Made by a program: the position numbers and the translations under genes
The notes under the pieces: model-generated
What the model saw: the letters and a program-made list of their open reading frames with translations, nothing else
Told to the model about the DNA's origin: nothing
The model's database searches: none
Source: Ancylobacter aquaticus
GTDB lineage: Bacteria; Pseudomonadota; Alphaproteobacteria; Rhizobiales; Xanthobacteraceae
Assembly: GCF_004339465.1 (NCBI RefSeq)
Contig: NZ_SMFY01000003.1
Location: forward strand, 1-64,000
Length of the DNA stretch: 64,000 nt
Direction of reading: 5' to 3'
In this document: piece by piece, positions 1 to 64,000 of the stretch
How the letters are laid out: each line of letters begins with the position of its first letter
Position numbering within the stretch: the stretch's first letter is position 1

Positions 1-53
1 GCCGATGGTACTATGTCTCAAGACCTGGGAGAGTAGGTCGCTGCCAGGCCTGC
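1..53 (+). rRNA. 5S rRNA, 3' end only (partial)
   Basis: The first ~53 bases match the 3' third of alphaproteobacterial 5S rRNA, with the conserved blocks GGTACTATGTCTCAAGACC and GGGAGAGTAGGTCGC followed by the closing-stem sequence GCCAGGCCTGC. The 5' part lies outside the window. This makes the left edge the end of a rightward rRNA operon. The exact 3' end is estimated from the closing helix. Confidence 0.9.
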
Positions 54-89
54 AAAGCACAGCAAACAAAAGCTTCTTCACATCCAAAC

Positions 90-128
90 AAAAACCCCGC
101 CCGTGACAACATCACAGGCGGGGTTTTT
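90..128 (+). terminator. Rho-independent terminator of the rRNA operon
   Basis: A perfect inverted repeat AAAAACCCCGCC / GGCGGGGTTTTT (90-101 and 117-128), extended inside by GTGA/TCAC pairing, ends in a T run. It lies ~40 bp after the 5S end, in the right place and orientation to terminate the rRNA transcript. Confidence 0.92.
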
Positions 129-270
129 GCTTGCGCACAGAACGCCAGGGCACGGCAGGGGCGGGAAGCCAACAGCAACGGCAAGTCCCTGCAGCCCGCG
201 GCACGTGGACCGCTGCGATCAACGTTTGCAGCTTAATCAGGCTCATATCTAGTGATCTGCCACTGCTTTA

Positions 271-545
271 TCATCCAGCCGCGATTAGAGCCTCGGCGGT
301 TTTTGCGCGGAATTGCGCGTTGGTGATGAAACTGGCGGCGTAGGACGCCGGCGGGATGTATCCGAGCGCTGTGTGAGGACGACGCAGGTTATAGTCGTCA
401 ACCCATGCTGCGATTTTCGTTCGTGCATCATCGAGCCCGAACAACAGGCTTTCGTCGCGCATGAGGCCGTTGAAGCTTTCGCAGAATCGGTTTTGCATGG
501 GCTTGCCCGGCGCGATGAAGTGCCAGGTGCCCCGCCTAGAGGCAC
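271..545 (-). mobile_element. IS3-family transposase (OrfB) 3' remnant
   Basis: The reverse strand encodes the C-terminal ~90 residues of an IS3-family (IS407-like) DDE transposase. It shows the segment [14 protein letters not shown], then ESFNG with the catalytic Glu region, and a terminal [13 protein letters not shown] motif, ending at a TGA at 271. Open reading upstream of about 545 does not resemble a transposase, so OrfA and the first two catalytic Asp residues are missing. I could not identify terminal inverted repeats. The element is dead and sits directly behind the rRNA operon, a common landing place for mobile DNA. Confidence 0.85.
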
Positions 546-661
546 TAACTTTGACTCGCCGCGCGCACTCGACCCGGCATTTCGAGGATGTGCGCGAGTG
601 GCTGATGACGGGCGTGGCGGCGTCCCACCTGAACAGGCACGCGACAGCCCAGGCTGACGGT

Positions 662-713
662 CAAAAGGCGACGTTCATTGGCGGCTTGCGCAGGCGATCA
701 GGCCGCCTTTTGG
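662..713 (-). terminator. Possible hairpin terminator downstream of the leftward operon
   Basis: CAAAAGGCG (662-670) pairs with CGCCTTTTG (705-713), and a nested GGCGGC/GCCGCC pair (680-685 and 702-707) offers an alternative fold. It lies ~65 bp beyond the stop codon of the last gene of the 780-9929 operon. The loop is long and the T run short, so termination is only a suggestion. Confidence 0.35.
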
Positions 714-779
714 CGACGGCCCCGAAGCGCGCGGGCGTGGTGCCCCGCGTGAACCATGATTCGACGGACTGATCAACCC

Positions 780-1844
780 TCACGCCAGAGTCATGAAGGC
801 CGTATGCAGTATTTGCGGCGACAGGGGGTGGGTGAAGTTCTTGATATAGGGGGCAGTCTGCCACGAAGTCTGTACGATGGTCTCCACGGCTCCCGGGTCG
901 CTGACGCCGAAGGCGGCGAGCGAGGTGGGCAGGCCGATGCGTCGATAGAAGTCACGCAAATCATTGAGGAATGCCGGGTCGCGGCCCTCGGCCACCAACT
1001 GCACCAGCAGCCCCAGCGCGACCTGCTCGCCGTGCAGGGCGCGGGCGATTTCCGGGACGGCCGAGAAGCCCCGCGTCAGCGAGTGGGCGATGGAGAGGCC
1101 GCCGCTCTCGAACGCCAGCCCGCTCATCAGAATGGAGGCCTCGATCGCATTCTCAACGGCCTCGGTGGTCTCATGGTTGCGCACCGCCTGGACGGCCGCC
1201 TCACCCTCGGCGCGGATGATGCCGTAGCAGGCGTCGGCTATGCGGAGGGCCAGCCGGGTGGGGCTTCCCTTGAAGAAGTTGGTTCCGCCGACTGCGGCAC
1301 ACTGCTCGACCTCGAACTTCTTGGAAAGCGCATCGCCAATGCCGGCAATGAAAAAACGCACCGGGGCCTGAACGATGATCGAGGTATCGACAAGCACCAC
1401 GTCGGGACTGGCGGTCATCAACCGCACTTCGCTGAGAACATGGTCCTCGCGGTAGAGCACGGCGAGGCGCGACGTCGGGCTGTCGTTCGAGGCGATGGTG
1501 GGCACGATAATGATCGGTATGCCGAGCGCCATGCGCACGCCCTTGGCCGTGTCGATCGCCTTGCCGCCGCCAACGCCGATGATCACGTCGGCCTGTGCCG
1601 CGCGCGCCGCGCTGGCAAGGGTCTCGATTTCCGCGGCCGTGCACTCGCCACCGAACAGGCCGAATGTGGCGTGCCCGGCCCCGTCCAGTTCCGCCCGCAG
1701 CCGATCGCCGAGCAACTCGGCCACCACGGCATCGGCGACGACGAAGGGACGGCGACCGTAGAGTGCCGCGAGCCCCTTAAGTTCGGCCAGCGCGTCGGGG
1801 CCCTGCATATAGCGGTGCGGCGCACCGAAAGCGCGAAAGGTCAT
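780..1844 (-). CDS. Glycerol-dehydrogenase-like, metal-dependent alcohol dehydrogenase
   Basis: This is a 354-residue protein of the iron-containing/GldA-type dehydrogenase superfamily, expected to oxidise a polyol or hydroxy sugar with NAD(P)+ in the cytoplasm. It carries the nucleotide-binding GVGGGKAIDTAK segment near residue 90, then an Asp (GIGDALSKK) and two His residues (IAHSL and ALHGEQ) in the positions of the three GldA metal ligands. The ATG overlaps the TGA of the upstream SDR gene as ATGA, so translation is probably coupled. It is the last gene of the eight-gene operon with transporter and kinase, which points to a catabolic step. The substrate is not known; glycerol itself is not implied. 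Confidence 0.86.
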   Translation of the reverse strand: MTFRAFGAPHRYMQGPDALAELKGLAALYGRRPFVVADAVVAELLGDRLRAELDGAGHATFGLFGGECTAAEIETLASAARAAQADVIIGVGGGKAIDTAKGVRMALGIPIIIVPTIASNDSPTSRLAVLYREDHVLSEVRLMTASPDVVLVDTSIIVQAPVRFFIAGIGDALSKKFEVEQCAAVGGTNFFKGSPTRLALRIADACYGIIRAEGEAAVQAVRNHETTEAVENAIEASILMSGLAFESGGLSIAHSLTRGFSAVPEIARALHGEQVALGLLVQLVAEGRDPAFLNDLRDFYRRIGLPTSLAAFGVSDPGAVETIVQTSWQTAPYIKNFTHPLSPQILHTAFMTLA

Positions 1845-2617
1845 GCGTCGCCCCAATGGAAATCGCGCTTGCCGCCGTCCATGCAGATCAGAGCCCCGTT
1901 GATGAAGGAGGCCTGCTTCGAGCACAGGAAGGCGATCACCGCGCCCACCTCCTCGGGCTGGCAGAAGCGCCCGAGCGGATTCTGGCCGGTGATGACCGCG
2001 CGCTGCTGCTCGGAGAAGCCGGCTATGAGGTTGGTTTCGACATAGCCGGGCGCGATGGCGTTCACCGTCACTCCGCAGCCGCCGACCTCCTTGGCGAATG
2101 TACGGGTGAAGCCGAGCACCCCGGCCTTGGCCGCCGAATAATTGGCGACGCCCGGCCGTCCGCCGCCGGTGACGTTCATCGAGGAGGTGTTGACGATCCG
2201 GCCGAAGCCGCGGTCGCGCATCAGCGGCACGGCGTATTTGCTGCACAGGAAGGTGCTGCGCAGATGGGTGCGGACGATCACGTCCCAGTCGTCGACGTCC
2301 ATGTCCTCGACGCTGCGGCCGAGATGGCGCCCGCCCGCCCCGGCATTGTTGATCAGTATGTCGAGTCCGCCCAGCTGCTCGGCGGCCAGCCGTACCACGC
2401 GGGCGGCGCCGTCCGGCTCGGAAACGTCGCCGATGGCCGTGATGGCCGCAAAGCCCTTTGCTCGCAAGTCATCGGCACAGCTCTCCGCTGCCTGCGCGTC
2501 GAGGTCGTTGACGGCAATGGCCGCGCCTTCCTGTGCCAGGGCTGCCGCTTCCGCCCGGCCGATGCCGCCGGCCCCGCCGGTTATCAAGGCGATCTTGCCT
2601 TTCAGGCCGAGATCCAT
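1841..2617 (-). CDS. SDR-family NAD(P)-dependent oxidoreductase
   Basis: This 258-residue classical short-chain dehydrogenase/reductase has the Rossmann motif TGGAGGIG near residue 14, NNAG near residue 91 and the catalytic S-YSAAK group around residues 145-165. The C-terminal NGALICMDGG segment is typical of sugar-alcohol and 3-oxoacyl reductase-like members. It follows the MalG-type permease gene after 25 bp and overlaps the GldA-like gene by four bases. It probably performs one oxidation or reduction of the imported sugar or polyol. The substrate cannot be read from sequence. Confidence 0.9.
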   Translation of the reverse strand: MDLGLKGKIALITGGAGGIGRAEAAALAQEGAAIAVNDLDAQAAESCADDLRAKGFAAITAIGDVSEPDGAARVVRLAAEQLGGLDILINNAGAGGRHLGRSVEDMDVDDWDVIVRTHLRSTFLCSKYAVPLMRDRGFGRIVNTSSMNVTGGGRPGVANYSAAKAGVLGFTRTFAKEVGGCGVTVNAIAPGYVETNLIAGFSEQQRAVITGQNPLGRFCQPEEVGAVIAFLCSKQASFINGALICMDGGKRDFHWGDA

Positions 2618-2642
2618 CGGTGATGTCTCCTGAGAGCGGGGA

Positions 2643-3476
2643 TCAGCCCTTCACCGCGCCGGCCCCGAGGCCCTGGATGAAATACTGGCTGAGCAGGGCG
2701 AAGGCACCGAACAGCGGCAGCGCGATCAGCGTCGAGCCGGCCATGATCTCGCCCCAGCGCAGATCGAACGAGCCGATCATCGAGGCCAGCCCCACCGGCA
2801 CGGTCTTGTTGGCGTCGGAGCCGATCATGATCAGCGCATAGGTGTAGTCGGTCCATGACAGCAGGAAGGAGAAGATCGCGACCGTGATCAGCCCCGGCAG
2901 CGACAGCGGCAGCACCACGCGCAGGAAGGCGCCGAGCCGGGTGCAGCCATCCACCATCGCCGCTTCCTCCAGCTCGAACGGCATGCTCTTGAAGAAGCCC
3001 CACAGGAACCACACGCCGAGCGGCAGGGTCAGCGTCAGATGGGAGACGATGACGCTGGCCAGCGTGTCGCCAAGCCCGAGCTTGGCGAAGATGGAGAACA
3101 TGGGAATGGCGATCAGCAGCGGCGGAAACATGTAAGCGTACAGCATCGCGCCGATAATCAGCCGCTTGCCGGGCACGCGGTGGCGGGTGACGGCGTAGGC
3201 GATCATCACCGAGAACACCATCGTCACCACCACCGTCACCGCCGCGACGATGACGCTGTTGACGAACTGCGTGGGGTAGTCGGTCAGTTCCAGCAGGTTC
3301 CAGTAATATTCCGTGGTGAACGGGCCCGGGATCAGCGAAGTGCTGGTCAGCAGCACGTCGGGTGCGCGCAGAGACGACAGCACCATCCAGTAGATCGGGA
3401 AGGCGGAATAGACGGCGATGACAAGCGCCGCGATGTAGAGCGCGAGGCGGCCGGGGAGCGAGCGGACCATGGGCAT
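2643..3476 (-). CDS. Sugar ABC transporter permease (MalG/CUT1 type)
   Basis: This 277-residue inner-membrane protein has about six hydrophobic segments and the permease EAA loop (LEEAAMVDGCTRLGAF...LPLSLPG) near residue 190, the docking site for the ATPase. It starts at an ATG that shares one base with the stop of the preceding permease (TGATG). The longer upstream frame is only the antisense-like extension through the partner gene. Size and layout fit the CUT1 subfamily, which imports oligosaccharides, polyols and glycerol phosphate. Confidence 0.92.
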   Translation of the reverse strand: MPMVRSLPGRLALYIAALVIAVYSAFPIYWMVLSSLRAPDVLLTSTSLIPGPFTTEYYWNLLELTDYPTQFVNSVIVAAVTVVVTMVFSVMIAYAVTRHRVPGKRLIIGAMLYAYMFPPLLIAIPMFSIFAKLGLGDTLASVIVSHLTLTLPLGVWFLWGFFKSMPFELEEAAMVDGCTRLGAFLRVVLPLSLPGLITVAIFSFLLSWTDYTYALIMIGSDANKTVPVGLASMIGSFDLRWGEIMAGSTLIALPLFGAFALLSQYFIQGLGAGAVKG

Positions 3477-4336
3477 CACTCCGTATCGAGCGGGAACATG
3501 CGGAAATAGATGAACACCGCCACCGAGAGGATGGCGAAGGAGATAGTGGCGATGGCCGCGCCGCCGCCGATGTCGAACAGCGAGAAGGCGGTGCGGTAGG
3601 ACAGGATCGCCAGATGCTCGGTGGAGCCGACCGGGCCGCCTTGCGTCAGCAGCCAGATCACGTCGAACTTGTTGAACATCCACACCGCCCTCAGCAGCAC
3701 GATCACCGTGAGGATCGGCTTGAGCATCGGCAGCGTGATGTGGAAGAAGCGCTGGATCGCAGTGGTGCCGTCGACCTTGGCCGCCTCATAGAGCGATGTC
3801 GGCACGGTCTGCAGGGCAGCAAGGAAGGTGGTGGTGACGAACGGCGTCCACATCCACACGCTGACAAGGATCACCGAGGCCATGGCCGCGCCCGGGCTCT
3901 CGAACCAGTAGACCGGCGGCAGGCCGAGCGCGGCGATCACGTTGGTGAGCACGCCGATGGAGCCGTCGACCATCCATTTGAAGGTGAGCACCACGACCAC
4001 GGTCGGCAGCAGGTAGGGAAGTATCGACAGGCCCCGCACCAGGTTCCGGCCCGGAAACACCTGGTTGAGCACCAGCGCGAAGCCGATGCCGAGCACCACC
4101 TGGAACACGATGGTGCCGAGCGAGTAGACGAAGCCGTTGATGAGGGCGCGCCAGAATTCCCATTGCGACAGGACGCGGGCGTAATTGTCGAGGCCCGCCC
4201 ATTCCGGCGTGCCGACGAAGGAATCCATCCGGTAGAAACTGAGCGAGATGGCATAGACCACGGGCGCCACGATCAGCAGCAGCGTCACCGCCAGGCCCAG
4301 TATCAGGAAGGAATAGATGGTGGATTTAGAACTCAC
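3476..4336 (-). CDS. Sugar ABC transporter permease (MalF type)
   Basis: This is a ~286-residue membrane permease with six predicted helices and an EAA motif (LYEAAKVDGTTAIQRF...LPMLKP). I chose the GTG at 4336 because a GAGGG ribosome site lies 6-7 bases upstream; an in-frame GTG at 4372 would add 12 residues but has no good site. It pairs with the MalG-type permease to form the channel, and the two genes are coupled by a one-base overlap. The first hydrophobic helix begins within the first ten residues. Confidence 0.91.
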   Translation of the reverse strand: MSSKSTIYSFLILGLAVTLLLIVAPVVYAISLSFYRMDSFVGTPEWAGLDNYARVLSQWEFWRALINGFVYSLGTIVFQVVLGIGFALVLNQVFPGRNLVRGLSILPYLLPTVVVVLTFKWMVDGSIGVLTNVIAALGLPPVYWFESPGAAMASVILVSVWMWTPFVTTTFLAALQTVPTSLYEAAKVDGTTAIQRFFHITLPMLKPILTVIVLLRAVWMFNKFDVIWLLTQGGPVGSTEHLAILSYRTAFSLFDIGGGAAIATISFAILSVAVFIYFRMFPLDTE

Positions 4337-4411
4337 GGCGCGCCCTCGTTCCGGGTGTGAGGCCTGCGGCACGGCCCGATGGCCGCGTCGCAGGCAGCAG
4401 GTCGGGTGAGG

Positions 4412-5737
4412 TCAGGCGATGACCTGTCGCATCTTGTCGGCGGCGGTCTTCAGGCAGTCCGCCGACGACATGTTCTTCAGGCACTTGTTCTGCAGCATTT
4501 CCGGGAACACGAACGCCTCGAATATCTTGCCGGGGCGCAGATCCGGTGCCGGTCCCTGCGTGTCGAGCGAGGTGAGGATCATGTTCTTGTCGGTCAGGAA
4601 CGAGCGCATGGTCTCGACCACCGCGCTGTGCTTCTCGATGAGCGGATGGGCGCGCCAGCGCGGATCGTCATACACATCCAGCCGCGGGGGCTGGAAATGC
4701 AGCGGCGCGGTGTGCAGGAAGTTGATGAACTGGTTCTCCGTGAACCACTTCATGAACTTCATCGACTCGTCCGAATTCGGCGTCTTCAGCACCACCCAGC
4801 CGTCATAGCCATGGTTTACCGCTTGGTGTTTCCCGGCGGAATCCATGTAGGGCATGATGCCGAACTTGTCGGCGAGCGCGGGTGCGTTGCGCTCCAGCGT
4901 TTCGATCATGCGGCCGGCATAGGCGGAATGGGCGACCTTGTCGGAGGTGAAGTTCGACAGTACCTCGCCGAAACTGGCCTGGCTGGAGCCCGGCGGCATG
5001 GTCTTGTAGAGCTCGCCGAAGAAGTCGAGGAAGCCGGTGACGCGCGGGCCCATGTCCGGGCTGTCGAAGATGATGTTCCACTTGTCGTCGAACAGCTTGA
5101 CGCCTTCCGCCCACATGAAGCCGGGGGAGAGCCAGTTGGTGGCGCCGTTCGAGCCTATGGGGTAGAGCGCGCCGGCACGGCCATCGCCGTTGAGCGTCTG
5201 CGCGTTCTTCAGGAACTCCGCCCAAGTCTTGGGAACCGACAGCCCCTTCTGCTCGTACAGATCCTTGCGGTAGTAAATCCAGCCGAGATTGTAGTCGTAG
5301 GGATACCAGAACACCTTTCCGTCGATCGGAAAGAGGATGTTCGGGCCCCATTTGTACTTGTCGGTCAGCTCGTTGAGCGGCATCAGGTGCCCCTCGCTGG
5401 CCAGGATCAGCACATGCCCGACAAAGGCGAAGGTGGCGATGTCGTAGGGGGTGCCGCCGCGCAGCGAGGTCGTCACCTTGGTGAAGGCGCCGTCCAGTGG
5501 GACGGAGTCGATCACCACCTTGGTGCCGAACTGCCGCTCATATTCGGCAGCGGCGACCTTGAGCGCGCGGATGCTGTCGATGGAGGTTTCCGTGTTCAGG
5601 AACCGGATCGTCTTGGTGCCCTGGGCTCGGACCGCCGGCGCGGCAATCGTTCCGGCGGCGATGCCGCCGGCGACCGTGCCCGCCGCCTTCAGAAGGGTAC
5701 GACGGGACAACCCGCCGGTTTTCACTGTAGTGGCCAT
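4412..5737 (-). CDS. Extracellular solute-binding protein, Tat-exported (family 1)
   Basis: This 441-residue periplasmic binding protein is the substrate receptor of the ABC importer. The N-terminus has a twin-arginine signal (SRRTLLKAAG) followed by a hydrophobic stretch and a probable cleavage after AVRA. The mature part has the family-1 binding-protein pattern, with aromatic residues (YPYDYNLGWIYYRKDLY) expected to stack on a sugar ring. Tat export suggests folding before secretion. It has a strong GGAGG site and lies between the ATPase and permease genes. The ligand is unknown. Confidence 0.92.
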   Translation of the reverse strand: MATTVKTGGLSRRTLLKAAGTVAGGIAAGTIAAPAVRAQGTKTIRFLNTETSIDSIRALKVAAAEYERQFGTKVVIDSVPLDGAFTKVTTSLRGGTPYDIATFAFVGHVLILASEGHLMPLNELTDKYKWGPNILFPIDGKVFWYPYDYNLGWIYYRKDLYEQKGLSVPKTWAEFLKNAQTLNGDGRAGALYPIGSNGATNWLSPGFMWAEGVKLFDDKWNIIFDSPDMGPRVTGFLDFFGELYKTMPPGSSQASFGEVLSNFTSDKVAHSAYAGRMIETLERNAPALADKFGIMPYMDSAGKHQAVNHGYDGWVVLKTPNSDESMKFMKWFTENQFINFLHTAPLHFQPPRLDVYDDPRWRAHPLIEKHSAVVETMRSFLTDKNMILTSLDTQGPAPDLRPGKIFEAFVFPEMLQNKCLKNMSSADCLKTAADKMRQVIA

Positions 5738-5795
5738 GTCGTTCTTCCTCCCGTTATGATTGTTCCGCCTTGGCGTTCCGGGTCGTTGCCCGACG

Positions 5796-6884
5796 TCATT
5801 GCCCGACGGGTGAGCGCCTCGTGTCGAGACGCGCCCCGCTTTGTTTGATGAACAGATGCAGTCCTTCGGGGCGGAACGAGACCGGCAGGGCCGATCCGTT
5901 TCGCACCGCGTCCGTGCGCTCCATGAGCACCCTCAGCCGCACGCCGGCCACCTGGCCGATGCACAGGGTCTGTGCGCCGAGTTGTTCGATCACGGCGATG
6001 TCGAACGGGAGGGCGTGGGGGCCCTCGCCGACGCTGATGTGCTCAGGTCGCACGCCCAGCACGATGTCGGTGCCCTCCGCCGCCTGCACGCCTTCCGGCA
6101 GGGGAATCGTGAGCCCGCCGGACCGGAAGGCGCCGGCCTCCACGCGCCCCTCGACCAGGTTCATCTCGGGAGAGCCGACGAAGCTCGCCACGAACAGGTT
6201 GGCCGGGCGATCATAGACCTCCAGCGGCGCGCCGACCTGCTGCACATAGCCGTCCTTCATGATGACGATGCGGTTGGCCAGCGTCATGGCCTCGACCTGG
6301 TCATGGGTCACGTAGACCATGGAGGTGCCGACCTCCTGATGCAGCCGGGCGATCTCCTCGCGCATCCGCACGCGCAGCTTGGCGTCGAGATTGGAGAGCG
6401 GCTCGTCGAGCAGGAACACTTCCGGGTTGCGCACCAGCGCGCGGCCGAGTGCCACGCGCTGCATCTGCCCGCCGGAAAGCTGCTTGGGCTTGCGCTCCAG
6501 ATAAGGGTCGAGCCCGAGCATGACGGAGGCGGCCTTCACCCGGCGGTCGATCTCGTCGCGCTCCATCTTGCGCATACGCAGGCCGAAGGCGAGGTTCTCG
6601 TAGATCGTCTTGTGCGGGTAGAGCGCGTAGTTCTGGAACACCATGGCGATGTTCCGGTCCTTCGGCTCCAGCCGCGTCACGTCGCGCCCGCCGATCTCGA
6701 TGGTGCCGGAGGTGATTTCCTCAAGGCCCGCGATCATGCGCAGCGTGGTCGACTTTCCGCATCCCGACGGCCCCAGGAACACGACGAACTCGCCGTCCCC
6801 TATTTCGAGGTCCACGCCATGCACGGCGACCGTGCCGCCATAGGCCTTGCGGACCTGCTTCAGGCTGACCTGTGCCATTCTCAT
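5796..6884 (-). CDS. ABC transporter ATP-binding protein (MalK/UgpC type)
   Basis: This 362-residue ATPase energises the CUT1 sugar importer. It has Walker [10 protein letters not shown] near residue 39, the Q loop [13 protein letters not shown], signature LSGGQMQRV, Walker [13 protein letters not shown] and the H loop VTHDQ. A C-terminal TOBE region (about residues 290-345) is typical of regulated MalK-type subunits. A second ATG two codons in is equally possible as start. It lies 25 bp after the kinase stop, inside the operon. Confidence 0.94.
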
Positions 6885-6909
6885 TCACTCTCGCACTTGC
6901 GCAGACCCA

Positions 6910-8418
6910 TCAGCGTCCGCTCACGAAGTCATGGATGCGGTGGTTCAACGGAGCCAATGCCGCCTGTATGTCGCCGTAAATCACATGCCCCCGGGCATAG
7001 AGCGCGGCCCGTTCGGGGTCCGGCACGAGGCGGGACACGACCTTGATGGCGCGCGCCGCATCGTGCTCGTCGGCGTAGACGCCGACGCCGACGCCGGCCA
7101 GAAGGGCGGCTCCGAACGACGCGTCGGCGACGGCCGGCACCTCCACCTCGACATTGAGCACATCGGCGACGATCTGCCGCCAGAGCGGGCTCCGGGCGCC
7201 GCCGCCGGTGAGGCGGGCGGTGGTGAAGTCCAGTCCCTGGCCGCGCAGGGCGATCAGGCAGTCGCGCAGCGAATAGGAGATGCCCTCATACAGCGCGCGG
7301 ACAAAATGGCCGGGGCCGTGATTGAAACCGATCCCGACATAATCGGCCCGCAGCAGAGGGTCCCAGTGCGGGCTGCGCTCGCCGTTCAGATAGGGGTGGA
7401 AGAACAGCCCCTCCGACCCCGGTGCCACGTTGCCGGCCAGCGCGTCCATCCGGGTGAACACGCCGCCGCTATCGTCGCCGGCGTGCAGGAAAAACGTGTC
7501 GCGCAGCCATTTATGCGCCGACGCGCAGGAATTGGTGGCCGCGATGACATACCAATGGTCGGGCATGACATGGGGATAATTGATCACCTTGAAGTCCGGC
7601 CGGGGGTGGCGCGACAGCACGCTGACGGTGGCAGCGGTGGCCAGCTTGATGACGCCCAGCCCTTCCGAGGTCATGCCGGCGCCATAGGTTTCGACGGCCG
7701 TGTCCGACGTGCCGCAGACCACCGGGGTGCCCTCGGCAACTCCGGTGGCACGGGCGGCGGCCGCCGTCACCCGGCCGACCACCGCTTTCGAGGCGACGAT
7801 CGGCGGCAGCGTGTCGAGCGGCCAGCCGATCATGGCGCAGAGCTCCTCCGACCATGAGCCCGTGCGGGTGTCGGCCATCAGCGTGCCGACCGCGTCGATC
7901 AGGTCGGTTTCCCAGGTACCGGTCAGTTGCGCGCGCAGCCAGTCCTTGGCGACGTAGAGACGGCGCACGCGGGCGAACGCCTCCGGCTCATGGCGGCGAA
8001 GCCACAGCATCTGCGGCAGCGTCCAGGTCGGATTGGCCCGGTTTGCGCCGATTTCGAGAATGCGCGCGTCGGCCTGCTCGCGCAGTTCGCGCGTTTCGGC
8101 GCCGGAGCGCTGGTCGTTCCACAGGATCGCCGGGCGGATGATGTGGCCATCGGCATCCTCCAGCACCTGCGTATGGGCGCCGGCGGAGAAGGAGATCCCC
8201 GCCACCGTGCCGGCCCCCGCTGCAGCGGCAAGCGCGCGCGGCACGGTCTCGCACACGGCACGCCACCAGTCCCTCGGGTCCTGCTCGCTCCAGCCGGGAT
8301 GCGGCGCGGAGGTGGCGATCGCCGCCGCAGCCTCAGCGACCAGCGTTCCATCGGCGCGGATCACGCTGGTCTTCAGCGAGCCAGCCCCGAGGTCGATGCC
8401 GACGAGGAGATCAGCCAT
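6910..8418 (-). CDS. FGGY-family carbohydrate kinase (xylulokinase-like)
   Basis: This 502-residue kinase is likely to phosphorylate the imported sugar or its keto form. It has the N-terminal phosphate-binding segment GIDLGAGSLKTS, a substrate-side region around WNDQRSGAETRELRE, and the C-terminal ATP-binding GGGARSPLWRQIVADV motif near residue 410. Length and motif spacing match XylB-type members. Neighbouring SDR, GldA-like and flavin genes suggest the kinase acts on an oxidised product. The sugar cannot be deduced, and FGGY kinases cover many substrates. Confidence 0.9.
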   Translation of the reverse strand: MADLLVGIDLGAGSLKTSVIRADGTLVAEAAAAIATSAPHPGWSEQDPRDWWRAVCETVPRALAAAAGAGTVAGISFSAGAHTQVLEDADGHIIRPAILWNDQRSGAETRELREQADARILEIGANRANPTWTLPQMLWLRRHEPEAFARVRRLYVAKDWLRAQLTGTWETDLIDAVGTLMADTRTGSWSEELCAMIGWPLDTLPPIVASKAVVGRVTAAAARATGVAEGTPVVCGTSDTAVETYGAGMTSEGLGVIKLATAATVSVLSRHPRPDFKVINYPHVMPDHWYVIAATNSCASAHKWLRDTFFLHAGDDSGGVFTRMDALAGNVAPGSEGLFFHPYLNGERSPHWDPLLRADYVGIGFNHGPGHFVRALYEGISYSLRDCLIALRGQGLDFTTARLTGGGARSPLWRQIVADVLNVEVEVPAVADASFGAALLAGVGVGVYADEHDAARAIKVVSRLVPDPERAALYARGHVIYGDIQAALAPLNHRIHDFVSGR

Positions 8419-8447
8419 CGCTCATCTCCTTCATGGAGGGGCGCCGC

Positions 8448-9929
8448 CTACCCATTGCGCACATCCACGGCGCCCGCCGCCGGCCGCAGGCCAAGCTTGC
8501 CCGGGTTCATCAGATTGCCGGGATCGATGGCGTCCTTGATGGTCTGCAACAGGCCGAGCCCCGCGCCGAGTTCGCGCGCCAGCCACGGATTGCGGAACAC
8601 GCCGACGCCGTGATGATGGGCGATGGAGCCGCCATGGTCGAGGGTGAGCGTCTGGATGGTTTCCCACAGCCGCGCATGCAGGGGCAGCGCCTGCTGCTCC
8701 TCCATCGGCGGCAGACGGATGGTCATGTATTGGCACGCGCCTTCCGGGTAGATATGCGACCAGTGCGCGCCGAAATGGATGTCCGGGAAGATGTCGCGGG
8801 CCGCTGCCGCCATGGCGGCATACATGCCGGGAATGGCCGACCAGTTGCCGGTGACCTCGATGGTGTCGTTGTAATAGCCCGCCGCCTGCCATTTCTGCGA
8901 ATAGGCGACATAGCGGTTCTCCTTCCAGTGCCGGTATGGCCCATCCGACGTTATTTCGGCGCCAAGCTCGGCGGCGAGGGCGAGGGCCATCTCCTGCTCG
9001 GCCGTCACCATCGGCTCCGATCCCGAGAACACCATCATCGCCAGTATCGGCTTGCGCTTGAAGGCCTCGATGTCGGCCGTGCGTTCCGCGCTTTCCGCCG
9101 CGTCGTAGATGCGGGCGACGGTCGGGCGAAGCTCGGCCTGCATGATGCGGCGCGCGGCTTCCCAGGCAGCGTCGAGCGAGGGAAAGGCGAGGACCACGCC
9201 GCGCTCCACTTCGGGCAGCTTCCACAGGCGCAGGGTAAGTTCGGTGATGATGCCGTAGGCGCCTTCGCTACCCACGATCAGGTCGCGGATCGACGGGCCG
9301 ACGGCGCGGCGCGCCACGGGGCGCACCTCGATCGGCGTCCCGTCCGGCAGCACGGCCTTGAGGCCAACGACGATGTCCTCGATCTTGCCGTAACGGCTCG
9401 AAGCCTGCCCGCCGCCCCGGCAGGCAGCCCAGCCGCCCACGGTGGAAATCTCAATGGATTGCGGCAGATGGCCGGTGGTGAAGCCTTCGGCGTTCAGCGC
9501 TTTCTCGAATTCCGCGCCATTCATGCCGGCCTGCACCGTCACCATCGCGTCTTGCGGGTTGATCGACAGGATCTGGTCCAGCCGGCGCAGGTCGACCATC
9601 ACTTCATGGTCAAGCGGAATGGCGCCGCCGAGCACGCCCGAGCCGTTGCCGAACGGAATGAGCTGGATGCCCTTTGCGCGAGCCAGCCGCACGACGCTCT
9701 CCACCTCGTCGGCCGTGCCGGGGCGCACCACCAGGCGGGGCACGACGCCGGCCAGCTTGCCGTGGCGCTCGCGGAAATTGGCGAAGGGCAGGCGGTCGTG
9801 GGAATAGGCGCGTCGCGCCTCGAACTCGCTGAGCGTGTTGTCGGCGCCGACGATGGCAGCGAAATCCGCTGCCAGTGCGGTGTCTATCGTGTCTGCATCT
9901 CGGGCAGCGGCGATCGCTAGGCCGGTCAT
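8448..9929 (-). CDS. FAD-linked oxidase of the VAO/PCMH family, alkyl-DHAP-synthase-like
   Basis: This is a ~493-residue flavoprotein. The PCMH FAD-binding domain covers roughly residues 50-230 (VVRPGTADEVESVV, PFGNGSGVLGG, then GGWAACRGGGQASSRYGKIED). The C-terminal part contains HHHGVG, a signature seen in alkylglycerone-phosphate synthases and related D-hydroxyacid dehydrogenases. I chose the ATG at 9929, preceded by AGAGG, over the GTG two codons earlier. It is the first gene of the operon and closest to the LacI-type operator, so it is probably a pathway oxidase rather than an ether-lipid enzyme. The true substrate is unknown. Confidence 0.85.
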   Translation of the reverse strand: MTGLAIAAARDADTIDTALAADFAAIVGADNTLSEFEARRAYSHDRLPFANFRERHGKLAGVVPRLVVRPGTADEVESVVRLARAKGIQLIPFGNGSGVLGGAIPLDHEVMVDLRRLDQILSINPQDAMVTVQAGMNGAEFEKALNAEGFTTGHLPQSIEISTVGGWAACRGGGQASSRYGKIEDIVVGLKAVLPDGTPIEVRPVARRAVGPSIRDLIVGSEGAYGIITELTLRLWKLPEVERGVVLAFPSLDAAWEAARRIMQAELRPTVARIYDAAESAERTADIEAFKRKPILAMMVFSGSEPMVTAEQEMALALAAELGAEITSDGPYRHWKENRYVAYSQKWQAAGYYNDTIEVTGNWSAIPGMYAAMAAAARDIFPDIHFGAHWSHIYPEGACQYMTIRLPPMEEQQALPLHARLWETIQTLTLDHGGSIAHHHGVGVFRNPWLARELGAGLGLLQTIKDAIDPGNLMNPGKLGLRPAAGAVDVRNG

Positions 9930-9992
9930 TGGCACCTCTCAAGACGGGAGGCACGTGGCGATGATCTCATCTGGCGTCCTCCCTTGTTCCTA

Positions 9993-10010
9993 TGAACAAT
10001 CGTTTGTTCA
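9993..10010. promoter_or_regulatory. LacI-type operator in front of the sugar operon
   Basis: The palindrome TGAACAATCGTTTGTTCA has perfect 7-bp arms (9993-9999 and 10004-10010) around a central CG, the classic LacI/GalR operator design. It lies ~65 bp upstream of the first operon gene and ~50 bp after the stop of the LacI-family gene. It is therefore the obvious binding site for that regulator. Confidence 0.8.
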
Positions 10011-10062
10011 AAACTGTCAGAGAAGCCCGTAGTCGTCAAGCGGGTAGAATCAGCCGGCAATG

Positions 10063-11094
10063 TCAGCGTGGCGCAGGGCCGGTGGAGGCGCGCGAGATCA
10101 ACGCGCCGGGAGGAAGCGGTGGCACCGCCTCGGGGCTCTCGCCATTCAGGGCGCGGATCAGCAAGGTCGCCGCGACGCTGCCCATTTCCTCGGTCGGCAT
10201 CATCACCGTGGTCAGCGCCGGGTAGAGCATGCCGGCCACGGGCGCGTCGTGCAGGCCGATCACCGAGATGTCCTCGGGGATGCGCAGTCCGGCCTCGTGT
10301 AGCACGGTCATCGCGCCGGCGGCGGACACGAGCGTGGCGGCGAGCACGGCGGTCGGGCGCTGGGGCAACAGTTCCTGCATCGCCCTGATGCCGCCCTCTG
10401 CCGTGTAGCCGGCTACGCAGAGCAGCCGAGGGTCATACACAAGGCCGGCGTCGATCAGCCCGTCGCGATAGCCTTCAAAGCGTTGGCTGGCATTGAAGCC
10501 GCCCTCGCGGCCGGAGAGATGGGCGATGCGCGTATGGCCGAGCGCGGTGAGGTGGGCGACGGCGCGCCGGGCGGCCGCGCGGCTGTCGAGGATGACGGAA
10601 AGGGCCGCGCCCGGCAGCACGCGGTTCATCAGCACATAAGGCACGCGCGCGGCGGTGAGGTCGGTGCGCAGCACCTCGTCGTCGTCAAGGCTGGCGACCA
10701 GCAGCCCGTCCACCCGGTTGGTCTGCGAGAGTTTGGCGATGGTGGTGCCGGCGGTGCCGGGCTCGCGATGCGAAATCAGCAGCGAATAGCCGAGCCGCTC
10801 TGCCGCCAGTTCTGCGCCCCGGATGGCGGATGAAAATACCGGGTTGTCGAGCTGCGGAACGAGGATTCCGATCGTATAGGTGCGCGCGGTGCGCAGGCCC
10901 CTTGCCAGCGGATTGGCGAGATATTGCAGCTCTTCGGCGACTTTCAGAATGCGGTCTCGGGTTTCCTCGCGCACGCGCTGCGTCGTCTCGCCACGAAGCA
11001 CGCGCGAAGCGGTCGACATGTCGACGCCCGCCGTGCGCGCGACATCGGCGAGCGTGACACGGGGTGCCGGGGAGGCGGCCTTGGCTTTCATCAT
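10063..11094 (-). CDS. LacI-family transcriptional regulator
   Basis: This 343-residue repressor has an N-terminal HTH (VTLADVARTAGVDMSTASRVLRG), the hinge helix segment near PLARGLRTARTYTIG, and a periplasmic-binding-like effector domain (VDGLLVASLDDD, GFNASQRFEGYRDGL). The start is one of two adjacent ATG codons; upstream codons to 11148 are open but lack LacI-like sequence. The gene is in the same direction as the sugar operon and directly upstream of its operator. Its effector should be the imported sugar or a phosphorylated product. Confidence 0.92.
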   Translation of the reverse strand: MMKAKAASPAPRVTLADVARTAGVDMSTASRVLRGETTQRVREETRDRILKVAEELQYLANPLARGLRTARTYTIGILVPQLDNPVFSSAIRGAELAAERLGYSLLISHREPGTAGTTIAKLSQTNRVDGLLVASLDDDEVLRTDLTAARVPYVLMNRVLPGAALSVILDSRAAARRAVAHLTALGHTRIAHLSGREGGFNASQRFEGYRDGLIDAGLVYDPRLLCVAGYTAEGGIRAMQELLPQRPTAVLAATLVSAAGAMTVLHEAGLRIPEDISVIGLHDAPVAGMLYPALTTVMMPTEEMGSVAATLLIRALNGESPEAVPPLPPGALISRASTGPAPR

Positions 11095-11117
11095 CTCGAA
11101 CCGGCGCACTTCACGGG

Positions 11118-11139
11118 GCGGGAAACGGAGTATTCCCGC
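11118..11139. repeat. Inverted repeat upstream of the LacI gene
   Basis: GCGGGAA and TTCCCGC (7-bp perfect arms, 8-bp spacer) lie 24 bp upstream of the LacI start codon. It could be an operator or a 5' hairpin. It does not resemble the 9993 operator. Confidence 0.3.
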
Positions 11140-11271
11140 GCAACGCACTTTAGCATTCGCGGGGCCGACTGTGTGCGGCGTGGAGTGCGTGCCGGGTGCA
11201 AGCCTCCTCCATTGTTCGGCGCTCGCGGCAGATGATGCAGAGCTTCGTCCTGCCGAACTTTCCCGTTCTTG

Positions 11272-12249
11272 CTAGGGAATGATGAGGATCGCTCCCTTGA
11301 CCCGGCGCTCCTCGGCCGCGCGGTGAGCCTCGGCGATGTGGTCGAGCCGGAACCGGGCCCCGATATCGGCCTTTACATGACCGTTCGCGATGGCGTCGAA
11401 GAGATCGGCCGCGTTCGCGCGGAAGGTCGCCGGGTCCGCGTTATGAGGGAACACGGAGGGGCGCGTCAGGAACAGGCAGCCCTTTTTGTTCAGCACTTCC
11501 GGGTCGATGGAAGGGGCCTTGCCCGACGAGGCTCCATAGCTGACCACGAGACCGAACGGCACCGCGCAATCGAGCGAGCGCAGCAGCGTATCCTTGCCAA
11601 CAGCGTCATAAACGACGCGGGCCTTCTTTCCGGCGGCGGCCAGGAATGCCTCGGGCCATTGCGGATCGTTAAGGTCGAGCACCTCCCTGCATCCGGCCGC
11701 GAGCGCCGTCTCTCGCTTTTCCGGCGAGCCTGTCGTGCCGAAGACGATTGCGCCCAGCGCCGTGGCCCAGCGCGTCAGGATCTGGCCGACCCCGCCGGCG
11801 GCGGAATGGACGAGCACCACGTCTCCGGGTTCGACCTTATGGGTCTTGCGCACCAGATACTGCGCGGTCATGCCCTTGAACAGCAGCGTCGCCGCCATGT
11901 CGTCGCTGACGCTGTCGGGGAGTGCGACCAGCTTGTCGGCGGCGACATTGCGGCGCTCCGAATAGGCCCCGACGCCGGCGTTCATATACGCGACACGCGC
12001 GCCAACCTCGGGCTCGCGGACCCCCTCGCCGACGGCTTCCACCACGCCTGCCGCCTCGAAGCCGAGCCCGGTGGGCAGCGGCAGCGGGTAAATGCCCTTG
12101 CGCTGATAGATGTCGATGAAGTTGAAGCCGATCGCCGTGTGGCGGATCTGGACCTCACCGGCAGCGGGCGGGGCGATCTCCCGCTGCACGAGCTTGAGGA
12201 CGTCGGGGGCCCCGAACTCGGCCAATTCGACGATACGGCTTGTCGTCAT
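11272..12249 (-). CDS. NADPH:quinone oxidoreductase (zinc-free MDR family)
   Basis: This 325-residue medium-chain reductase has the GroES-like N-terminal half (GFNFIDIYQRKG, LGFEAAGVVEAVG) and a Rossmann domain with SAAGGVGQI near residue 150. It lacks the catalytic-zinc Cys/His set of alcohol dehydrogenases, as expected for quinone reductases (Qor type). The ATG at 12249 has a GGAGG site 9 bases upstream, so the longer open frame that runs antisense through the ArsR gene is not used. It is transcribed divergently from the ArsR gene and is its likely target. Confidence 0.92.
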   Translation of the reverse strand: MTTSRIVELAEFGAPDVLKLVQREIAPPAAGEVQIRHTAIGFNFIDIYQRKGIYPLPLPTGLGFEAAGVVEAVGEGVREPEVGARVAYMNAGVGAYSERRNVAADKLVALPDSVSDDMAATLLFKGMTAQYLVRKTHKVEPGDVVLVHSAAGGVGQILTRWATALGAIVFGTTGSPEKRETALAAGCREVLDLNDPQWPEAFLAAAGKKARVVYDAVGKDTLLRSLDCAVPFGLVVSYGASSGKAPSIDPEVLNKKGCLFLTRPSVFPHNADPATFRANAADLFDAIANGHVKADIGARFRLDHIAEAHRAAEERRVKGAILIIP

Positions 12250-12292
12250 GATCAATGTCCTCCCATAGGCGGGGACGATCTGATGCACAGCC

Positions 12293-12318
12293 CGAGGTAC
12301 GATGCAATCCATACCTCG
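12293..12318. promoter_or_regulatory. Palindrome between the quinone reductase and ArsR genes
   Basis: CGAGGTA (12293-12299) and TACCTCG (12312-12318) form a perfect 7-bp inverted repeat separated by 12 bp in the 88-bp divergent intergenic region. Its arm spacing suits a dimeric winged-helix repressor, so it is a candidate ArsR operator. Confidence 0.55.
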
Positions 12319-12337
12319 ACGAGAACGGAGCGAAGAG

Positions 12338-12691
12338 ATGCCCGACGAAAACGGCCACCCCGACGTCGGCGAGATGGAGCTCGGCGCGATCTTCGCGGCG
12401 CTCGCCGATCCGGTGCGCCGGAAGGTCGTGCTCGCGCTGGCGGCCGATGGCGGCTGCATCCGCCATTGCAGCGCGTTCGATCTGCCCGTCACCAAGGCGA
12501 CCCGAACGCACCATTTCCGCGTCCTGCGTGAATCCGGGCTCATTCGGCAGGTCGATCTCGGCAACAGCCGCACCAATCAGCTGCGCTGGTCGGATCTCGA
12601 AGCGCGCTTTCCCGATCTCCTGCGTCTGCTCGTCTGTGAGGCCGCAGCCGAGAGGTCGAAGGCGAAAGGCGGCGTGGTGCCAGGTGCGTGA
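12338..12691 (+). CDS. ArsR-family winged-helix regulator
   Basis: This 117-residue regulator has a helix-turn-helix around residues 25-75 (FAALADPVRRKVVLALA, then THHFRVLRESGLIRQ). The central sequence has the two cysteines CIRHC, but not the ELCVCDL metal site of ArsR/SmtB sensors, so metal sensing is not established. The ATG at 12338 is favoured by GGAG and AAGAG just upstream; an ATG 12 codons earlier is also open. It lies divergent to the quinone reductase gene and probably represses it. Confidence 0.86.
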   Translation: MPDENGHPDVGEMELGAIFAALADPVRRKVVLALAADGGCIRHCSAFDLPVTKATRTHHFRVLRESGLIRQVDLGNSRTNQLRWSDLEARFPDLLRLLVCEAAAERSKAKGGVVPGA

Positions 12692-12711
12692 GGGCGTTTC
12701 AGCACCGGCCT

Positions 12712-13722
12712 TCAATCTGCCAGACGCGTCGGATCGACTTTCAGCGTGACGACGAGCCCATCTTTCTTCCAGTCATAGGCGATGGAGCCGCGCAGGTGTC
12801 CCGCGACGCTGCGCGCCAAAAGCTTGCTTCCGTAGCCGCGAACGACAGAGGGCTCTTCTACCTCCGGCCCTCCGGTTTCGGTCCAGACGACCGTGACGGC
12901 TTCGTCGCGTGCGGAGCAGGAGATATCGAGCGTGCCGGTATCGACCGACAGGGCGCCATATTTAAGCGAGTTGGTTGCCAGTTCATGGACAACGAGCGCC
13001 AGGATCGTCGTCGACGATTCACCGACGCTCATTCTTGGGACCGAGACCCGTATCCGGCCACTGAAAGCGCCCAGATCGTCATAGGGCGCCAGCAAGACCG
13101 TCAGCAAATCGCCGAGAAGCGCCGAGGCCGCCACGGTCTGGCCGGGCACCGGCCGCACCAGATCATGCGCACGCCCCAGCGCCGTCAATCGCTGGGTCAG
13201 TTCGCGGGCCATGTCATCTGTGGTCGAGGTCGAGCGCGAGGTGATGGCCGTAAGGCCGGAGGCTATCGTGAGCAGATTCTTGACGCGGTGGCTCATCTCG
13301 CCCGCCAGAAGCTCGCGGCCCTCTTCGGCCTGTTTGCGACCCGTGACGTCAATGAAAATGCCGAACATGATCCGTTGGACCATGCCGACGTCGTCGCCCT
13401 GACCGCGCGCGGAAATCCACTTCAACTCCTCGCCGAGCATGATGCGGAAGTCGATTTCGTATGGACCGACAATCGAACGTGTCGCGTTGAAGGCGGCGCG
13501 CACGCGGTCGCGGTCGGCGGGATGGATATGCGCGGACAGGTCTTCAAACTTCACGTCCGTGTTGCGCGGGATGCCCCACAGATCATAGGCGCCGTCATCC
13601 ATGGCCAGCGCGTCCGTATCCACGTTCCAGGACCAGAGCGTGACTCCCGCCGCCTCGATCGCACGGACGAGATTTTTCGGCTCCCAAAGAAGCGGCTTCA
13701 ATTGTTCTGCTGTGGCGGCCAT
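12712..13722 (-). CDS. HWE-family sensor histidine kinase with PAS domain
   Basis: This 336-residue soluble kinase has a PAS domain at about residues 15-135 (SWNVDTDALAMDD, then FIDVTGRKQAEE). An HWE dimerisation/phosphoacceptor region follows, with EMSHRVKNLL, whose His is the phosphorylation site. The ATPase part has VHELATNSLKYGAL and WTETGGP, the latter carrying the W-x-E of the HWE family. Such kinases are typical of alphaproteobacteria and often feed the general stress response. No transmembrane segment or adjacent response regulator is visible. It converges on the ArsR gene with 20 bp between stops. Confidence 0.92.
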   Translation of the reverse strand: MAATAEQLKPLLWEPKNLVRAIEAAGVTLWSWNVDTDALAMDDGAYDLWGIPRNTDVKFEDLSAHIHPADRDRVRAAFNATRSIVGPYEIDFRIMLGEELKWISARGQGDDVGMVQRIMFGIFIDVTGRKQAEEGRELLAGEMSHRVKNLLTIASGLTAITSRSTSTTDDMARELTQRLTALGRAHDLVRPVPGQTVAASALLGDLLTVLLAPYDDLGAFSGRIRVSVPRMSVGESSTTILALVVHELATNSLKYGALSVDTGTLDISCSARDEAVTVVWTETGGPEVEEPSVVRGYGSKLLARSVAGHLRGSIAYDWKKDGLVVTLKVDPTRLAD

Positions 13723-14257
13723 GGGTCCCTTGAGTGTGACGAGCCCAAAGATTGATTGAAAACGGGCGCTTTACGACCGGAGTGTGGCCTGGGCTCTCCA
13801 TACCATAACGGCTCCCCTGCCAGCGCCAAAATCGGGCATATGCGCCCCCTCGTCTCCATTCCAGATCTATCGTCAGACGTCGTGACCAGCTTTCCGGCAG
13901 AGGTCGAGAAGGATTGGAGGCTACCCGGGTGGTTTCTGAAGACGTGCCTCGGCGGCAGCGGAGACCACGACGTCTTCTCCCTCACGCTCGAATTTCAGGA
14001 TGCGAGGGGTCTGGGTGCCGGTAGAGGGCCAGACAAGGTTCGACGAAGCGGACGACGCCACTTCGTGAGATGACGTCGAGATCAGGCCGCGCAACAGGCG
14101 TTGACGGACGGTTCCGGCCGCCGGCCGCGCCGGCAGCCTTGGCGCACCGAAAAGGCGTTCAGTCACGCGGTTGATTGTTGAGCAACGAACGGCCAGAGTG
14201 AGCGTTATCTAGCGGTGGGCAACATGGCACATCGCTTCAGTTTGGAAGGTCTCGTCG
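13723..14257. other. Intergenic region, no supported gene
   Basis: About 535 bp between the divergent kinase and exported-protein genes. Open frames of 80-105 codons exist on both strands but show no recognisable protein sequence and no good ribosome sites. It should contain both divergent promoters. I see no RNA gene or clear palindrome. Confidence 0.5.
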
Positions 14258-14692
14258 ATGAACGTCCTGTCGGTACTAAGGGTTGGGCTCCTCGCTTTGG
14301 CAACGCTCATCGGCGGAATATCGATGGCAAGTGCCGCTGACGGCACCATCAGCATCCGCATCGTGAAGGCAGGGTTCGTGATCGGCGGATCAGCCGGAGA
14401 CGGCGTGCTGACCTTCCAGGGCCGCAAATATCCGCTCTCGGTCGGGGGGCTTAGCTACGGCTTCACCTTCGGCGCTTCGGAGACGCGGTTTCATGGAACG
14501 GTCAAAAACATCCGACGGCCGTCTGACGTTTCTGGGGTCTATGCACAGGGCGGTGCTGGCGCCGCCTTTGGAAAGGGCGCGCAAGTCGTCGTCCTGACGA
14601 ACCAGAGCGGCGCCATCCTGGAGTTGAGCGGCGAGCAAAAGGGCGTCATCGTCAGCCTTGATTTGAGCGGGCTGGCCTTGTCGCTGAAGTGA
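14258..14692 (+). CDS. Small exported protein of unknown function
   Basis: This 144-residue protein has a Sec signal peptide (about residues 1-27, ending MASAAD) and a mature part rich in Gly and beta-strand pattern (GKYPLSVGG-like GRKYPLSVGGLSYGF, RRPSDVSGVYAQGG, GVIVSLDLSGLALSLK). It resembles the general pattern of DUF1134/EipA-like envelope proteins of alphaproteobacteria, but that link is by eye only. GGAAGG lies 8 bases before the ATG. It stands alone, closed by a strong terminator at 14805-14845. Confidence 0.75.
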   Translation: MNVLSVLRVGLLALATLIGGISMASAADGTISIRIVKAGFVIGGSAGDGVLTFQGRKYPLSVGGLSYGFTFGASETRFHGTVKNIRRPSDVSGVYAQGGAGAAFGKGAQVVVLTNQSGAILELSGEQKGVIVSLDLSGLALSLK

Positions 14693-14804
14693 GGATTTCG
14701 ATGGAATGCGGGCGCGCTCGATAAACGCGGCGCGCGCCTCCATAAGCCCAGCGATATCGCCTGCCGGTCGGCTGTGCCGGGCGCACGCGGCGCCAGATGG
14801 CGAG

Positions 14805-14845
14805 AAAAAGGGGTGATGTGCTGACGTCGCACATCACCCCTTTTT
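14805..14845. terminator. Strong bidirectional terminator
   Basis: Sixteen-base perfect arms, AAAAAGGGGTGATGTG and CACATCACCCCTTTTT, flank a 9-base loop. A runs on one side and T runs on the other allow termination in both directions. It lies 110 bp after the exported-protein gene. Confidence 0.93.
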
Positions 14846-14946
14846 CGCAGGCGCTGTCCTCGATGTGTCGAGATAGTCCGCGAACGCTTGGATCATAAGC
14901 ACGCGCCGATCAAGGGCTGGTGGCAGACTGTCCGCTATTCAGGACT

Positions 14947-15132
14947 TCAAACTAAAGCGGACATGTCGCCGATGATTGGCCGAGGTCGAATCTGACCCGG
15001 CGTTGAGGTTCGGAACGTCTGCTTTCCGCACGTGGTGGCCCAAGGCAATCGCGGCCCAGCATCCCGGTTCTGTTCCGCGAAGGCCTGGTAGATTTCCTGC
15101 TGGAACCCGACAATGTGCTCCCAGAAGGCCAT
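14947..15132 (-). pseudogene. Possible truncated start of a membrane transporter gene
   Basis: Two bases after the YqaA stop, an ATG opens a 61-codon frame beginning MAFWEHIVGFQQEIYQAF. That start looks like the short amphipathic N-terminus of NicO-type nickel/cobalt transporters, but after ~25 codons the sequence becomes unrelated and enters a repeat-like stretch. I take it as the 5' stub of a gene lost by deletion. The family guess is weak. Confidence 0.25.
14953..14969. repeat. Dispersed repeat fragment (copy 1)
   Basis: TAAAGCGGACATGTCGC is nearly identical to CAAAGCGGACATATCGC at 58736-58752, the end of a longer repeat found twice near 56.5 and 58.7 kb. It marks a deletion scar downstream of the YqaA gene. 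Confidence 0.5.
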
Positions 15133-15134
15133 GA

Positions 15135-15572
15135 TCAGCCCAGCCCAAGTGTGACGGCGGCAAGAGCGACATAGCGCGCGACCTTGGCCAGCGTCACGAG
15201 GATGAGGAAGATCGGCAGCGGCTCGCGCAGCACCCCGGCAATGACGGTCAACGGATCGCCGATAACAGGCGCCCAGCTGAGAAGCAGGGACCATTTGCCG
15301 TAGCGACGGTACCAGGCCTCCGCGCGCGCCAATGCCGCGGGCTTGACGGGAAACCAACTCTGGTGCCGAAACCGGTGAATGCCGCGCCCGAGCAGCCAGT
15401 TGATGACCGACCCCAGAACATTGCCGAGGCTCGCCACCCCTACCAGCGCCCACGCCGGATAGTCGGTCGTCAGCAGCAGCCCGACCAGGACGGCTTCGGA
15501 TTGCATCGGCAGGATGGTGGCAGCGATCAGCGCGGAGAAGAAGAGGCCGGCATAGGCCGCAAGCTCGGTCAT
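15135..15572 (-). CDS. YqaA-type small inner-membrane protein (DedA/VTT-related)
   Basis: This 145-residue protein has four to five hydrophobic segments and the SNARE-associated/VTT pattern of YqaA proteins (SLGNVLGSVINWLLGRG, then KWSLLLSWAPVIGDPLTVIAGVLR). Length matches YqaA, so it appears intact although both neighbours are broken. The ATG at 15572 is preferred because it fits the family N-terminus. VTT proteins are thought to move lipids or affect membrane homeostasis; the role of YqaA itself is not known. Its place beside nreB and rcnA remnants suggests a former metal-resistance operon. Confidence 0.85.
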   Translation of the reverse strand: MTELAAYAGLFFSALIAATILPMQSEAVLVGLLLTTDYPAWALVGVASLGNVLGSVINWLLGRGIHRFRHQSWFPVKPAALARAEAWYRRYGKWSLLLSWAPVIGDPLTVIAGVLREPLPIFLILVTLAKVARYVALAAVTLGLG

Positions 15573-15597
15573 GATCGGTAGCCATCGGCAGGCGCCA

Positions 15598-16335
15598 TCA
15601 TGTGCGCGGCCATTCAGGGTGATGGCTGTCGATGACGAAGGCATGCCTGTGAGCGTGGCCGCCGGCGAGATTCAGCGCCAGAAGACCGCGCAGGCGCGGC
15701 GTTGCCAGATAGATGCGCATGCCGCGCGTGGTCCGGTCATAAATGCCCCGCTTCTCTCCCGCCTGCGGGCTCGGCAGGGCCACCGAGACGACGAGGGCCG
15801 CTGAAGCCAGAAAGCCGACGACGGTGCCGGCGAACAGGCTGTGAAAGCTGATCAGCGTGAGCAGGGCGGCGGCCAGCATAGGGCTGACCAGGCTTTCGAG
15901 ATCATAGGCGAGACGGGAAAGCGAGAGCGCACGGGTATAGTCACGCTCATCCGGCAGGACATCGGGGATGGTCGCCTGGAAGGTCGGCGTGAATCCGGCG
16001 GACGCCGACTGGAGCACGAAGATCAGCATATAGACCTGCCAGATCTCGCTCACGAAGGGCAGCAGCAGCGCGACGGCGGCACGAACCAGATCCAGCGAGA
16101 CCAGCAGGGTCCGTCGCGGCAGCCGCTCGGCAAAGGCGGCGGCGACCGGTGCGACGCCGACATAGGCGATCATCTTGATGGCGAACGCGGTGCCGAGCAC
16201 GACGCCGGCGTCGGCGCCCGCAAGGTCAAAGGCGAGAAGGCCAAGGGCCACCGTCGCCAGCCCGGTGCCGATCAGGGCAATGACTTGCGCGAGGAACAGG
16301 TGCCGGTATGTCCGGTTCGTCAGGACAGCGAGCAT
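15598..16335 (-). pseudogene. NreB-like MFS exporter, C-terminal half missing
   Basis: This 245-residue frame encodes the first six-helix half of a major-facilitator protein (LFLAQVIALIGTGLATVALG, then PTFQATIPDVLPDERDYTRALSLSRLAYDLE), which resembles nickel-resistance exporters of the NreB type. Homology stops at LRGLLALNLA and is followed by an unrelated 20-residue tail, where the second half should begin. Normal length is near 400 residues. A deletion has fused it to the front of the YqaA gene. It is unlikely to transport anything alone. Confidence 0.75.
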
Positions 16336-16338
16336 GTT

Positions 16339-17157
16339 TCACCCGGCTGGCATGTTGGATGCGAGCGCCATGATACCTGTCCATCCGTGCCAGCCGACAT
16401 AAAGGCCGACGGCGATCAGTAGCATGCTGGAGAAGTAAGGCGCGCGGCGCGCGAAGGTGGAAAACCAGGTGAAGCGCTTGGTGGCGTGTTGCACGCTCAG
16501 TGCCGCCGCCGCGCCGACCCCCACCAGTGTGAGGGCGAGACCGATCGAGAAGCACAGCACCAGCCCGAAGCCGAGGGTGAACTCCTTGAGCTGGAGGCAC
16601 AGCAGCAGCACGGTGATGGCCGCCGGACAGGGAATGAGGCCGCCGGTCAGGCCGAACAACACGATCTGCCAGGTTGTCACCTTGCGGTCGGCGAAGCGCT
16701 TGCGGATGTCGTTGGCGTGGGCCAGCTCATGGGCGTCCTGGTAGCCATCGGTGCCGACCTTTAGCCCGCGCATTTCCTCGTGCAGATGATCGTGGCCCTC
16801 GGTGCTCTTGAGGAACGACACGTCGAAATCGTGCGAGTGGTTGCCGTGACCGAGCGGGATGCGGGTCATAAAGTCGATCGGCATCGGCACGGTCTCAATG
16901 CTCTCGATGAAGCCGTCGCGCTCCTTGAAGCTGAATGTCTGGCTGGTGCCATTCGCACGTTCCGTGGTGATCGCCACCTCCCCCGCCGCCCACGGCTTGC
17001 CGCGCTCGGGGCGGAAGCGCCAATGTGCCATGCCGCCGTGGCCGTGCAGCTCCAGCTTATGAAGGCCGTGGCCGGTGTCGATCAGACGAAGCTGAGCCGG
17101 CTCATGGTCGTGGTCTTGGCCGTGTTGATCATGCGAATGCCCGTGATCACCATGCAA
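16339..17157 (-). pseudogene. rcnA-like nickel/cobalt efflux gene, 5' truncated
   Basis: The frame encodes ~272 residues of a NicO/RcnA nickel-cobalt exporter: a His-rich stretch (HGDHGHSHDQHGQDHDH), a soluble domain, and three C-terminal membrane segments with GLTGGLIPCPAAI. The N-terminal three helices with the HGxxPGH-type metal motif are missing. An in-frame TGA lies five codons upstream of the first possible start (TTG), immediately beside the nrsF stop. Recombination at about 17170 removed the 5' half. It is contiguous with the NreB-like remnant, 3 bp apart. Confidence 0.78.
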
Positions 17158-17172
17158 AGCGCGCTCAGGTCA

Positions 17173-17808
17173 TTACCAACGCAGCAGGCGTTGACCCACT
17201 ACATACCCGGCAGCTACGACGACTGACATAGCGATTGGGTACCAGAGCAGAACGAAGAGCGGGCTATCGTCGTCGCAATTCGCTGCATAGAAGGTCGCGG
17301 CTATGCTTGCAGCGGCAAGACCGGCGATCGCTCCCGCCCGTCCCGGCTGGGTGGGTGCGCCATGTCGCAGCGCGGCCAGGAGGCAGGCGAGCGGCAGGAT
17401 GGACAGGAGCGGGATAAGCGTCAGGCAGAATCGAGCGTTATGACCGGTCATGCTCGCCTGCCATGCCTCGGGCGGTAGAAGCCATAATTCGCACCAGATA
17501 GCTCCGAGCAGAACGATCGGTGCGGCGGCGAGCACCCACCGCCAGGCACCAGGTTCCGATCCTGGACAGGCCATCGCCATCACCCAACCCGTCGCACCAA
17601 TAGCAAGCGGAACCGTGATCGCGAATTTTGCCAGGAATCGAACGGTCCTTGCTGCGTGATCAAGATCCGGCCGGACGCCGATGGACGAAAAGAACAACGC
17701 GCCGGCAAATGCCACGCTCCCGAAAGCCGCAGCGAGAAAAACCGTACGAAACGGCCGGCCGTGAGCTACGTCACGCGCCAGGAGCTCGATGAGTTCGGCG
17801 GTCTTCAC
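17173..17808 (-). CDS. nrsF: NrsF (DUF1109) anti-sigma factor, copy 1
   Basis: This 211-residue integral membrane protein has six hydrophobic segments and the DUF1109 layout: short cytoplasmic N-terminus (MKTAELIELLARD), LLPPEAW, and CDDDSPLFVLLWYP near the end. NrsF proteins hold SigF-type ECF sigma factors at the membrane and release them under metal or thiol stress (Caulobacter SigF is the described case). GTG start with GGGAGG ribosome site. An ECF-like promoter (17835-17863) lies just upstream. It is a close paralogue of the next gene. The matching sigma gene is 5 kb away. Confidence 0.88.
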   Translation of the reverse strand: MKTAELIELLARDVAHGRPFRTVFLAAAFGSVAFAGALFFSSIGVRPDLDHAARTVRFLAKFAITVPLAIGATGWVMAMACPGSEPGAWRWVLAAAPIVLLGAIWCELWLLPPEAWQASMTGHNARFCLTLIPLLSILPLACLLAALRHGAPTQPGRAGAIAGLAAASIAATFYAANCDDDSPLFVLLWYPIAMSVVVAAGYVVGQRLLRW

Positions 17809-17834
17809 GATTGGCCTCCCCCGGCATACCTACG

Positions 17835-17863
17835 GGTACGCTGGTGAGGGCGATTTCATTACA
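17835..17863 (-). promoter_or_regulatory. Candidate ECF promoter of nrsF copy 1
   Basis: On the reverse strand TGTAATG (17863-17857) is followed after exactly 16 bp by CGTACC (17840-17835). The same -35/spacer/-10 arrangement precedes the PLP operon (22901-22873) and the mtnK gene (24640-24668). The start codon lies ~27 bp downstream. Confidence 0.6.
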
Positions 17864-17926
17864 TTGCCGTGCCCGCAATATGCGTAATGAGGTGATTCCT
17901 GTCGGCTCAGGAGCGTCTGATCCTAC

Positions 17927-18562
17927 CTACCAGCGCAGCAGCCGGCGACCGGCGAGATAGCCGACCCCAGCCATGATCGTGACGGCAATGCCATACCAGG
18001 CCGCAACGAACAGCGGGCTGTCGTCTGGGCAATGGGCGGCATAGAACGCTGCGGCGATGGCGCCCGACGCCAGCCCGGCGAGAGTACCGGCGCGGCCCGG
18101 ATTGCTCGGAGCGCCACGCCGCAAAGCCAGAAGCAGAAGGGCGAGCGGGACGAGCGACAAAAATGGAATGACTTTCAGGCAGAAGCTGGCGCTCTGCCCA
18201 ACCAGCCTCGCCGTCCACGCCTCGGGCGGCACGACCAATAGCTCAATGGCCACCGCTATGATTAGCAGCGCCGGCGCGGCAGCGAGCAGCCACGGCCACG
18301 CGCCGAATTCGGCCCCTGGACGCGCCATTGCCTGCGCCAGACCAAGAGCCCCTGCAGCGAGAGTGAGGGTGACAACGAACTTCATCAGGAAACGCATCGT
18401 TTCGGCCGCGATCAGGAAGTCGTGCCGCACGCCGATCATCGCGAAAAACAGGACACCAGCGGCAGCGACACTGCATATCAGTGCGACACTGAACAGCATG
18501 CGGAACGACCATTGCGGCGCGTTGTCCTTCGCGAGCAGCTCAATCAGATTGTCGGTCTTCAA
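17927..18562 (-). CDS. nrsF: NrsF (DUF1109) anti-sigma factor, copy 2
   Basis: This second 211-residue DUF1109 membrane protein is the same length as copy 1 and shares its landmarks (KTDNLIELLAKD, VVPPEAW, CPDDSPLFVAAWYGIA, RRLLRW end). The start is a TTG at 18562 with GGAG 9 bases upstream; no ATG or GTG fits. The six-helix topology predicts a membrane anti-sigma factor. Having two tandem copies and only one sigma gene nearby suggests duplication, perhaps with one copy free to sense another signal. Between the copies are 118 bp holding the promoter of copy 1. Confidence 0.85.
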   Translation of the reverse strand: MKTDNLIELLAKDNAPQWSFRMLFSVALICSVAAAGVLFFAMIGVRHDFLIAAETMRFLMKFVVTLTLAAGALGLAQAMARPGAEFGAWPWLLAAAPALLIIAVAIELLVVPPEAWTARLVGQSASFCLKVIPFLSLVPLALLLLALRRGAPSNPGRAGTLAGLASGAIAAAFYAAHCPDDSPLFVAAWYGIAVTIMAGVGYLAGRRLLRW

Positions 18563-18672
18563 CGCACCGCTCCTGCCCAGCGGCATCTGCCGCCTCATTC
18601 GCTGACCGGACGGCGCAAACGCGACCTCGCCTCGGCGGCCGGACACATAACACGTCGCATCGGATTTTTCCG

Positions 18673-19041
18673 CTAGCTGCGCGCCAATACCAGCACACCG
18701 ACAACGACGATGGCGATGCCCGCCACCCGCATCGGCGGCATCGACTCGCCGAACAGTTGCCAGCCGGCGACCGCGACCATAACGAAGCCAAGCGCAAGGA
18801 ATGGATAGGCGAAAGACACTTCCACGCGGCCAAGCACGTAGAGCCAGACGAGGATGCTGACGCCGTAGCAGGCCAGGCCGACCAGGATCGACGGACGTAG
18901 CGCCAATGAAGCGATCGACTCGAGCAACGATCCAGTGGTCACCTCCGCTGCGGAGCGCGCGCCCCATCGCAGGAAAAGCTGCGCCGCCGCATTCAGCGTG
19001 ACGCTGACAAGGATCATGCTGATGAGCAAGGTCCTGTTCAT
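18673..19041 (-). CDS. Four-helix EamA/SMR-like membrane protein (ArnE/F type)
   Basis: This 122-residue protein has four hydrophobic helices and the small drug/metabolite transporter pattern (LNAAAQLFLRWGA, VEVSFAYPFLALGFV). Its size and its neighbours, a sugar epimerase and glycosyltransferase, are like the ArnE/ArnF and GT-associated flippases, which move lipid-linked sugars across the inner membrane. Its ATG overlaps the epimerase stop as ATGA. Drug efflux cannot be excluded, but the operon favours a glycolipid role. Confidence 0.8.
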   Translation of the reverse strand: MNRTLLISMILVSVTLNAAAQLFLRWGARSAAEVTTGSLLESIASLALRPSILVGLACYGVSILVWLYVLGRVEVSFAYPFLALGFVMVAVAGWQLFGESMPPMRVAGIAIVVVGVLVLARS

Positions 19042-20120
19042 TCCTGCGGCATCATCGCGCGATGGGGGCTCGACAACTCGGAAGCCGCGTCGAGGTGGGC
19101 CAGTTCGGCCATCCCGTCATGGAAGTCGATCTCCGGTTGCCAGTCGAGTTCGCGCCGCAACCGCGAGGAATCGGCCGTAATATGGCGCACATCGCCGAGC
19201 CGATAACGCTGCGTCACCACCGGAGCAGGTCCGGCAAGCGTCGTTGCCAAAGCCGCTGCCATTTCGCCGACGGTACGCGGTATTCCCGAACCGACATTGA
19301 AGGCCCGCACCCCGCTCTCGTGCCGTTCGCAGGCCAGCACGGTAGCGGCCGCAACATCCCGCACATGAATGAAATCTCGCCGCTGGCGGCCGTCCTCGAA
19401 GACCTGTGGGGCCTCGCCGCGCCGCAATGCCGAGGTGAAAATCGAGGCGACCCCGGCATAGGGGGTGTCCTTGGGCATGCCCGGGCCATAGACATTGTGA
19501 TAGCGCATCATCGCCACCGCGCCGCCGGTCGCCCGGGCCCAGTTGGCGGCGTAAAATTCCTGAGCGGCCTTGCTGGTGGCATAGGCATTGCGCGGGTCGA
19601 AGGGGGTGTCCTCGACGACAAGCTGGGTTTCGAGCGGCTGGCCGCAATGAGGACAGGGCGGCTCGAAGTCTCCTGACTTGAGCGCGCGCTCAAACCGTGG
19701 CGCCGGCCGCACGGCTCCATGGTCGGAGCACAGGCCGAAGCCTTCTCCATAGACCACCATCGAACTCGCCAAAGTGAGGCGCGACACGCCCGCCCGGGCC
19801 ATCGCCACCAGCACCTCGGCCGTTCCCACGTCGTTGGAAGCGGCGTAGTCCGGCATGTCGCCCACATCGACACCGAGGCCCACCTTGGCGGCGAGATGGA
19901 TGACGGCATCGATGCCGGCCATCGCCTCCTCAACTGCCACAGGATCGCGCATGTCGCCGATGAGAGGCTCGACGCCCCGCGGAACGCGCCATGGCAGGCT
20001 GCCCTTGTGGACGTCGGGGCGCAGCGAATCCATCGCCCGGACGTCGTGCCCCCTGCTGAGCAGCCCGTCCATGACATGGATGCCGATGAAACCTGCTGCA
20101 CCGGTCAGAAGAACCCGCAT
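19038..20120 (-). CDS. NAD-dependent sugar epimerase/dehydratase with Cys-rich insert
   Basis: This 360-residue extended SDR has GAAGFIG near residue 8 (TGAAGFIGIHV), the catalytic Ser-Ser-Met region (LASSMVVYGEG) and Tyr-Lys in NAYATSKAAQEF, as in nucleotide-sugar epimerases. Between them is an insert (about residues 125-165) with C-x-x-H (LCSDHG) and CPHCG, spaced like a zinc ribbon. The ATG at 20120 fits the Rossmann start. It lies 19 bp after the glycosyltransferase stop. It probably makes the sugar nucleotide used by that enzyme; the exact sugar is unknown. Confidence 0.87.
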   Translation of the reverse strand: MRVLLTGAAGFIGIHVMDGLLSRGHDVRAMDSLRPDVHKGSLPWRVPRGVEPLIGDMRDPVAVEEAMAGIDAVIHLAAKVGLGVDVGDMPDYAASNDVGTAEVLVAMARAGVSRLTLASSMVVYGEGFGLCSDHGAVRPAPRFERALKSGDFEPPCPHCGQPLETQLVVEDTPFDPRNAYATSKAAQEFYAANWARATGGAVAMMRYHNVYGPGMPKDTPYAGVASIFTSALRRGEAPQVFEDGRQRRDFIHVRDVAAATVLACERHESGVRAFNVGSGIPRTVGEMAAALATTLAGPAPVVTQRYRLGDVRHITADSSRLRRELDWQPEIDFHDGMAELAHLDAASELSSPHRAMMPQE

Positions 20121-20139
20121 TGCCGTTTCTCCTCGTACG

Positions 20140-21624
20140 TCAGTGCCGTCCATCGGGCAGCGAGCGGGCCGTGAGCCCGGCCTTGGCCGCGCTGGATCGC
20201 CTCTGCAGCCGCGCCAGCCGGATGAAGGTTGTGGTGATCTTCCAGGCGGCGGTTACCCCGGCCATCAGATTGCCCGACACCTTCGACTCCCCGCCGCGGC
20301 GGCGGCGGTGATCGACGGCAATCTCCACGCAGCGCAGGCCGGCTGCAGCGGCACGCATCTGCATTTCAAGATTCCAGCCATAGGTTTGCTCGATCATGCC
20401 GAGCGCCAACAGCTTGTCGACCCGCATGGCGCGCATCGGCGACATGTCGGTGAAACGGACGCCATACACCATTCTCAGCAGCACGCCGGACAGCCACCCT
20501 GCAACAATCTGCTGCGGCGTCATCGAGCCGGCTTCACGATGGCCGCGCAAGCGCGAACCCATGACGAAATCGGCCGTGCCGGCCCGTACCGGCTCCACCA
20601 CCTCGGGAATGAAGGACGGCACATCGCTGCCATCACCATCGAGAAAACACACGATCTTGGTCTCGGGCTTCAGGGCGAGAAGACCTGCTGCGCAAGCCCG
20701 GCCATATCCACGCACGGGCTGCGATATCACGCGAGCCCCGGCGGCGGCGGCGCGCTCAGCGGTGCGGTCGCTCGAGCCATTGTCGACGACGATGACCTCC
20801 CCGACACCTGCGGCGAGGACGTCCCGGACGACGTCGGCGATCGGCTCCTCTTCATTGAGACAAGGAATGACCACGGCGACGGAAGACAGCATGGTGCCGG
20901 CCTTCACAGCGGCGCCCGATGCCGCGCGATGGCGAACGAAGTCCGTGGTTCGCGGTGCGCTCTCGCCCGACAGCCCCGGGGCCGCAAACGCCAGTGGCAG
21001 ACCCTCCATCTCCCGCTCGAGCAGCGCATAGGTTTCGGCATCGTCGACATCGTACCAGGCATCGAGTTCAACCACCGGCAACCCGATCTCTCGGGCGCGC
21101 TCAAGCGTGAGCCGATAGACGTCCCCGGTGCTCCACGGGATGTCCTTGAAGAGGTACGCATGCGGCTGCGACAGCCCGACGAGGGTGTAGCCGCCATCGA
21201 GCGCCGGGCTTAGGACAACCCGGTCGTCACCGGTCTTCAGCGCGTCGACCGCGGCCCGAAGGATGGACTTCGGCAGGGTCGGGCTGTCGGAATTGATCAG
21301 GATCGCACCGGCATGACCGGCGACCAGCAGATCGGCAATGCCCTTTTCGAGACGATCGCCAAGGTTACCTTCGCCCTGTAGCACCAGACCAAAGCCCGGC
21401 GGTAGCAGAAGCTTCAGCGCTTCCTCCGTGCCGGCCGGCGTATAGACGGCGTAACCGTCGACGTCGACATCCTCGGCGAGACTGGCGATGGTGGCGGAAA
21501 GATCGGCGATGAAGCAGGAGGAGATCTGCGCGCACTCTTCCGGCCGCAGCGGCGGCGAGAGGCGGGTTTTCGACTTGCCCGGCGCCGGCGTCTTGCAGAT
21601 GACCGCGACTGCTATCGTTTTCAT
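20140..21624 (-). CDS. Fusion: DUF2064 (TIGR04282-type) transferase domain + GT2 glycosyltransferase
   Basis: A single 494-residue frame joins two glycosyltransferase-fold domains. Residues 1 to ~215 are a DUF2064/TIGR04282-like domain (CKTPAPGKSKTRL, INSDSPTLP, LSPALDGGYTLVGL). Residues ~245-470 are a GT2 of the DPM1/polyprenol-phosphate type (VIPCLNEEEP, VVDNGSSDRT, DGDGSD, MGSRLRG). A ~30-residue linker joins them, with an internal Met before the GT2 part. No stop or ribosome site is evident at the junction, so I read it as a true fusion. It likely transfers a sugar to a lipid carrier. The ATG has GGAG ~10 bases upstream. Confidence 0.86.
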   Translation of the reverse strand: MKTIAVAVICKTPAPGKSKTRLSPPLRPEECAQISSCFIADLSATIASLAEDVDVDGYAVYTPAGTEEALKLLLPPGFGLVLQGEGNLGDRLEKGIADLLVAGHAGAILINSDSPTLPKSILRAAVDALKTGDDRVVLSPALDGGYTLVGLSQPHAYLFKDIPWSTGDVYRLTLERAREIGLPVVELDAWYDVDDAETYALLEREMEGLPLAFAAPGLSGESAPRTTDFVRHRAASGAAVKAGTMLSSVAVVIPCLNEEEPIADVVRDVLAAGVGEVIVVDNGSSDRTAERAAAAGARVISQPVRGYGRACAAGLLALKPETKIVCFLDGDGSDVPSFIPEVVEPVRAGTADFVMGSRLRGHREAGSMTPQQIVAGWLSGVLLRMVYGVRFTDMSPMRAMRVDKLLALGMIEQTYGWNLEMQMRAAAAGLRCVEIAVDHRRRRGGESKVSGNLMAGVTAAWKITTTFIRLARLQRRSSAAKAGLTARSLPDGRH

Positions 21625-21646
21625 GAATCGAATTCTCCGCGGATCG

Positions 21647-22798
21647 CTAGAGCAGCAGGTCGAGGGACTGGAGAAGGTCCCGGTAGAGATCGTCGGCATC
21701 CTCGAGGCCTATGGAGAGACGCAGGAGGTCTTCGGGACAGGTCGATCCCTCGCCTTCGATCGACAGCCGATGCTCGACCAGGCTTTCGATTCCACCGAAC
21801 GAAGTGGCCCGCCGCCAGAGCTGCACATTCGCGGCTACCGCGATGGCGGCTTTCGCGCCACCCTTCACCCGCACCGACAGCATTCCGCCGAAGCCATTCG
21901 CCATCTGCCGGGCGGCAGTCGCATATCCGGGATGGTGTGGAAGTCCCGGATAGAGCACCGTTTCGATCGCCGGATGCAAGGAGAGCCGGTCAGCAAGGAT
22001 CGCCGCGCTCCGACTTTGCTCCTTCACGCGCAGATCAAGCGTGCGCAGGCCGCGCATCAGCAACCATGCGTCGAAAGAGCCGGGAACGGTGCCGGACTGG
22101 TCGCGCGTATCCTTCGCACGCAGCCAGAGTTCCGAGCGGTCGGCCGTGGCCAACACGCCGGCGACCACGTCGGAATGGCCATTGAGGTATTTGGTCGCCG
22201 AATGCATGACGATGTCGGCACCGAAATCCAGCGGTCGGGTCAATACAGGGGTCGCGACTGTCGAGTCGACGCAGACCTGTGCCCCGGCACGATGGGCATA
22301 GTCGGCAACGGCGGCAATGTCGGTGATTGTCCAGAGTGGATTGCTCGGGGTTTCGATCCACACCAGCCCTGTCCTGCCGGGGCGGACGGCCGCACGAAAT
22401 TCGTCCAACCGGGACATGTCGACAAAGGTGATGTCATGCCCGTAGCGGGATGCGCCCTGCAGCCAGATACGCAGCCCCCAGTACATCGCGCTCGGCACGA
22501 CGATGTGCGTGGGTGGGAGCGCCGTGAAGATGGCGGTTGCAGCCGCCATGCCCGAACCGAACAGCATCGCTTCCTGCGCGTGTTCGAGTTCGGCAACGTA
22601 CCGTTCAGCCTGCTGAACCGACGCGTTGTCCTTGCGGCCATAAACGCGGCCGGCGCTGTACCCGTTGTCATGGTCGCGCGTATAGGTCGCGCTCATGTCG
22701 ATGGAGGGCGTCAACGCCGTCAGCGATGGGCGCCCCACGCCCAAAGCGCGGGCGGCGACAGTGCGCGGCGTAACATTTCGAGTGGGACGGTCGTCCAT
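21647..22798 (-). CDS. Cys/Met-metabolism PLP-dependent enzyme (cystathionine lyase/synthase family)
   Basis: This 383-residue fold-type I PLP enzyme has YGRKDNASVQQAE near residue 55, the PLP-binding SGMAAATAI, the Asp of CVDSTVATP and the Schiff-base Lys in HSATKYLNGHSD near residue 200. C-terminal SFGGIESLVEHR is the family substrate-carboxylate region. Members include MetB, MetC and related gamma-lyases; the exact reaction cannot be fixed. It leads the operon with the fused glycosyltransferase 22 bp downstream, and a good ECF-type promoter lies 75-105 bp upstream. Confidence 0.87.
   Translation of the reverse strand: MDDRPTRNVTPRTVAARALGVGRPSLTALTPSIDMSATYTRDHDNGYSAGRVYGRKDNASVQQAERYVAELEHAQEAMLFGSGMAAATAIFTALPPTHIVVPSAMYWGLRIWLQGASRYGHDITFVDMSRLDEFRAAVRPGRTGLVWIETPSNPLWTITDIAAVADYAHRAGAQVCVDSTVATPVLTRPLDFGADIVMHSATKYLNGHSDVVAGVLATADRSELWLRAKDTRDQSGTVPGSFDAWLLMRGLRTLDLRVKEQSRSAAILADRLSLHPAIETVLYPGLPHHPGYATAARQMANGFGGMLSVRVKGGAKAAIAVAANVQLWRRATSFGGIESLVEHRLSIEGEGSTCPEDLLRLSIGLEDADDLYRDLLQSLDLLL
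22770..22797 (+). promoter_or_regulatory. Weak ECF-like promoter match toward the sigma gene
   Basis: GTAACA (22770-22775), 16 bp, CGTCCA (22792-22797) on the forward strand. It points to the ECF sigma gene at 23194 but would give a ~390-base leader, and it lies inside the 5' coding end of the PLP gene. It may be chance. Confidence 0.25.
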
Positions 22799-22872
22799 GG
22801 AACCTGCGATTGGTCGGCATCCGGGATGAAACCAGGCGCATTCCGCCTGGGCGGTTTAAGCGCCTTGAAGTG

Positions 22873-22901
22873 TCTACGCAGCGAGTGGCGGCTTCGTTAC
22901 A
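22873..22901 (-). promoter_or_regulatory. Candidate ECF promoter of the PLP/glycosyltransferase operon
   Basis: Reverse strand TGTAACG (22901-22895), 16 bp, CGTAGA (22878-22873). This is the best match of the local set and resembles the GTAAC / CGT promoters described for SigF-type ECF factors. The operon ATG is 74 bp downstream. Confidence 0.65.
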
Positions 22902-23193
22902 GCGGCCTTGCATTTTTCCGTCAGCGGTTCCGGTCAGAGTGCCAGGGCCATCCCGGTTCGCGCTCACGCAGGAATCGTCCGCTGGCAAATCCCAACGGGC
23001 ACGGTCTTCGCAGCCATGAAAGGGAGATTTTCTGCCGGCTGAAAACGCAGGCGCCGTGTGCGCCGCCCCGCCTGTCTCGCAACTGTCTGAATTTGACGGC
23101 ATGGCTATGGGAGCGAGCGTCTTGGTATTTTAGATCGTACGATATAAAACTGCCTTGGCTGAGCTTGATGACGGGATTCATACGGGAGCGTGC

Positions 23194-23748
23194 GTGAGGC
23201 AAGCGAGTCGCGAGGGTGAATGGTCGACGAGCATGCGCGCCGCTCTGGCCGGCGACGCGGATGCCTATCGCCGTTTTCTTCATGCCGTGACGCCGCACCT
23301 GCGCACGCTGGCCCGCCAAAGCTGCGCGCGTTTCGGCGCACCGGCTACCGATGCCGAAGACGCGGTTCAGGAAGCTTTGCTGGCCATCCACCTTAAAAGG
23401 AGCACATGGGACCCGGCACGGCCGATTACTCCATGGATCTCGGTGATCGTCCGCAACAAGCTCATCGACGTGCTGCGGCGTTCCGGCCAAGGGACCGTTC
23501 CCATTGACGACCTCGTCGATATGCTGCCGGCAAATGACGCTTTCGCCTGTGCTGAACCGGGTGAGGTGGAGCGTCTGATGGGAAAGTTGAAGACGCAGCA
23601 GCGCGCGGTCATCCAGGCGGTTACGGTCGAAGGCTGCTCGGCGCGCGAGGCCGCCACCCTTCTCGGCATGAGCGAAACGGGAGTCCGGGTGTCGCTGCAC
23701 AGGGCCTTGAGGGCGCTCGCGGCGCTCTACCAGACGCATGCCGGCTGA
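23194..23748 (+). CDS. ECF sigma factor, NrsF/DUF1109-associated type
   Basis: This ~184-residue sigma factor has region 2 (DAYRRFLHAVTPHLRTLAR, DAEDAVQEALLAIHL, WISVIVRNKLIDVLRR) and region 4 (QQRAVIQAVTVEGCSAREAATLLGMSETGVRVSLHRALRAL with its HTH). The sequence HLKRSTWDPARPITPWI is characteristic of the sigma factors paired with DUF1109 proteins. I chose the GTG at 23194 because GGGAG lies ~8 bases upstream; a TTG 13 codons earlier is open. The DUF1109 partner genes are not adjacent but at 17.2-18.6 kb. A TATAAA-like box at about 23142 may be a housekeeping promoter. Confidence 0.9.
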   Translation: MRQASREGEWSTSMRAALAGDADAYRRFLHAVTPHLRTLARQSCARFGAPATDAEDAVQEALLAIHLKRSTWDPARPITPWISVIVRNKLIDVLRRSGQGTVPIDDLVDMLPANDAFACAEPGEVERLMGKLKTQQRAVIQAVTVEGCSAREAATLLGMSETGVRVSLHRALRALAALYQTHAG

Positions 23749-23780
23749 GCGTGTTCCGGTGAAGTTGCAGGTGGAAGGCT

Positions 23781-24491
23781 TTACTGCGTCGCCGCAGCAA
23801 TGACGGGACCGCCGCCACTCTCCTGCACCAGAATGGCCGCCTTCAGTCCCGCCGGCGTCGCCCGAGTGGTGAAGCTGGTGGCCCGGCCGTCCCATCCCCC
23901 GAGACGGACGAGGTTATGGACCACATGGCTGTGCGGCAGCGTGCGCCCGGAATTCTCACCACGCCGCACCGGGACCTGGACCACGCCCGGATCGTACCAG
24001 ACCAGCCAAACGTCACTTGGCGCGCGCAACGCGGCGGCGCCGATGCCCACACGCTCAGGAGCGAGGGTCAGCGTCGGGCCGCGCTTGCGCGGGCTCGCCC
24101 CGATCAGCTGGCGCATCTGTGCCAGATCGAACCCGATGGCGCTCGCACGCCCATCCACCACCATCTGCGGCGTGAAGGGCCCGCTCTGCCCCAGCTTCGG
24201 CTCGTAGGTCACTTGCCGCTCGGTATATTCACGCCGCCCGAACACGTCTTTCCAGCCAAGATAGTCCCAGTAGGTCACGCTGAAACTCAGTGCGAGCACG
24301 TCGTCGCGCGCCGCGAGCGCGATGAGATTGGCGTTGGCAGGCGGGCAAGACGAGCATCCCTGGCTCGTAAAGAGTTCGACGACGACGGGCTGCCGTTCCG
24401 GCGTAACCACGGTTTCGGCGGCGGCCCGAGATATCGAAGCGCAGAGCAGAACGGCGGTCAGAACAGTGACGGGAAGAGAGAGGGGTTTCAT
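23781..24491 (-). CDS. DUF1223 secreted thioredoxin-like protein
   Basis: This 236-residue exported protein has a Sec signal (about residues 1-25) and a thioredoxin-fold start VVELFTSQGCSSCPPANANL carrying a CxxC motif (CSSC) near residue 47. This is the DUF1223 family. The strands VTYWDYLGWKDVF and FTPQMVVDG are conserved in it. The CxxC suggests redox or metal chemistry in the periplasm. It lies convergent to the ECF sigma gene, 32 bp between stops, and a weaker ECF-like motif precedes it. Confidence 0.88.
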   Translation of the reverse strand: MKPLSLPVTVLTAVLLCASISRAAAETVVTPERQPVVVELFTSQGCSSCPPANANLIALAARDDVLALSFSVTYWDYLGWKDVFGRREYTERQVTYEPKLGQSGPFTPQMVVDGRASAIGFDLAQMRQLIGASPRKRGPTLTLAPERVGIGAAALRAPSDVWLVWYDPGVVQVPVRRGENSGRTLPHSHVVHNLVRLGGWDGRATSFTTRATPAGLKAAILVQESGGGPVIAAATQ

Positions 24492-24536
24492 CGGAACTCC
24501 GATCGCTGTGCGGCGACCCATGCGGCCGGCTTCTGC

Positions 24537-24564
24537 CATTCGCGGGTTCCGTTTCGATTGTTAC
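24537..24564 (-). promoter_or_regulatory. Weak ECF-like promoter match before the DUF1223 gene
   Basis: Reverse strand GTAACA (24564-24559), 16 bp, CGAATG (24542-24537). Spacer is as in the stronger matches but the -10 departs from CGTA. The DUF1223 ATG is ~46 bp downstream. Confidence 0.35.
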
Positions 24565-24639
24565 CGAGACACGCGCTTGTGTTGGCCGCTCGCCGAGCCG
24601 GACTGCTGCGCTCTGACCCGTTCACCAATCCGTGATCGG

Positions 24640-24668
24640 TGTAATGAACGGCGCCTTGCCCGCGTAGG
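24640..24668 (+). promoter_or_regulatory. Candidate ECF promoter of mtnK
   Basis: Forward strand TGTAATG (24640-24646), 16 bp, CGTAGG (24663-24668), with the ATG of mtnK 60 bp downstream. It matches the 17.8 kb and 22.9 kb sites in both boxes and spacer. Confidence 0.6.
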
Positions 24669-24728
24669 TACTTCTGCGAGGCGCCCTGCGGGCACGTCCG
24701 GTCCTCGCGCCATACTGCGGAGACAGAC

Positions 24729-25994
24729 ATGCTCACCAGATCTCCCTATGAGCCGCTAACGCCGACCACGATGCCCGCCCGGCTGGGCGGCCTGCCGGAA
24801 ATGACACGCAGGCTCGGCCCTTCGGCCGAGTGGCGGGTGCGCGAGGTCGGCGACGGCAACCTCAACCTCGTCTTTATCGTGGAAGGACCGGCCGGTTCGC
24901 TGGTGGTGAAACAGGCGCTGCCTTATGCGCGCGTGGTTGGCGAGAGCTGGCCGATGTCGCTCGATCGCGCCTATTTCGAACATGAGGCCAGCATGCGCCT
25001 CGGTGCCCGCGATCCCGGCCGCATGCCTCACATGCACCTGTTCGACCGCGAGCAGGCCGTCCAGATCATGGAGCATCTCACCCCGCACATCATTTTGCGC
25101 AGGGGCCTGATCGACGGCACGCGCTATCCGATGCTGGGCGGGCATCTCGGCCGCTATCTCGCGCGCACGCTGTTCCGCGGATCGGACTGGTCGATGGAAA
25201 CAGCACGCCGGAAGGCGGATGTGGCGTTGTTTGCCGGCAATGTAGAGCTGTGTGGCATCACCGAGGATCTGTTCTTTACCGACCCATTCCACGATTGCGT
25301 GCGCAATCGCCACAATCCGCTTCTCGATCGCGACGTCATTGAACTTCGTGGCGACCGGGCGCTGAAGCTTGCGGCACTCCGCATGAAGACCCGTTTCTGC
25401 ACCAGCGCGCAGACGCTGCTGCACGGAGACCTTCATACCGGCTCGATCATGGTCAGCGCCGAGGACAGCCGGGTCATCGACGCCGAATTCGCCACCTATG
25501 GGCCGATCGGCTTCGACATCGGGTCGCTGCTCGCCAATCTCTGGATGGCATGTCTCGCACAAGGCGCGTTGCGGCCGAGCGACGACGAGGCAACCTCCTA
25601 TCGCGGCTGGATCCTCGCTCTCGCCGAGACCGTGTGGAAGGTTTTCGTCGCTGAATTTACGCATCTATGGCTCACCGAGCGTTCCGGAATCCTCGGCGGG
25701 CGGGAACTGCTGGAGCATCAGGATGATGCCGAAGGTGCCGCGCTTGCCCTGAACGCCCTGCTCGACGAGATCTGGCGCGACACGATTGGCTTTGCCGGCA
25801 TTGAGATGCATCGTCGCGTTGTTGGGCTCGCCCATATTGCCGAGTTCGAGGCCATCGCGGACGAGGAACTGCGGGCCGGCTGCGAGCGTCGCGCGCTCCG
25901 TCTCGGTCGCGCACTTGCCGTCGAGCCGGAGCGCTTTTCTGACATCGCCGATGTGAGTGCGCTGGTAGCGGAACTTGCCGGACGCGACCGATGA
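24729..25994 (+). CDS. mtnK: S-methyl-5-thioribose kinase
   Basis: This 421-residue APH-fold kinase should phosphorylate 5-methylthioribose, a step of methionine salvage. It has the nucleotide-loop GDGNLNLVFIV near residue 42, VVKQALPY with the ATP-binding Lys, the catalytic LLHGDLHTGSIM near residue 235 and the metal-binding IDAEFATYGPIGFDIG. These are the MtnK rather than aminoglycoside-kinase versions. No mtnA or other salvage gene is beside it. The upstream ECF-like promoter suggests stress control, and a Cys/Met PLP enzyme shares that motif. Confidence 0.9.
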   Translation: MLTRSPYEPLTPTTMPARLGGLPEMTRRLGPSAEWRVREVGDGNLNLVFIVEGPAGSLVVKQALPYARVVGESWPMSLDRAYFEHEASMRLGARDPGRMPHMHLFDREQAVQIMEHLTPHIILRRGLIDGTRYPMLGGHLGRYLARTLFRGSDWSMETARRKADVALFAGNVELCGITEDLFFTDPFHDCVRNRHNPLLDRDVIELRGDRALKLAALRMKTRFCTSAQTLLHGDLHTGSIMVSAEDSRVIDAEFATYGPIGFDIGSLLANLWMACLAQGALRPSDDEATSYRGWILALAETVWKVFVAEFTHLWLTERSGILGGRELLEHQDDAEGAALALNALLDEIWRDTIGFAGIEMHRRVVGLAHIAEFEAIADEELRAGCERRALRLGRALAVEPERFSDIADVSALVAELAGRDR

Positions 25995-26038
25995 TAAATC
26001 ATCAGCCGCGCCGCGACGCCGTGCCGTCTCCGCCGGAT

Positions 26039-26524
26039 TCAGCGACGCGAGATTGCGATGAGGATGATATCGTCCGCCGGGATCGGTGTGCCCTCGCCAT
26101 CCTTCCAGCTCGGCAGTGCAGGAAAGTCGTCTCGCGGAATGTCCAGCACGTTCAGGTGCCGGGCGAGGATCGCCACCGTCTCGATGGGAACGCCGACCGG
26201 GCGTCCGCCATAGCCGAACCAGCCGCCGAACGGCATCACCAGCACGATCCGGCCATCGGCGGTACGAACCACCTTCTCGACATAGCCGAGGATACGATCG
26301 TCGTAGTCCTGCATTGGCAGCCCGATGAGGTCGCCGACGCGCACCTTCTGCGGGAAGCGGCGGTTCATGCGTTGCTCGGGAGTGAGCCCGTCCTGCGCCT
26401 GCGTCGGCTGCGTATGGGCACCGCCTTCGGCGCGCATCGGCGGGGGATCATCCGCGTGGGCGCCGCCCGGCGCGACGCCGAGGACGGACACGCCGAGAAG
26501 AACAGAGAACAACGTGGCCTTCAT
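26039..26524 (-). CDS. Exported PRC-barrel-like protein
   Basis: This ~161-residue protein has a Sec signal (about residues 1-24, ending GAHADD) and a PRC-barrel-like domain (VRVGDLIGLPMQDYDDRILGYVEKVVR, GRIVLVMPFGG) at residues 55-120. PRC barrels often bind or tether partners; no enzymatic residues are evident. ATG at 26524 with GAAGGG upstream; a GTG three codons earlier is possible. It is divergent from the cytochrome b561 gene, with an AT-rich intergenic region that holds a perfect palindrome. Confidence 0.75.
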   Translation of the reverse strand: MKATLFSVLLGVSVLGVAPGGAHADDPPPMRAEGGAHTQPTQAQDGLTPEQRMNRRFPQKVRVGDLIGLPMQDYDDRILGYVEKVVRTADGRIVLVMPFGGWFGYGGRPVGVPIETVAILARHLNVLDIPRDDFPALPSWKDGEGTPIPADDIILIAISRR

Positions 26525-26591
26525 GGCGGGCACCCTTCATTCGAAATAATGATCAGGCGCCGAAGATAGTAATATCTTTGCGTAGATACAA

Positions 26592-26609
26592 GTATAATAT
26601 TGATTATAC
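26592..26609. promoter_or_regulatory. Perfect palindrome upstream of the cytochrome b561 gene
   Basis: GTATAATATTGATTATAC has 7-bp perfect arms around ATTG. A further half-site ATTATAC occurs at 26618-26624. The palindrome sits 34-51 bp before the ATG and includes a TATAAT box, so it could be an operator overlapping the promoter. The whole 26560-26640 stretch is far more AT-rich than the surroundings. Confidence 0.5.
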
Positions 26610-26642
26610 GGCTATTCATTATACAAATATGGAAAAAGTAAG

Positions 26643-27296
26643 ATGAATACGCAAAAGAAAATGCATCCTCTGCCCATAAGACTCATGCATTGGACCAATG
26701 CGATCGCAATGATAATTATGATCATGAGCGGATGGAAGATTTACAATGACGAGGTGATTTTCGGATTTCTGCACTTCCCCGACGCGATCACGCTCGGCCC
26801 CTGGGCCCAGCACGGCCTGCAATGGCATTTCTTCGGCATGTGGGTTCTCGCACTGAACGGGCTTGCCTATCTGGCCTACGGGGTGATTTCTGGCCGCTTC
26901 CGCCGGTTGCTGCTGCCGATCTCACCGCGTGAGGTGATCCGCGAAGCGCTGGCCGCGCTCACCTTCAAGCTCCAGCATGCCGACCTCACGCACTACAATG
27001 CGGTGCAGAAGACGCTGTATGTCGGCGTCATACTGGTGATCATCCTGCAGGTGATTTCCGGCCTCGCCATCTGGAAGCCGGTGCAGTTTTCGTTCCTCGT
27101 CTCGCTGTTCGGCGATTTCCAGGGCGCGCGCATCGTGCATTTCTTCGGCATGACGGCGATATGCCTGTTCATGGTCGTGCACATCGCGCTCGCCCTGCTC
27201 GTGCCCCGCACCATTCTGGCGATGCTTACCGGCGGCCCGAGGGTCGATGTCCGGCCGGCCGATGCGCCCGTCTCCATCAATTCCCCGAACATGTGA
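26643..27296 (+). CDS. Cytochrome b561-type di-heme membrane protein
   Basis: This 217-residue protein has four main transmembrane helices. His residues in the helices (RLMHWTN, WHFFGMW, RIVHFFGM, MVVHIALA) fit the heme ligands of bacterial cytochrome b561 / YceJ-like electron carriers. It would pass quinol electrons to a periplasmic enzyme. The molybdoenzyme gene starts 11 bp downstream in the same direction and is the evident partner. GGAAAAAG lies just before the ATG. The N-terminus is unusually AT-rich in codon use compared with neighbours. Confidence 0.87.
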   Translation: MNTQKKMHPLPIRLMHWTNAIAMIIMIMSGWKIYNDEVIFGFLHFPDAITLGPWAQHGLQWHFFGMWVLALNGLAYLAYGVISGRFRRLLLPISPREVIREALAALTFKLQHADLTHYNAVQKTLYVGVILVIILQVISGLAIWKPVQFSFLVSLFGDFQGARIVHFFGMTAICLFMVVHIALALLVPRTILAMLTGGPRVDVRPADAPVSINSPNM

Positions 27297-27307
27297 CGGA
27301 TCGCACC

Positions 27308-28099
27308 ATGTCCATCATCCGACGCTCGACTTCATTGTTCCAGCCGCGCCGCGGCCCGGAGCAGCGCATCCTCACCGAGAACCGCGCGCTGATCGAGGAT
27401 ATCGACCGTCGCAAGCTGCTGCGCGGCGCGGTGAGCCTCGGCGCGCTATCCATGCTGACCGGATGCGACGTCGCCGAGCAGCCGCAGGTCCAGAGCGTGC
27501 TGCGCACGGTCTCCTCTTTCAACGACCGGGTGCAGGCGGCAATCTTCGATCCGAACCGGCTGGCGCCCACCTATTCGGAGGCGCAGGTGGTGAATCCGCC
27601 GCGCTTCAACGCCTACTACGAGATTGAGAACGTCAAGCCGATCGATATTTCCGGCTGGAAGCTGGAGCTTGCGGGCCTCATCAACGACAGGCGCCCGTGG
27701 AACATTGAACAGATCTATGCCCTTCCCGAGCAGGAAGAGATCATCAAGCACATCTGTGTCGAGGGATGGGACTATATTGGCCAGTGGTCCGGCCCTAACC
27801 TCAGGCATTTCCTGACGCTGGTAGGCGCCGACCTGACGGCGAAATACGTCGCCTTCCACGGCAATGACGATTATCTGGAAGTCATCGACATGCCCTCGGC
27901 GCTGCATCCGCAGACCATTCTGGCCACAAAATACGCCCGCGAGCCGATCACCGATCCGTTTGGCTACCCGTTGCGCCTGCGCACCGCCGTGAAGCTAGGC
28001 TTCAAGAACCCGAAATGGATACGAGCCATCGAAGTCACCAATACCTACCAGGAGGGGTTCTGGGAGAAGCAGGGCTTCAACTGGTTCAGCGGGCTGTGA
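27308..28099 (+). CDS. MsrP/YedY-like molybdopterin-dependent oxidoreductase
   Basis: This 263-residue enzyme belongs to the sulfite-oxidase fold. It has a twin-arginine-like region (DIDRRKLLRGAVSLGALSML) for Tat export, though preceded by a longer N-terminal tail, and TGC could support a lipid anchor. The segment IKHICVEGWDYIGQWSG contains the single molybdenum-ligand Cys. Residues RLRTAVKLGFKNPKWI bind the cofactor. MsrP normally pairs with six-helix MsrQ for repair of methionine sulfoxide; here the partner is a b561 protein. The substrate is therefore uncertain. Confidence 0.88.
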   Translation: MSIIRRSTSLFQPRRGPEQRILTENRALIEDIDRRKLLRGAVSLGALSMLTGCDVAEQPQVQSVLRTVSSFNDRVQAAIFDPNRLAPTYSEAQVVNPPRFNAYYEIENVKPIDISGWKLELAGLINDRRPWNIEQIYALPEQEEIIKHICVEGWDYIGQWSGPNLRHFLTLVGADLTAKYVAFHGNDDYLEVIDMPSALHPQTILATKYAREPITDPFGYPLRLRTAVKLGFKNPKWIRAIEVTNTYQEGFWEKQGFNWFSGL

Positions 28100-28155
28100 G
28101 CGTGCCGACGCCCCGGCATCGCGATGAACCCGTTGCAGCCGGATGCGGATAGGCG

Positions 28156-30180
28156 ATGTTCTCGCTTATTTCGGCCCTTCTCTGCGCCGCCGTCGGCCTC
28201 CTGCTCTGGACCGGCGTCGGCTATGTGCTGGCGCGCCGCCTGGCGCTTGGCCATGGGCTGGCGCTGCCGGTCGCGCCGGCGCTCGGCTGGGCGGTGCAGA
28301 ACGCGGTCGCGCTGGCGCTGGGGCAATTGATCGGCTTCTCGCCCGTCGCGACGATCGGCGCGGCGGTGCTGCTGTGCTCCGTCCTTCTGGTGAAGAGGCA
28401 CTCGCTGGATGAGCCCTCGGCCAGCACAGACGCTGTGCCCTGGTGGCTCTTTGCCATGGCCGCGGTGGTGGCCATGGCTCCCGCCCTGGCCGTGCTGCCG
28501 AAGCAGGTCGCGGAGGGCGTCATCCTCGCGCCCGCCATCTTTGATCACTCGAAGATCGCGCTGATCGACGAGATCGTTCGGGGTGGGGTGCCCCCAGTCA
28601 ATCCATTCTTCGGGCCCACCGGCCAGTCAGCGGACGTCGCCTATTACTATCTCTGGCATTTCGGCGCCGCCCAGCTTGCTGGCCTGACGGGCGCAACCGG
28701 CTGGGAGGCGGACGCAGCGGCGAGCTGGTTCACGGCGTTCTCGACCCTCGCGCTCATGGCGGGTCTCGCGCGCTACCTCAGTGGTTCGCGGCTTGCTCCG
28801 GCCATCGCCCTCGCGCTGTGCTGCACCGGCTCGTTGCGGCCAGTCCTCGAGGCCATCGTCGGCGGTACCGCGCTTGAAGCTCTGCTAAAGCCCGCCAGCG
28901 GTTTTGCCGGCTGGCTGTTCCAGTCGAGCTGGAGTCCGCATCATGTCGCGGCGGCGGGTTGCCTCGTCACGGCCACGCTGCTGGTCACGCGCCTCACGCG
29001 CAACCCAAATCTCCTCTCGACCGTGATACTGGCCCTTGTCATGTCGGCCGGCTTCCAGAGTTCGATCTGGGTCGGCGGGGTGGTGATGGCGCTTGTCGCC
29101 GCCGCGCTCGTGCCTCTGATGCTGTCCTCGATCCCGCTCCCGGCGTGGCCGCGCTTTGTCGGGGCGGGGGTCGCGGCAGGGCTGCTCGCCCTCGCAATCG
29201 CCTCGCCGCTTCTCGTCGCCCAGTACCATGCCGCGCTGCTGCGGGCGGCTGGAAGCCCGGTAGCGGTTGTGCCCTATGCGGTGCTCGGTCCGCTGGCGGA
29301 AGCTGCCCTCGGCGGGGCGGGTAACATGGCGGCCTATTGGCTGGTGCTGCTCGTCGTCGAATTTCCGCTCGTCTATATCGCGGGCACCCTGACGCTGGCG
29401 CGCATGGCCACGGAGCGCGAGGAGGACGATGTGCGCCGGATCGATGTCCACGCGCTGCTCACCGTCGTCGCGGTCAGTCTCGCGTCGAGCTGGCTGCTCG
29501 TCAGCACGGTCGGCGACAATAACGATCTCGGCTGGCGCGCGGTGCTACCTGCGCTACTGGTGTTGACGGCTGCCGCTGCAGCGGGGATTGCGCGCTGGGT
29601 CGAACAACGCACCCGCCTTGTGGCCAGCCTCGCAGTGGCGGCCTTCGCGGCGAGCGTGCCAGCCGGCGCCATCATCATCGCCGGCAACGCGAGGGGCGAG
29701 CTGTCGCCCTCGGCAGAGGCGTTTGCGAAGGCACCCGCCATGTGGGCGGCGGTACGGCGCCACACGCCCGAAGACGCACGGGTCGCAAACAACCCCGGCC
29801 TGTTCGCCGACATGACGCCGTGGCCGGTCAACATTTCCTGGGCGCTGCTTGGCGATCGCCGCTCGTGTTTCGCCGGCAACGAACTGGCGATCGCTTTCGC
29901 CCCGCTTTCGCCAGAACGCCGGGCCGAGATTTCAGGCCGGTTTCTCCGCACCTTCGCCGGCGGTGGATCGCCCGACGACGTCCGCGCTCTGGCCGAGACC
30001 TATGGCTGCGGCACTGTGCTGCTCACCGCCCTCGACGGCGCCTGGGCGAACGACCCGTTCGCCGCCAATCGGTTCTACCGGCTGGCCGAGGCGCAGGCGG
30101 GTGCGTGGCGCGTCTATGTCGCCGTCCCGTCCTCGGACGACGATGCGCCACCGAATTCCGCCGGTCAGAGCGCCGAGTGA
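28156..30180 (+). CDS. Large polytopic membrane protein, glycosyltransferase-like
   Basis: This 674-residue protein has about twelve to fourteen hydrophobic helices and a C-terminal soluble part from about residue 510. A loop between the first helices and TM5 contains AIFDHSKIALIDEIVRG, NPFFGPTGQSADVAYYYLWHFG, a layout like GT-C-fold or DUF2298-type glycosyltransferases. No certain family match can be made by eye. The last 16 bases overlap the convergent SDR gene. It may act in cell-envelope glycan synthesis, but this is inference. Confidence 0.75.
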   Translation: MFSLISALLCAAVGLLLWTGVGYVLARRLALGHGLALPVAPALGWAVQNAVALALGQLIGFSPVATIGAAVLLCSVLLVKRHSLDEPSASTDAVPWWLFAMAAVVAMAPALAVLPKQVAEGVILAPAIFDHSKIALIDEIVRGGVPPVNPFFGPTGQSADVAYYYLWHFGAAQLAGLTGATGWEADAAASWFTAFSTLALMAGLARYLSGSRLAPAIALALCCTGSLRPVLEAIVGGTALEALLKPASGFAGWLFQSSWSPHHVAAAGCLVTATLLVTRLTRNPNLLSTVILALVMSAGFQSSIWVGGVVMALVAAALVPLMLSSIPLPAWPRFVGAGVAAGLLALAIASPLLVAQYHAALLRAAGSPVAVVPYAVLGPLAEAALGGAGNMAAYWLVLLVVEFPLVYIAGTLTLARMATEREEDDVRRIDVHALLTVVAVSLASSWLLVSTVGDNNDLGWRAVLPALLVLTAAAAAGIARWVEQRTRLVASLAVAAFAASVPAGAIIIAGNARGELSPSAEAFAKAPAMWAAVRRHTPEDARVANNPGLFADMTPWPVNISWALLGDRRSCFAGNELAIAFAPLSPERRAEISGRFLRTFAGGGSPDDVRALAETYGCGTVLLTALDGAWANDPFAANRFYRLAEAQAGAWRVYVAVPSSDDDAPPNSAGQSAE

Positions 30181-30971
30181 TCCTTCACCGCTTCCTCGAG
30201 CGCCGGCTTCAATCCGAGAAAGCGTTCGTCGACGGCAGCCGGATTGTCGCGGTTGAGCGCGATCATCTGAGCACGGGTCTCGCCGCCCCGGATCACCTCG
30301 AACGCGTTCTCCTCGATGCCGGCGACAATGGCGTCGGCGACAGCCGAGGCCGGCTCGCGCGCGAATCCGAGCTCGGGACCGGCGCGATTGGACTTCATCA
30401 TCGGCGTGTCCGTGCCGCCGGGATAGGCGGTCAGCACATGGATGCCTTCGCCCTTTAGCTCGCGTCGCATCGCCTCGCCGAAGCGGGCGAGACCGGCCTT
30501 GGTCGCGGCATAGGTCGCGTAGAATGGCGCACCGACCAGAGCGATGCCGGAAGCGATGTTCACGATGACGGCGTCGCCGCTGGCCCGCAACGCCGGCAAC
30601 GCCGCGCGCGTCAGCAGGATCGGTGCCACGAGATCGACCTCGATCATCGCCTGCAGTTCAGCCTCGGGGGTGTTTTCAAGACGTCCGGCCCGGACGCCGC
30701 CGGCGTTGTTGACGAGGATATCGAGCCCACCGAGCGCGTCGATGGCCTGCTTGAGAGTTGCCGCGCGCCCCTCTGGCGTCGCCACGTCGGCGACAATGCC
30801 ATGGATGCAAGAGCCGCTCGACTGCAGGTTCCGTACCGCTGTCGCCACGACCTCCGCCCGTCGGCCGCTAATGGCGACCTTCGCGCCCTTGGCCAGCAGC
30901 GCTTGCGCGAGAGCAAGGCCGATGCCGCTTGAGCCACCGGTGATCAGGACACGCTTGCCGTCGATCTTCAT
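30165..30971 (-). CDS. SDR-family oxidoreductase (DltE-like)
   Basis: This 268-residue short-chain dehydrogenase has TGGSSGIG near residue 11, NNAGG near 88, and the catalytic set IASG...YAATK near 140-158. Its start overlaps the stop of the GST-like gene by four bases (ATGA), so it is translated with it. It is the last gene of a TetR-divergent operon with two glutathione transferases, suggesting detoxification of a reactive carbonyl. Its tail overlaps the convergent membrane-protein gene by 16 bp. Confidence 0.9.
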   Translation of the reverse strand: MKIDGKRVLITGGSSGIGLALAQALLAKGAKVAISGRRAEVVATAVRNLQSSGSCIHGIVADVATPEGRAATLKQAIDALGGLDILVNNAGGVRAGRLENTPEAELQAMIEVDLVAPILLTRAALPALRASGDAVIVNIASGIALVGAPFYATYAATKAGLARFGEAMRRELKGEGIHVLTAYPGGTDTPMMKSNRAGPELGFAREPASAVADAIVAGIEENAFEVIRGGETRAQMIALNRDNPAAVDERFLGLKPALEEAVKDHSAL

Positions 30972-31846
30972 GATTGTGTTCCCTCTATTTTGTCCTGCGT
31001 CCTGGTCTCGAAATCGCTGGCGTCGTGGCGTTCGCGGAGCTGTTCGGAAGGATCGCCGCTCGTGCGATTGACCATGCGGCCGCGCGTCACGGCCGGTCGC
31101 GCGAAAACGGCATCGGCCCAGCGCTGTACGTTTGCGTAGCCCTGCACCGACAGGAATTCGGCGGCGCCGTACTGCCAGCCTTTGGCGAGGCCGCCATACC
31201 AGGGAAACACCGCGATATCAGCGATGGTGTAGTCGGCGCCGCCGAGATATTCGCTCTCGCTCAGGCGTCGATCCAGAACGTCCAGCTGACGCTTGACCTC
31301 CATGGCGAAGCGGTCGATCGCGTATTCGATCTTGATCGGCGCATAGGCGTAGAAATGGCCGAAGCCGCCGCCTAGATAGGGCGCGCTTCCCATCTGCCAG
31401 AACAGCCAGGACAGGCATTCGGCGCGTGCCGGCTGTTCGGCCGGCAGGAAGGCGCCGAACTTTTCGGCGAGGTAGAGGAGAATCGAGCCGGATTCGAACA
31501 CCCGCACCGGGGTCGGCCCGCTGCGGTCCACCAGCGCCGGGATCTTGGAGTTGGGGTTGGCCTCGACGAAGCCGCTGCCGAACTGGTCGCCCTCGCCGAT
31601 GCGGATCAGCCAGGCGTCGTACTCGGCGCCGGCATGCCCGAGCGCGAGCAACTCCTCGAGCATGATGGTGACTTTCACCCCGTTCGGTGTGCCCTGCGAG
31701 TACAGCTGGAGCGGATGGCGTCCAACCGGCAGCGCCTTTTCATGCGTCGACCCGGCGGTCGGCCGATTGATGTTGGCGAAGGTGCCCCCGCTCGGCTTGT
31801 TCCAGGTCCAGACTTTCGGAGGCCTGTATTCGGACGAATCCGTCAT
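30968..31846 (-). CDS. yghU: Glutathione-dependent disulfide-bond oxidoreductase (YghU type)
   Basis: This 292-residue protein of the Nu/GTT2-like GST class has the N-terminal extension typical of YghU (WTWNKPSGGTFANINRPTAG) and a thioredoxin-fold domain with YSQGTPNGVKVTIMLEEL and FESGSILLYLAEKFG. The C-terminal helical domain includes LDRRLSESEYLGGADYTIADIA. It reduces disulfides with two glutathiones in characterised relatives. Start ATG 31846. It follows a second GST gene by 30 bp. Confidence 0.92.
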   Translation of the reverse strand: MTDSSEYRPPKVWTWNKPSGGTFANINRPTAGSTHEKALPVGRHPLQLYSQGTPNGVKVTIMLEELLALGHAGAEYDAWLIRIGEGDQFGSGFVEANPNSKIPALVDRSGPTPVRVFESGSILLYLAEKFGAFLPAEQPARAECLSWLFWQMGSAPYLGGGFGHFYAYAPIKIEYAIDRFAMEVKRQLDVLDRRLSESEYLGGADYTIADIAVFPWYGGLAKGWQYGAAEFLSVQGYANVQRWADAVFARPAVTRGRMVNRTSGDPSEQLRERHDASDFETRTQDKIEGTQS

Positions 31847-31876
31847 TCTCCAACTCCACAAACGCTTCAGCGCGGA

Positions 31877-32581
31877 TCAGGCAGCCGGGGGATAGTTGGA
31901 CGGGAAGAGCGCACGCTTGGTCTCCTCGTCGCTCACGCGCTTGAAGGGATGGTCTTTGCCGACCGCGCGCGCGCGGGCTGCCGCCGGGCGCTTGTCGACC
32001 GTCTCGAACAGCCGCTTGAGATTGGGAAATGGCGCGAGCGGGTCATCGGCACCCTTGCGCACGCGCGAGGCGCGGTCGAGCCAGCCCCAGGCCGACATAT
32101 CGGCGATCGTATAGTCGTCCCCGGCGATATAGGTCCGCCCTTCAAGATGGTCGTTCAGCACCTGATAATGCCGCTCGGCCTCGCGGCGGTAACGGTTGAG
32201 GGCATAGGCTTCGCCCTCCGGCGCGGCGAACTGGAAGTGAACGGCCTGGCCCGAGAAGGGCCCGAGGCCGGAGGCAAGGAACAGCAGCCACGAAAGCAGC
32301 TCGGGCCGATCTGCCGCCTTGCCAAGAAACGTGCCGGTCTTCTCCGCGAGATAAATCAGGATCGCGGTGGAATCGAACACGCGCACTTCCTTGCCCGCCG
32401 GACCGTCCGTGTCGATGATTGCCGGCACTTTACCGTTGGGATTTATTGCGCGGAACCCGGGCGTGTGCTGCTCGCCCTTGCTGGTGTCGACAGGGTGGGT
32501 TTCGTACGGAAGACCTGCGTCTTCGAGGAACAGGGCGACCTTCGCGGGATTGGGCGTCGGGTGGAAATAGAGACGGATCAT
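31877..32581 (-). CDS. Glutathione S-transferase family protein
   Basis: This 234-residue protein has a thioredoxin-fold N-terminal domain (MIRLYFHPTPNPAKVALFLEDAGLPY, then NGKVPAIIDTDG and VFDSTAILIYLAEKTG) and an all-helical C-terminal domain (GRTYIAGDDYTIADMSAWGW). It probably conjugates or reduces electrophiles with glutathione in the cytoplasm. I chose the ATG at 32581, where GGGAG sits 6 bases upstream, over the ATG two codons earlier that directly abuts that site. It is the first gene of the TetR-divergent operon. Confidence 0.9.
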   Translation of the reverse strand: MIRLYFHPTPNPAKVALFLEDAGLPYETHPVDTSKGEQHTPGFRAINPNGKVPAIIDTDGPAGKEVRVFDSTAILIYLAEKTGTFLGKAADRPELLSWLLFLASGLGPFSGQAVHFQFAAPEGEAYALNRYRREAERHYQVLNDHLEGRTYIAGDDYTIADMSAWGWLDRASRVRKGADDPLAPFPNLKRLFETVDKRPAAARARAVGKDHPFKRVSDEETKRALFPSNYPPAA

Positions 32582-32652
32582 CGACATCTCCCGGGTTCTG
32601 CGACGTCGTGCGCAGCGGCCGCCTGCGGTATTGGGCGCCACACATTGAGTTT

Positions 32653-32668
32653 TAGTTCGATCGTTCTA
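32653..32668. promoter_or_regulatory. Imperfect palindrome, candidate TetR operator
   Basis: TAGTTCGATCGTTCTA has outer TAG/CTA and a central CGATCG with two mismatched pairs. It lies midway in the 147-bp divergent region between the GST operon and the TetR gene and abuts a CTATAATG box. It is a plausible TetR site. Confidence 0.45.
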
Positions 32669-32728
32669 TAATGCATCGAGCCGCTGCCGATGGCAAGATG
32701 CGGCTCAGACACATCGACAGGTATCGGG

Positions 32729-33346
32729 ATGGCAAGACCGCGGGAATTCGACGAGGAGGCCGTGCTGAATGCGGCGGTGGAGTGCTTCTGGAGTCGCGGC
32801 TACGAAGCGACCTCGGTACGTGACCTCATCGAGAAAACAGGCCTGACCGGCGCCAGCCTCTACAATGCCTTCGGCGACAAACGGGCATTTTATCAGCGGG
32901 CTCTGGACCATTATGTCGAGACAAGCATCCTGGATCGTATCCGGCGGTGCGAGGCGATGGCGCCGCGTGAGGCCATCGGCTCGTTCTTTGCCGAGATACT
33001 GAAACGCTCGCTTGATGACCGCACGCATAGAGGATGCATGCTGGTGAACGCGGCGCTCGACGTGGTGCCGCACGATCCGGGATTCCAGGACATAGTCGCC
33101 GGCGTGCTCACCCGGATCGAAGCGTTCTTTCTCGGACGCGTGAGAGCCGGACAGGTCGACGGAACGATCACGCTTGCCCTGCCGGCGGAGGACCTCGCCC
33201 GGCATCTGCTGGGGGTCCTGATGGGGTTGCGCGTGCTCGCGCGGGCCCGGCCGGAACGGGCCTTGCTCGAGGGCGTCGTCAGTCCGGCGCTCGCGCTGCT
33301 CGATGCGATCGAAACGGCCCGCCCGCCCAGATGTCATGTCGTTTGA
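32729..33346 (+). CDS. TetR/AcrR-family regulator
   Basis: This 205-residue repressor has the N-terminal HTH (EEAVLNAAVECFWSRGYEATSVRDLIEKTGLTGASLYNAFGDKRAFY) in residues 9-55 and a ligand domain with the C-terminal TetR_C pattern (HRGCMLVNAALD). ATG 32729 fits the family start MARPREFDEE. It is divergent from the GST/YghU/SDR operon and most likely represses it in response to an electrophile. Upstream in-frame codons back to 32690 are not needed. Confidence 0.92.
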   Translation: MARPREFDEEAVLNAAVECFWSRGYEATSVRDLIEKTGLTGASLYNAFGDKRAFYQRALDHYVETSILDRIRRCEAMAPREAIGSFFAEILKRSLDDRTHRGCMLVNAALDVVPHDPGFQDIVAGVLTRIEAFFLGRVRAGQVDGTITLALPAEDLARHLLGVLMGLRVLARARPERALLEGVVSPALALLDAIETARPPRCHVV

Positions 33347-33399
33347 CGAAATCTGCTGGATGCCCTGGGCGTGCATTTAAGGGGAATGTCAGGCCCACG

Positions 33400-33615
33400 T
33401 ACGCGATTGCCCGCGTCCGCCACCATGACGACTTCTCGCCGGACAACGATCCCCATGATGAGCGGGACTTCGGCGCTATCGGCCTGGAGGGTCTCGGCCG
33501 CGTCTTCTGGAAGATCGACTACTACGACCCGACCCTGACCCTCGGCAGCGAGGATTCCGCCGACCCCGCCCGCACCCGGCGCGTCCTCACCATCATGCTC
33601 GCCAAGGAATATTGA
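33400..33615 (+). pseudogene. DUF3768 C-terminal fragment
   Basis: The frame encodes a ~70-residue match to the DUF3768 domain: DFSPDNDPHDERDFGAI, RVFWKIDYYDPTLTLGSED, and the terminal RRVLTIMLAKEY before the stop. The N-terminal third of the domain is replaced by TetR-derived and unrelated sequence, with no start of its own. DUF3768 genes are common on plasmids and integrated elements, so this is probably mobile-element debris fused behind the TetR gene. Confidence 0.75.
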
Positions 33616-33849
33616 GGGAGGGGCGGCCGCAGCATGAGCTGAGTTCGCTGCGATAATGACGAATGGCCTGTTGGGGGCCGTTTGCAGTCGGTCCGCTTCC
33701 CGCACGAAAACGGAGAGAGCCGACATTCCGCATTCTGACCCCGTGGTGGTCGTCTCGGGAGCGGACGAGCCAGACCAATAGTTGTCGCTGAGGCACCGAG
33801 GCTTCGGCGCCGTGCATGCACTTAAGGGCGAGCCTGAGTGCAATTGCCC

Positions 33850-34209
33850 CTAATGTGAGGGAGGGTTAGACGCGGGAATGTCGGGAAATACTGAAAGATC
33901 ACAGCAAAACAGATTGTCATACTTGTGGAAGCGCAGACTAGTGTCGACTATGCTCTTGCCTTGTTCACCCATTCTCATCCTGCCCCCGAGTGGGCGGTGG
34001 CCGAGTGTGACATGTAAATTAGGGACAATACTGGCGTAGCAGAAAAAATCGAGCACCTCTTCGGTAAAGTTTTTTACTTCTTTGTGAAAAGGCATTCCTG
34101 TCATTTTTTCGATCGAAACTGAGTATCTATCCCTTTGAAAATATGGGCTGTGCACGAATGCGGCCATCGGCATTGGCGCGCCGCGGGAGAGTGATTTGCT
34201 ACTCAACAA
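33850..34209 (-). pseudogene. GMC oxidoreductase C-terminal fragment
   Basis: The C-terminal half of the 119-codon frame matches the end of glucose-methanol-choline oxidoreductases: LGHRPLGGRMRMG, IVDTSLRFHKYDNLFCCDLSVFPDIPASNP. It stops at PPSH where the final LTLAALALRLA segment should follow. Upstream sequence has no FAD-binding domain. The region is AT-richer than its surroundings. It is a double-truncated gene, divergent from the GlxA-like regulator, and may be its former target. Confidence 0.72.
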
Positions 34210-35170
34210 GGATCACGAACCCTTGCGCTTCGGCTTCCTCCTGGCGCCGCGCTTCTCGATGATGAGCCTGAGCTCCGCAATCGAACCAATCCGCGTTGCC
34301 AACCGGCTTCTTGGCCGCAAAGCCTTCGATTGGTGCACATGCAGCACGGACGGCCAGCCCGTGATGGCGTCGAATGATCTGGTTCTTGAGGCCGGGGCGG
34401 TTGACGAGGCGACTGACCGCATAGATGCACTCGTGCTGTGCGGCGGCACGCGCCTCACCGCAGCGCAGGAGCGGCCGATCATTCGCGCCCTGCGCAATGC
34501 GAACCGGCGCAAGCGCGCCATCGGCGCACTGTCAACGGCCACACATCTTGTTGCGCGCGCTGGACTTCTCGCGGGATACCGCTGCACGATCCACTGGGAA
34601 AATCTCCCGGCACTGCGCGAAGAATTTCCAGGCCTGATCGTGACCGAGGCCGTTTACGAGATCGACCGCGACCGGCTGACATCATCGGGTGGCACCACCG
34701 CGATGGACATGATGCTGCACATTATCCTCCTGCGGTATGGCCCGGACATCGCCAACGAGGTTGCCGCGCAGTTCCAGCATGCAAAGATCAGGGCGCACAA
34801 CGAGCCGCAATCAGGCTGGCGGCAGCGTAACCTGACCTACCAGCCTCCGGCGATCCGGCGGGCCACCACCATCATGCGGGAACACATCGAAGATCCCCTG
34901 GCCATCCGCGAGATCGCCGATCGGGCGGGCATCAGTGAACGACAAATGGAACGGCTTTTCACGACGCATCTTTCGTTGCGGCCGATGCATTACTACCTGA
35001 TGCTACGCACCGAGCGCGCCCGCGAACTGCTCAGCTATACCGACAAGCCGTTGGTTGAGATCGCGGTCGCCGCCGGGTTCGGATCGGTCGCGCATTTCTC
35101 CAGATGGTTCCTGCACTTCCACGACCAGTTGCCGTCGCAGTATCGCAAGGCAAGCCGGACAGGTGCGTGA
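34196..35170 (+). CDS. GlxA-like AraC-family regulator with DJ-1/PfpI domain
   Basis: This 324-residue protein has an amidase-like DJ-1/PfpI domain (residues ~10-190: GFLLAPRFSMMSLSSAIEP, VLCGGT, STATHLVARAGLL, HWEN) and a C-terminal double HTH (residues ~215-315: LAIREIADRAGISERQMERLF, LVEIAVAAGFGSVAHFSRWF). TTG start with a GGGAGA site. Relatives control glycine-betaine, carnitine and arginine catabolism. The OsmF-like binding protein nearby fits a quaternary-amine theme, but no target is proven. Confidence 0.9.
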   Translation: MLLNKDHEPLRFGFLLAPRFSMMSLSSAIEPIRVANRLLGRKAFDWCTCSTDGQPVMASNDLVLEAGAVDEATDRIDALVLCGGTRLTAAQERPIIRALRNANRRKRAIGALSTATHLVARAGLLAGYRCTIHWENLPALREEFPGLIVTEAVYEIDRDRLTSSGGTTAMDMMLHIILLRYGPDIANEVAAQFQHAKIRAHNEPQSGWRQRNLTYQPPAIRRATTIMREHIEDPLAIREIADRAGISERQMERLFTTHLSLRPMHYYLMLRTERARELLSYTDKPLVEIAVAAGFGSVAHFSRWFLHFHDQLPSQYRKASRTGA

Positions 35171-35188
35171 GAGGCGGTGCGGCCGCTA

Positions 35189-36544
35189 TTAATTGCGGAT
35201 CGCGTGCAAAAGGTCGCGGACCGTGGTTCCCGGCCGGCCGAACTGGCTGAGGTAACGCAGGCAGTTGTGGCTCCGCTCTTCACCCCATGCCGGCGTCGTA
35301 TACAGCAGGAACTTGCGCTCCAGTTCAGCGACGGACAGCGGTGCATCCGGATCGCCACGCGGCTCGCGCGGCGCTGACAAATGGACTGAGCCGTCCTTCA
35401 GCCTGATCTCGACGCGAGCGAAGCGCCGAGCGGGAAACAACCGCGAATATTCTCCATCCTCGACATAACGGATCCGCTCCGTGAGCCTGCGCACTTGCGG
35501 ATCGCCGAGCGCGTCATCCACGACATGCTGGGGCAGCACATCGCCATGGATGAGCGCAACAGCCGTCGGGAACGACGTGCCGTACTGCGCCTGGTCAGTC
35601 GTCTCCGGGATGCCTTGAAACAGACGTGTGGCCTCATGGAAGGTGTGAACGATCACCTTGTCGACATCGTCAGGCTCAATCGCATGAGCGGCCTTGAGCT
35701 CACGAACACCGTCAATGCCGGCATGCGCCCAGCGGCAGACGGGATAGGGCTTGGTGTATTGCTCCCGGATACGCCAGCGCTCGCCCAGGTCATTCCAAAC
35801 CTCATCGAGATCCTCGTCGACTACAGACACGGCCGGCGCGCCGGTGAAACCTTCCGAGGCGAGATAGGCTGCCGATACGCCAGCCATCGCTCCCCAGCCC
35901 GAACCGTCCTTGACCATCGTCGGATAGTCGACGTCGCGCATTAGCTGGCTGCGCGGACCGTGATACTCCGCAATGCCAAGGGCGTGCTGGAAGCGCGTTT
36001 CGTCTAGTTCCAGCAGATGCCCCGCAAGAGCGGCACAGCAGACGGCATTCCAGGCCCCTGACGAGTGATACTCCGGGGCGCTGCTGTGCAGGGCGATGCC
36101 CGCCCGCGTGCCGATTTCGTAGCCAGCGATCAGCAGGCGCAGGAAAGTGCCTCCTTTGAGATCAGGTCTGGCCGCTTCGGCGACTGCCAGCAACGACGGC
36201 AGTACCGCGCAGCCGACATGTCCCTTGGTGAGCGAGTGTCCATCATGCGCGTCCATGGAGTCGATCACCATTCCGCCCAGCAGCGCAGCGCCCACCGGGT
36301 TGGTAAGCGGGCCCCCGATCATCGGCCGGCAGCTTGGCCCGCCATTGATGCCGACCCCGTGAAAATCACCGACATAGCGGACGAGTATGCCTGCCAGCGG
36401 CGTGGCGGAACCGGCGACGGCGGTCGCGATCAGATCGACAAGGCACCAGCGCGCCTTGTCCATTAGCTCCTTGGACAGATCCGCCGTCTCGATCGTCAAG
36501 AGGAACGTGCGAAGGTCGCCGTCCCGACGCGAAAGCTTGCGCAT
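35189..36544 (-). CDS. MmgE/PrpD-family protein
   Basis: This 451-residue protein belongs to the MmgE/PrpD superfamily: an N-terminal helical domain (CLVDLIATAVAG, SMDAHDGHSLTKGHVGCAVLPSLLAVAEA, GYEIGTRAG) and a C-terminal alpha/beta domain (KPYPVCRWAHAGIDG). PrpD dehydrates 2-methylcitrate, but many members act on other carboxylates. No prpB or prpC is present, so methylcitrate use is unlikely. It follows the OsmF-like gene by 13 bp as a two-gene operon. Confidence 0.88.
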   Translation of the reverse strand: MRKLSRRDGDLRTFLLTIETADLSKELMDKARWCLVDLIATAVAGSATPLAGILVRYVGDFHGVGINGGPSCRPMIGGPLTNPVGAALLGGMVIDSMDAHDGHSLTKGHVGCAVLPSLLAVAEAARPDLKGGTFLRLLIAGYEIGTRAGIALHSSAPEYHSSGAWNAVCCAALAGHLLELDETRFQHALGIAEYHGPRSQLMRDVDYPTMVKDGSGWGAMAGVSAAYLASEGFTGAPAVSVVDEDLDEVWNDLGERWRIREQYTKPYPVCRWAHAGIDGVRELKAAHAIEPDDVDKVIVHTFHEATRLFQGIPETTDQAQYGTSFPTAVALIHGDVLPQHVVDDALGDPQVRRLTERIRYVEDGEYSRLFPARRFARVEIRLKDGSVHLSAPREPRGDPDAPLSVAELERKFLLYTTPAWGEERSHNCLRYLSQFGRPGTTVRDLLHAIRN

Positions 36545-36557
36545 GATGGCTACGTGC

Positions 36558-37439
36558 TCAGTTGACGAGGCCGGAGGACTTCAGGAACCCGTTGGCAACC
36601 TCGGGGATGGTCTTCTTTTCGACGTCAACCTGGGCGTTGAGCTTGGCCATGACCTCCTCGTTGAGCCGGCTGGAAATGTCCTTCAGCAGCGGCTTGAGCT
36701 GAGGGTGTGCTTCCAGCGCCGCTTTGGTGGCTACCGGGGTCATTACCTGCGCAATGTGGTACTGCCGGTCGTCTTCCAGAAGGACGAAGTCGAAGGCTGG
36801 GATGCGGCCGTCGGTCGAGAACACGAGACCAACATCGACCTGTCCGTCGCGCAGCGCCTGATAGACGAGGCCGGAATCCATGCGAACGATGTCCGCGCGC
36901 GGGAAGGAGAAGCCATAGGCTTCCTGCATGGGCATGAGCCCGTCCTTGCGGCCGTAGAATTCCGCGTTGCAGCCGAAAGTGATCTTCTCTCCCCGATTGA
37001 CCGCCGCAGCCAGATCGCTGGTCGTCCGCAATCCCCTTGCCTTGGCTGTTTCACGGCGTACCGCGAGGGCATAGGTGTCATTCACGTCCGAGCTGTCGAG
37101 CCATTCGAGCCCGTTGGGCGCGTCCAGCTCGTTCAACTTGGCAAGCATCTGTGACCGCGGAATTCCGGGCATCTTGTGGTAATTCACGAGAGCAGGACCG
37201 GTATATTCCCAATAGAGGTCGATCTGACCCGAAACCAGGCCTTGACGGACAACGTTGCTTCCGAGTCCTGACGTCAGGGTTGCGCCGATGCCCTTAGACA
37301 CGAGATACTGCTGGGTAATCTCGCCGGCCAATATATTTTCCGTAAATCCTTTGGCGCCAAGCTTGACATCCGCGGCGATCGCAACAAACGGCATAGCCGT
37401 TAGCCACAATCCAACCAAACAGGCAACTATCTTGTTCAT
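36558..37439 (-). CDS. OsmF/OpuCC-like glycine-betaine-type ABC substrate-binding protein
   Basis: This 293-residue periplasmic protein has a Sec signal (residues 1-23, cleaving after AIAA) and the OpuAC-type fold (VKLGAKGFTENILAGEI, GLVSGQIDLYWEYTGPAL, VYQALRDGQVDVGLVFSTDGRI). In OsmF/YehZ it binds betaine-like compounds. The matching permease and ATPase genes are not in the window, so it is an orphan receptor or uses distant partners. It is paired with a PrpD-family gene, an unusual neighbour. A TTGACA box lies upstream at 37480-37475. Confidence 0.88.
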   Translation of the reverse strand: MNKIVACLVGLWLTAMPFVAIAADVKLGAKGFTENILAGEITQQYLVSKGIGATLTSGLGSNVVRQGLVSGQIDLYWEYTGPALVNYHKMPGIPRSQMLAKLNELDAPNGLEWLDSSDVNDTYALAVRRETAKARGLRTTSDLAAAVNRGEKITFGCNAEFYGRKDGLMPMQEAYGFSFPRADIVRMDSGLVYQALRDGQVDVGLVFSTDGRIPAFDFVLLEDDRQYHIAQVMTPVATKAALEAHPQLKPLLKDISSRLNEEVMAKLNAQVDVEKKTIPEVANGFLKSSGLVN

Positions 37440-37982
37440 GGAACCCTCGATCGGAATGGCTTGATTTTATTTTTTGTCAACGGCTGGCCATTTACGTCTA
37501 AGCAAGCCCGACGAATGCACTTGTGCACGCATCGTAGGTCGAGCCGCGCACTGGCGAGCATCAATTATCGACATCAATTTTGTAGAAATCGACATTGCCG
37601 CGTCAGCCAGCCGCGATAGCTCCGCGGTTGGACGCGGGGCTACCAGCGAACCGCGACGGCACGCGCGTAAGCAGCAGCCGAGTTCATCGCACCTGACCGC
37701 CCCAATGCGTCGCTGCCCTACGGACTGGCAGGTCTTGGCTGCTGCTCGGCAGATAGCCGCCGTTCTACTACCGACCCGAGGCTGTGTGAGAACTCTGTGG
37801 CTCGTCGAGCAGGTTGTTGCTGTGGCGCGCGTTTGCTCCGTTCACGCGGTTATCGCCTTGAGGGTTGCAGATGCCTGCCCGTCTGCATCGTCGACGAGAC
37901 GGTCAGGCATCTGAGACCCTTCACATAAACAGAAGATGGCGCGCATGTCGAAAGCGGGCATTTTCCTCCAGATCATAACCAC
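37440..37982. other. Intergenic region with a hairpin, no supported gene
   Basis: About 540 bp between two leftward operons. One long open frame shows no recognisable protein sequence. The right end near the OsmF start is AT-rich, with TTGACA on the reverse strand at 37480-37475 as a possible -35 box. A 16-bp hairpin lies at 37869-37912. Composition shifts suggest inserted or decayed DNA. Confidence 0.5.
37869..37912. repeat. 16-bp inverted repeat downstream of tctA
   Basis: AGATGCCTGCCCGTCT (37869-37884) pairs with AGACGGTCAGGCATCT (37897-37912), 15 of 16 matched, around a 12-base loop. It lies 70 bp after the tctA stop, in the place of a terminator, but lacks a T run on either side. It may stop transcription weakly or be the end of a lost element. 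Confidence 0.6.
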
Positions 37983-39491
37983 TCACGCGCGGGCGGTCTT
38001 CGCTCGGCGCGAGAGAAAGAGGGTTACATAAGGCAGACCGATGACCACCACGCTGGCCAGCAACAATCCGGCCGAGATCGGGTGCTGGTAGAACACCGCC
38101 ACATCGCCGCCCGAGGCGATGAGCGCGCGGCGCATGCCGAGTTCCAGCAGCGGGCCGAGCACCACGCCCATGATCAGCGGCACGGCCGGGTATTTCAGCT
38201 TTTCCATCACGTAGCCGAGCACGCCGAAGCCAGCCATCACCGCGATGGCGGAGAGGTCGAGGTCGATGCCGTAGATGCCGTAGATGACGATGCCGATGAC
38301 GCCTGCGAAGAGCAGGCCGCGCTGCACGAAGATCGCCGCCGCCAGGATCGGCGTCAGCAGGATGGTCATGAACACCAGCACCAGATTGCCGATGTAGAAG
38401 GTGCCGAACAGGTTCCAGACGAAGTCCCCCTGCTCCTGGAACAGGCGCGGACCCGGCTGCAGGCCGACCATCAGTAGGCCGGCAAGCAGCACGGCAGTGG
38501 TCGCCGAGCCCGGCACGCCAAGCGTGAATAGCGTCACCATGGCGCCGTATGAGGCGCTGTTATTGGCCGCCTCCGGCGCGGCGACTCCGTCGAGCGCACC
38601 CTTGCCGAACTTCTCGGGCTCCTTGGACATCTTCTTCGCCGCGCCATAGGCCATCATGGTGGCCGCCGTGGCGCCGGCGCCCGGCAGCACGCCCACGAGG
38701 AAGCCGATCAGCGAGCCGATGCCGAGCGAGCGGCGGGTGGCGATCAAGTCGCGCCATTTCGGCATCATCGAGCGGTAGGAATAGGAGGCCGCGCCCACCG
38801 CGTCGGGGGTGTGCTCCTCCAACGCCAAAAACATCTGGCCAAGGCCGAACATGCCGACCGCGATGAGCGAGAAGTCGAGGCCGTCGAGCAGGAACATGGA
38901 GCCGAAGGTGAAGCGGGGCCCGCCCATGATCTGGTCGAGGCCGATCATGCCGATCCACAGGCCGAGGGCGAGCGAGAGGAAGCTCTTCAGATGATCCTCG
39001 GTGCCCAGCACGGTGACGAGGGATAACGAGAGCACCATCAGAGCCGTCATCTCGGTCGGGCCGAACATCAGCGCGTAGCTGGACACGAGCTGTGCCATCA
39101 GCGTCAGGCCGAGCAGGCCGACGAGGCCGCCGATGAAAGAGGCGTAGGTGGCGAGCCCGAGCGCGCGGCCGGCCTGTCCCTGCTTCGCCAGCGGATAACC
39201 ATCGAGCACCGTCATCACCGAGGGCGCGTCGCCGGGTATGCCGAGCAGGATCGAGGTCACCGCTCCCCCGAACATCGCCCCGTAGTAGACGCCCGCCAGC
39301 ATGGCGAGCGCCACCGTTGGCTCGAAGCCGACCGCGACGGGGAGCATGATCGCCACGCCCGCCGTCGGGCCAAGACCGGGCAGGGCGCCGATCAGCAGGC
39401 CGACGAAGGCGCCGAGCGTGATGGCCAGAAGCATGGCCGGGTCGGTCGCGGCATTGGCGATGCCATGGCCGAGAAGTGCGAGCGTTTCCAT
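37983..39491 (-). CDS. tctA: Tripartite tricarboxylate transporter, large membrane subunit TctA
   Basis: This 502-residue membrane protein has ~12 helices and the TctA signature segments GALPGLGPTAGVAIMLPV near residue 38 and GVLPGAGATAATMMAYG near residue 265, plus SSYALMFGP. It forms the proton- or sodium-driven carboxylate channel with TctB, fed by periplasmic TctC. It follows tctB by 34 bp. The three genes are divergent from the GntR/PdxA-like operon, so the substrate is probably the acid consumed by that operon. Confidence 0.94.
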   Translation of the reverse strand: METLALLGHGIANAATDPAMLLAITLGAFVGLLIGALPGLGPTAGVAIMLPVAVGFEPTVALAMLAGVYYGAMFGGAVTSILLGIPGDAPSVMTVLDGYPLAKQGQAGRALGLATYASFIGGLVGLLGLTLMAQLVSSYALMFGPTEMTALMVLSLSLVTVLGTEDHLKSFLSLALGLWIGMIGLDQIMGGPRFTFGSMFLLDGLDFSLIAVGMFGLGQMFLALEEHTPDAVGAASYSYRSMMPKWRDLIATRRSLGIGSLIGFLVGVLPGAGATAATMMAYGAAKKMSKEPEKFGKGALDGVAAPEAANNSASYGAMVTLFTLGVPGSATTAVLLAGLLMVGLQPGPRLFQEQGDFVWNLFGTFYIGNLVLVFMTILLTPILAAAIFVQRGLLFAGVIGIVIYGIYGIDLDLSAIAVMAGFGVLGYVMEKLKYPAVPLIMGVVLGPLLELGMRRALIASGGDVAVFYQHPISAGLLLASVVVIGLPYVTLFLSRRAKTARA

Positions 39492-39525
39492 GGAACTGTC
39501 TCCGGATGAAGGCGGCGCGCTGCCT

Positions 39526-39999
39526 TCAGAATCCGAGCGGACCGGTGACGAGCGGCGTGCCGATCACCTTGGCGAAGAGGATGTAGCAGAGGACGACCGT
39601 GCCGGCCGAAACCAGCACCAGCCGCAGCAGGAACAAGCGGTCGCGGCGGTGGGATTCCTCGGTGACGTAGCCGACCCCGACCATGACGGCAAAGGCGGCG
39701 AGCCCCATGCCTGTCAGCGGCGCGAGAAAGACGAAAAGCACGATGGCGCCGGTCACGGCGAAGACCGACAGCATGACCACCGGGTCGATCCGTCCTGCGA
39801 GCCGCATGCGCCCGGACAGGTCGCGCACCAGCAGCGCCGCCGCGAGGAGGGTCATCATCAGCCCGGCGATGATCGGGAAGAAGCCTGGGCCGGGAATGCC
39901 GTTCTGATAGAGGCCGTAGTTCCACGCGCTTACCGTGATGAACAGGCCGAGGCCGAGCAGCACAAGGGTGAAGGCGCGGTCGAGCAGGGCTGTTCCCAT
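39526..39999 (-). CDS. tctB: Tripartite tricarboxylate transporter, small membrane subunit TctB
   Basis: This 157-residue protein has four hydrophobic helices and the variable but typical TctB pattern (NGIPGPGFFPIIAGLMM, the conserved PGFFP stretch near residue 38). It partners TctA in the membrane. GGAGGG ribosome site before the ATG. It lies between tctC and tctA in the usual C-B-A order. Confidence 0.9.
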   Translation of the reverse strand: MGTALLDRAFTLVLLGLGLFITVSAWNYGLYQNGIPGPGFFPIIAGLMMTLLAAALLVRDLSGRMRLAGRIDPVVMLSVFAVTGAIVLFVFLAPLTGMGLAAFAVMVGVGYVTEESHRRDRLFLLRLVLVSAGTVVLCYILFAKVIGTPLVTGPLGF

Positions 40000-40063
40000 A
40001 CCATCCCTCCAATGAGCAGGGCGGAGCCGGCACCCGGTGCCGGCCCGCGGTGTCGGGACAGGG

Positions 40064-41056
40064 CTACTTGATCAGCCCGAGGGAGGTCATGAGCGTCTTG
40101 TAGTCGGCGTTGCGCTTGTCCATCTCGGCCTGGAAGTCATTGCCGGCGAGATAGAGCGGCACCGAGTCGAAGCGCTGGAGATAGTTGGTCTTCCAGAGAT
40201 CGCTGTCGAGCGCCTGCTTGATGATGCCCGCCCAGTAAGACACCACCTCGTCCGGCACGTCCTTCGGCATGACGAAGCCGCGCAGCTGCGTGATGGTCAC
40301 GTCATAGCCGCTCTCGCGGATGGTCGGCACGTCCGGCAACGCCGGGATCCGCTCTTTGGTGCTCACCGCAATAGCGCGCACCTTGCCGTCCTTGATCATC
40401 GGCAGCACTTCGCTGGGATTGCCGAACTGCACCTGGATGTGGCCGCCGAGCAGAGCGGTCACCACCTCGCCATCGCCGCCGAAGGGCACGATGTCGGCCT
40501 TGATGCCCATCGCGGTCTCCAGGCTCTTCGCCAGCAGCGCCGGGTCAGAGACAATGCCGGTGGTGCCGGATACGATGCGGCCGGCCTTTTTCACGTCCGC
40601 TAGCGTCTTGAGCGGCGAATCCGCCTTCACCACCATGATGTACGGGTCTTCGGATACGGCCGCGAGCGGCTTGAAGTCCTTGTAGGAAACCGGGCTCTGG
40701 CCGAGCAGCGGCGTGGTGAAGAAGCTCACGCCGATATTGGTCCAGAGATAGGGGTCCTCGGTACGCTTGGCGGCGTAGGTGTAGCCGACGGCGCCGCTGC
40801 CGCCGGTGCGGTTCTCGACCAGGAAGTTGGACTTGGTCAGCTTCAGCTTGGTGATGGTGTCAGCGAGCACGCGGGTGATGATATCGCTGCCGCCGCCGGC
40901 AGAGCTGGTGACCACGATGGTGACGTCGCGCTCCGGCTCGAAGGCCTTGGCGGCGGGGCTCCAACCCACCGCAGCGGCCAAAAGCGCCAGCGAAGCCACC
41001 AGTCCGGCGCGGGCCGGCGAAGAACGTTGAATCCGTGTCGATCGAATTGTCGGCAT
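40064..41056 (-). CDS. tctC: Tripartite tricarboxylate transporter receptor TctC (Bug family)
   Basis: This 330-residue periplasmic binding protein has a Sec signal (residues ~1-38, with AAKA before the cleavage). The mature part has TIVVTSSAGGGSDIITRVLAD, the Bug-fold carboxylate loop, GSGAVGYTYAAK and VQFGNPSEVLPMIKDGKVRAIAVSTKERIPALPDVPTI. It captures the organic acid for TctAB. GGAGG site upstream of the ATG. The three-gene operon leaves from a region shared with the GntR gene. Confidence 0.93.
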   Translation of the reverse strand: MPTIRSTRIQRSSPARAGLVASLALLAAAVGWSPAAKAFEPERDVTIVVTSSAGGGSDIITRVLADTITKLKLTKSNFLVENRTGGSGAVGYTYAAKRTEDPYLWTNIGVSFFTTPLLGQSPVSYKDFKPLAAVSEDPYIMVVKADSPLKTLADVKKAGRIVSGTTGIVSDPALLAKSLETAMGIKADIVPFGGDGEVVTALLGGHIQVQFGNPSEVLPMIKDGKVRAIAVSTKERIPALPDVPTIRESGYDVTITQLRGFVMPKDVPDEVVSYWAGIIKQALDSDLWKTNYLQRFDSVPLYLAGNDFQAEMDKRNADYKTLMTSLGLIK

Positions 41057-41388
41057 TTTGGTCCTCCCATCGCGTAAATCTAGCCAATCGCGCCACGTGC
41101 AAGACGGCGCCGGGGCCTTTGTTGGGATGCGTCAACGCGCTCTCCGAACCCCAACCAATCGCCGGATCAGAGGATTGTCAACACAAAATTTTCCAAACGG
41201 ATCCTTGGAGATTCCTCTCTAGGCCTTGTAATTGCTTGATTTTATGCCGCGTCGGCACCGTCACGGATTCTTCGCTCGGCCAAATTCAGGCGCGGAGCCG
41301 GCCTATGGGCAGGCGGATTGCCGACACTTTGGCATTATTGTTGACACTGATGTCGGCTTGGGCAAGTTTGGGGATCGAGGAGCGACAC
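41057..41388. other. Divergent intergenic region tctC-gntR
   Basis: 332 bp with promoters for both operons. TTGACA boxes occur on the reverse strand at 41180-41175 and the forward strand at 41341-41346. The -10 partners are weak. A 7-bp inverted repeat brackets the second box. I see no gene. Confidence 0.5.
41320..41357. promoter_or_regulatory. Inverted repeat around the gntR -35 box
   Basis: GCCGACA (41320-41326) and TGTCGGC (41351-41357) are perfect 7-bp arms 24 bp apart, flanking TTGACA at 41341. It lies 32 bp before the GntR start. It may be an operator for autoregulation, though the spacing is wide for one dimer. Confidence 0.4.
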
Positions 41389-42105
41389 ATGCCCAATCCC
41401 GAAATGCTCTATGACGCAGAAGCCGCTACCGCCTCGTCGATCGCGGACAAGATCTATCGCGAGCTCGAGAACACGATTATCGACGGCGGGCTGGAGCCGG
41501 GCGACCGCATCAACGAGAAGGCGCTCGCCGACCAGCGCGGCATCAGCCGCGGCCCGGTGCGCGAGGCTTGCCGCCGGCTGGAGGAAGCCGGGCTTGTCGA
41601 GTTCAAGGCCAATCGCGGCTTCTTCGTGCGCGTGCTCGACCTGCAGGACGTGCTGGAGATCTATGACGTGCGCGCCGCGCTGTTCTCCCATGCCGGGCGC
41701 ATCCTGGCGCGGCGGATCAACCGCGAGCAGATCGCCGAGCTGGCAGAAATGCATGTGCGGATGGAGGCAGCGGTCGCGGCTGGCGAGGCGGATCAGTTCT
41801 ATGTGCTGAACCGGCGCTTCCACTCGCGCATCATGGCGTTCACGCGCAACAAGCACCTCGCCAGCATCTACGAGAATCTCGACCGCGAGCTGCACATCTG
41901 GCGCAAGCGGGCGCTCATCCTCGACGGCAATGTCCGCGCTTCATCGACCGAGCACGCGCTGATCCTCGAAGTATTGAGGAACGGCAATCCCTCGCGCATC
42001 GCCGAGGTGCTGCGCGACCACAGCCTCGCGGGGCGCAACCGGCTGCTGCGCACCATGCCGGAGCAGATTGCCCACTTCGAGGGCGTCTGGGACGACGAGG
42101 ACTGA
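41389..42105 (+). CDS. GntR-family regulator (FadR/FCD subfamily)
   Basis: This 238-residue regulator has an N-terminal winged helix (ENTIIDGGLEPGDRINEKALADQRGISRGPVREACRRLEEAGLVEF) and a C-terminal helical FCD ligand domain (LEIYDVRAALFSHAGRIL, RFHSRIMAF, EHALILEVLRNG) with candidate metal-binding His and Asp residues. FCD members usually sense organic acids. GAGGAG ribosome site before the ATG. It heads the PdxA-like operon and is divergent from tctCBA, so it probably controls both. Confidence 0.92.
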   Translation: MPNPEMLYDAEAATASSIADKIYRELENTIIDGGLEPGDRINEKALADQRGISRGPVREACRRLEEAGLVEFKANRGFFVRVLDLQDVLEIYDVRAALFSHAGRILARRINREQIAELAEMHVRMEAAVAAGEADQFYVLNRRFHSRIMAFTRNKHLASIYENLDRELHIWRKRALILDGNVRASSTEHALILEVLRNGNPSRIAEVLRDHSLAGRNRLLRTMPEQIAHFEGVWDDED

Positions 42106-42177
42106 CGCCGCAAGACCGACGCCGCGAGCATCGGCGTCGCGGCCTCGACAGGAAACATCCAAGGAAAGAAGCGGAAC

Positions 42178-43182
42178 ATGCGTACCCAGGACGGCAAGCC
42201 CATCGTCGCGATCTCCAACGGCGACCCTAGCGGCATCGGCCCGGAGATCGCCCTCAAGGCGATGGTTAGCGAAGAGGTCCGGCAAGCCGCCGCGCCGATC
42301 ATAATCGGCAGCCCCGAAGTGTATGAGCGCGATCTGGCGCTCGCCGGCGCACCGCTGGAGATTCGGCTGCTCTCCAGCCCTTCCGAGGCCACCGGCGCGC
42401 CGGGCACGGTGGAGATCCTGCCCTTCGACAGGCTCGACCTGTCGCTGTGCCCCCGCGGCGAGGTCTCCGCCGAGGCCGGCCGCTACAGCGGCGCCAGCAT
42501 CGCTCACGCCATCAGCCTCGGCATGGCCGGCGAGGCGCACGCCGTCGTCGTCTCGCCCAACAACAAGCGGGCGATGAAGGACGGCGGCCACGAGCACACC
42601 GGCTTCGAGGAGATTTCGCGCCACTACACCGGCGCCAAACGCTCGATCCAGATCCTCATGGGCCGCAAATACAACCTCGCCCGCGTCACCAACCACGTGC
42701 CGCTTCGCCAGGTCGCCGATATCTGCACCCGCGACCGCGTGCTCGCCCAGATTCAGGTGCTGAAGGACAGCCTCGCCATGGTCGGCGTGCCCGATCCGGT
42801 CATCGGCGTGTCCGGCCTCAACCCGCATAATGGCGAGCACGGGCTGATGGGCACGGAGGAGATGACCGACATCGGGCCGGCCTGCGACGACGCCCGCGCC
42901 GAAGGCATCAAGGTCATCGGACCGATCCCGGCCGACACGGTCTTCATCGACATCGACAAGCTCGGTCTCGACATCGTGCTGTCGATGTATCACGACCACG
43001 GCAATTCCGGCATCAAGATCCTGGAGTTCGGCCATCTGGTGAACTTCATCGGCGGCCTGCCGATCCCGGTCTTCACCGTCTCGCACGGCACCGCCTTCGA
43101 CATCGCCGGCAAGGGCATCGCCGGCTCCACCAATATGGAGCTGTCAATCATCGCAGCGGCCAAGAGCATGCGGGCGCTGTGA
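42178..43182 (+). CDS. PdxA-family dehydrogenase, atypical
   Basis: This 334-residue enzyme has the PdxA fold: GDPSGIGPEIALKAM at residue 15, and metal-binding His in THVPL-like NHVPL, GLNPHNGE and MYHDHG. However, the usual substrate loop GHTE is replaced by HEHTGFEE, and the last metal segment reads YHDHGNSG instead of the common YHDQG. PdxA oxidises 4-phosphohydroxythreonine; relatives act on erythronate-phosphate or aromatic dihydrodiols. Here it lies in a catabolic operon, so a B6 role is unlikely. Substrate is unknown. Confidence 0.85.
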   Translation: MRTQDGKPIVAISNGDPSGIGPEIALKAMVSEEVRQAAAPIIIGSPEVYERDLALAGAPLEIRLLSSPSEATGAPGTVEILPFDRLDLSLCPRGEVSAEAGRYSGASIAHAISLGMAGEAHAVVVSPNNKRAMKDGGHEHTGFEEISRHYTGAKRSIQILMGRKYNLARVTNHVPLRQVADICTRDRVLAQIQVLKDSLAMVGVPDPVIGVSGLNPHNGEHGLMGTEEMTDIGPACDDARAEGIKVIGPIPADTVFIDIDKLGLDIVLSMYHDHGNSGIKILEFGHLVNFIGGLPIPVFTVSHGTAFDIAGKGIAGSTNMELSIIAAAKSMRAL

Positions 43183-43186
43183 GCCG

Positions 43187-44143
43187 ATGCTGCGCATAGG
43201 AGAGCAGATCTACGGCGCGGGCGTCGTGCATGTGGCGGCCTACTCCACCACCCCGAACGACCCGCTGGAGACGACCGAGCGGCTACTGCGCGACTCTGGC
43301 CTGCAGGCCGTCGAGGGCGCCTGGGCGCTGGATGCGGACGGTATGGCCGCTCTGCGCGACGGCTTTGCCTGGTCCGGAACGGACGCCGTGTTCGTGGTCG
43401 GCGGCATCATGCGCCGCAAGGGCATCGACCCCAGCGCGGCCGATCTCGAGGCGCGCGCGGAGGCGATGGCGGAGCTAAAGAAGCTCATCGAGACCGCCGC
43501 CGGCCTCGGCTGCCGGATGATACTGCTCTGCTCCGGCCCCGACACGGTGCCGGAGCAGCGCGTCGCCGCCATTGACCGCCTCGCCGTCGTGCTGGAGGAG
43601 CTGTGCGCGCATGCGAAGGCGGTGCGTCCGCACGATCCGCTTTGGCTGACCCTCGAGCATTTCGACCGCGAACTCGACCAGAAGCGCCTGCTCGGGCCCA
43701 CGGTCGAAGCCGCCGCGCTCATCGAGAGGGTACGTCGCACACATTCCAATATCGGCCTCACCCTCGACCTCAGCCATATCGTGCAGCTTGGCGAGGATAT
43801 TGCCGGCGCGGTGGCGGCGGCGCGCGAGGTGACGATCCATGCCCATATCGCCAATTGCGGCCTCGACCGAGCGGCGCTGGCGACCTTCGGCGATTCGCAT
43901 TGCCGCTTCGGCGCGCAGGGCGGGGCGGTCGGCGTCGACGACGCCGTAACCTTCCTCGACGCCCTGGTGCGCAACGGCTACGGCACCCGGCCGCTGCCGA
44001 CGCGTGTCCCACTGATCAGCGTCGAGATGAAGACACCGGAAGGTGAAACGCCGGAACTCGCCATCGCCGGCGGACTGCGCATGTTGCACCGCGCGGCCGC
44101 CATCGCCGATGCCGCGCTTCGACGGCCACGAACGGGGGAATGA
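43187..44143 (+). CDS. Sugar-phosphate isomerase/epimerase-like TIM-barrel protein
   Basis: This 318-residue protein has the AP-endonuclease-2/xylose-isomerase-like TIM-barrel pattern, with LTLEHFDRELDQ and IGLTLDLSHIVQLGEDI, and HAHIANCGLD with metal-binding-type His and Asp residues. It starts 4 bp after the PdxA-like stop, so is co-translated. Such enzymes isomerise or epimerise small polyhydroxy compounds. Substrate is unknown, but should follow the dehydrogenase step. Confidence 0.82.
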   Translation: MLRIGEQIYGAGVVHVAAYSTTPNDPLETTERLLRDSGLQAVEGAWALDADGMAALRDGFAWSGTDAVFVVGGIMRRKGIDPSAADLEARAEAMAELKKLIETAAGLGCRMILLCSGPDTVPEQRVAAIDRLAVVLEELCAHAKAVRPHDPLWLTLEHFDRELDQKRLLGPTVEAAALIERVRRTHSNIGLTLDLSHIVQLGEDIAGAVAAAREVTIHAHIANCGLDRAALATFGDSHCRFGAQGGAVGVDDAVTFLDALVRNGYGTRPLPTRVPLISVEMKTPEGETPELAIAGGLRMLHRAAAIADAALRRPRTGE

Positions 44144-44144
44144 C

Positions 44145-44807
44145 ATGGCGCCGCGAATTGCCCTGATCCACGCGGTGGAAGTCGCCATCGCGCCGATCAC
44201 TCTCGCCTTCGCCCAGTTCTGGCCGGCGGCCCGTTGCACCAACCTGTTCGACGACAGCCTCTCGCCGGACCGCGCCGCCGAGGGCGATCTCACCGCCCGC
44301 ATGAGCCGGCGTATTAACATGCTGGCGGACTATGCCGCGCTGACCGGCGCTGACGGCATTCTCTTCACCTGCTCGGCCTTCGGTCCGGCGATCGAGGAGG
44401 CGGCGCGCCGCCTGCCGATTACGGTGCTGAAGCCGAACGAGGCAATGTTCGATCAGGCGCTCGCCGCCGGCCGACGCATCGGTATGCTGGCAACCTTCGG
44501 CCCTGCGGTGGCCACCATGGAGGCTGAGTTCCGCGAGGCCGCGCAGGCCGCCGGCTCCGACGCCGAGTTGGAGACTGTGCTGGTCGCCGGTGCGATGGAC
44601 GCGCTGAAGGGCGGCGACGCAGAAACCCACAATCGGCTGGTGGCCGAGGCGGCGCCCCAGCTGCGCCACTGCGATGCGGTGCTGCTGGCGCACTTCTCCA
44701 CTTCTCGCGCCAAGGCGGCGGTCGAGGACGCGCTCGGCAGGGAAGTGCTGACCAGCCCGACCTCCGCCGTTACCGCGATGCGCGGCCGTATGGGCGCGAG
44801 GAAATGA
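44145..44807 (+). CDS. Aspartate/glutamate racemase-family protein
   Basis: This 220-residue protein resembles the Asp/Glu/hydantoin racemase fold: ALIHAVEVAIAPI at the start, LFTCSAFGPAIEEAA with one catalytic-type Cys near residue 74, and IGMLATFGPAVATME. The second catalytic Cys expected near residue 180 appears replaced by the AHFSTS segment, so a two-base racemase mechanism is doubtful. It may act as a decarboxylase or isomerase. ATG follows the previous stop by one base. Confidence 0.78.
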   Translation: MAPRIALIHAVEVAIAPITLAFAQFWPAARCTNLFDDSLSPDRAAEGDLTARMSRRINMLADYAALTGADGILFTCSAFGPAIEEAARRLPITVLKPNEAMFDQALAAGRRIGMLATFGPAVATMEAEFREAAQAAGSDAELETVLVAGAMDALKGGDAETHNRLVAEAAPQLRHCDAVLLAHFSTSRAKAAVEDALGREVLTSPTSAVTAMRGRMGARK

Positions 44808-44917
44808 TCATGTTCGGCACCTTCGCCGACAAATTCACTGGTGCAACCGACCTCGCGACATCTTCGCCCGGCCGCCGCCCGGCGTCGCTGGTGACCCGTG
44901 CTCCGCACACTTCGTAG
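44804..44917 (+). other. Possible truncated start of a fifth operon gene
   Basis: An ATG overlaps the racemase stop (ATGA) and opens 37 codons beginning MIMFGTFADKF before a TAG. The coupled start suggests a real downstream gene whose body was lost when the integrase element inserted. The peptide is too short to identify. Confidence 0.2.
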
Positions 44918-44984
44918 CTGCCAGCGTACGTCCGGTCCCGGGAGCGATGCCCGGCATTCTGAACAACGGCAATGGCGGCGCGGC

Positions 44985-45487
44985 TCAGATTTCCATTGTC
45001 TCGGCAAGAGTAAGCGCATCATCTATATCGACACCGAGGTATCGAACGGTGTTTTTGATTTTGGTGTGTCCAAGCAGAATCTGAATAGCTCGGAGATTGC
45101 CGGTAGCCTTGTAGATCAGGGCAGCCTTGGTACGGCGGAGCGAATGCGTTCCGTATTCCTCGGGGCGCAGTCCAATCGCCATAACCCGTTCATTGACCAA
45201 TCCGCGTACTGTCGAGTGCTGAGGTGCCCTTCGTGGTCGACCCGGCTCGGGAACGCGTAGTCGTCGATACAGCCACCACGGCGTTCGAGCCACGCGAGCA
45301 GACTTGCCCTCGTGTCTGCGGTGATCTCGAATTGGACGGGCCGGCCGGTCTTCTGCTGGATCACCATTGATCGGGCCCGTATTGCCGAGCCGGAGACAAG
45401 CGATCCGATCTTCATCTTGACGAGGTCGCAACCGCGAAGCTTGAGAGACAGTTTTATCAGTCGATTCTGGCGGCCACGAGCGACCAA
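44985..45487 (-). pseudogene. Tyrosine recombinase (integrase), frameshifted and 5' truncated
   Basis: The reverse strand encodes the catalytic part of a phage-type integrase in two frames. The upstream frame has KLRGCDLVKMKIG, the AFPSRVDHEGHLSTRQYA segment and the first catalytic Arg. After a one-base shift at about 45202-45207 the frame changes and continues with GTHSLRRTKAALIYKATGNLRAIQILLGHTKI, carrying His, Arg and LGHT, and TVRYLGVD with the nucleophilic Tyr. The N-terminal core-binding domain is missing. The gene is dead. It marks an insertion after the GntR operon. Confidence 0.88.
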
Positions 45488-45606
45488 GATGAGAACTATG
45501 CGTTCGCTATAGCCCTATGACGAGTGATGACCCTTGTCTGCCGCTGGGAGGGGCCGCACGCTCCAATGACGTGTCCGGACCGACGGCTTCGGTTCTGTCG
45601 CCTACC

Positions 45607-48600
45607 TCAGGTCCGAGGACCGCCGACGACCAAGCGATGTGCCGTGCCATCCAGCGGTACGCGAAACGCTCCATCGACGCGCTCTACCGAAGCTCCGTCC
45701 AGCCGCGCCACGACGTCCGCCCGGTCCCGTGCCGGCCCAACCACGATTTCGTATTGCGTTCCGGCAATCGTCACCCGCGCCTCGAACCCCGGCCAGTCCT
45801 CGGGAATACAGGGCGATACGGTGAGATGCGCGCCCTCCTTCCTTATGCCGAGAATGCCCTCGATGCCGGCGCGGTACATCCAGGCGGCCGAGCCGGTGTA
45901 CCAGCTCCAGCCGCCGCGCCCGGCATGGGGCGCGACCGAGTAGACATCCGCGGCCAGCACATAGGGCTCGGCCTTGTAGGTCGCGACCTGACCCGGCGAG
46001 GTGCCGTGGTTGATGGGGTTGAGTAGTGCGAACAGCCCATGCGCCTTTGTGCCGTCGCCGAGCCTCGCGAAGGCGAGGATCGCCCACATGGCGGCATGGC
46101 TGTACTGCCCGCCATTCTCCCGCAGCCCCGGCGGGTAGCCCTTGATATAGCCGGGATCGTGCGGCGTGCTCTTGAAGGGGGGCGTGAACAGCAGCGCGAT
46201 GCCCTCCTCGCGGCGCACCAGATGCTGCTCCAGCGAGGCCATGGCCTGCGCCGCACGGCCCGCCTCGGCCGCGCCTGAGAGCACCGCCCAGGATTGGGCG
46301 ATGGAATCGATCCGGCATTCGTCATTGGCGCTGGAGCCGAGCCAGGAGCCGTCATCATAGGTGGCGCGGCGGTACCATTCGCCGTCCCAGGCCTCGCGCT
46401 CGATCGCCGCGCGCACGGACTCCGCATGGGCGCGCCAGCGCGCGGTGCGCTGGGGATCGCGGGCCTCGGCGAGCGGGGCGAACATCTCGACCGTGCGGAT
46501 GAACAGCCAGCCGAGCCAGACGCTCTCGCCCTTGCCGCCCTCCCCGACCCGGTTCATGCCGTCGTTCCAGTCGCCGGTGCCCATCAGCGGCAGGCCGTTG
46601 GCACCGGTGAGCTCGACGCACTGATCAAGCCCGCGCGCACAATGCTCGAACAGCGAGGCGCTCTCATGCGATTGCATCGGCTGGAAGAAGGCGTCGTGCT
46701 CCCCCGCCCGCAATGGCGGTCCCTCGAGGAACGCCACGTCCTCGTCCAGAACCGGCTCGTCGCCCGCCGCAGCGATATAGGTGGCGGCGGCATAGGCCAG
46801 CCAGACCCGGTCGTCGGAAATGCGGGTACGCACACCCTGGCCGGAATGCGGCAGCCACCAATGCTGCACGTCGCCCTCGACGAACTGCCGGGCGGCGGCG
46901 CGCAGCAGATGACGGCGGGTCTCCTCCGGCTGCGCGAAACTCAGCGCCATGCCGTCCTGCAACTGGTCGCGGAAGCCGTAGGCCCCGCTCGCCTGATAGA
47001 AGGCCGAGCGTCCGCGGATACGGCAGGCGATGGTCTGGTAAAGCAGCCAGCCATTCAGCATGATGTCGGTGGCGCGGTCCGGCGTCTTGACCTGCACCGC
47101 GCCGAGCAACCGGTCCCAATGGTCGGTGACGGTCTTCAGCACGGCGTCGAGATCGGTCGCGCGGTAGCGGGCGATCAGCACGCGCGCCTCGTCCGCTGTG
47201 CGGCATTGGCCGAGCGTCGCGACGATCTCCACGCTTTGGCCGGGTTGCAGCACAATGGTGCTCTGCAACGCAGAGCATGGGTCCAGCCCGGCGCCGGTCT
47301 TGCCGGAGAGCGGCACCTTGCCCATCAGCGCGGCAGGCGCCGAAAGTTCGCCATTTCGGCCGAGAAACTCTGTGCGGTCGGCGGTCCAGGCGGTCTGCAT
47401 CCCGCCGAGATCGGCAAAGGCCACACGCCCATGGCCGATCGCGCTCCACGCGTTTCGAGCGAATAACGCGCCGGTGGTGACATCCATCTCGGTGGCGATA
47501 AACGGGGCCGACGCGCCGCGCACGGTGCCGAGCACCCACTCGACATAGGCCGTCACCGTGAGGCGGCGCACCCGGTCGGAGCTGTTGGTCAGCGTCAGGC
47601 GCGAGATCTTGATCGGGTCGGCCAGCGGCACATACTGCAGCAGGTCGAGCGCAACGCCGTTGGCCTCGTGCGAAAAGCTGGAATAGCCGAAGCCGTGGCG
47701 GGCGATGTAGCTGCCGCCGTCGCGAATGGGCAGCGCCGTGGGGCTCCAGACATCGCCGGTCGCCTCGTCCCTGACATAGATTGCCTCGCCAATCGGGTCG
47801 GCGACCGGGTCATTCGACCACTGGGTCAGCTGGTTTTCCCGGCTGTTCTCCGCCCATGTATAGCCGCTGCCGTCCGCCGAGACCTGGAAGCCGAAGCCGC
47901 TGCCGGCGATCACGTTGATCCACGGCGCCGGCGTCGTCTGCTCTCCGCTGAGCTGGACGACATATTCGCGGCCGTTCTTGTCGAAACCGCCAAGCCCGTT
48001 GAAGAACTCCAGCGACAGCTCGGCCGGAGGAACGAACGGCGCCACGGCCCGATGGCGGCGCTTGGCCAACGCGCGCGGCAGGAAGGCCGGGATATAGCTG
48101 AGCTGGTTCGCGATGGAGCCCCGACGCGCCGAGAGCACGACGCGAGCGACCGATTGCAGCAGCCCGCGCCCTTCCAGGCTCATCAGATCGGTGCGCAGCA
48201 CATGAACCGTGCCCTGCCCCTGCTCGTCGCCGAAGCGGGGGCGCGACTGGCTTGAGCGCACGGCCGTCTCGATGGCGATCTGCAGGTCCTGCACATAGGA
48301 CGAGGCATGCTCGTTGAGGATGACCAGATCGACCGCCAGCCGCTTCATGCCCCAATATTCATGGGCGCGCAGAAGCTGGCGCACCTGCGCCATGTCTTCG
48401 AGATCGTCGATCCGCAGCAGCACGATCGGCAGATCGCCGGAAATCGAATACTGCCAGAGCGCCGATTGCGGCCCGGCGCCGCGCATGATGACGTCGGAGG
48501 GCACGCGGAAACGGGAATCGGCGTAGAGGATCGGCGCGGCAAGCCGCTGGAAGTCGGCGGCCTCCTCGGCCTTCACATCGAGATGGCGGAGCTGCACCTG

Positions 48601-51600
48601 CGCTTGCGTCCACGCCAGCGTCTTCGTCCGCTCGAAAGCGTTGCGGTCATGATGCTTGTCGACGAGGTTGAGCAGTTCCTCGCGCGACGACGCGACCAGC
48701 GTCCAGAAGGCGACGCGCACGGTGCGACCGGAGGGCACCGTCACGCGGTGGCGCAGCGCAAAGACCGGATCGAGCACGGTGCCGACGGTATTGGACAGCG
48801 GCGCCCCCTCGCGGATGACGGCCGCCTCGGCCGGTTCGCGGTTGCGGCCGAGGAAGCGGGCTCGATCGGTCTCGTATTGCGGGGGATCAAGCATCTCGCC
48901 CTCGATGACGGCGAAATGTGCGGCCCAGACCTCTGCCTGGTGCGGCGAGCGCAGCCGGCGGGTGGCGATCAGCGCGCCGAATTCCGGGCGGTGCTCGGTT
49001 TCGACGAACATCTTGGCAAAGGCCGGATGCGCGTTGTCGGTCGCGGGTGTGGCCAGCACCAGCTCGGCATAGGAAGTGAGTTCGATCTCGCGTGCCCGCC
49101 GCCCGCTATTTGTCAGCGAGACGCGCCGCACCTCGCCATCATCCTCGCCGGACACCAGCAGATCCATGGTGGTGATGAGCGACGGGCTGCGGTGGATGAA
49201 CTCGGCGCGGTCCTCGGAGAACACCACGTCGTCATGCTCGGCAGCAACGCCGAAGGGCTGGGCGCCGGCCGACCAGAGATCCCCGCTCTGGCTGTCGCGC
49301 AGGAAGATGTGCGAGCCCTGCACGTCGCGCGTCGCATCCTCGCGCCAGCGGGTCACGGCGATGTCGCGCCAGCGGCTGAAGCCGGTGCCGGCAGTGGTCA
49401 CCATGACGACATAGCGACCATTGGAGAGCAGATGCGTCACCGGGGCGCCGCCCGATGGCGGCTTGAGCGAGCGCACGTTCGGCGCCTCGCCGGGCTGCCC
49501 CCTGGTGGAGGCCTTCACCTCTTCGGCGCGGGGATAGGCGACGATCACGTTTCGCGGCATGCGCTCCTGCAACAGCAATTCGCTGGCCTGGATGATCGGC
49601 TCGCGATGGAAGCGCGCGCGCATCTTCCCGCCGCCCAGCACATTGGCGATGGCGACGATCGTCATGCCCTGGTGATGGGCCATGAAGTTACGCACGATGG
49701 CGACACTGGCATCGTCGGGCAGTCGGGCCGGGGTGAAGTCCAGCGCCTCGTAGAAGCCGTAGCGCCCGCCTGCCCCCATAGCGGCGAGCCGGGCGAAATT
49801 CTCCCGCGCCCCCGAGGGGTCGATCATCGTCGCCAGCCCCGTGGCATAGGGTGCGATCACCAGATTGTCCGACAGGCCGCGCTTCAGCCCCAGGCCTGGC
49901 ACCCCGAAATTCGAGTATTGGTAGGTGAATTCGAGATCGCGCGCGTTATAGGCGGATTCCGAGATGCCCCAGGGCACGCCGAGCCCGCGCGCATAGCTCT
50001 GCTGGCGCGCCACCACCAGTCGGTTGGTCTGTTCCAGCAGGCTGCCGGTCGGCGCCCGCATCACCAGCGAGGGCATCAGATACTCGAACATCGAGCCGGA
50101 CCAGGACACCAGTGCGGACCCGCTGCCGAGCGGCGTCGCCGTGCGCCCGAGCCGGAACCAGTGCCGTGTAGGCGCGTCGCCCTTGGCAATGGCGAACAGG
50201 CTGGCGAGCCGGGCTTCCGAAGCCAGCAGATCGTAGCAGCTCGGGTCGAGGCAATTGTCGGGAACGCTGTAGCCGATGGAAAGCAGCTTCCGCTCGGGAT
50301 CGAGCAGGAAGGCGAAATCCATCGCCAGCGCCATGTCGCGCGCGGTCTGGGCGATGGTGCGCAGGCGGTTGCGCAGCGTGCGGGGCGCATCGGCGAGGTA
50401 GAGCCGATCGCGCTCATGCTCAGTCACTGCAAGGCGCAGGCGTTCGGTCCAGAATACCAGATCCGGCATGCCGCTCTCATCCGCCGTCGGCGCCAGGTCG
50501 GCGGCGAGGCGCGACGCCTTCTCGGTCAGACGTATCAGGGCCGGCGTCGAGGCCTCCAGCCCCTGTCCGCCGCGCAGCAGCGCGGCTATCTCGACGAACA
50601 GGCCGTCCAGCTGGCCGGCGCGCTCGTCGGTGGCCACCACCTGCGTCGTGCCCAGCGCCTCGCGTGCCAGCGCGATGGCATCCGCCATGCCGGCCTCGGC
50701 CTCAGCCGTGAGCGGTGCGGCGATCCACTCCTCGCAGGCGACGGCGACGACGAGAAGATGGCCGGCGAGATTGCCACTGTCGACCGAGGAGACATAGGCC
50801 GGCTCCAGCACCCGCAGGTCGCGCGTACCGTACCAGTTGAAGAAGTGCCCCTTGAAACGTGCCAGGCGCTGCATGGTCGACAGCGTCGCCTCCAGCCGTT
50901 CGACCGTCTCCATCGTCCCGGACCAGCCGAAATCGCGCGCCGCCACCGATGACATGAGGTAGAGCCCAATATTGGTCGGCGACGTGCGGTGAGCGATCAC
51001 CGGCTTGGGGTCCTCCTGGAAATTGTCCGGCGGCAGCCTGTTCTCGGCCGGCGTGACGAACGTCTCGAAGAAGCGCCAGGTGCGGCGGGCGATCAGCCGA
51101 AGAGCGTCGGCATCATTGACAGAGACCGCCAGCGTCTTGGCGATGGGCGGCGAACGGCTCGCCCAGAAGGCCAGCGCGGGCGCGGCCAGCCACAGCAGGG
51201 CGAAGGGCAGGATGACGGGCCACGATTCCGGCGCCCAGGCGAAGGCACCAAGCGTCATCGCCAGCCCCAGCACGGTGCCGCCCTGCATCCCCCGGTAAAA
51301 GCCGATGAGATCGAGCCGGGGCTGCGCGCTGGACACCGCTGCCGTGGTCCATTCCAGCAGATGCTTATGGCTGACGAACAGCCGGAACAGCGTGCGGACC
51401 ACCGCATCGGCGAGCCGCCAGCTCTGATCGGGGAGAAAGGCGAAGGTGAACACGGTCTGCAGCACCGCGATGCGCAGATCGTCCGCCAGCGCCGTCACAT
51501 GGCTGAGCAGCCGGATTCCGACCCCGCGCGGCACGATGGAGAACAGCGCCGGCAGAAAAGCGGGGATCGCGATCGCCACCAGCAGCGCCAGCACGGCATG

Positions 51601-54093
51601 GACATTCCACGGTGCCGGCGCCAGCCAGCTCACGCCCAGCGCCGCCAAGGTGAAGGGCATCACCAGCGAACGGCGCAGATTGTCCAGCATCTTCCAGCGG
51701 CCGAGCGTGGGCACCGCATGGGCGCCCGAGCGCAGGCCGAACACCCAGGGCAGCAACTGCCAGTCGCCCCGGGTCCAGCGGTGCTTGCGCTTGGCGATTA
51801 CATCGTAGCGGGAGGGAAAATCCTCCACCACCTCGATATCCGAGGCAAGACCCGCGCGGGCATAGATACCCTCGAACAGATCGTGGCTCAGCAGCGCGTT
51901 TTCCGTGATGCGCCCGGCGAGCGAGGCCTCGAACGCATCGACATCATAGATGCCCTTGCCGGTGTAGGAACCCTCGCCGAACATGTCCTGATAGACATCC
52001 GACACGGCCGCCGCATAGGGGTCCATGCCGCCGGGGCCGGAATAGACGCGCTGGTAGAGCGAGCCGTCGCGCCCGATCGGCAGCGAGGCCGTCACGCGCG
52101 GCTGCAGGATCGCGTAGCCGCCCACGACGCGCTGCTCGGCGACGCTGAACTGCGGCCGGTTGAGCGGGTGCGCCATCTTGCCGACCAGCCGCACCGCCGC
52201 ATCGCGCGGCAGGCGGGTGTCGGCGTCGAGCGTGATGACGTACCGCACGTCCGCCGGCACCTGCGGCGGCTGGCCGTGGAGCGCGATGAAGCTGGTATCG
52301 GTGGCGCCGCGCAGCAGGCGGTTCAGCTCATGCAGCTTGCCGCGCTTGCGCTCCCAGCCCATCCATTTGCCCTCGCCATCGTTCCACACGCGGTGGCGGT
52401 GCAGCAGCAGGAAGCGGAGCCCGGACGGCGCCGGACCGTAGCGGCGGTTGAGCTGCGCGATCGCCGCCGTGGCGGTGGCAAGCAGGGCCTCGTCGCCCTC
52501 GACCGTCTCCTGGTCGGCATCCATCCCGTCCGACAGCAGCGCGAAGGCAAGATCGCCGCTGGAGCCGGTGAGATAATGCACCTCCAGCCGCTCGATCTGC
52601 TCCAGCAGATCGGCCTCGCTGGTCAGGAGCGTCGGAACGACCACCAGCGTGCGCAAGGCGGTGGGAATCCCGGCCGCAAGCTCCAGCCCCGGCAAGGGCG
52701 AGGCGCCGAACGAGCGCGCCACGCCCCGGTTGACCAGCGCGCTCGCCGCATCCGATGCCGGCAGGAAGGCGAGCGGCGCCAGCAGCAACGCCCAGCCGGC
52801 AAAGCCCCCGGGGACGTCGAGCCACGCATAGGCGAGTATCAGCAGCGCCAGCGTGGTGACCAGCACAGCGACCGCATAACCGTGGACTCCGAGCGGCGTG
52901 TTGAGCCGCGAAATCCACAGCCGCACCGGCGGGCGGAAGCCGATGCTCGTCTCCAGCGCGAGCCGACCTCCGGCGATCAAATGATAACCGGGATCGCGCG
53001 ACCTCTGCTCTCCGAGGACCGCGCTGGCACTCAGGGCGCGGCGCGCGACCTCCAATTCGCTGACGGTCGAGCCGCGCGCCAACTGCTCGATGGCGCTGCG
53101 GTAGAGATTGCGGGTTGCGAAGTCCATCTCGTCGAAGCCGCTGGCGCCGCTCAGCGTGTGGTCGACCAGGCTGACGCTCTCGAACCATTCCGCCCAGTCG
53201 ATGTCGGAGATCGAGCGCATGCTGGTGATGACATTGCGCACCGTGACATTTGACGCCCCCTGCCTTTGCTGGGCGTGCTGAACCACCTCGTCGATCGAGG
53301 AACCTTGCAATTTCAGGCGCTCATCGAGCCATCCGAGCGCCGGGGTGGTGCGCGGATCCTGGTCTCGCAGCCGCTTGGCCAGTTGCGCCGCGAACAGTTC
53401 TGACAAAGGCTCGGACGAGCGGGCCACGATATCGCTGTCGAGCGCAAAGCCGGCGAAGCCGGTCTCCAGCACCCGGTTCGCCAGCGCGTCGGCCTGCGCC
53501 CGCGCCTCCTGGCCGACCATGATCTGGTCGGTCAACCGGCGCAGATTCTCGATCAGCACGATCCGCAGCGTAATCGCCACCGCCCACAGCTCGCCGATCG
53601 AGAGCGGCTCGACGGTTTGATAGGAGGCAACAAAGCGCCTCAGAATGTTCGGGTCGACATGGCTGTCGGTGTGGGCGACGAACGCCCAGGCGAGGCCGAA
53701 GACACGGGGGTAGCCGGCGAACGGTCCTGCGGCGAGCTTGGGCAGCTGGCGGTAATAGCCCGGCGGCAGGTCGTCGCGGATCTCGCGGATCTGTTCCTCG
53801 ACGAGGTGATAATTGTCCAGCAGCCACTCGGCCGCCGGCACAACCCCGTTCCCCTCCTCCAGCGCGGCGGCACTGGCGCGATAGGCCGCCAGCAGCACCC
53901 TGGCATTGTCGTTCAGGCGGCTTTGCAGGGAGACGACGACCGGGGGATGCGACGAGACCAGTTGGGCCGCCGCGAGGCTTTCGGCATGCTGCTCAAGCCG
54001 CTCGACGCCGAACAGCTCCTCCCGGACAGGGGCCGTGTCGCTCCAGGGCGCGGACGAACGACGGTCGAGAACCGCGCGCAGTGTGGCCAGCAT
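45607..54093 (-). CDS. ndvB: Cyclic beta-1,2-glucan synthetase (GT84-GH94)
   Basis: This 2828-residue inner-membrane enzyme makes periplasmic cyclic beta-1,2-glucans from UDP-glucose, needed for osmoadaptation and host interaction in Rhizobium and Agrobacterium (NdvB/ChvB). The soluble N-terminus runs to ~400, followed by a membrane pair. A family-84 glycosyltransferase domain comes next, with LDADTRLP near residue 622 and KHRWTRGDWQLLPW near 768. Helices follow at ~800-1010. The long C-terminal half has two GH94-type beta modules and a phosphorylase domain with GTGDWNDGMN near 2505, the catalytic Asp. Length equals known orthologues (about 2830). It ends 120 bp from the integrase debris but appears intact. 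No export gene ndvA is adjacent. Confidence 0.97.
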   Translation of the reverse strand: MLATLRAVLDRRSSAPWSDTAPVREELFGVERLEQHAESLAAAQLVSSHPPVVVSLQSRLNDNARVLLAAYRASAAALEEGNGVVPAAEWLLDNYHLVEEQIREIRDDLPPGYYRQLPKLAAGPFAGYPRVFGLAWAFVAHTDSHVDPNILRRFVASYQTVEPLSIGELWAVAITLRIVLIENLRRLTDQIMVGQEARAQADALANRVLETGFAGFALDSDIVARSSEPLSELFAAQLAKRLRDQDPRTTPALGWLDERLKLQGSSIDEVVQHAQQRQGASNVTVRNVITSMRSISDIDWAEWFESVSLVDHTLSGASGFDEMDFATRNLYRSAIEQLARGSTVSELEVARRALSASAVLGEQRSRDPGYHLIAGGRLALETSIGFRPPVRLWISRLNTPLGVHGYAVAVLVTTLALLILAYAWLDVPGGFAGWALLLAPLAFLPASDAASALVNRGVARSFGASPLPGLELAAGIPTALRTLVVVPTLLTSEADLLEQIERLEVHYLTGSSGDLAFALLSDGMDADQETVEGDEALLATATAAIAQLNRRYGPAPSGLRFLLLHRHRVWNDGEGKWMGWERKRGKLHELNRLLRGATDTSFIALHGQPPQVPADVRYVITLDADTRLPRDAAVRLVGKMAHPLNRPQFSVAEQRVVGGYAILQPRVTASLPIGRDGSLYQRVYSGPGGMDPYAAAVSDVYQDMFGEGSYTGKGIYDVDAFEASLAGRITENALLSHDLFEGIYARAGLASDIEVVEDFPSRYDVIAKRKHRWTRGDWQLLPWVFGLRSGAHAVPTLGRWKMLDNLRRSLVMPFTLAALGVSWLAPAPWNVHAVLALLVAIAIPAFLPALFSIVPRGVGIRLLSHVTALADDLRIAVLQTVFTFAFLPDQSWRLADAVVRTLFRLFVSHKHLLEWTTAAVSSAQPRLDLIGFYRGMQGGTVLGLAMTLGAFAWAPESWPVILPFALLWLAAPALAFWASRSPPIAKTLAVSVNDADALRLIARRTWRFFETFVTPAENRLPPDNFQEDPKPVIAHRTSPTNIGLYLMSSVAARDFGWSGTMETVERLEATLSTMQRLARFKGHFFNWYGTRDLRVLEPAYVSSVDSGNLAGHLLVVAVACEEWIAAPLTAEAEAGMADAIALAREALGTTQVVATDERAGQLDGLFVEIAALLRGGQGLEASTPALIRLTEKASRLAADLAPTADESGMPDLVFWTERLRLAVTEHERDRLYLADAPRTLRNRLRTIAQTARDMALAMDFAFLLDPERKLLSIGYSVPDNCLDPSCYDLLASEARLASLFAIAKGDAPTRHWFRLGRTATPLGSGSALVSWSGSMFEYLMPSLVMRAPTGSLLEQTNRLVVARQQSYARGLGVPWGISESAYNARDLEFTYQYSNFGVPGLGLKRGLSDNLVIAPYATGLATMIDPSGARENFARLAAMGAGGRYGFYEALDFTPARLPDDASVAIVRNFMAHHQGMTIVAIANVLGGGKMRARFHREPIIQASELLLQERMPRNVIVAYPRAEEVKASTRGQPGEAPNVRSLKPPSGGAPVTHLLSNGRYVVMVTTAGTGFSRWRDIAVTRWREDATRDVQGSHIFLRDSQSGDLWSAGAQPFGVAAEHDDVVFSEDRAEFIHRSPSLITTMDLLVSGEDDGEVRRVSLTNSGRRAREIELTSYAELVLATPATDNAHPAFAKMFVETEHRPEFGALIATRRLRSPHQAEVWAAHFAVIEGEMLDPPQYETDRARFLGRNREPAEAAVIREGAPLSNTVGTVLDPVFALRHRVTVPSGRTVRVAFWTLVASSREELLNLVDKHHDRNAFERTKTLAWTQAQVQLRHLDVKAEEAADFQRLAAPILYADSRFRVPSDVIMRGAGPQSALWQYSISGDLPIVLLRIDDLEDMAQVRQLLRAHEYWGMKRLAVDLVILNEHASSYVQDLQIAIETAVRSSQSRPRFGDEQGQGTVHVLRTDLMSLEGRGLLQSVARVVLSARRGSIANQLSYIPAFLPRALAKRRHRAVAPFVPPAELSLEFFNGLGGFDKNGREYVVQLSGEQTTPAPWINVIAGSGFGFQVSADGSGYTWAENSRENQLTQWSNDPVADPIGEAIYVRDEATGDVWSPTALPIRDGGSYIARHGFGYSSFSHEANGVALDLLQYVPLADPIKISRLTLTNSSDRVRRLTVTAYVEWVLGTVRGASAPFIATEMDVTTGALFARNAWSAIGHGRVAFADLGGMQTAWTADRTEFLGRNGELSAPAALMGKVPLSGKTGAGLDPCSALQSTIVLQPGQSVEIVATLGQCRTADEARVLIARYRATDLDAVLKTVTDHWDRLLGAVQVKTPDRATDIMLNGWLLYQTIACRIRGRSAFYQASGAYGFRDQLQDGMALSFAQPEETRRHLLRAAARQFVEGDVQHWWLPHSGQGVRTRISDDRVWLAYAAATYIAAAGDEPVLDEDVAFLEGPPLRAGEHDAFFQPMQSHESASLFEHCARGLDQCVELTGANGLPLMGTGDWNDGMNRVGEGGKGESVWLGWLFIRTVEMFAPLAEARDPQRTARWRAHAESVRAAIEREAWDGEWYRRATYDDGSWLGSSANDECRIDSIAQSWAVLSGAAEAGRAAQAMASLEQHLVRREEGIALLFTPPFKSTPHDPGYIKGYPPGLRENGGQYSHAAMWAILAFARLGDGTKAHGLFALLNPINHGTSPGQVATYKAEPYVLAADVYSVAPHAGRGGWSWYTGSAAWMYRAGIEGILGIRKEGAHLTVSPCIPEDWPGFEARVTIAGTQYEIVVGPARDRADVVARLDGASVERVDGAFRVPLDGTAHRLVVGGPRT

Positions 54094-54446
54094 GTTCGCC
54101 TTTCAGCCCATCATCGCGCCAGGGATGAGGGGGCGGAACGGGCCATGTCAGTTAAGCCGCAGCCTCGGGAGAGGTTCCGGTTAGGCGAGTAAGGGGCGGT
54201 CGTGGTGGTGTCATTGCCGACATTACAGCATTTGGCGGCCCAGCGGCGAAGTCATCCGTCGGGTTCGCCGAAGCCGCCGTCACGTCGTGTGGAGGGACCG
54301 CCGGCAGCGAAGCGGATCAATCACCCGGGCTGTTTGAGGTGCCATGTGGAATCTGCGCGGGAGATGACAAAGCTCGCCGTTGTCGCCCCTCAACATCGCT
54401 CAATAGCGCAGAATCGGCGGTGTTTGGCGGACCGCGTGGACCGGAA
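54094..54446. other. Intergenic region upstream of ndvB
   Basis: About 350 bp that must carry the ndvB promoter on the reverse strand. I see no clear -35/-10 pair, palindrome or RNA gene. Its right side merges into the truncated-gene zone. Confidence 0.45.
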
Positions 54447-54600
54447 TTACAGGGCTCCCCCGTCCTCGATCCCCGCCTCGATCCAAGCCCGGGTTTGCTC
54501 GAGAATTTCGTCTGAAAAAGCGGGGTCATCAATGGCACGGGCGAGTATGACCGCCCCGACCATCGCCGCCCAGCTTCCAATCGCTGCCTGACGCCGGTCT
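54447..54600 (-). pseudogene. TetR-family C-terminal fragment
   Basis: The reverse frame ends with SWAAMVGAVILARAIDDPAFSDEILEQTR, the usual C-terminus of TetR/AcrR regulators, then stops at 54447. The DNA-binding half is missing; upstream codons are junction sequence shared with the oppositely oriented SDR fragment. Homology seems to end near 54600. Confidence 0.72.
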
Positions 54601-54603
54601 GCC

Positions 54604-54792
54604 ATGACCGGGGTGATGGACGTCAATGAGCTGGTCGATGCGGCCATGACCGGCTTCGACCGCCGCGAGGCCGTCACGATCCCGCCGCTGCCCGATGTGG
54701 AACAGTGGAACGCGTTCCAAGCGGCGCGTCAGGCCATGCTGTCGAACACCCGCCAGGAACACGCCGCCGCGCGTTACCGGACGGCCGACTGA
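54604..54792 (+). pseudogene. SDR-family C-terminal fragment
   Basis: The 62-codon frame (VMDVNELVDAAMTGFDRREAVTIPPLPDVEQW, AARQAMLSN, AARYR) matches the extreme C-terminus of DltE-like SDR proteins. No Rossmann part precedes it. It directly abuts the TetR fragment in the opposite direction. These are two gene ends joined by a deletion. Confidence 0.7.
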
Positions 54793-54884
54793 GCCTTTGC
54801 CCACCACGGCCAGGCTCGCCGGCAACAGTCCCGGCCCTCCCACCGGTGGCGGGTCATCCGCAGGAACCCAGAGAGCACACCATC

Positions 54885-55886
54885 ATGAGGGCCTTCATCC
54901 TCGATACGTACCAGAAGAGTGGCATCCTGCGATTGGGCAATAGACCGGAGCCGGCAGTGGGGGATGAGGATGTGCTGGTCGAGATCCACGCCGCCGGGCT
55001 CAACCCTCTGGATTCCAAAATCCGAGATGGCGCCTTCAAACCCATTCTTCCCTATCGCCCGCCGTTGATTCTGGGGCACGACCTGGCGGGATGGGTCGTC
55101 CGCGTCGGGGCCAATGTCCGCCGCTTCACGGCGGGGGACGAGGTCTATGCCCGGCCGCGCGATGGACGGGTTGGAACCTTGGCAGAGCGGATTGCCGTCC
55201 ATGAGGATGATCTCGCGCTGAAGCCGCGGAACCTGACCATGGAGGAGGCAGCGTCTATACCCCTGGTCGGGCTCACCGCCTGGCAGGCCCTGGTCGACCG
55301 GGCCGGTCTGCGCAAGGGGCAGAAGATCCTCATCCACGCGGGTTCGGGCGGCGTCGGGACCTTCGTTATTCAACTGGCCAAGCACCTCGACGCGACGGTC
55401 GCGACGACCACCAGCACCGCCAATGTCGATCTGGTCCGAAACCTCGGCGCCGATGTCGTGATCGACTACAAGACTCAGGATTTCGACAAAGTCCTGACGG
55501 GTTACGACGTCGTCCTGAACAGCCTGGACGGCGACACGCTCCACAAGTCCCTGAGCGTGCTGAAGCCCGGCGGGAAGCTGATTTCCATCTCCGGCCCGCC
55601 GGACCCCGATTTCGCCCGGCAACAGGGGCTGAACTGGGGGCTGCGGCAGCTCATGCGCCTTTTGAGCTTCGGCATTCGCCGGAAGGCGAAAGGCCGGGGG
55701 CTCGCCTATTCCTTCCTGTTCATGCGGGCGGATGGCGGGCAGTTGAGCCAGATCACGGCGCTGATCGAGGCCGGGGCCATCCGCCCGATCATGGACCGGG
55801 TCTTCCCGTTTGAAGCGACCAACGAAGCCTTGGCCTATCTCGATACCGGACGGTCCAAAGGCAAGGTCGTCGTCCGGCTGAAGTGA
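54885..55886 (+). CDS. NADP-dependent zinc-free oxidoreductase (MDR family)
   Basis: This 333-residue protein has a GroES-like N-terminal domain (GLNPLDSKIRDGAFK, LILGHDLAGWVVRVG) and a Rossmann domain with HAGSGGVGTFVIQLAKHL near residue 150. The zinc ligands of alcohol dehydrogenases are absent, as in quinone and enone reductases. It probably reduces activated double bonds or quinones. It is intact, though flanked by truncated TetR and SDR genes that may have been its regulator and operon partners. Confidence 0.9.
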   Translation: MRAFILDTYQKSGILRLGNRPEPAVGDEDVLVEIHAAGLNPLDSKIRDGAFKPILPYRPPLILGHDLAGWVVRVGANVRRFTAGDEVYARPRDGRVGTLAERIAVHEDDLALKPRNLTMEEAASIPLVGLTAWQALVDRAGLRKGQKILIHAGSGGVGTFVIQLAKHLDATVATTTSTANVDLVRNLGADVVIDYKTQDFDKVLTGYDVVLNSLDGDTLHKSLSVLKPGGKLISISGPPDPDFARQQGLNWGLRQLMRLLSFGIRRKAKGRGLAYSFLFMRADGGQLSQITALIEAGAIRPIMDRVFPFEATNEALAYLDTGRSKGKVVVRLK

Positions 55887-56000
55887 CGGCATCGTCGCCT
55901 CACCCTGACCCACGGCCGGCCCTGCGGCGCCGGCCGACGGTGACTATTTGGGCCGCGATGGCGGACCCGTTCCCTCGTCCCGCAAACCGGATCAGCAGCT

Positions 56001-56360
56001 ATGTCCTCACACTCCCCGAAAACCGCTCTTGTGACGGGGGCGTCGTCCGGCATTGGCCGGGCGAGCGCCGAGGCCTTGGCACGGGCCGGCTTCACCGTCT
56101 TCGGCACCAGCCGCAAACCGAGCGGAACCGCTCCGAGCGAGGTCACAATGCTGGCCTGCGACGTGACGGATGACGGCTCGGTGGCCGCCCTCGTGTCGCA
56201 GGTGCTCGCACGCACCGGGCGCATCGACGTGCTCGTCAACAATGCCGGCGTCGGCATGTTCGGAGGCGCCGAGGAATCCTCGGCCGCGCAGGTTCAACAC
56301 CTCTATGACGTCAATCTGTTCGGCGTTGTCCGGGTCATCAACGCGGTTAGAACGGGATGA
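56001..56360 (+). pseudogene. SDR-family N-terminal fragment
   Basis: The 119-codon frame begins MSSHSPKTALVTGASSGIG and contains NNAGVGMFGG near residue 85, a classical SDR start. Homology ends at NLFGVVRVINAV and a three-residue tail follows. The catalytic Ser-Tyr-Lys half is missing. The 54604 fragment carries the matching C-terminal type, but the two are separated by the intact reductase, so they are not one gene split by a simple insertion. Confidence 0.75.
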
Positions 56361-56892
56361 CGTTCGACCTTGGAAGGAGGGCGTTGGTCTTCGGCCAAAT
56401 GGTGGTTTGTGGACGACCCGCCTATTTCAGCTTCGAGCGCAAAGGTAACTAGATGCGGTTATCACGGATGTCCCGCTTATGGGCCGGGGCCGTTGCTAGA
56501 TCAATGACCGAGATGGCGGCGCAAGGCGGCTGTCGCTGAAGGGCGGCTATGGGTCAGTGGTGCCGGCGACACCTTAATCCGCTCCAACGGATGAATTTCG
56601 TGCGCTGCCCCTGCTTGCCGCGCTCGATCCATGCCTGCATCGGGTGTCATGAAACCTCGACGATCCGCATATCCGGCAGCAACGCGAGCCGTCGGTCGGC
56701 TTCCTTTTGGCGCGCCGACGAAACGCCCCGCTGGCGCTCTGCCGCCGCGCCTACAGCCTAGGGCGCCTCGTGTCCTCGCTCGTCGGAGCAACCCTCCGGC
56801 CATCGATGAACTAGACACCAAGGCCTCAAGAGGCCATCGATATAGGTCCAAACAGCAAGCCCAGACGCAGAGCGGCATTCCGAGGATCAGGT
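56361..56892. other. Gene-free scar region with repeat copy
   Basis: About 530 bp with no supported coding sequence; the short open frames resemble nothing I recognise. It holds the first copy of a 64-bp direct repeat (56467-56530) and a small GGCCTC/GAGGCC palindrome at 56822-56835. It looks like decayed mobile DNA. Confidence 0.5.
56467..56530. repeat. Direct repeat, left copy
   Basis: The stretch from GATGTCCCGCTTATGGGCC to GAGATGGCGGCGCAAGGCGG reappears with a few substitutions and single-base gaps at 58683-58746, in the same orientation. The two copies bracket the alpha/beta-hydrolase gene. Confidence 0.8.
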
Positions 56893-58587
56893 TTGAAACG
56901 ACTATTGTTGGTTAGTGCGCTTAAAAGCATAGAGCGTTCATTGTGCGGGTTCGGACTCGCAGTCGGAGCTTTGTTCTTCGCCGCCTCGTTAACTCCCAGT
57001 CTCATTCCGCGCAGCTTCGAGATTCAGGGAGTTCTTGCGGGCGTCGCGTTCAGTTCCGGTTACGGGATAGGCGTCCTTGTCCGTTGGCTGTGGCGCTACC
57101 TGGAAATACCCAGTCTCAGTGCTCGGGTTTTAAATTACACGACGCTGGCATCAGCGGTCATTTGCTTGTGCATCGTGCTGCTCGCCTTGCGTCAAGCCGG
57201 CATCTGGCAAGATTCGGTTCGGGGCGTGCTAGGTATGGTACCAGTCGATACTGGCTACCCCTTCAGCGTCAGCCTGATTGCCATTGCAACTTTTGTGACT
57301 CTGCTTTTCGTGGCGCGCGGCCTGATTGGGATAGGACGACGTATAGCAAACAAGCTAAACAGCTTCCTCCCACTTCGGGTATCCATCGTCGCCGGCATCG
57401 CCATCACTGCCGTGTTGACCACAACCATAGTAAATGGGGTGCTCGTCGACTATGCGTTTCGCGCTCTAGATCGATCGTTTGAACGATTGGACGCCTTGAT
57501 CGAGCCGGATCGGCCGCAGCCGCTCATCGCTGAGCGCGCGGGAAGCCCGGGATCGAAACTTGAATGGCGCAAGCTAGGACGAACCGGAAGAGCATTCGTT
57601 GCCTCAGGGCCAAGTGCGGCAGAGATAAGCGATTTCACCCAAAAGCCGGCGCTTGAACCGATAAGGCTCTACGCTGGCCTTCAGGTCGCCGAGACGCCGA
57701 GTGAGCGCGCTAAATTATTGCTCGACGAGTTGATCCGGGTAAATGCCTTTGATCGCGCCGCGTTGGTTATCATAACTCCAACGGGTACGGGATGGGTGGA
57801 CCCGTCTGCCATAGATGGACTTGAGTTCTTGTTCAGTGGCGACGTCGCCAGCGTTGCTTTGCAGTATTCCTATTTAAACAGCCCTCTATCGTTGCTGTTC
57901 CAACCGGAACATGGGCTTGAATCGGCAGAGGCTCTGTTCCGGGCGGTTTATGGTCACTGGAAGGGACTCCCAGTCAACGAGCGCCCGGAGCTCTATCTTC
58001 ACGGCCTGAGCCTTGGAGCGTTTAACTCTCAGCGGTCGATAACGTTTTTTGACATCCTTGGAGATCCGATCCACGGGGCCGTCTGGAGTGGAGCACCTTT
58101 CCCAAGCGAGAAATGGCGGTCGCTCACTGAGAACCGCGATGCGGGCTCCACCGAATGGCTTCCCGTGTTCCAGAAGGGACGATTTGTGCGGTTCATGAAC
58201 CAGGACGGCCCTCCTGCGGGAAATACAGCACAATGGGGCAGCGTGCGTTTCGTGTACTTGCAGTACGCAAGTGACGCGATTACTTTTTTTAACAAGAGCC
58301 TGTTCTATCAAGAAGCTGACTGGATGAAATCGCCGCGTGGTCCGGACGTTTCTCCGGCGATCAGGTGGTATCCCGTCGTGAGCATGCTCCAAGTGCTCAT
58401 AGACATGCCCTTGGCGGACACTGTCCCTATGGGATACGGGCACGTTTATGCGCCAGAGCACTATTTGAACGCATGGTTGGAAGCAACTGGGATTGAAGGG
58501 TGGAGCATTGAAGACGTCGACGCGCTCAAACAACATTTGAGAACTAGGGGCCAACGCGACGATGGATACGAGTATCGCGGTGGCTAG
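56893..58587 (+). CDS. Membrane-anchored alpha/beta-hydrolase (Abhydrolase_9 type)
   Basis: This 564-residue protein has an N-terminal membrane domain with four to five helices (residues ~15-190) and a C-terminal alpha/beta-hydrolase domain of the PF10081 type. The nucleophile elbow GLSLG lies near residue 375 in LHGLSLGAF, and APEHYLNAW is near the C-terminal end. Conserved TPTGTGWVDPSAIDGLEFLFSGDVASVALQYSYL marks the family. TTG start. Base composition is clearly lower in GC than neighbours, and a direct repeat flanks it, so acquisition by transfer is likely. Enzymatic activity is not known. Confidence 0.86.
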   Translation: MKRLLLVSALKSIERSLCGFGLAVGALFFAASLTPSLIPRSFEIQGVLAGVAFSSGYGIGVLVRWLWRYLEIPSLSARVLNYTTLASAVICLCIVLLALRQAGIWQDSVRGVLGMVPVDTGYPFSVSLIAIATFVTLLFVARGLIGIGRRIANKLNSFLPLRVSIVAGIAITAVLTTTIVNGVLVDYAFRALDRSFERLDALIEPDRPQPLIAERAGSPGSKLEWRKLGRTGRAFVASGPSAAEISDFTQKPALEPIRLYAGLQVAETPSERAKLLLDELIRVNAFDRAALVIITPTGTGWVDPSAIDGLEFLFSGDVASVALQYSYLNSPLSLLFQPEHGLESAEALFRAVYGHWKGLPVNERPELYLHGLSLGAFNSQRSITFFDILGDPIHGAVWSGAPFPSEKWRSLTENRDAGSTEWLPVFQKGRFVRFMNQDGPPAGNTAQWGSVRFVYLQYASDAITFFNKSLFYQEADWMKSPRGPDVSPAIRWYPVVSMLQVLIDMPLADTVPMGYGHVYAPEHYLNAWLEATGIEGWSIEDVDALKQHLRTRGQRDDGYEYRGG

Positions 58588-59299
58588 GCTGCTGAGTCGA
58601 GGGCCGCGAGGTGAGATCTGAATAGGCTACGCGGGAGGGCCGAGATAAGGGCTGACGAACGAGCTACGCGCCGTGCTTCGCTGATGTCCGCTTATGGCCG
58701 GGGCCGTTGCCAGATCAAAGGCCGAGATGGCGGCGCAAAGCGGACATATCGCATTGGCGCGTCGGGGAGCGCCCTTGGGGTTAAAAATTCACATTGGAGC
58801 TGAGGCCGTCGAATTCGGTGGCGAAGAGGCTGTCGAAGCAGCAAAGACGTTTAGCCTTGATGCTCCCGCGAAATAGCGCGACGCCAGCGCTGGATCATTC
58901 ATTGGCCGAATGGGCGATCCCTTGATCTGACCTCCTGACGCGCTGGCCTTCCGCTTCAACTCGACTCCGGTGAGCCTACACGTGCCTTGGCGGCGTGATA
59001 GGGAGATCGGCTCTGTTACCGCTTGCACCATGGCGTGCATGTTGGGGCTGCGCAGCAAGCTGTCCCCTCTTCCCAAAAACCCGCGTTCAATTCCGGTGCC
59101 ATAATAGGGCAAACCATGGGGCGCATTTTCCAAACCCCCGACGTTTCAGTTCGCGGGCTCGGGTGGCGAGGACGGGGGAGGAAGGCGCAAGCGCTGCGAA
59201 ATTCCCAAATTGCGAACTGAATGCTGTCTCGAAGCGGCGTCTCCCATGATAGTCACTTTCCTTCAAAACACTGTCCCGACTTAGCCGCATAGGCCATTT
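58588..59299. other. Gene-free region before the NHLM operon
   Basis: About 710 bp containing the right repeat copy and short open frames without recognisable sequence. I searched it for a small leader-type peptide with a double-Gly cleavage site, or a nitrile-hydratase-like leader, and saw none. The NHLM operon promoter should lie near its right end. Confidence 0.5.
58683..58746. repeat. Direct repeat, right copy
   Basis: Matches 56467-56530 in the same orientation (GATGTCCGCTTATGGCC ... GAGATGGCGGCGCAAAGCGG). It continues into CAAAGCGGACATATCGC, which matches the fragment at 14953-14969. Confidence 0.8.
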
Positions 59300-60631
59300 G
59301 TGAACACACGCCCGGATCCTGTGTCTTCAACTGCCGCCGTCGGGGAGCATCCATCAGCCGCGTTGCTGAAGGGGGCATCAGCGCGTCCGCTTGTCCGCCC
59401 GCCGAGCCCGGACCAGCTGGACCGGATGTTGCGGGTGGTGCCCTCCTTCGCGTGGGTGGCGCTGGCCGGGCTCGGGATCGCGCTCGTGGCGGCGGTAGCC
59501 TGGAGCATATTATCCAATGCGCCGCTCAAAGTGTCGGGGGATGGCATTCTGCTGAGCCCCGGCGGGGTCGCCGACATCACCACCCCGTCCCAGGGCTATC
59601 TCGCGCGCCTGCTCGTTGCGCCGGGTGACGTGGTGAAAGCCGGCCAGCCAGTGGCGGTTTTGGACCAGCCGGATCTCCAATCACAGCTTGAGCTCAAGCG
59701 CCTCGAACTCGAAAAGCTCGAGGATCAAAAGACCCGCGTTTCGGCCTTCCTGAGCAATGAGCAGAAGGCGCGCGACCTCCTGATCAAAGATCGGGAGGCC
59801 GGCCTTAGGGAGCGCATCCAGTCGCTGCGCAAGCTCGAGGCAACCACCTCCGAGCTGCTGGCGAGCCAGGAGGCGCTGCTGGAACGGGGGCTGATCGTCC
59901 GTGAACGCGTGCTCGCCACCCGCGGGCAGCTTCACCAGACCCAGGCTGACCGGCTCGAGTCTGAAAGCACCCTGACGCAAATCGCGACCGACGAACAATT
60001 ACAGACCACCCGCTCTCACCGCGAGGGCCTGGAAATCGACATGCGGATCGCCGCTGCCGATCGCGACCTCTCCGCCATGCTGGTGGACTTCGCCCGCAAG
60101 ACCCGCGTAACCGCCCCCATGGACGGCGTCGTGGTCGAGCAGGCCGCCAATACAGGCGAATTGATCGGCGCCGGCAGTCCCATCCTGCGGATGTTGCCGA
60201 GCGGGGCGGATGAGACCGCCTCCCTGGTCAATCTGGTCTATGTGGGGCGCGGCGAAGGCAAGCGCATCCAGCCGGGCATGCCGGCGCAGATCGTCCCGAC
60301 GACGGTGCGGGTCCAGCGCGACGGCTTCATCCGGGGAACCGTCACATCCGTCTCCGCAATCCCCGCCAGTCGCGAGGGCATGCTGCGGGTGCTGAAGAAC
60401 TCCACCCTCGTGGACCAGCTCACCCGTGAGGGCGCACCGGTGGCCGTGACCATCGCGCTTGAAGTGGACCCGACGACGCCCACGGGCTACGCGTGGTCAT
60501 CGGGAAAAGGGCCGGCCACGCCTATTGCCGGCGGGACGATGACGACGGCGCAGGTGGTGGTGGGCGAGATTCCGATCATCGCGCTGGTCATTCCCAGCAG
60601 TGAGTATCTCCTAACCCGGCTGGGGCTCTAG
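59300..60631 (+). CDS. NHLM-type bacteriocin secretion protein (HlyD-like)
   Basis: This 443-residue membrane-fusion protein has one N-terminal transmembrane helix (VALAGLGIALVAAVAWSIL, about residues 53-72), a biotinyl-lipoyl-like half (GYLARLLVAPGDVVKAGQPVAVLD) and a coiled coil of ~100 residues (LELKRLELEKLEDQK to ~240). A second lipoyl half with RVTAPMDGVVVEQAANTGELI and a beta domain follow. It matches the NHLM bacteriocin system secretion proteins. It should link the inner-membrane exporter to the periplasm. GTG start; the ABC gene follows after 2 bp. Confidence 0.88.
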   Translation: MNTRPDPVSSTAAVGEHPSAALLKGASARPLVRPPSPDQLDRMLRVVPSFAWVALAGLGIALVAAVAWSILSNAPLKVSGDGILLSPGGVADITTPSQGYLARLLVAPGDVVKAGQPVAVLDQPDLQSQLELKRLELEKLEDQKTRVSAFLSNEQKARDLLIKDREAGLRERIQSLRKLEATTSELLASQEALLERGLIVRERVLATRGQLHQTQADRLESESTLTQIATDEQLQTTRSHREGLEIDMRIAAADRDLSAMLVDFARKTRVTAPMDGVVVEQAANTGELIGAGSPILRMLPSGADETASLVNLVYVGRGEGKRIQPGMPAQIVPTTVRVQRDGFIRGTVTSVSAIPASREGMLRVLKNSTLVDQLTREGAPVAVTIALEVDPTTPTGYAWSSGKGPATPIAGGTMTTAQVVVGEIPIIALVIPSSEYLLTRLGL

Positions 60632-60633
60632 GC

Positions 60634-62808
60634 GTGTCGGAAGCCGCCCACGCGTCCCTGCGCCGTCCCATGCGCCCGGTCCACACCCCGACCATCCTGC
60701 AATTGGAGGCAGCCGAATGCGGCGCCGCCGCGCTTGGCATGGTGCTCGCCGCCCATGGATTATGGGTGCCGTTGTCGGATCTGCGGGTCGCCTGCGGCGT
60801 CTCGCGCGATGGCAGTCGGGCGGGCAATCTTCTGCGCGCGGCACGCGGCTACGGCATGGAGGCGAACGGGTTCCGCCTTGCGCTGGCCGACCTCAAAACC
60901 ATGCCCGTGCCGCTGATCGCCTTCGTGGACATGAACCATTTCGTGGTGGTCGAAGGGTTCGCCGGCGGCAAGGTGCTTCTCAACGACCCCGCTTTCGGCC
61001 GCCGCCGTCTGAGCGAGGAGGAGTTCGATCGCCATTACTCCGGCATCGTCCTGTCTTTCGCGCGCACTGCGGCGTTCCAGCCCGGCGGCAACAAGCCGCC
61101 GATCCTGCCCCGCCTGCTGAGCCGGCTGACCGGCGGTGGGGAAGCGGTGCTCTACGCCATCGTCTCGGGTCTGGCCCTGGTGCTGGTCGGCGTCGTCATG
61201 CCGAGCTTCACCCAGGTGTTCGTGGACTATTACCTGATCGACGAGCAGGTCCATTGGGTGAAGTGGCTTCTGGCCATCATGGTCGCGGCCGCCCTCGGGC
61301 AGGGGGTGCTGACCTTTCTCAGCAAGACCATCCTCCAGCGCCTGAAGACCCGCATCGCGGTTCAGACGGCGGGGCACTTCGTCTTGCGCATGCTTCGGTT
61401 GCCGCTCGGGTTCTACGCCCAGCGCTACGCCGGCAGCATTGGCGGGCGGGTCCATCTCGCCCAGGAACTGTCCGAAAACGCTGCGGGCCAGCTCGTGGAA
61501 CTGGTAGTGCAGGCGGGCGCCGTGGTGTTCTTCCTCGCCGTCATGACAGGATACAGCCCGCCGCTGACTGGCGTGGTGCTGGTGTCCGCTCTGCTCAATC
61601 TCGGCTTTTTCCTCGCCACCCGGCAGCGGCTCACCGAACTCCAGACCAAGGCCACCATCGACAATGTGAAGCTCGGCGGCAAGACGATGCAGGGCTTGCA
61701 GATGATTGAGACCCTGAAGGCAAGCGGCGCCGATGCGGTGTTCTTCTCCCAATGGTCCGGCCAGCATGCCCTGGTGGTGAACCAGCAGCAGGAAATCGGC
61801 CGCCGGCATGCCCTGCTGACGGCCATGCCGGAGTATCTTGGCCAGTTGACCACGGTCGCCGTGCTGGTGGTCGGCGGCTGGCTGGTGATGGACGGGCCGA
61901 TGACCATCGGCACGCTGGTAGGCTTCCAACTGCTCGCCTCGGCGTTCAACGTCCCGGTTCAAGCCCTGCTTCAGGCCGGTCTCCTCCTGCAGGCCGCGCG
62001 CGGCACGCTGGATCAGTTCGATGACGTGCTCGACCATTCCCTGGCACCGGAGTTCGCACGCGAAGCGGTGTCCCCACGCCCCGCGCGGCGCCTTGAAGGG
62101 GCGGTCAACCTGAGCAAGGTCGAGTTCGGATACAGCCTGCTGGACCCGCCGCTCCTCACGAGCTTCGATCTGGCGCTTGTACCGGGCAGTCGGGTGGGGC
62201 TGGTAGGCGCATCCGGCAGCGGCAAGTCCACGGTAGGGCGGCTCGTCGCCGGCCTCTATGAGCCCTGGACGGGCACGATCCACTTCGACGGCCGCGCGCT
62301 CGGCGACCTCGCCCGCGCCGAGCTGCGTGACGGCCTGTGTACCGTGGACCAGGACATCGTGCTGTTCGGCGGCACCGTGCGCGACAACATCACCATGTGG
62401 GACCAGACCATGCCGGAGGCGCGGGTGATCGCCGCCGCCCGCGACGCCATGGTCCATGACGACATCACCCGCCGGCCGGGCGGCTATGACAGCCTGGTGG
62501 CGGAGGGTGGCCGCAACTTTTCCGGCGGCCAGCGCCAGCGCATCGAGATCGCCCGGGCGCTGGTGAACGACCCGGCCATCCTGATCCTGGACGAAGCCAC
62601 GAGCGCGCTCGACCCGGTGCTGGAAAAGGCCATCATGGACAATATCCGGCGGCGCGGCTGCACGTGCCTCATCATCGCCCACCGCCTCAGCACCATCCGC
62701 GATTGCGATGAGATCGTGGTGATGGATCAAGGCCAAATCATCGAGCGCGGAACGCATGAGCAACTGATGGCCTGCGCGGGAGCCTACCGCCGGCTGGTGG
62801 AGACCTGA
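60634..62808 (+). CDS. NHLM-family bacteriocin export ABC transporter with C39 peptidase
   Basis: This 724-residue protein fuses three domains. An N-terminal C39 peptidase (residues ~15-145) has catalytic Cys29 in EAAECGAA, His in DMNHFVVVEG and Asp in LLNDPAFG, which removes a leader at a double-Gly-type site. A six-helix ABC membrane domain (~160-450) follows. The ATPase has GASGSGKST near 529, FSGGQRQRIEIARAL and LILDEATSALD. This is the peptidase-containing NHLM exporter. It implies a ribosomal peptide with a cleavable leader. GTG start. Confidence 0.93.
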   Translation: MSEAAHASLRRPMRPVHTPTILQLEAAECGAAALGMVLAAHGLWVPLSDLRVACGVSRDGSRAGNLLRAARGYGMEANGFRLALADLKTMPVPLIAFVDMNHFVVVEGFAGGKVLLNDPAFGRRRLSEEEFDRHYSGIVLSFARTAAFQPGGNKPPILPRLLSRLTGGGEAVLYAIVSGLALVLVGVVMPSFTQVFVDYYLIDEQVHWVKWLLAIMVAAALGQGVLTFLSKTILQRLKTRIAVQTAGHFVLRMLRLPLGFYAQRYAGSIGGRVHLAQELSENAAGQLVELVVQAGAVVFFLAVMTGYSPPLTGVVLVSALLNLGFFLATRQRLTELQTKATIDNVKLGGKTMQGLQMIETLKASGADAVFFSQWSGQHALVVNQQQEIGRRHALLTAMPEYLGQLTTVAVLVVGGWLVMDGPMTIGTLVGFQLLASAFNVPVQALLQAGLLLQAARGTLDQFDDVLDHSLAPEFAREAVSPRPARRLEGAVNLSKVEFGYSLLDPPLLTSFDLALVPGSRVGLVGASGSGKSTVGRLVAGLYEPWTGTIHFDGRALGDLARAELRDGLCTVDQDIVLFGGTVRDNITMWDQTMPEARVIAAARDAMVHDDITRRPGGYDSLVAEGGRNFSGGQRQRIEIARALVNDPAILILDEATSALDPVLEKAIMDNIRRRGCTCLIIAHRLSTIRDCDEIVVMDQGQIIERGTHEQLMACAGAYRRLVET

Positions 62809-62811
62809 GCC

Positions 62812-64000
62812 GTGAACGCTCTCTCCTCTCCCGTGCCCTCAACAAGCCCGAAACTCGCCGCCGGCCTGCGCGCCGCCGGGGCGGTGGAGCAGGGTGTTTC
62901 CGGCCATACCCCACTGCTCCTGTCCGCTTCACGTCGCTGCCTGCTGGTGCTCGAAGGCGCCATGGACCTGTTTCTGGTGGCCCTCGATGACGAGGGAAAC
63001 GCGACGGGTCTGCGTCGTCACCTGTTCACGCTGGAAGCTGGGGACCTGGCCTTGCCGTTCGACGGCGACTCGGCGATTCCGCCCATCGGCCTGCTGGCGG
63101 TGGGGACTGCGGGCACCCGGCTGCTAGCCGCCGACAGTCCGGTGCTGGAGCATCTGGCCCGTCACGGCGATCGTGATCTGCAAGCCGAGATCGCCCGCGC
63201 GCTGGACAGCTGGATAGCCGGCCTGTCCCGCGCCATGGCACGGCTCGTCGTGCCCGCACCGCACATTGGCGCACGCCTCCGCGCCGCCGAGACAATCGAA
63301 CTGGCTGCAGATACCCGCCTCTCCGCACAGGAGGGAGTCCTGTGGGTGGCGTGCGGCGATCACGACCCGCTTTATCTCGACAGCGACCATATCGCACGGT
63401 CCGCGGAAACACTCCTGCCTCTGCACGATAGCTGCTGGCTGGTCTTGCCGGAGGCGCGGGCGATCCGGGGTATCGACACCCTTCAGGCCCTGGGCGAAGG
63501 CCACTGCTGGGCCGGGATCACGGCGCTCCATGCGGCGGTGGCAACGATCCTGCCGCTTAATCTGCGCCTCGCGCGCGTGGATGAGCTCAATCGGCGGCGC
63601 GCACGCAACGAGGCCAATCTTGCATCGGAACAGGACGCCCTGGACCGCCTTGCCGCGCCGCTGACGCCACCGGAGCGCCGCCTCGTACCCGAGACAGGGG
63701 AATATCCCCTCGCCCAAGCCTGCGCCGCCGTTGCCCAGGCGCTCGGCCATCCCTTCACCTATCACGGCCGGGCGCACGATGCGGAGGGCGTGGCCCCTCC
63801 GGGCATCGACCAACTCGCGCGCGCAAACCATTTGCGGGTTCGCCGCGTGCTGCTGGAGGAGGATTGGTGGCGGGCGGACGTCGGGCCGTTCGTGCTCATG
63901 ACCGGCGACGGCACGCAGCCCATAGCCGTGGTCCCCGGCGGAACCGGGGGTGGCGACCATCTCGTGATCGATCCGTCCATCCCCGGTCCCCCACGCCGGC
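62812..64000 (+). CDS. Second NHLM ABC transporter subunit (partial, runs off the edge)
   Basis: The frame starts with GTG at 62812, three bases after the previous stop, and is open to the window end (396 codons, no stop). The part seen has no C39 peptidase and starts with a regulatory-type domain (GHTPLLLSASRRCLLVLEGAMDLFLVAL), then a further region as in the NHLM ABC protein lacking a peptidase. The membrane and ATPase parts would lie beyond the window. Function is inferred from order and the N-terminal pattern. Confidence 0.75.
   Translation, partial: MNALSSPVPSTSPKLAAGLRAAGAVEQGVSGHTPLLLSASRRCLLVLEGAMDLFLVALDDEGNATGLRRHLFTLEAGDLALPFDGDSAIPPIGLLAVGTAGTRLLAADSPVLEHLARHGDRDLQAEIARALDSWIAGLSRAMARLVVPAPHIGARLRAAETIELAADTRLSAQEGVLWVACGDHDPLYLDSDHIARSAETLLPLHDSCWLVLPEARAIRGIDTLQALGEGHCWAGITALHAAVATILPLNLRLARVDELNRRRARNEANLASEQDALDRLAAPLTPPERRLVPETGEYPLAQACAAVAQALGHPFTYHGRAHDAEGVAPPGIDQLARANHLRVRRVLLEEDWWRADVGPFVLMTGDGTQPIAVVPGGTGGGDHLVIDPSIPGPPRR

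Follow-up and report, generated by a model that had tools for sequence, protein, structure and literature searches.

A putative ECF16-type regulon linking methylthioribose kinase and a PLP-glycosyltransferase operon in Ancylobacter aquaticus

A gene module within a 64,000-nucleotide stretch of Ancylobacter aquaticus DNA (here called the window) probably constitutes a small regulon, in which an ECF16-type sigma factor encoded at 23194 and controlled by NrsF would transcribe four local units with negative feedback; we put the probability of this reading at roughly 0.8. Transcription and stress sensing by the module are predicted from sequence comparison. The original prediction, a local regulon of a SigF-type, NrsF-controlled ECF factor, is supported, as the promoter sites travel with the genes and with the sigma subgroup.

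Three copies of TGTAAYG-N16-CGTAVV had been predicted in the window, and a pattern search found all three at the proposed coordinates and on the proposed strands. They precede nrsF1 (17835..17863, minus strand; TGTAATG-N16-CGTACC), the PLP operon (22873..22901, minus strand; TGTAACG-N16-CGTAGA) and mtnK (24640..24668, plus strand; TGTAATG-N16-CGTAGG), each aimed, as had been claimed, at a start codon, with distances of 27 bp (GTG), 75 bp (ATG) and 60 bp (ATG), respectively. A site before the DUF1223 gene (24537..24565, minus strand; GTAACA-N16-CGAATG) had been correctly located and called weak; it has the textbook GTAAC-N16-CGAA form. All four match the ECF16 promoter, either in that form or in the EcfF variant, and the three exact CGTA sites, two of which have GTAAT, share GTAAYG-N16-CGTA. 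Shuffling the window 100 times by dinucleotide gave a mean of 0.02 TGTAAYG-N16-CGTAVV matches. Comparison across genomes indicates that the window sites are promoters, which a holoenzyme containing the 23194 sigma would read.

The PLP operon, on the minus strand, encodes a Cys/Met-metabolism PLP enzyme resembling cystathionine gamma-synthase/lyase (21647..22798), a DUF2064 domain (TIGR04282) fused to a family-2 glycosyltransferase (GT) (20140..21624), an NAD-dependent sugar epimerase/dehydratase (19038..20120) and a small EamA/SMR-like membrane protein (18673..19041). Its last gene, apparently by read-through, is nrsF2 (17927..18562, minus strand; PF06532), which lacks a site of its own and is 58% identical to nrsF1 (17173..17808, minus strand; PF06532). 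Both anti-sigma genes apparently belong to the regulon. The DUF1223 gene (23781..24491, minus strand) must start at 24491 (GGAG..ATG), because the longer open reading frame (24539) overlaps the -10 box; its product carries a CSSC motif and a hydrophobic stretch near the N terminus. S-Methyl-5-thioribose (MTR) kinase is encoded by mtnK (24729..25994, plus strand; TIGR01767, 471 bits against a cut-off of 275).

When all 4,831,989 bases of the genome are scanned without the final VV, TGTAAYG-N16-CGTA occurs three times, at the same three window sites. The raw count by itself is unimpressive, as the reversed pattern used as control gives about 1 match per genome (1 in this genome, 32 in 30 genomes of the genus). 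Clustering, unlike the raw count, is impressive, and simple arithmetic gives a chance of about 6e-6 that the three matches would fall within 6.8 kb. A scan with two mismatches revealed no enrichment in this genome (248 matches versus 725 for the reversed pattern), and therefore only near-exact sites are informative. The relaxed GTAAYR-N16-CGWA was likewise not enriched genome-wide (13 versus 24 reversed). Correctly placed before a gene among these 13 were the four window sites, the SigF promoter and a match at C1:629141 (minus strand) adjoining an msrA gene; a simple gene call placed the other 7 within genes, antisense or in the wrong orientation.

The module is present in 8 of 30 Ancylobacter genomes compared. 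In these eight, the site is kept in 9/9 copies of the PLP operon and before mtnK and DUF1223 in 8/8 genomes each, even where mtnK is separated from the sigma gene by 11 to 24 kb or sits on a different contig. All six nrsF1 copies have their site, and site and gene are both missing in two genomes (G151 and G162). Between lineages, the boxes are identical at 168/168 positions, the spacer at 137/336, the upstream flank at 306/630 and the downstream flank at 217/630, figures conditioned on pattern-found sites and on lineage pairs that are not independent. The joint absence of nrsF1 and its site in these two genomes, the site-free paralogues described below and the same motif before methionine sulfoxide reductase (msr) genes further strengthen the regulon reading. 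Orthologues of mtnK and of the PLP gene are confined to exactly the eight module genomes; physical linkage may account for this co-occurrence.

It is unlikely that the sigma factor governs only part of the module (e.g., nrsF1 and DUF1223) while other promoters chiefly drive mtnK or the PLP operon. A conserved inverted repeat, CACGAAnnCGTGA, lies between mtnK and DUF1223, directly upstream of both -35 boxes, and in that case would mark another main regulator. However, the mtnK and PLP boxes are conserved equally to the other boxes, and PLP-GT-epimerase genes also have ECF16 sites in family f28, where, in G429, they adjoin sigma-nrsF.

Quite improbable, too, is that the sites are real ECF16 promoters read mainly by the canonical SigF at C3:162957, or by both sigma factors. 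The genome does have this second sigma-NrsF locus, with GTAACA-N16-CGAA as SigF's own promoter, and the DUF1223 site has exactly the CGAA form, so that the C3:162957 sigma could read it. Nevertheless, canonical SigF loci in this genome, G022 and G084 use CGAA, and G062, with a window-type sigma as its only one (no canonical SigF at E<=1e-25), keeps both CGTA and CGAA sites. Exact sites number 38 in the 15 genomes of the genus with this sigma type (a sigma at least 53% identical) versus 3 in the 15 without it (reversed control, 16 and 16); 12 of the latter 15, including G022 with its canonical SigF, have none. At module genes, sigma/bufferin loci or msr genes lie 39 of the 41 exact sites in the genus, those of msr type preceding msrP (4), an msrQ-like gene (1) and msrB-msrA (1); the remaining 2 lack explanation. 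That the likeness of motifs reflects chance or ancestral remnants devoid of sigma-dependent transcription is very improbable: the mismatch-tolerant motif is not enriched, exact chance matches run at about one per genome in the reversed control, and G062 keeps a DUF1223 site with no module-type DUF1223 gene found, as a remnant might look, but clustering, conservation at orthologues, the joint absence of nrsF1 and its site and recurrence before msr genes speak against chance.

The 23194 sigma thus remains the preferred reader of these sites. Its protein (23194..23748, plus strand) has ECF regions 2 and 4 (PF04542 and PF08281 above cut-off) and scores 236 bits against NCBIfam PRK12512 (cut-off, 198); by profile and phylogeny it is an ECF16/EcfF-like factor, from a subgroup mostly using CGTA in place of CGAA. 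A possible site before the sigma gene itself, also suggested originally, could not be upheld, since the window has neither a strict nor a relaxed ECF16-type match there. We read a sigma70-like element at 23121..23148 (plus strand; CTTGGT-N16-TATAAA), the TATAAA of which is kept in 8/9 orthologous copies. In eight of nine window-type copies there is no convincing strict or relaxed ECF16 site upstream, and for these copies self-regulation from an ECF-type promoter was rejected; a strict site precedes sigma in 30 of 45 other sigma entries. The exception is G163, where GTAACG-N16-CGT lies 75 bp before the sigma gene, the TATAAA element is absent and sigma may be self-activated; it is thus the other seven genomes that carry the wiring claim, and our confidence in the overall reading is slightly lower on this account. 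G163 has the module, but the 30 kb inspected there contain no NrsF gene. One of the two sigma copies of G150 (C13) stands apart from the module. In the window genome, the sigma gene appears to lie outside its own regulon.

The usual ECF16 layout of an autoregulated sigma gene adjoining its anti-sigma gene, customary and not a strict requirement, is not found here, and the system is therefore called an ECF16 variant. The nrsF genes lie at least 4.6 kb from the sigma gene, with the PLP operon between, so that their pairing is inferred from the common locus. Both cysteines (Cys128 and Cys178 in nrsF1) are present in 14/14 aligned NrsF proteins; the second cysteine was part of the motif used to select the 11 relatives among them, which leaves the first as the independent observation. 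The window NrsF proteins score 76.8 and 100.3 bits against the NCBIfam NrsF equivalog, whose cut-off is 300. In a crude hydropathy scan, each of the three NrsF proteins of this genome, including that at the canonical SigF locus, gave five transmembrane segments, against six expected for the class.

In the proposed circuit, one or both NrsF proteins would keep sigma at the membrane at rest. Oxidation or metal attack on the conserved NrsF cysteines would release sigma, which would read GTAAY-N17-CGTA and, at DUF1223, CGAA, transcribing the PLP-GT-epimerase-EamA-nrsF2 operon, nrsF1, mtnK and DUF1223. Effector genes would thereby be expressed together with new NrsF, which would shut sigma off. The sigma gene looks housekeeping-transcribed, with no ECF-type promoter and no adjoining anti-sigma gene; the loop would therefore have negative and no positive feedback.

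The supposition that such a regulon had not been described agrees with the literature searched as regards its targets and wiring. The motif is already known: the published consensus of EcfF from Bradyrhizobium, as given in the accessible text, is GTAAC(g,a)-N14-15-(t,c)CG(t,a) and includes a CGT -10 element (PMC3420878). In that text, EcfF-OsrA of Bradyrhizobium japonicum (ECF16) has a DUF1109/NrsF anti-sigma with two key cysteines, C129 and C179 (here C128 and C178), and its targets include methionine sulfoxide reductases, in keeping with the msr sites of Ancylobacter relatives; unlike the window genes, ecfF-osrA is a single, apparently autoregulated operon, and neither an MTR kinase nor a PLP-GT operon nor DUF1223 is named in Table 3, where several entries are "hypothetical" (PMC3420878). 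SigF-NrsF of Caulobacter crescentus, as far as its source extends, shares a two-cysteine NrsF, a GTAAC -35 and 16-base spacing but differs in its CGAA -10 and its single sigF-nrsF operon, and its counterpart in this genome is the second locus, C3:162957 (PMC3511200). The available part of the work on BcrS-AbcS of Brucella melitensis describes an ECF16 sigma, a DUF1109 anti-sigma, a TGTAAC -35, Msr targets and a hypochlorous acid response, all likenesses, whereas its sigma adjoins the anti-sigma, the -10 is GCGAAA and bcrXQP is a target (PMC8315932). RpoE7-EcfR7 of Sinorhizobium meliloti, according to the accessible text, is likewise ECF16 with a small regulon but has an adjoining anti-sigma, apparent self-activation and four divergent genes as main targets (PMC6180224). 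In the accessible portion of the Bacillus subtilis SigW paper, mtnK is mentioned as background and not as SigW dependent.

Relative to the literature searched, the novel candidate targets are MTR kinase, the PLP-GT-epimerase operon and DUF1223, and the novel wiring is a sigma gene separate from two nrsF genes and, in 8/9 copies, without an ECF-type promoter. For NrsF-controlled sigma factors of the CGTA-using branch, the module provides a regulon that can be tested, and it would tie methionine salvage (MTR kinase) and an uncharacterized PLP-glycosyltransferase pathway to an otherwise oxidative protein repair response. It may also represent a natural ECF circuit with a seemingly non-autoregulated sigma gene and two paralogous anti-sigmas, and the promoter set of relatives is useful for CGTA versus CGAA discrimination by ECF16 factors. 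Rather doubtfully, an ECF16 circuit might have been rewired (constitutive stand-alone sigma, two NrsF sensors whose genes it transcribes itself, negative feedback only) and recruited for a sulfur/sugar pathway, in which MTR kinase, the Cys/Met PLP enzyme and a GT/epimerase/EamA set of the lipid-sugar type would produce a thio- or envelope glycan compound that protects against methionine-oxidizing stress.

None of the 23 DUF1223 paralogue loci has a strict site. The idea that ECF16 factors generally control MTR kinase found no support, with the strict pattern at none of the 29 mtnK loci of other families read, from 101 genomes with a match (this genome included). General control of the PLP enzyme has little support: 2 of the 29 loci read, from 49 genomes with a match (this genome included), have a strict site, both adjoining a GT gene. 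For a 674-amino-acid membrane protein encoded at 28156, a sequence search gave no solved relative. ECF16 control of the neighboring cytochrome b561/molybdopterin pair was rejected in the genus (site in 0/8 upstream regions); homologues of this pair in L151 and L317 do have an ECF16 site.

The pattern TGTAAYG-N16-CGTA occurs three times in the 4.83-Mb genome of Ancylobacter aquaticus, and all three matches are the sites predicted within the window: upstream of the first of its two genes for NrsF anti-sigma factors (nrsF1; 17835-17863), the gene for a PLP enzyme (22873-22901), and the methylthioribose kinase gene mtnK (24640-24668). Shuffled versions of the window contained a mean of 0.02 matches (100 shuffles). 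Since the reversed pattern, a control for chance matches, occurs about once per genome (32 in 30 genomes of the genus), clustering and placement count rather than match number, and the chance of the three genome-wide matches falling inside 6.8 kb is about 6e-6 by simple arithmetic. The weaker site proposed upstream of the DUF1223 gene was borne out as GTAACA-N16-CGAATG (24565-24537, minus strand), which is the published form for the group. No strict ECF16 site was found where one had been suggested before the ECF16/EcfF-like sigma gene at 23194. Elsewhere in the genome, GTAACG-N16-CGAACG (C1:629141, minus strand; L117) lies approximately 40 bp before the gene for an uncharacterized 238-aa protein, directly downstream of msrA.

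Orthologues of mtnK and the PLP gene are found in an identical set of 8 of the 30 genus genomes, and their sigma is the window's own or 65 to 71% identical to it in seven and 58% identical, at the same locus, in the eighth (G163). Promoter sites are retained at 9/9 PLP operon copies, in all eight of these module genomes for both mtnK and DUF1223, and at 6/6 nrsF1 copies; nrsF1 and its site are both missing from the module locus of G151 and G162. Sites are nevertheless kept where mtnK lies ~11 to 24 kb from the sigma gene (G084, G062, G151, and G162) or on a different contig (G150). A module-type DUF1223 gene (≥64% identity) is present in seven module genomes and was not found in G062, although its promoter and start region are kept upstream of mtnK (L098). 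Between lineages, the eight GTAA/CGWA box positions were identical in 168/168 comparisons, with identities of 137/336 in the spacer, 306/630 in the 30 bases upstream, and 217/630 in the 30 bases downstream, figures that are conditioned on pattern-found sites and on lineage pairs that are not independent. G150 (contigs C9, C44, and C13) has two PLP operon copies, both with the promoter, and two window-type sigma genes, one apart from the module.

The genome, of which the window is C3:1-64000, contains a third NrsF gene (C3:163537), located behind a second ECF16-like sigma that is 42% identical to that of the window. This canonical SigF-NrsF locus (L009, 5229-9125; C3:160-164 kb) is divergent from DUF2282, PF05114 (DUF692), DUF2063, and DoxX genes, an operon type named bufferin, and has GTAAC..CGAA promoter sites in both divergent directions. 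It is the ordinary Caulobacter-like system, and the window locus is therefore a separate, paralogous system.

Across the genus, exact sites follow the sigma type: 38 occur in the 15 genomes with a CGTA-type sigma (≥53% identical to that of the window) versus 3 in the 15 without, while the reversed control gave 16 in each group. Module promoters provide 22 of the 41 (nine PLP, six nrsF1, and seven mtnK), and checked sigma-bufferin loci hold eight. Single sites lie upstream of the G153 sigma gene, upstream of a DUF2282 gene in G150, and, judged by coordinates only, beside a sigma gene in G154 (C21). Others precede msrP (four, in G062, G151, G159, and G164), msrB-msrA in G154 (one), and an msrQ-like gene in G161 (one; 113.9 bits, below the cutoff of 130), and two have no explanation (G062:C12:43498 and G156:C4:11634). 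The msr genes emerged unprompted, not having been searched for as targets, and methionine sulfoxide reductases are recurrent ECF16 targets (PMC3420878, PMC8315932).

A quickly built tree of 50 ECF16-like sigmas, in which 11 of the 47 inner branches are starred, places the window sigma and its genus orthologues in a supported clade of seven (98*), beside the G163 sigma (91), and the sigmas around this clade mostly have CGTA at their own promoters. The CGTA and CGAA labels (18 and 11 entries) required three changes versus a shuffled mean of ~9, with 0/500 shuffles as low, a count that near-copy sequences favor. Both forms occur at single loci: L058 to L060 have CGTA at the sigma promoter and CGAA at the divergent one, and in Rhizobium (L133 and L151) the CGAA site belongs to a DUF1223 gene, whose divergent partner close to an ECF16-like sigma is a CGTA promoter, an arrangement much like that of the window. 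The simplest view is therefore that one sigma would read both. G062, where no canonical SigF was found at E ≤ 1e-25, fits this.

In the eight module genomes, no strict ECF16 site lies upstream of any of the nine window-type sigma copies, two of which are in G150. When the spacer and the last base were relaxed, GTAACG-N16-CGT appeared 75 bp before the gene in G163 (L256), G062 gave one ill-placed and unconserved match, and no match containing GTAA was found for the seven remaining copies; a still looser GCAA form matches in two copies and is not kept in the remainder. Among other sigmas, 30/45 have a strict site, mostly 38 to 52 bp before the match start, and 8/13 of the rest that were rechecked have a relaxed one at 40 to 57 bp. 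A TATAAA hexamer lies 38 to 51 bp before the sigma start in 8/9 window-type copies, G163 being the exception, and CTTGGT-N16-TATAAA in the window looks like a housekeeping promoter. Because the sigma gene lacks an ECF16 site, TATAAA is kept, nrsF1 has its own site, and nrsF2 follows the PLP operon genes, we propose that the two anti-sigmas would give negative feedback, with no positive feedback on the sigma. G163 may retain sigma autoregulation that was lost in its relatives. Both window NrsF proteins have C128 and C178, present in 14/14 aligned NrsF sequences, among which the relatives had been selected by a motif that includes the second cysteine; these residues matter for response or sigma binding in Caulobacter (PMC3511200) and Bradyrhizobium (PMC3420878). 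A NicO-type nickel/cobalt transporter gene (16339-17157), found only in the window among mapped loci, lies just downstream of nrsF1 and may be cotranscribed with it.

As a control, 30 of the 37 genus DUF1223 matches were read with the strict pattern: all seven module loci and 0/23 paralogue loci have a site. Strict sites precede 0/29 mtnK loci of other families and 2/29 PLP loci read in the order, both in family f28 and both adjoining a glycosyltransferase (GT) gene. In one genome of this family, G429, PLP, DUF2064-type, GT, and epimerase genes lead into sigma and nrsF, and the PLP and sigma genes are each preceded by an ECF16 site. Because the f28 PLP loci have sites and that of G429 adjoins sigma-nrsF, promoter and gene order indicate that the PLP-GT operon is tied to an ECF16-like sigma beyond the genus; mtnK, among the loci read, is not.

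The mtnK product is a methylthioribose kinase (471 bits versus a cutoff of 275), the PLP enzyme is cystathionine-synthase/lyase-like, the DUF1223 protein has a hydrophobic N terminus and CSSC, and the module also encodes a DUF2064/GT2 fusion, an epimerase, and an EamA protein. A plausible, inferred role is a response to thiol/methionine stress that includes a lipid-linked sugar branch. In the open-access literature searched, none of eight papers mentioning methylthioribose kinase and a sigma factor concerned ECF16 by title, none mentioned DUF1223 with a sigma factor, and a single one mentioned mtnK with an ECF sigma factor, on Bacillus subtilis SigW, with mtnK as background. In the module genomes mtnK has neighboring genes for cytochrome b561 and a molybdopterin oxidoreductase (PF00174; window 26643-28099), with no ECF16 site here and one at the L151 and L317 counterparts. 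A 674-aa membrane protein with 11 hydrophobic segments (28156-30180), kept with the module, had no Pfam or PDB sequence match and is perhaps, as a guess, a GT-C-type glycosyltransferase. A conserved inverted repeat (CACGAAnnCGTGA; window 24545-24640), present in the same region in eight genomes and less perfect in the window, stands 4 to 5 bp before the -35 boxes of both mtnK and DUF1223 and may serve as the site of another regulator.
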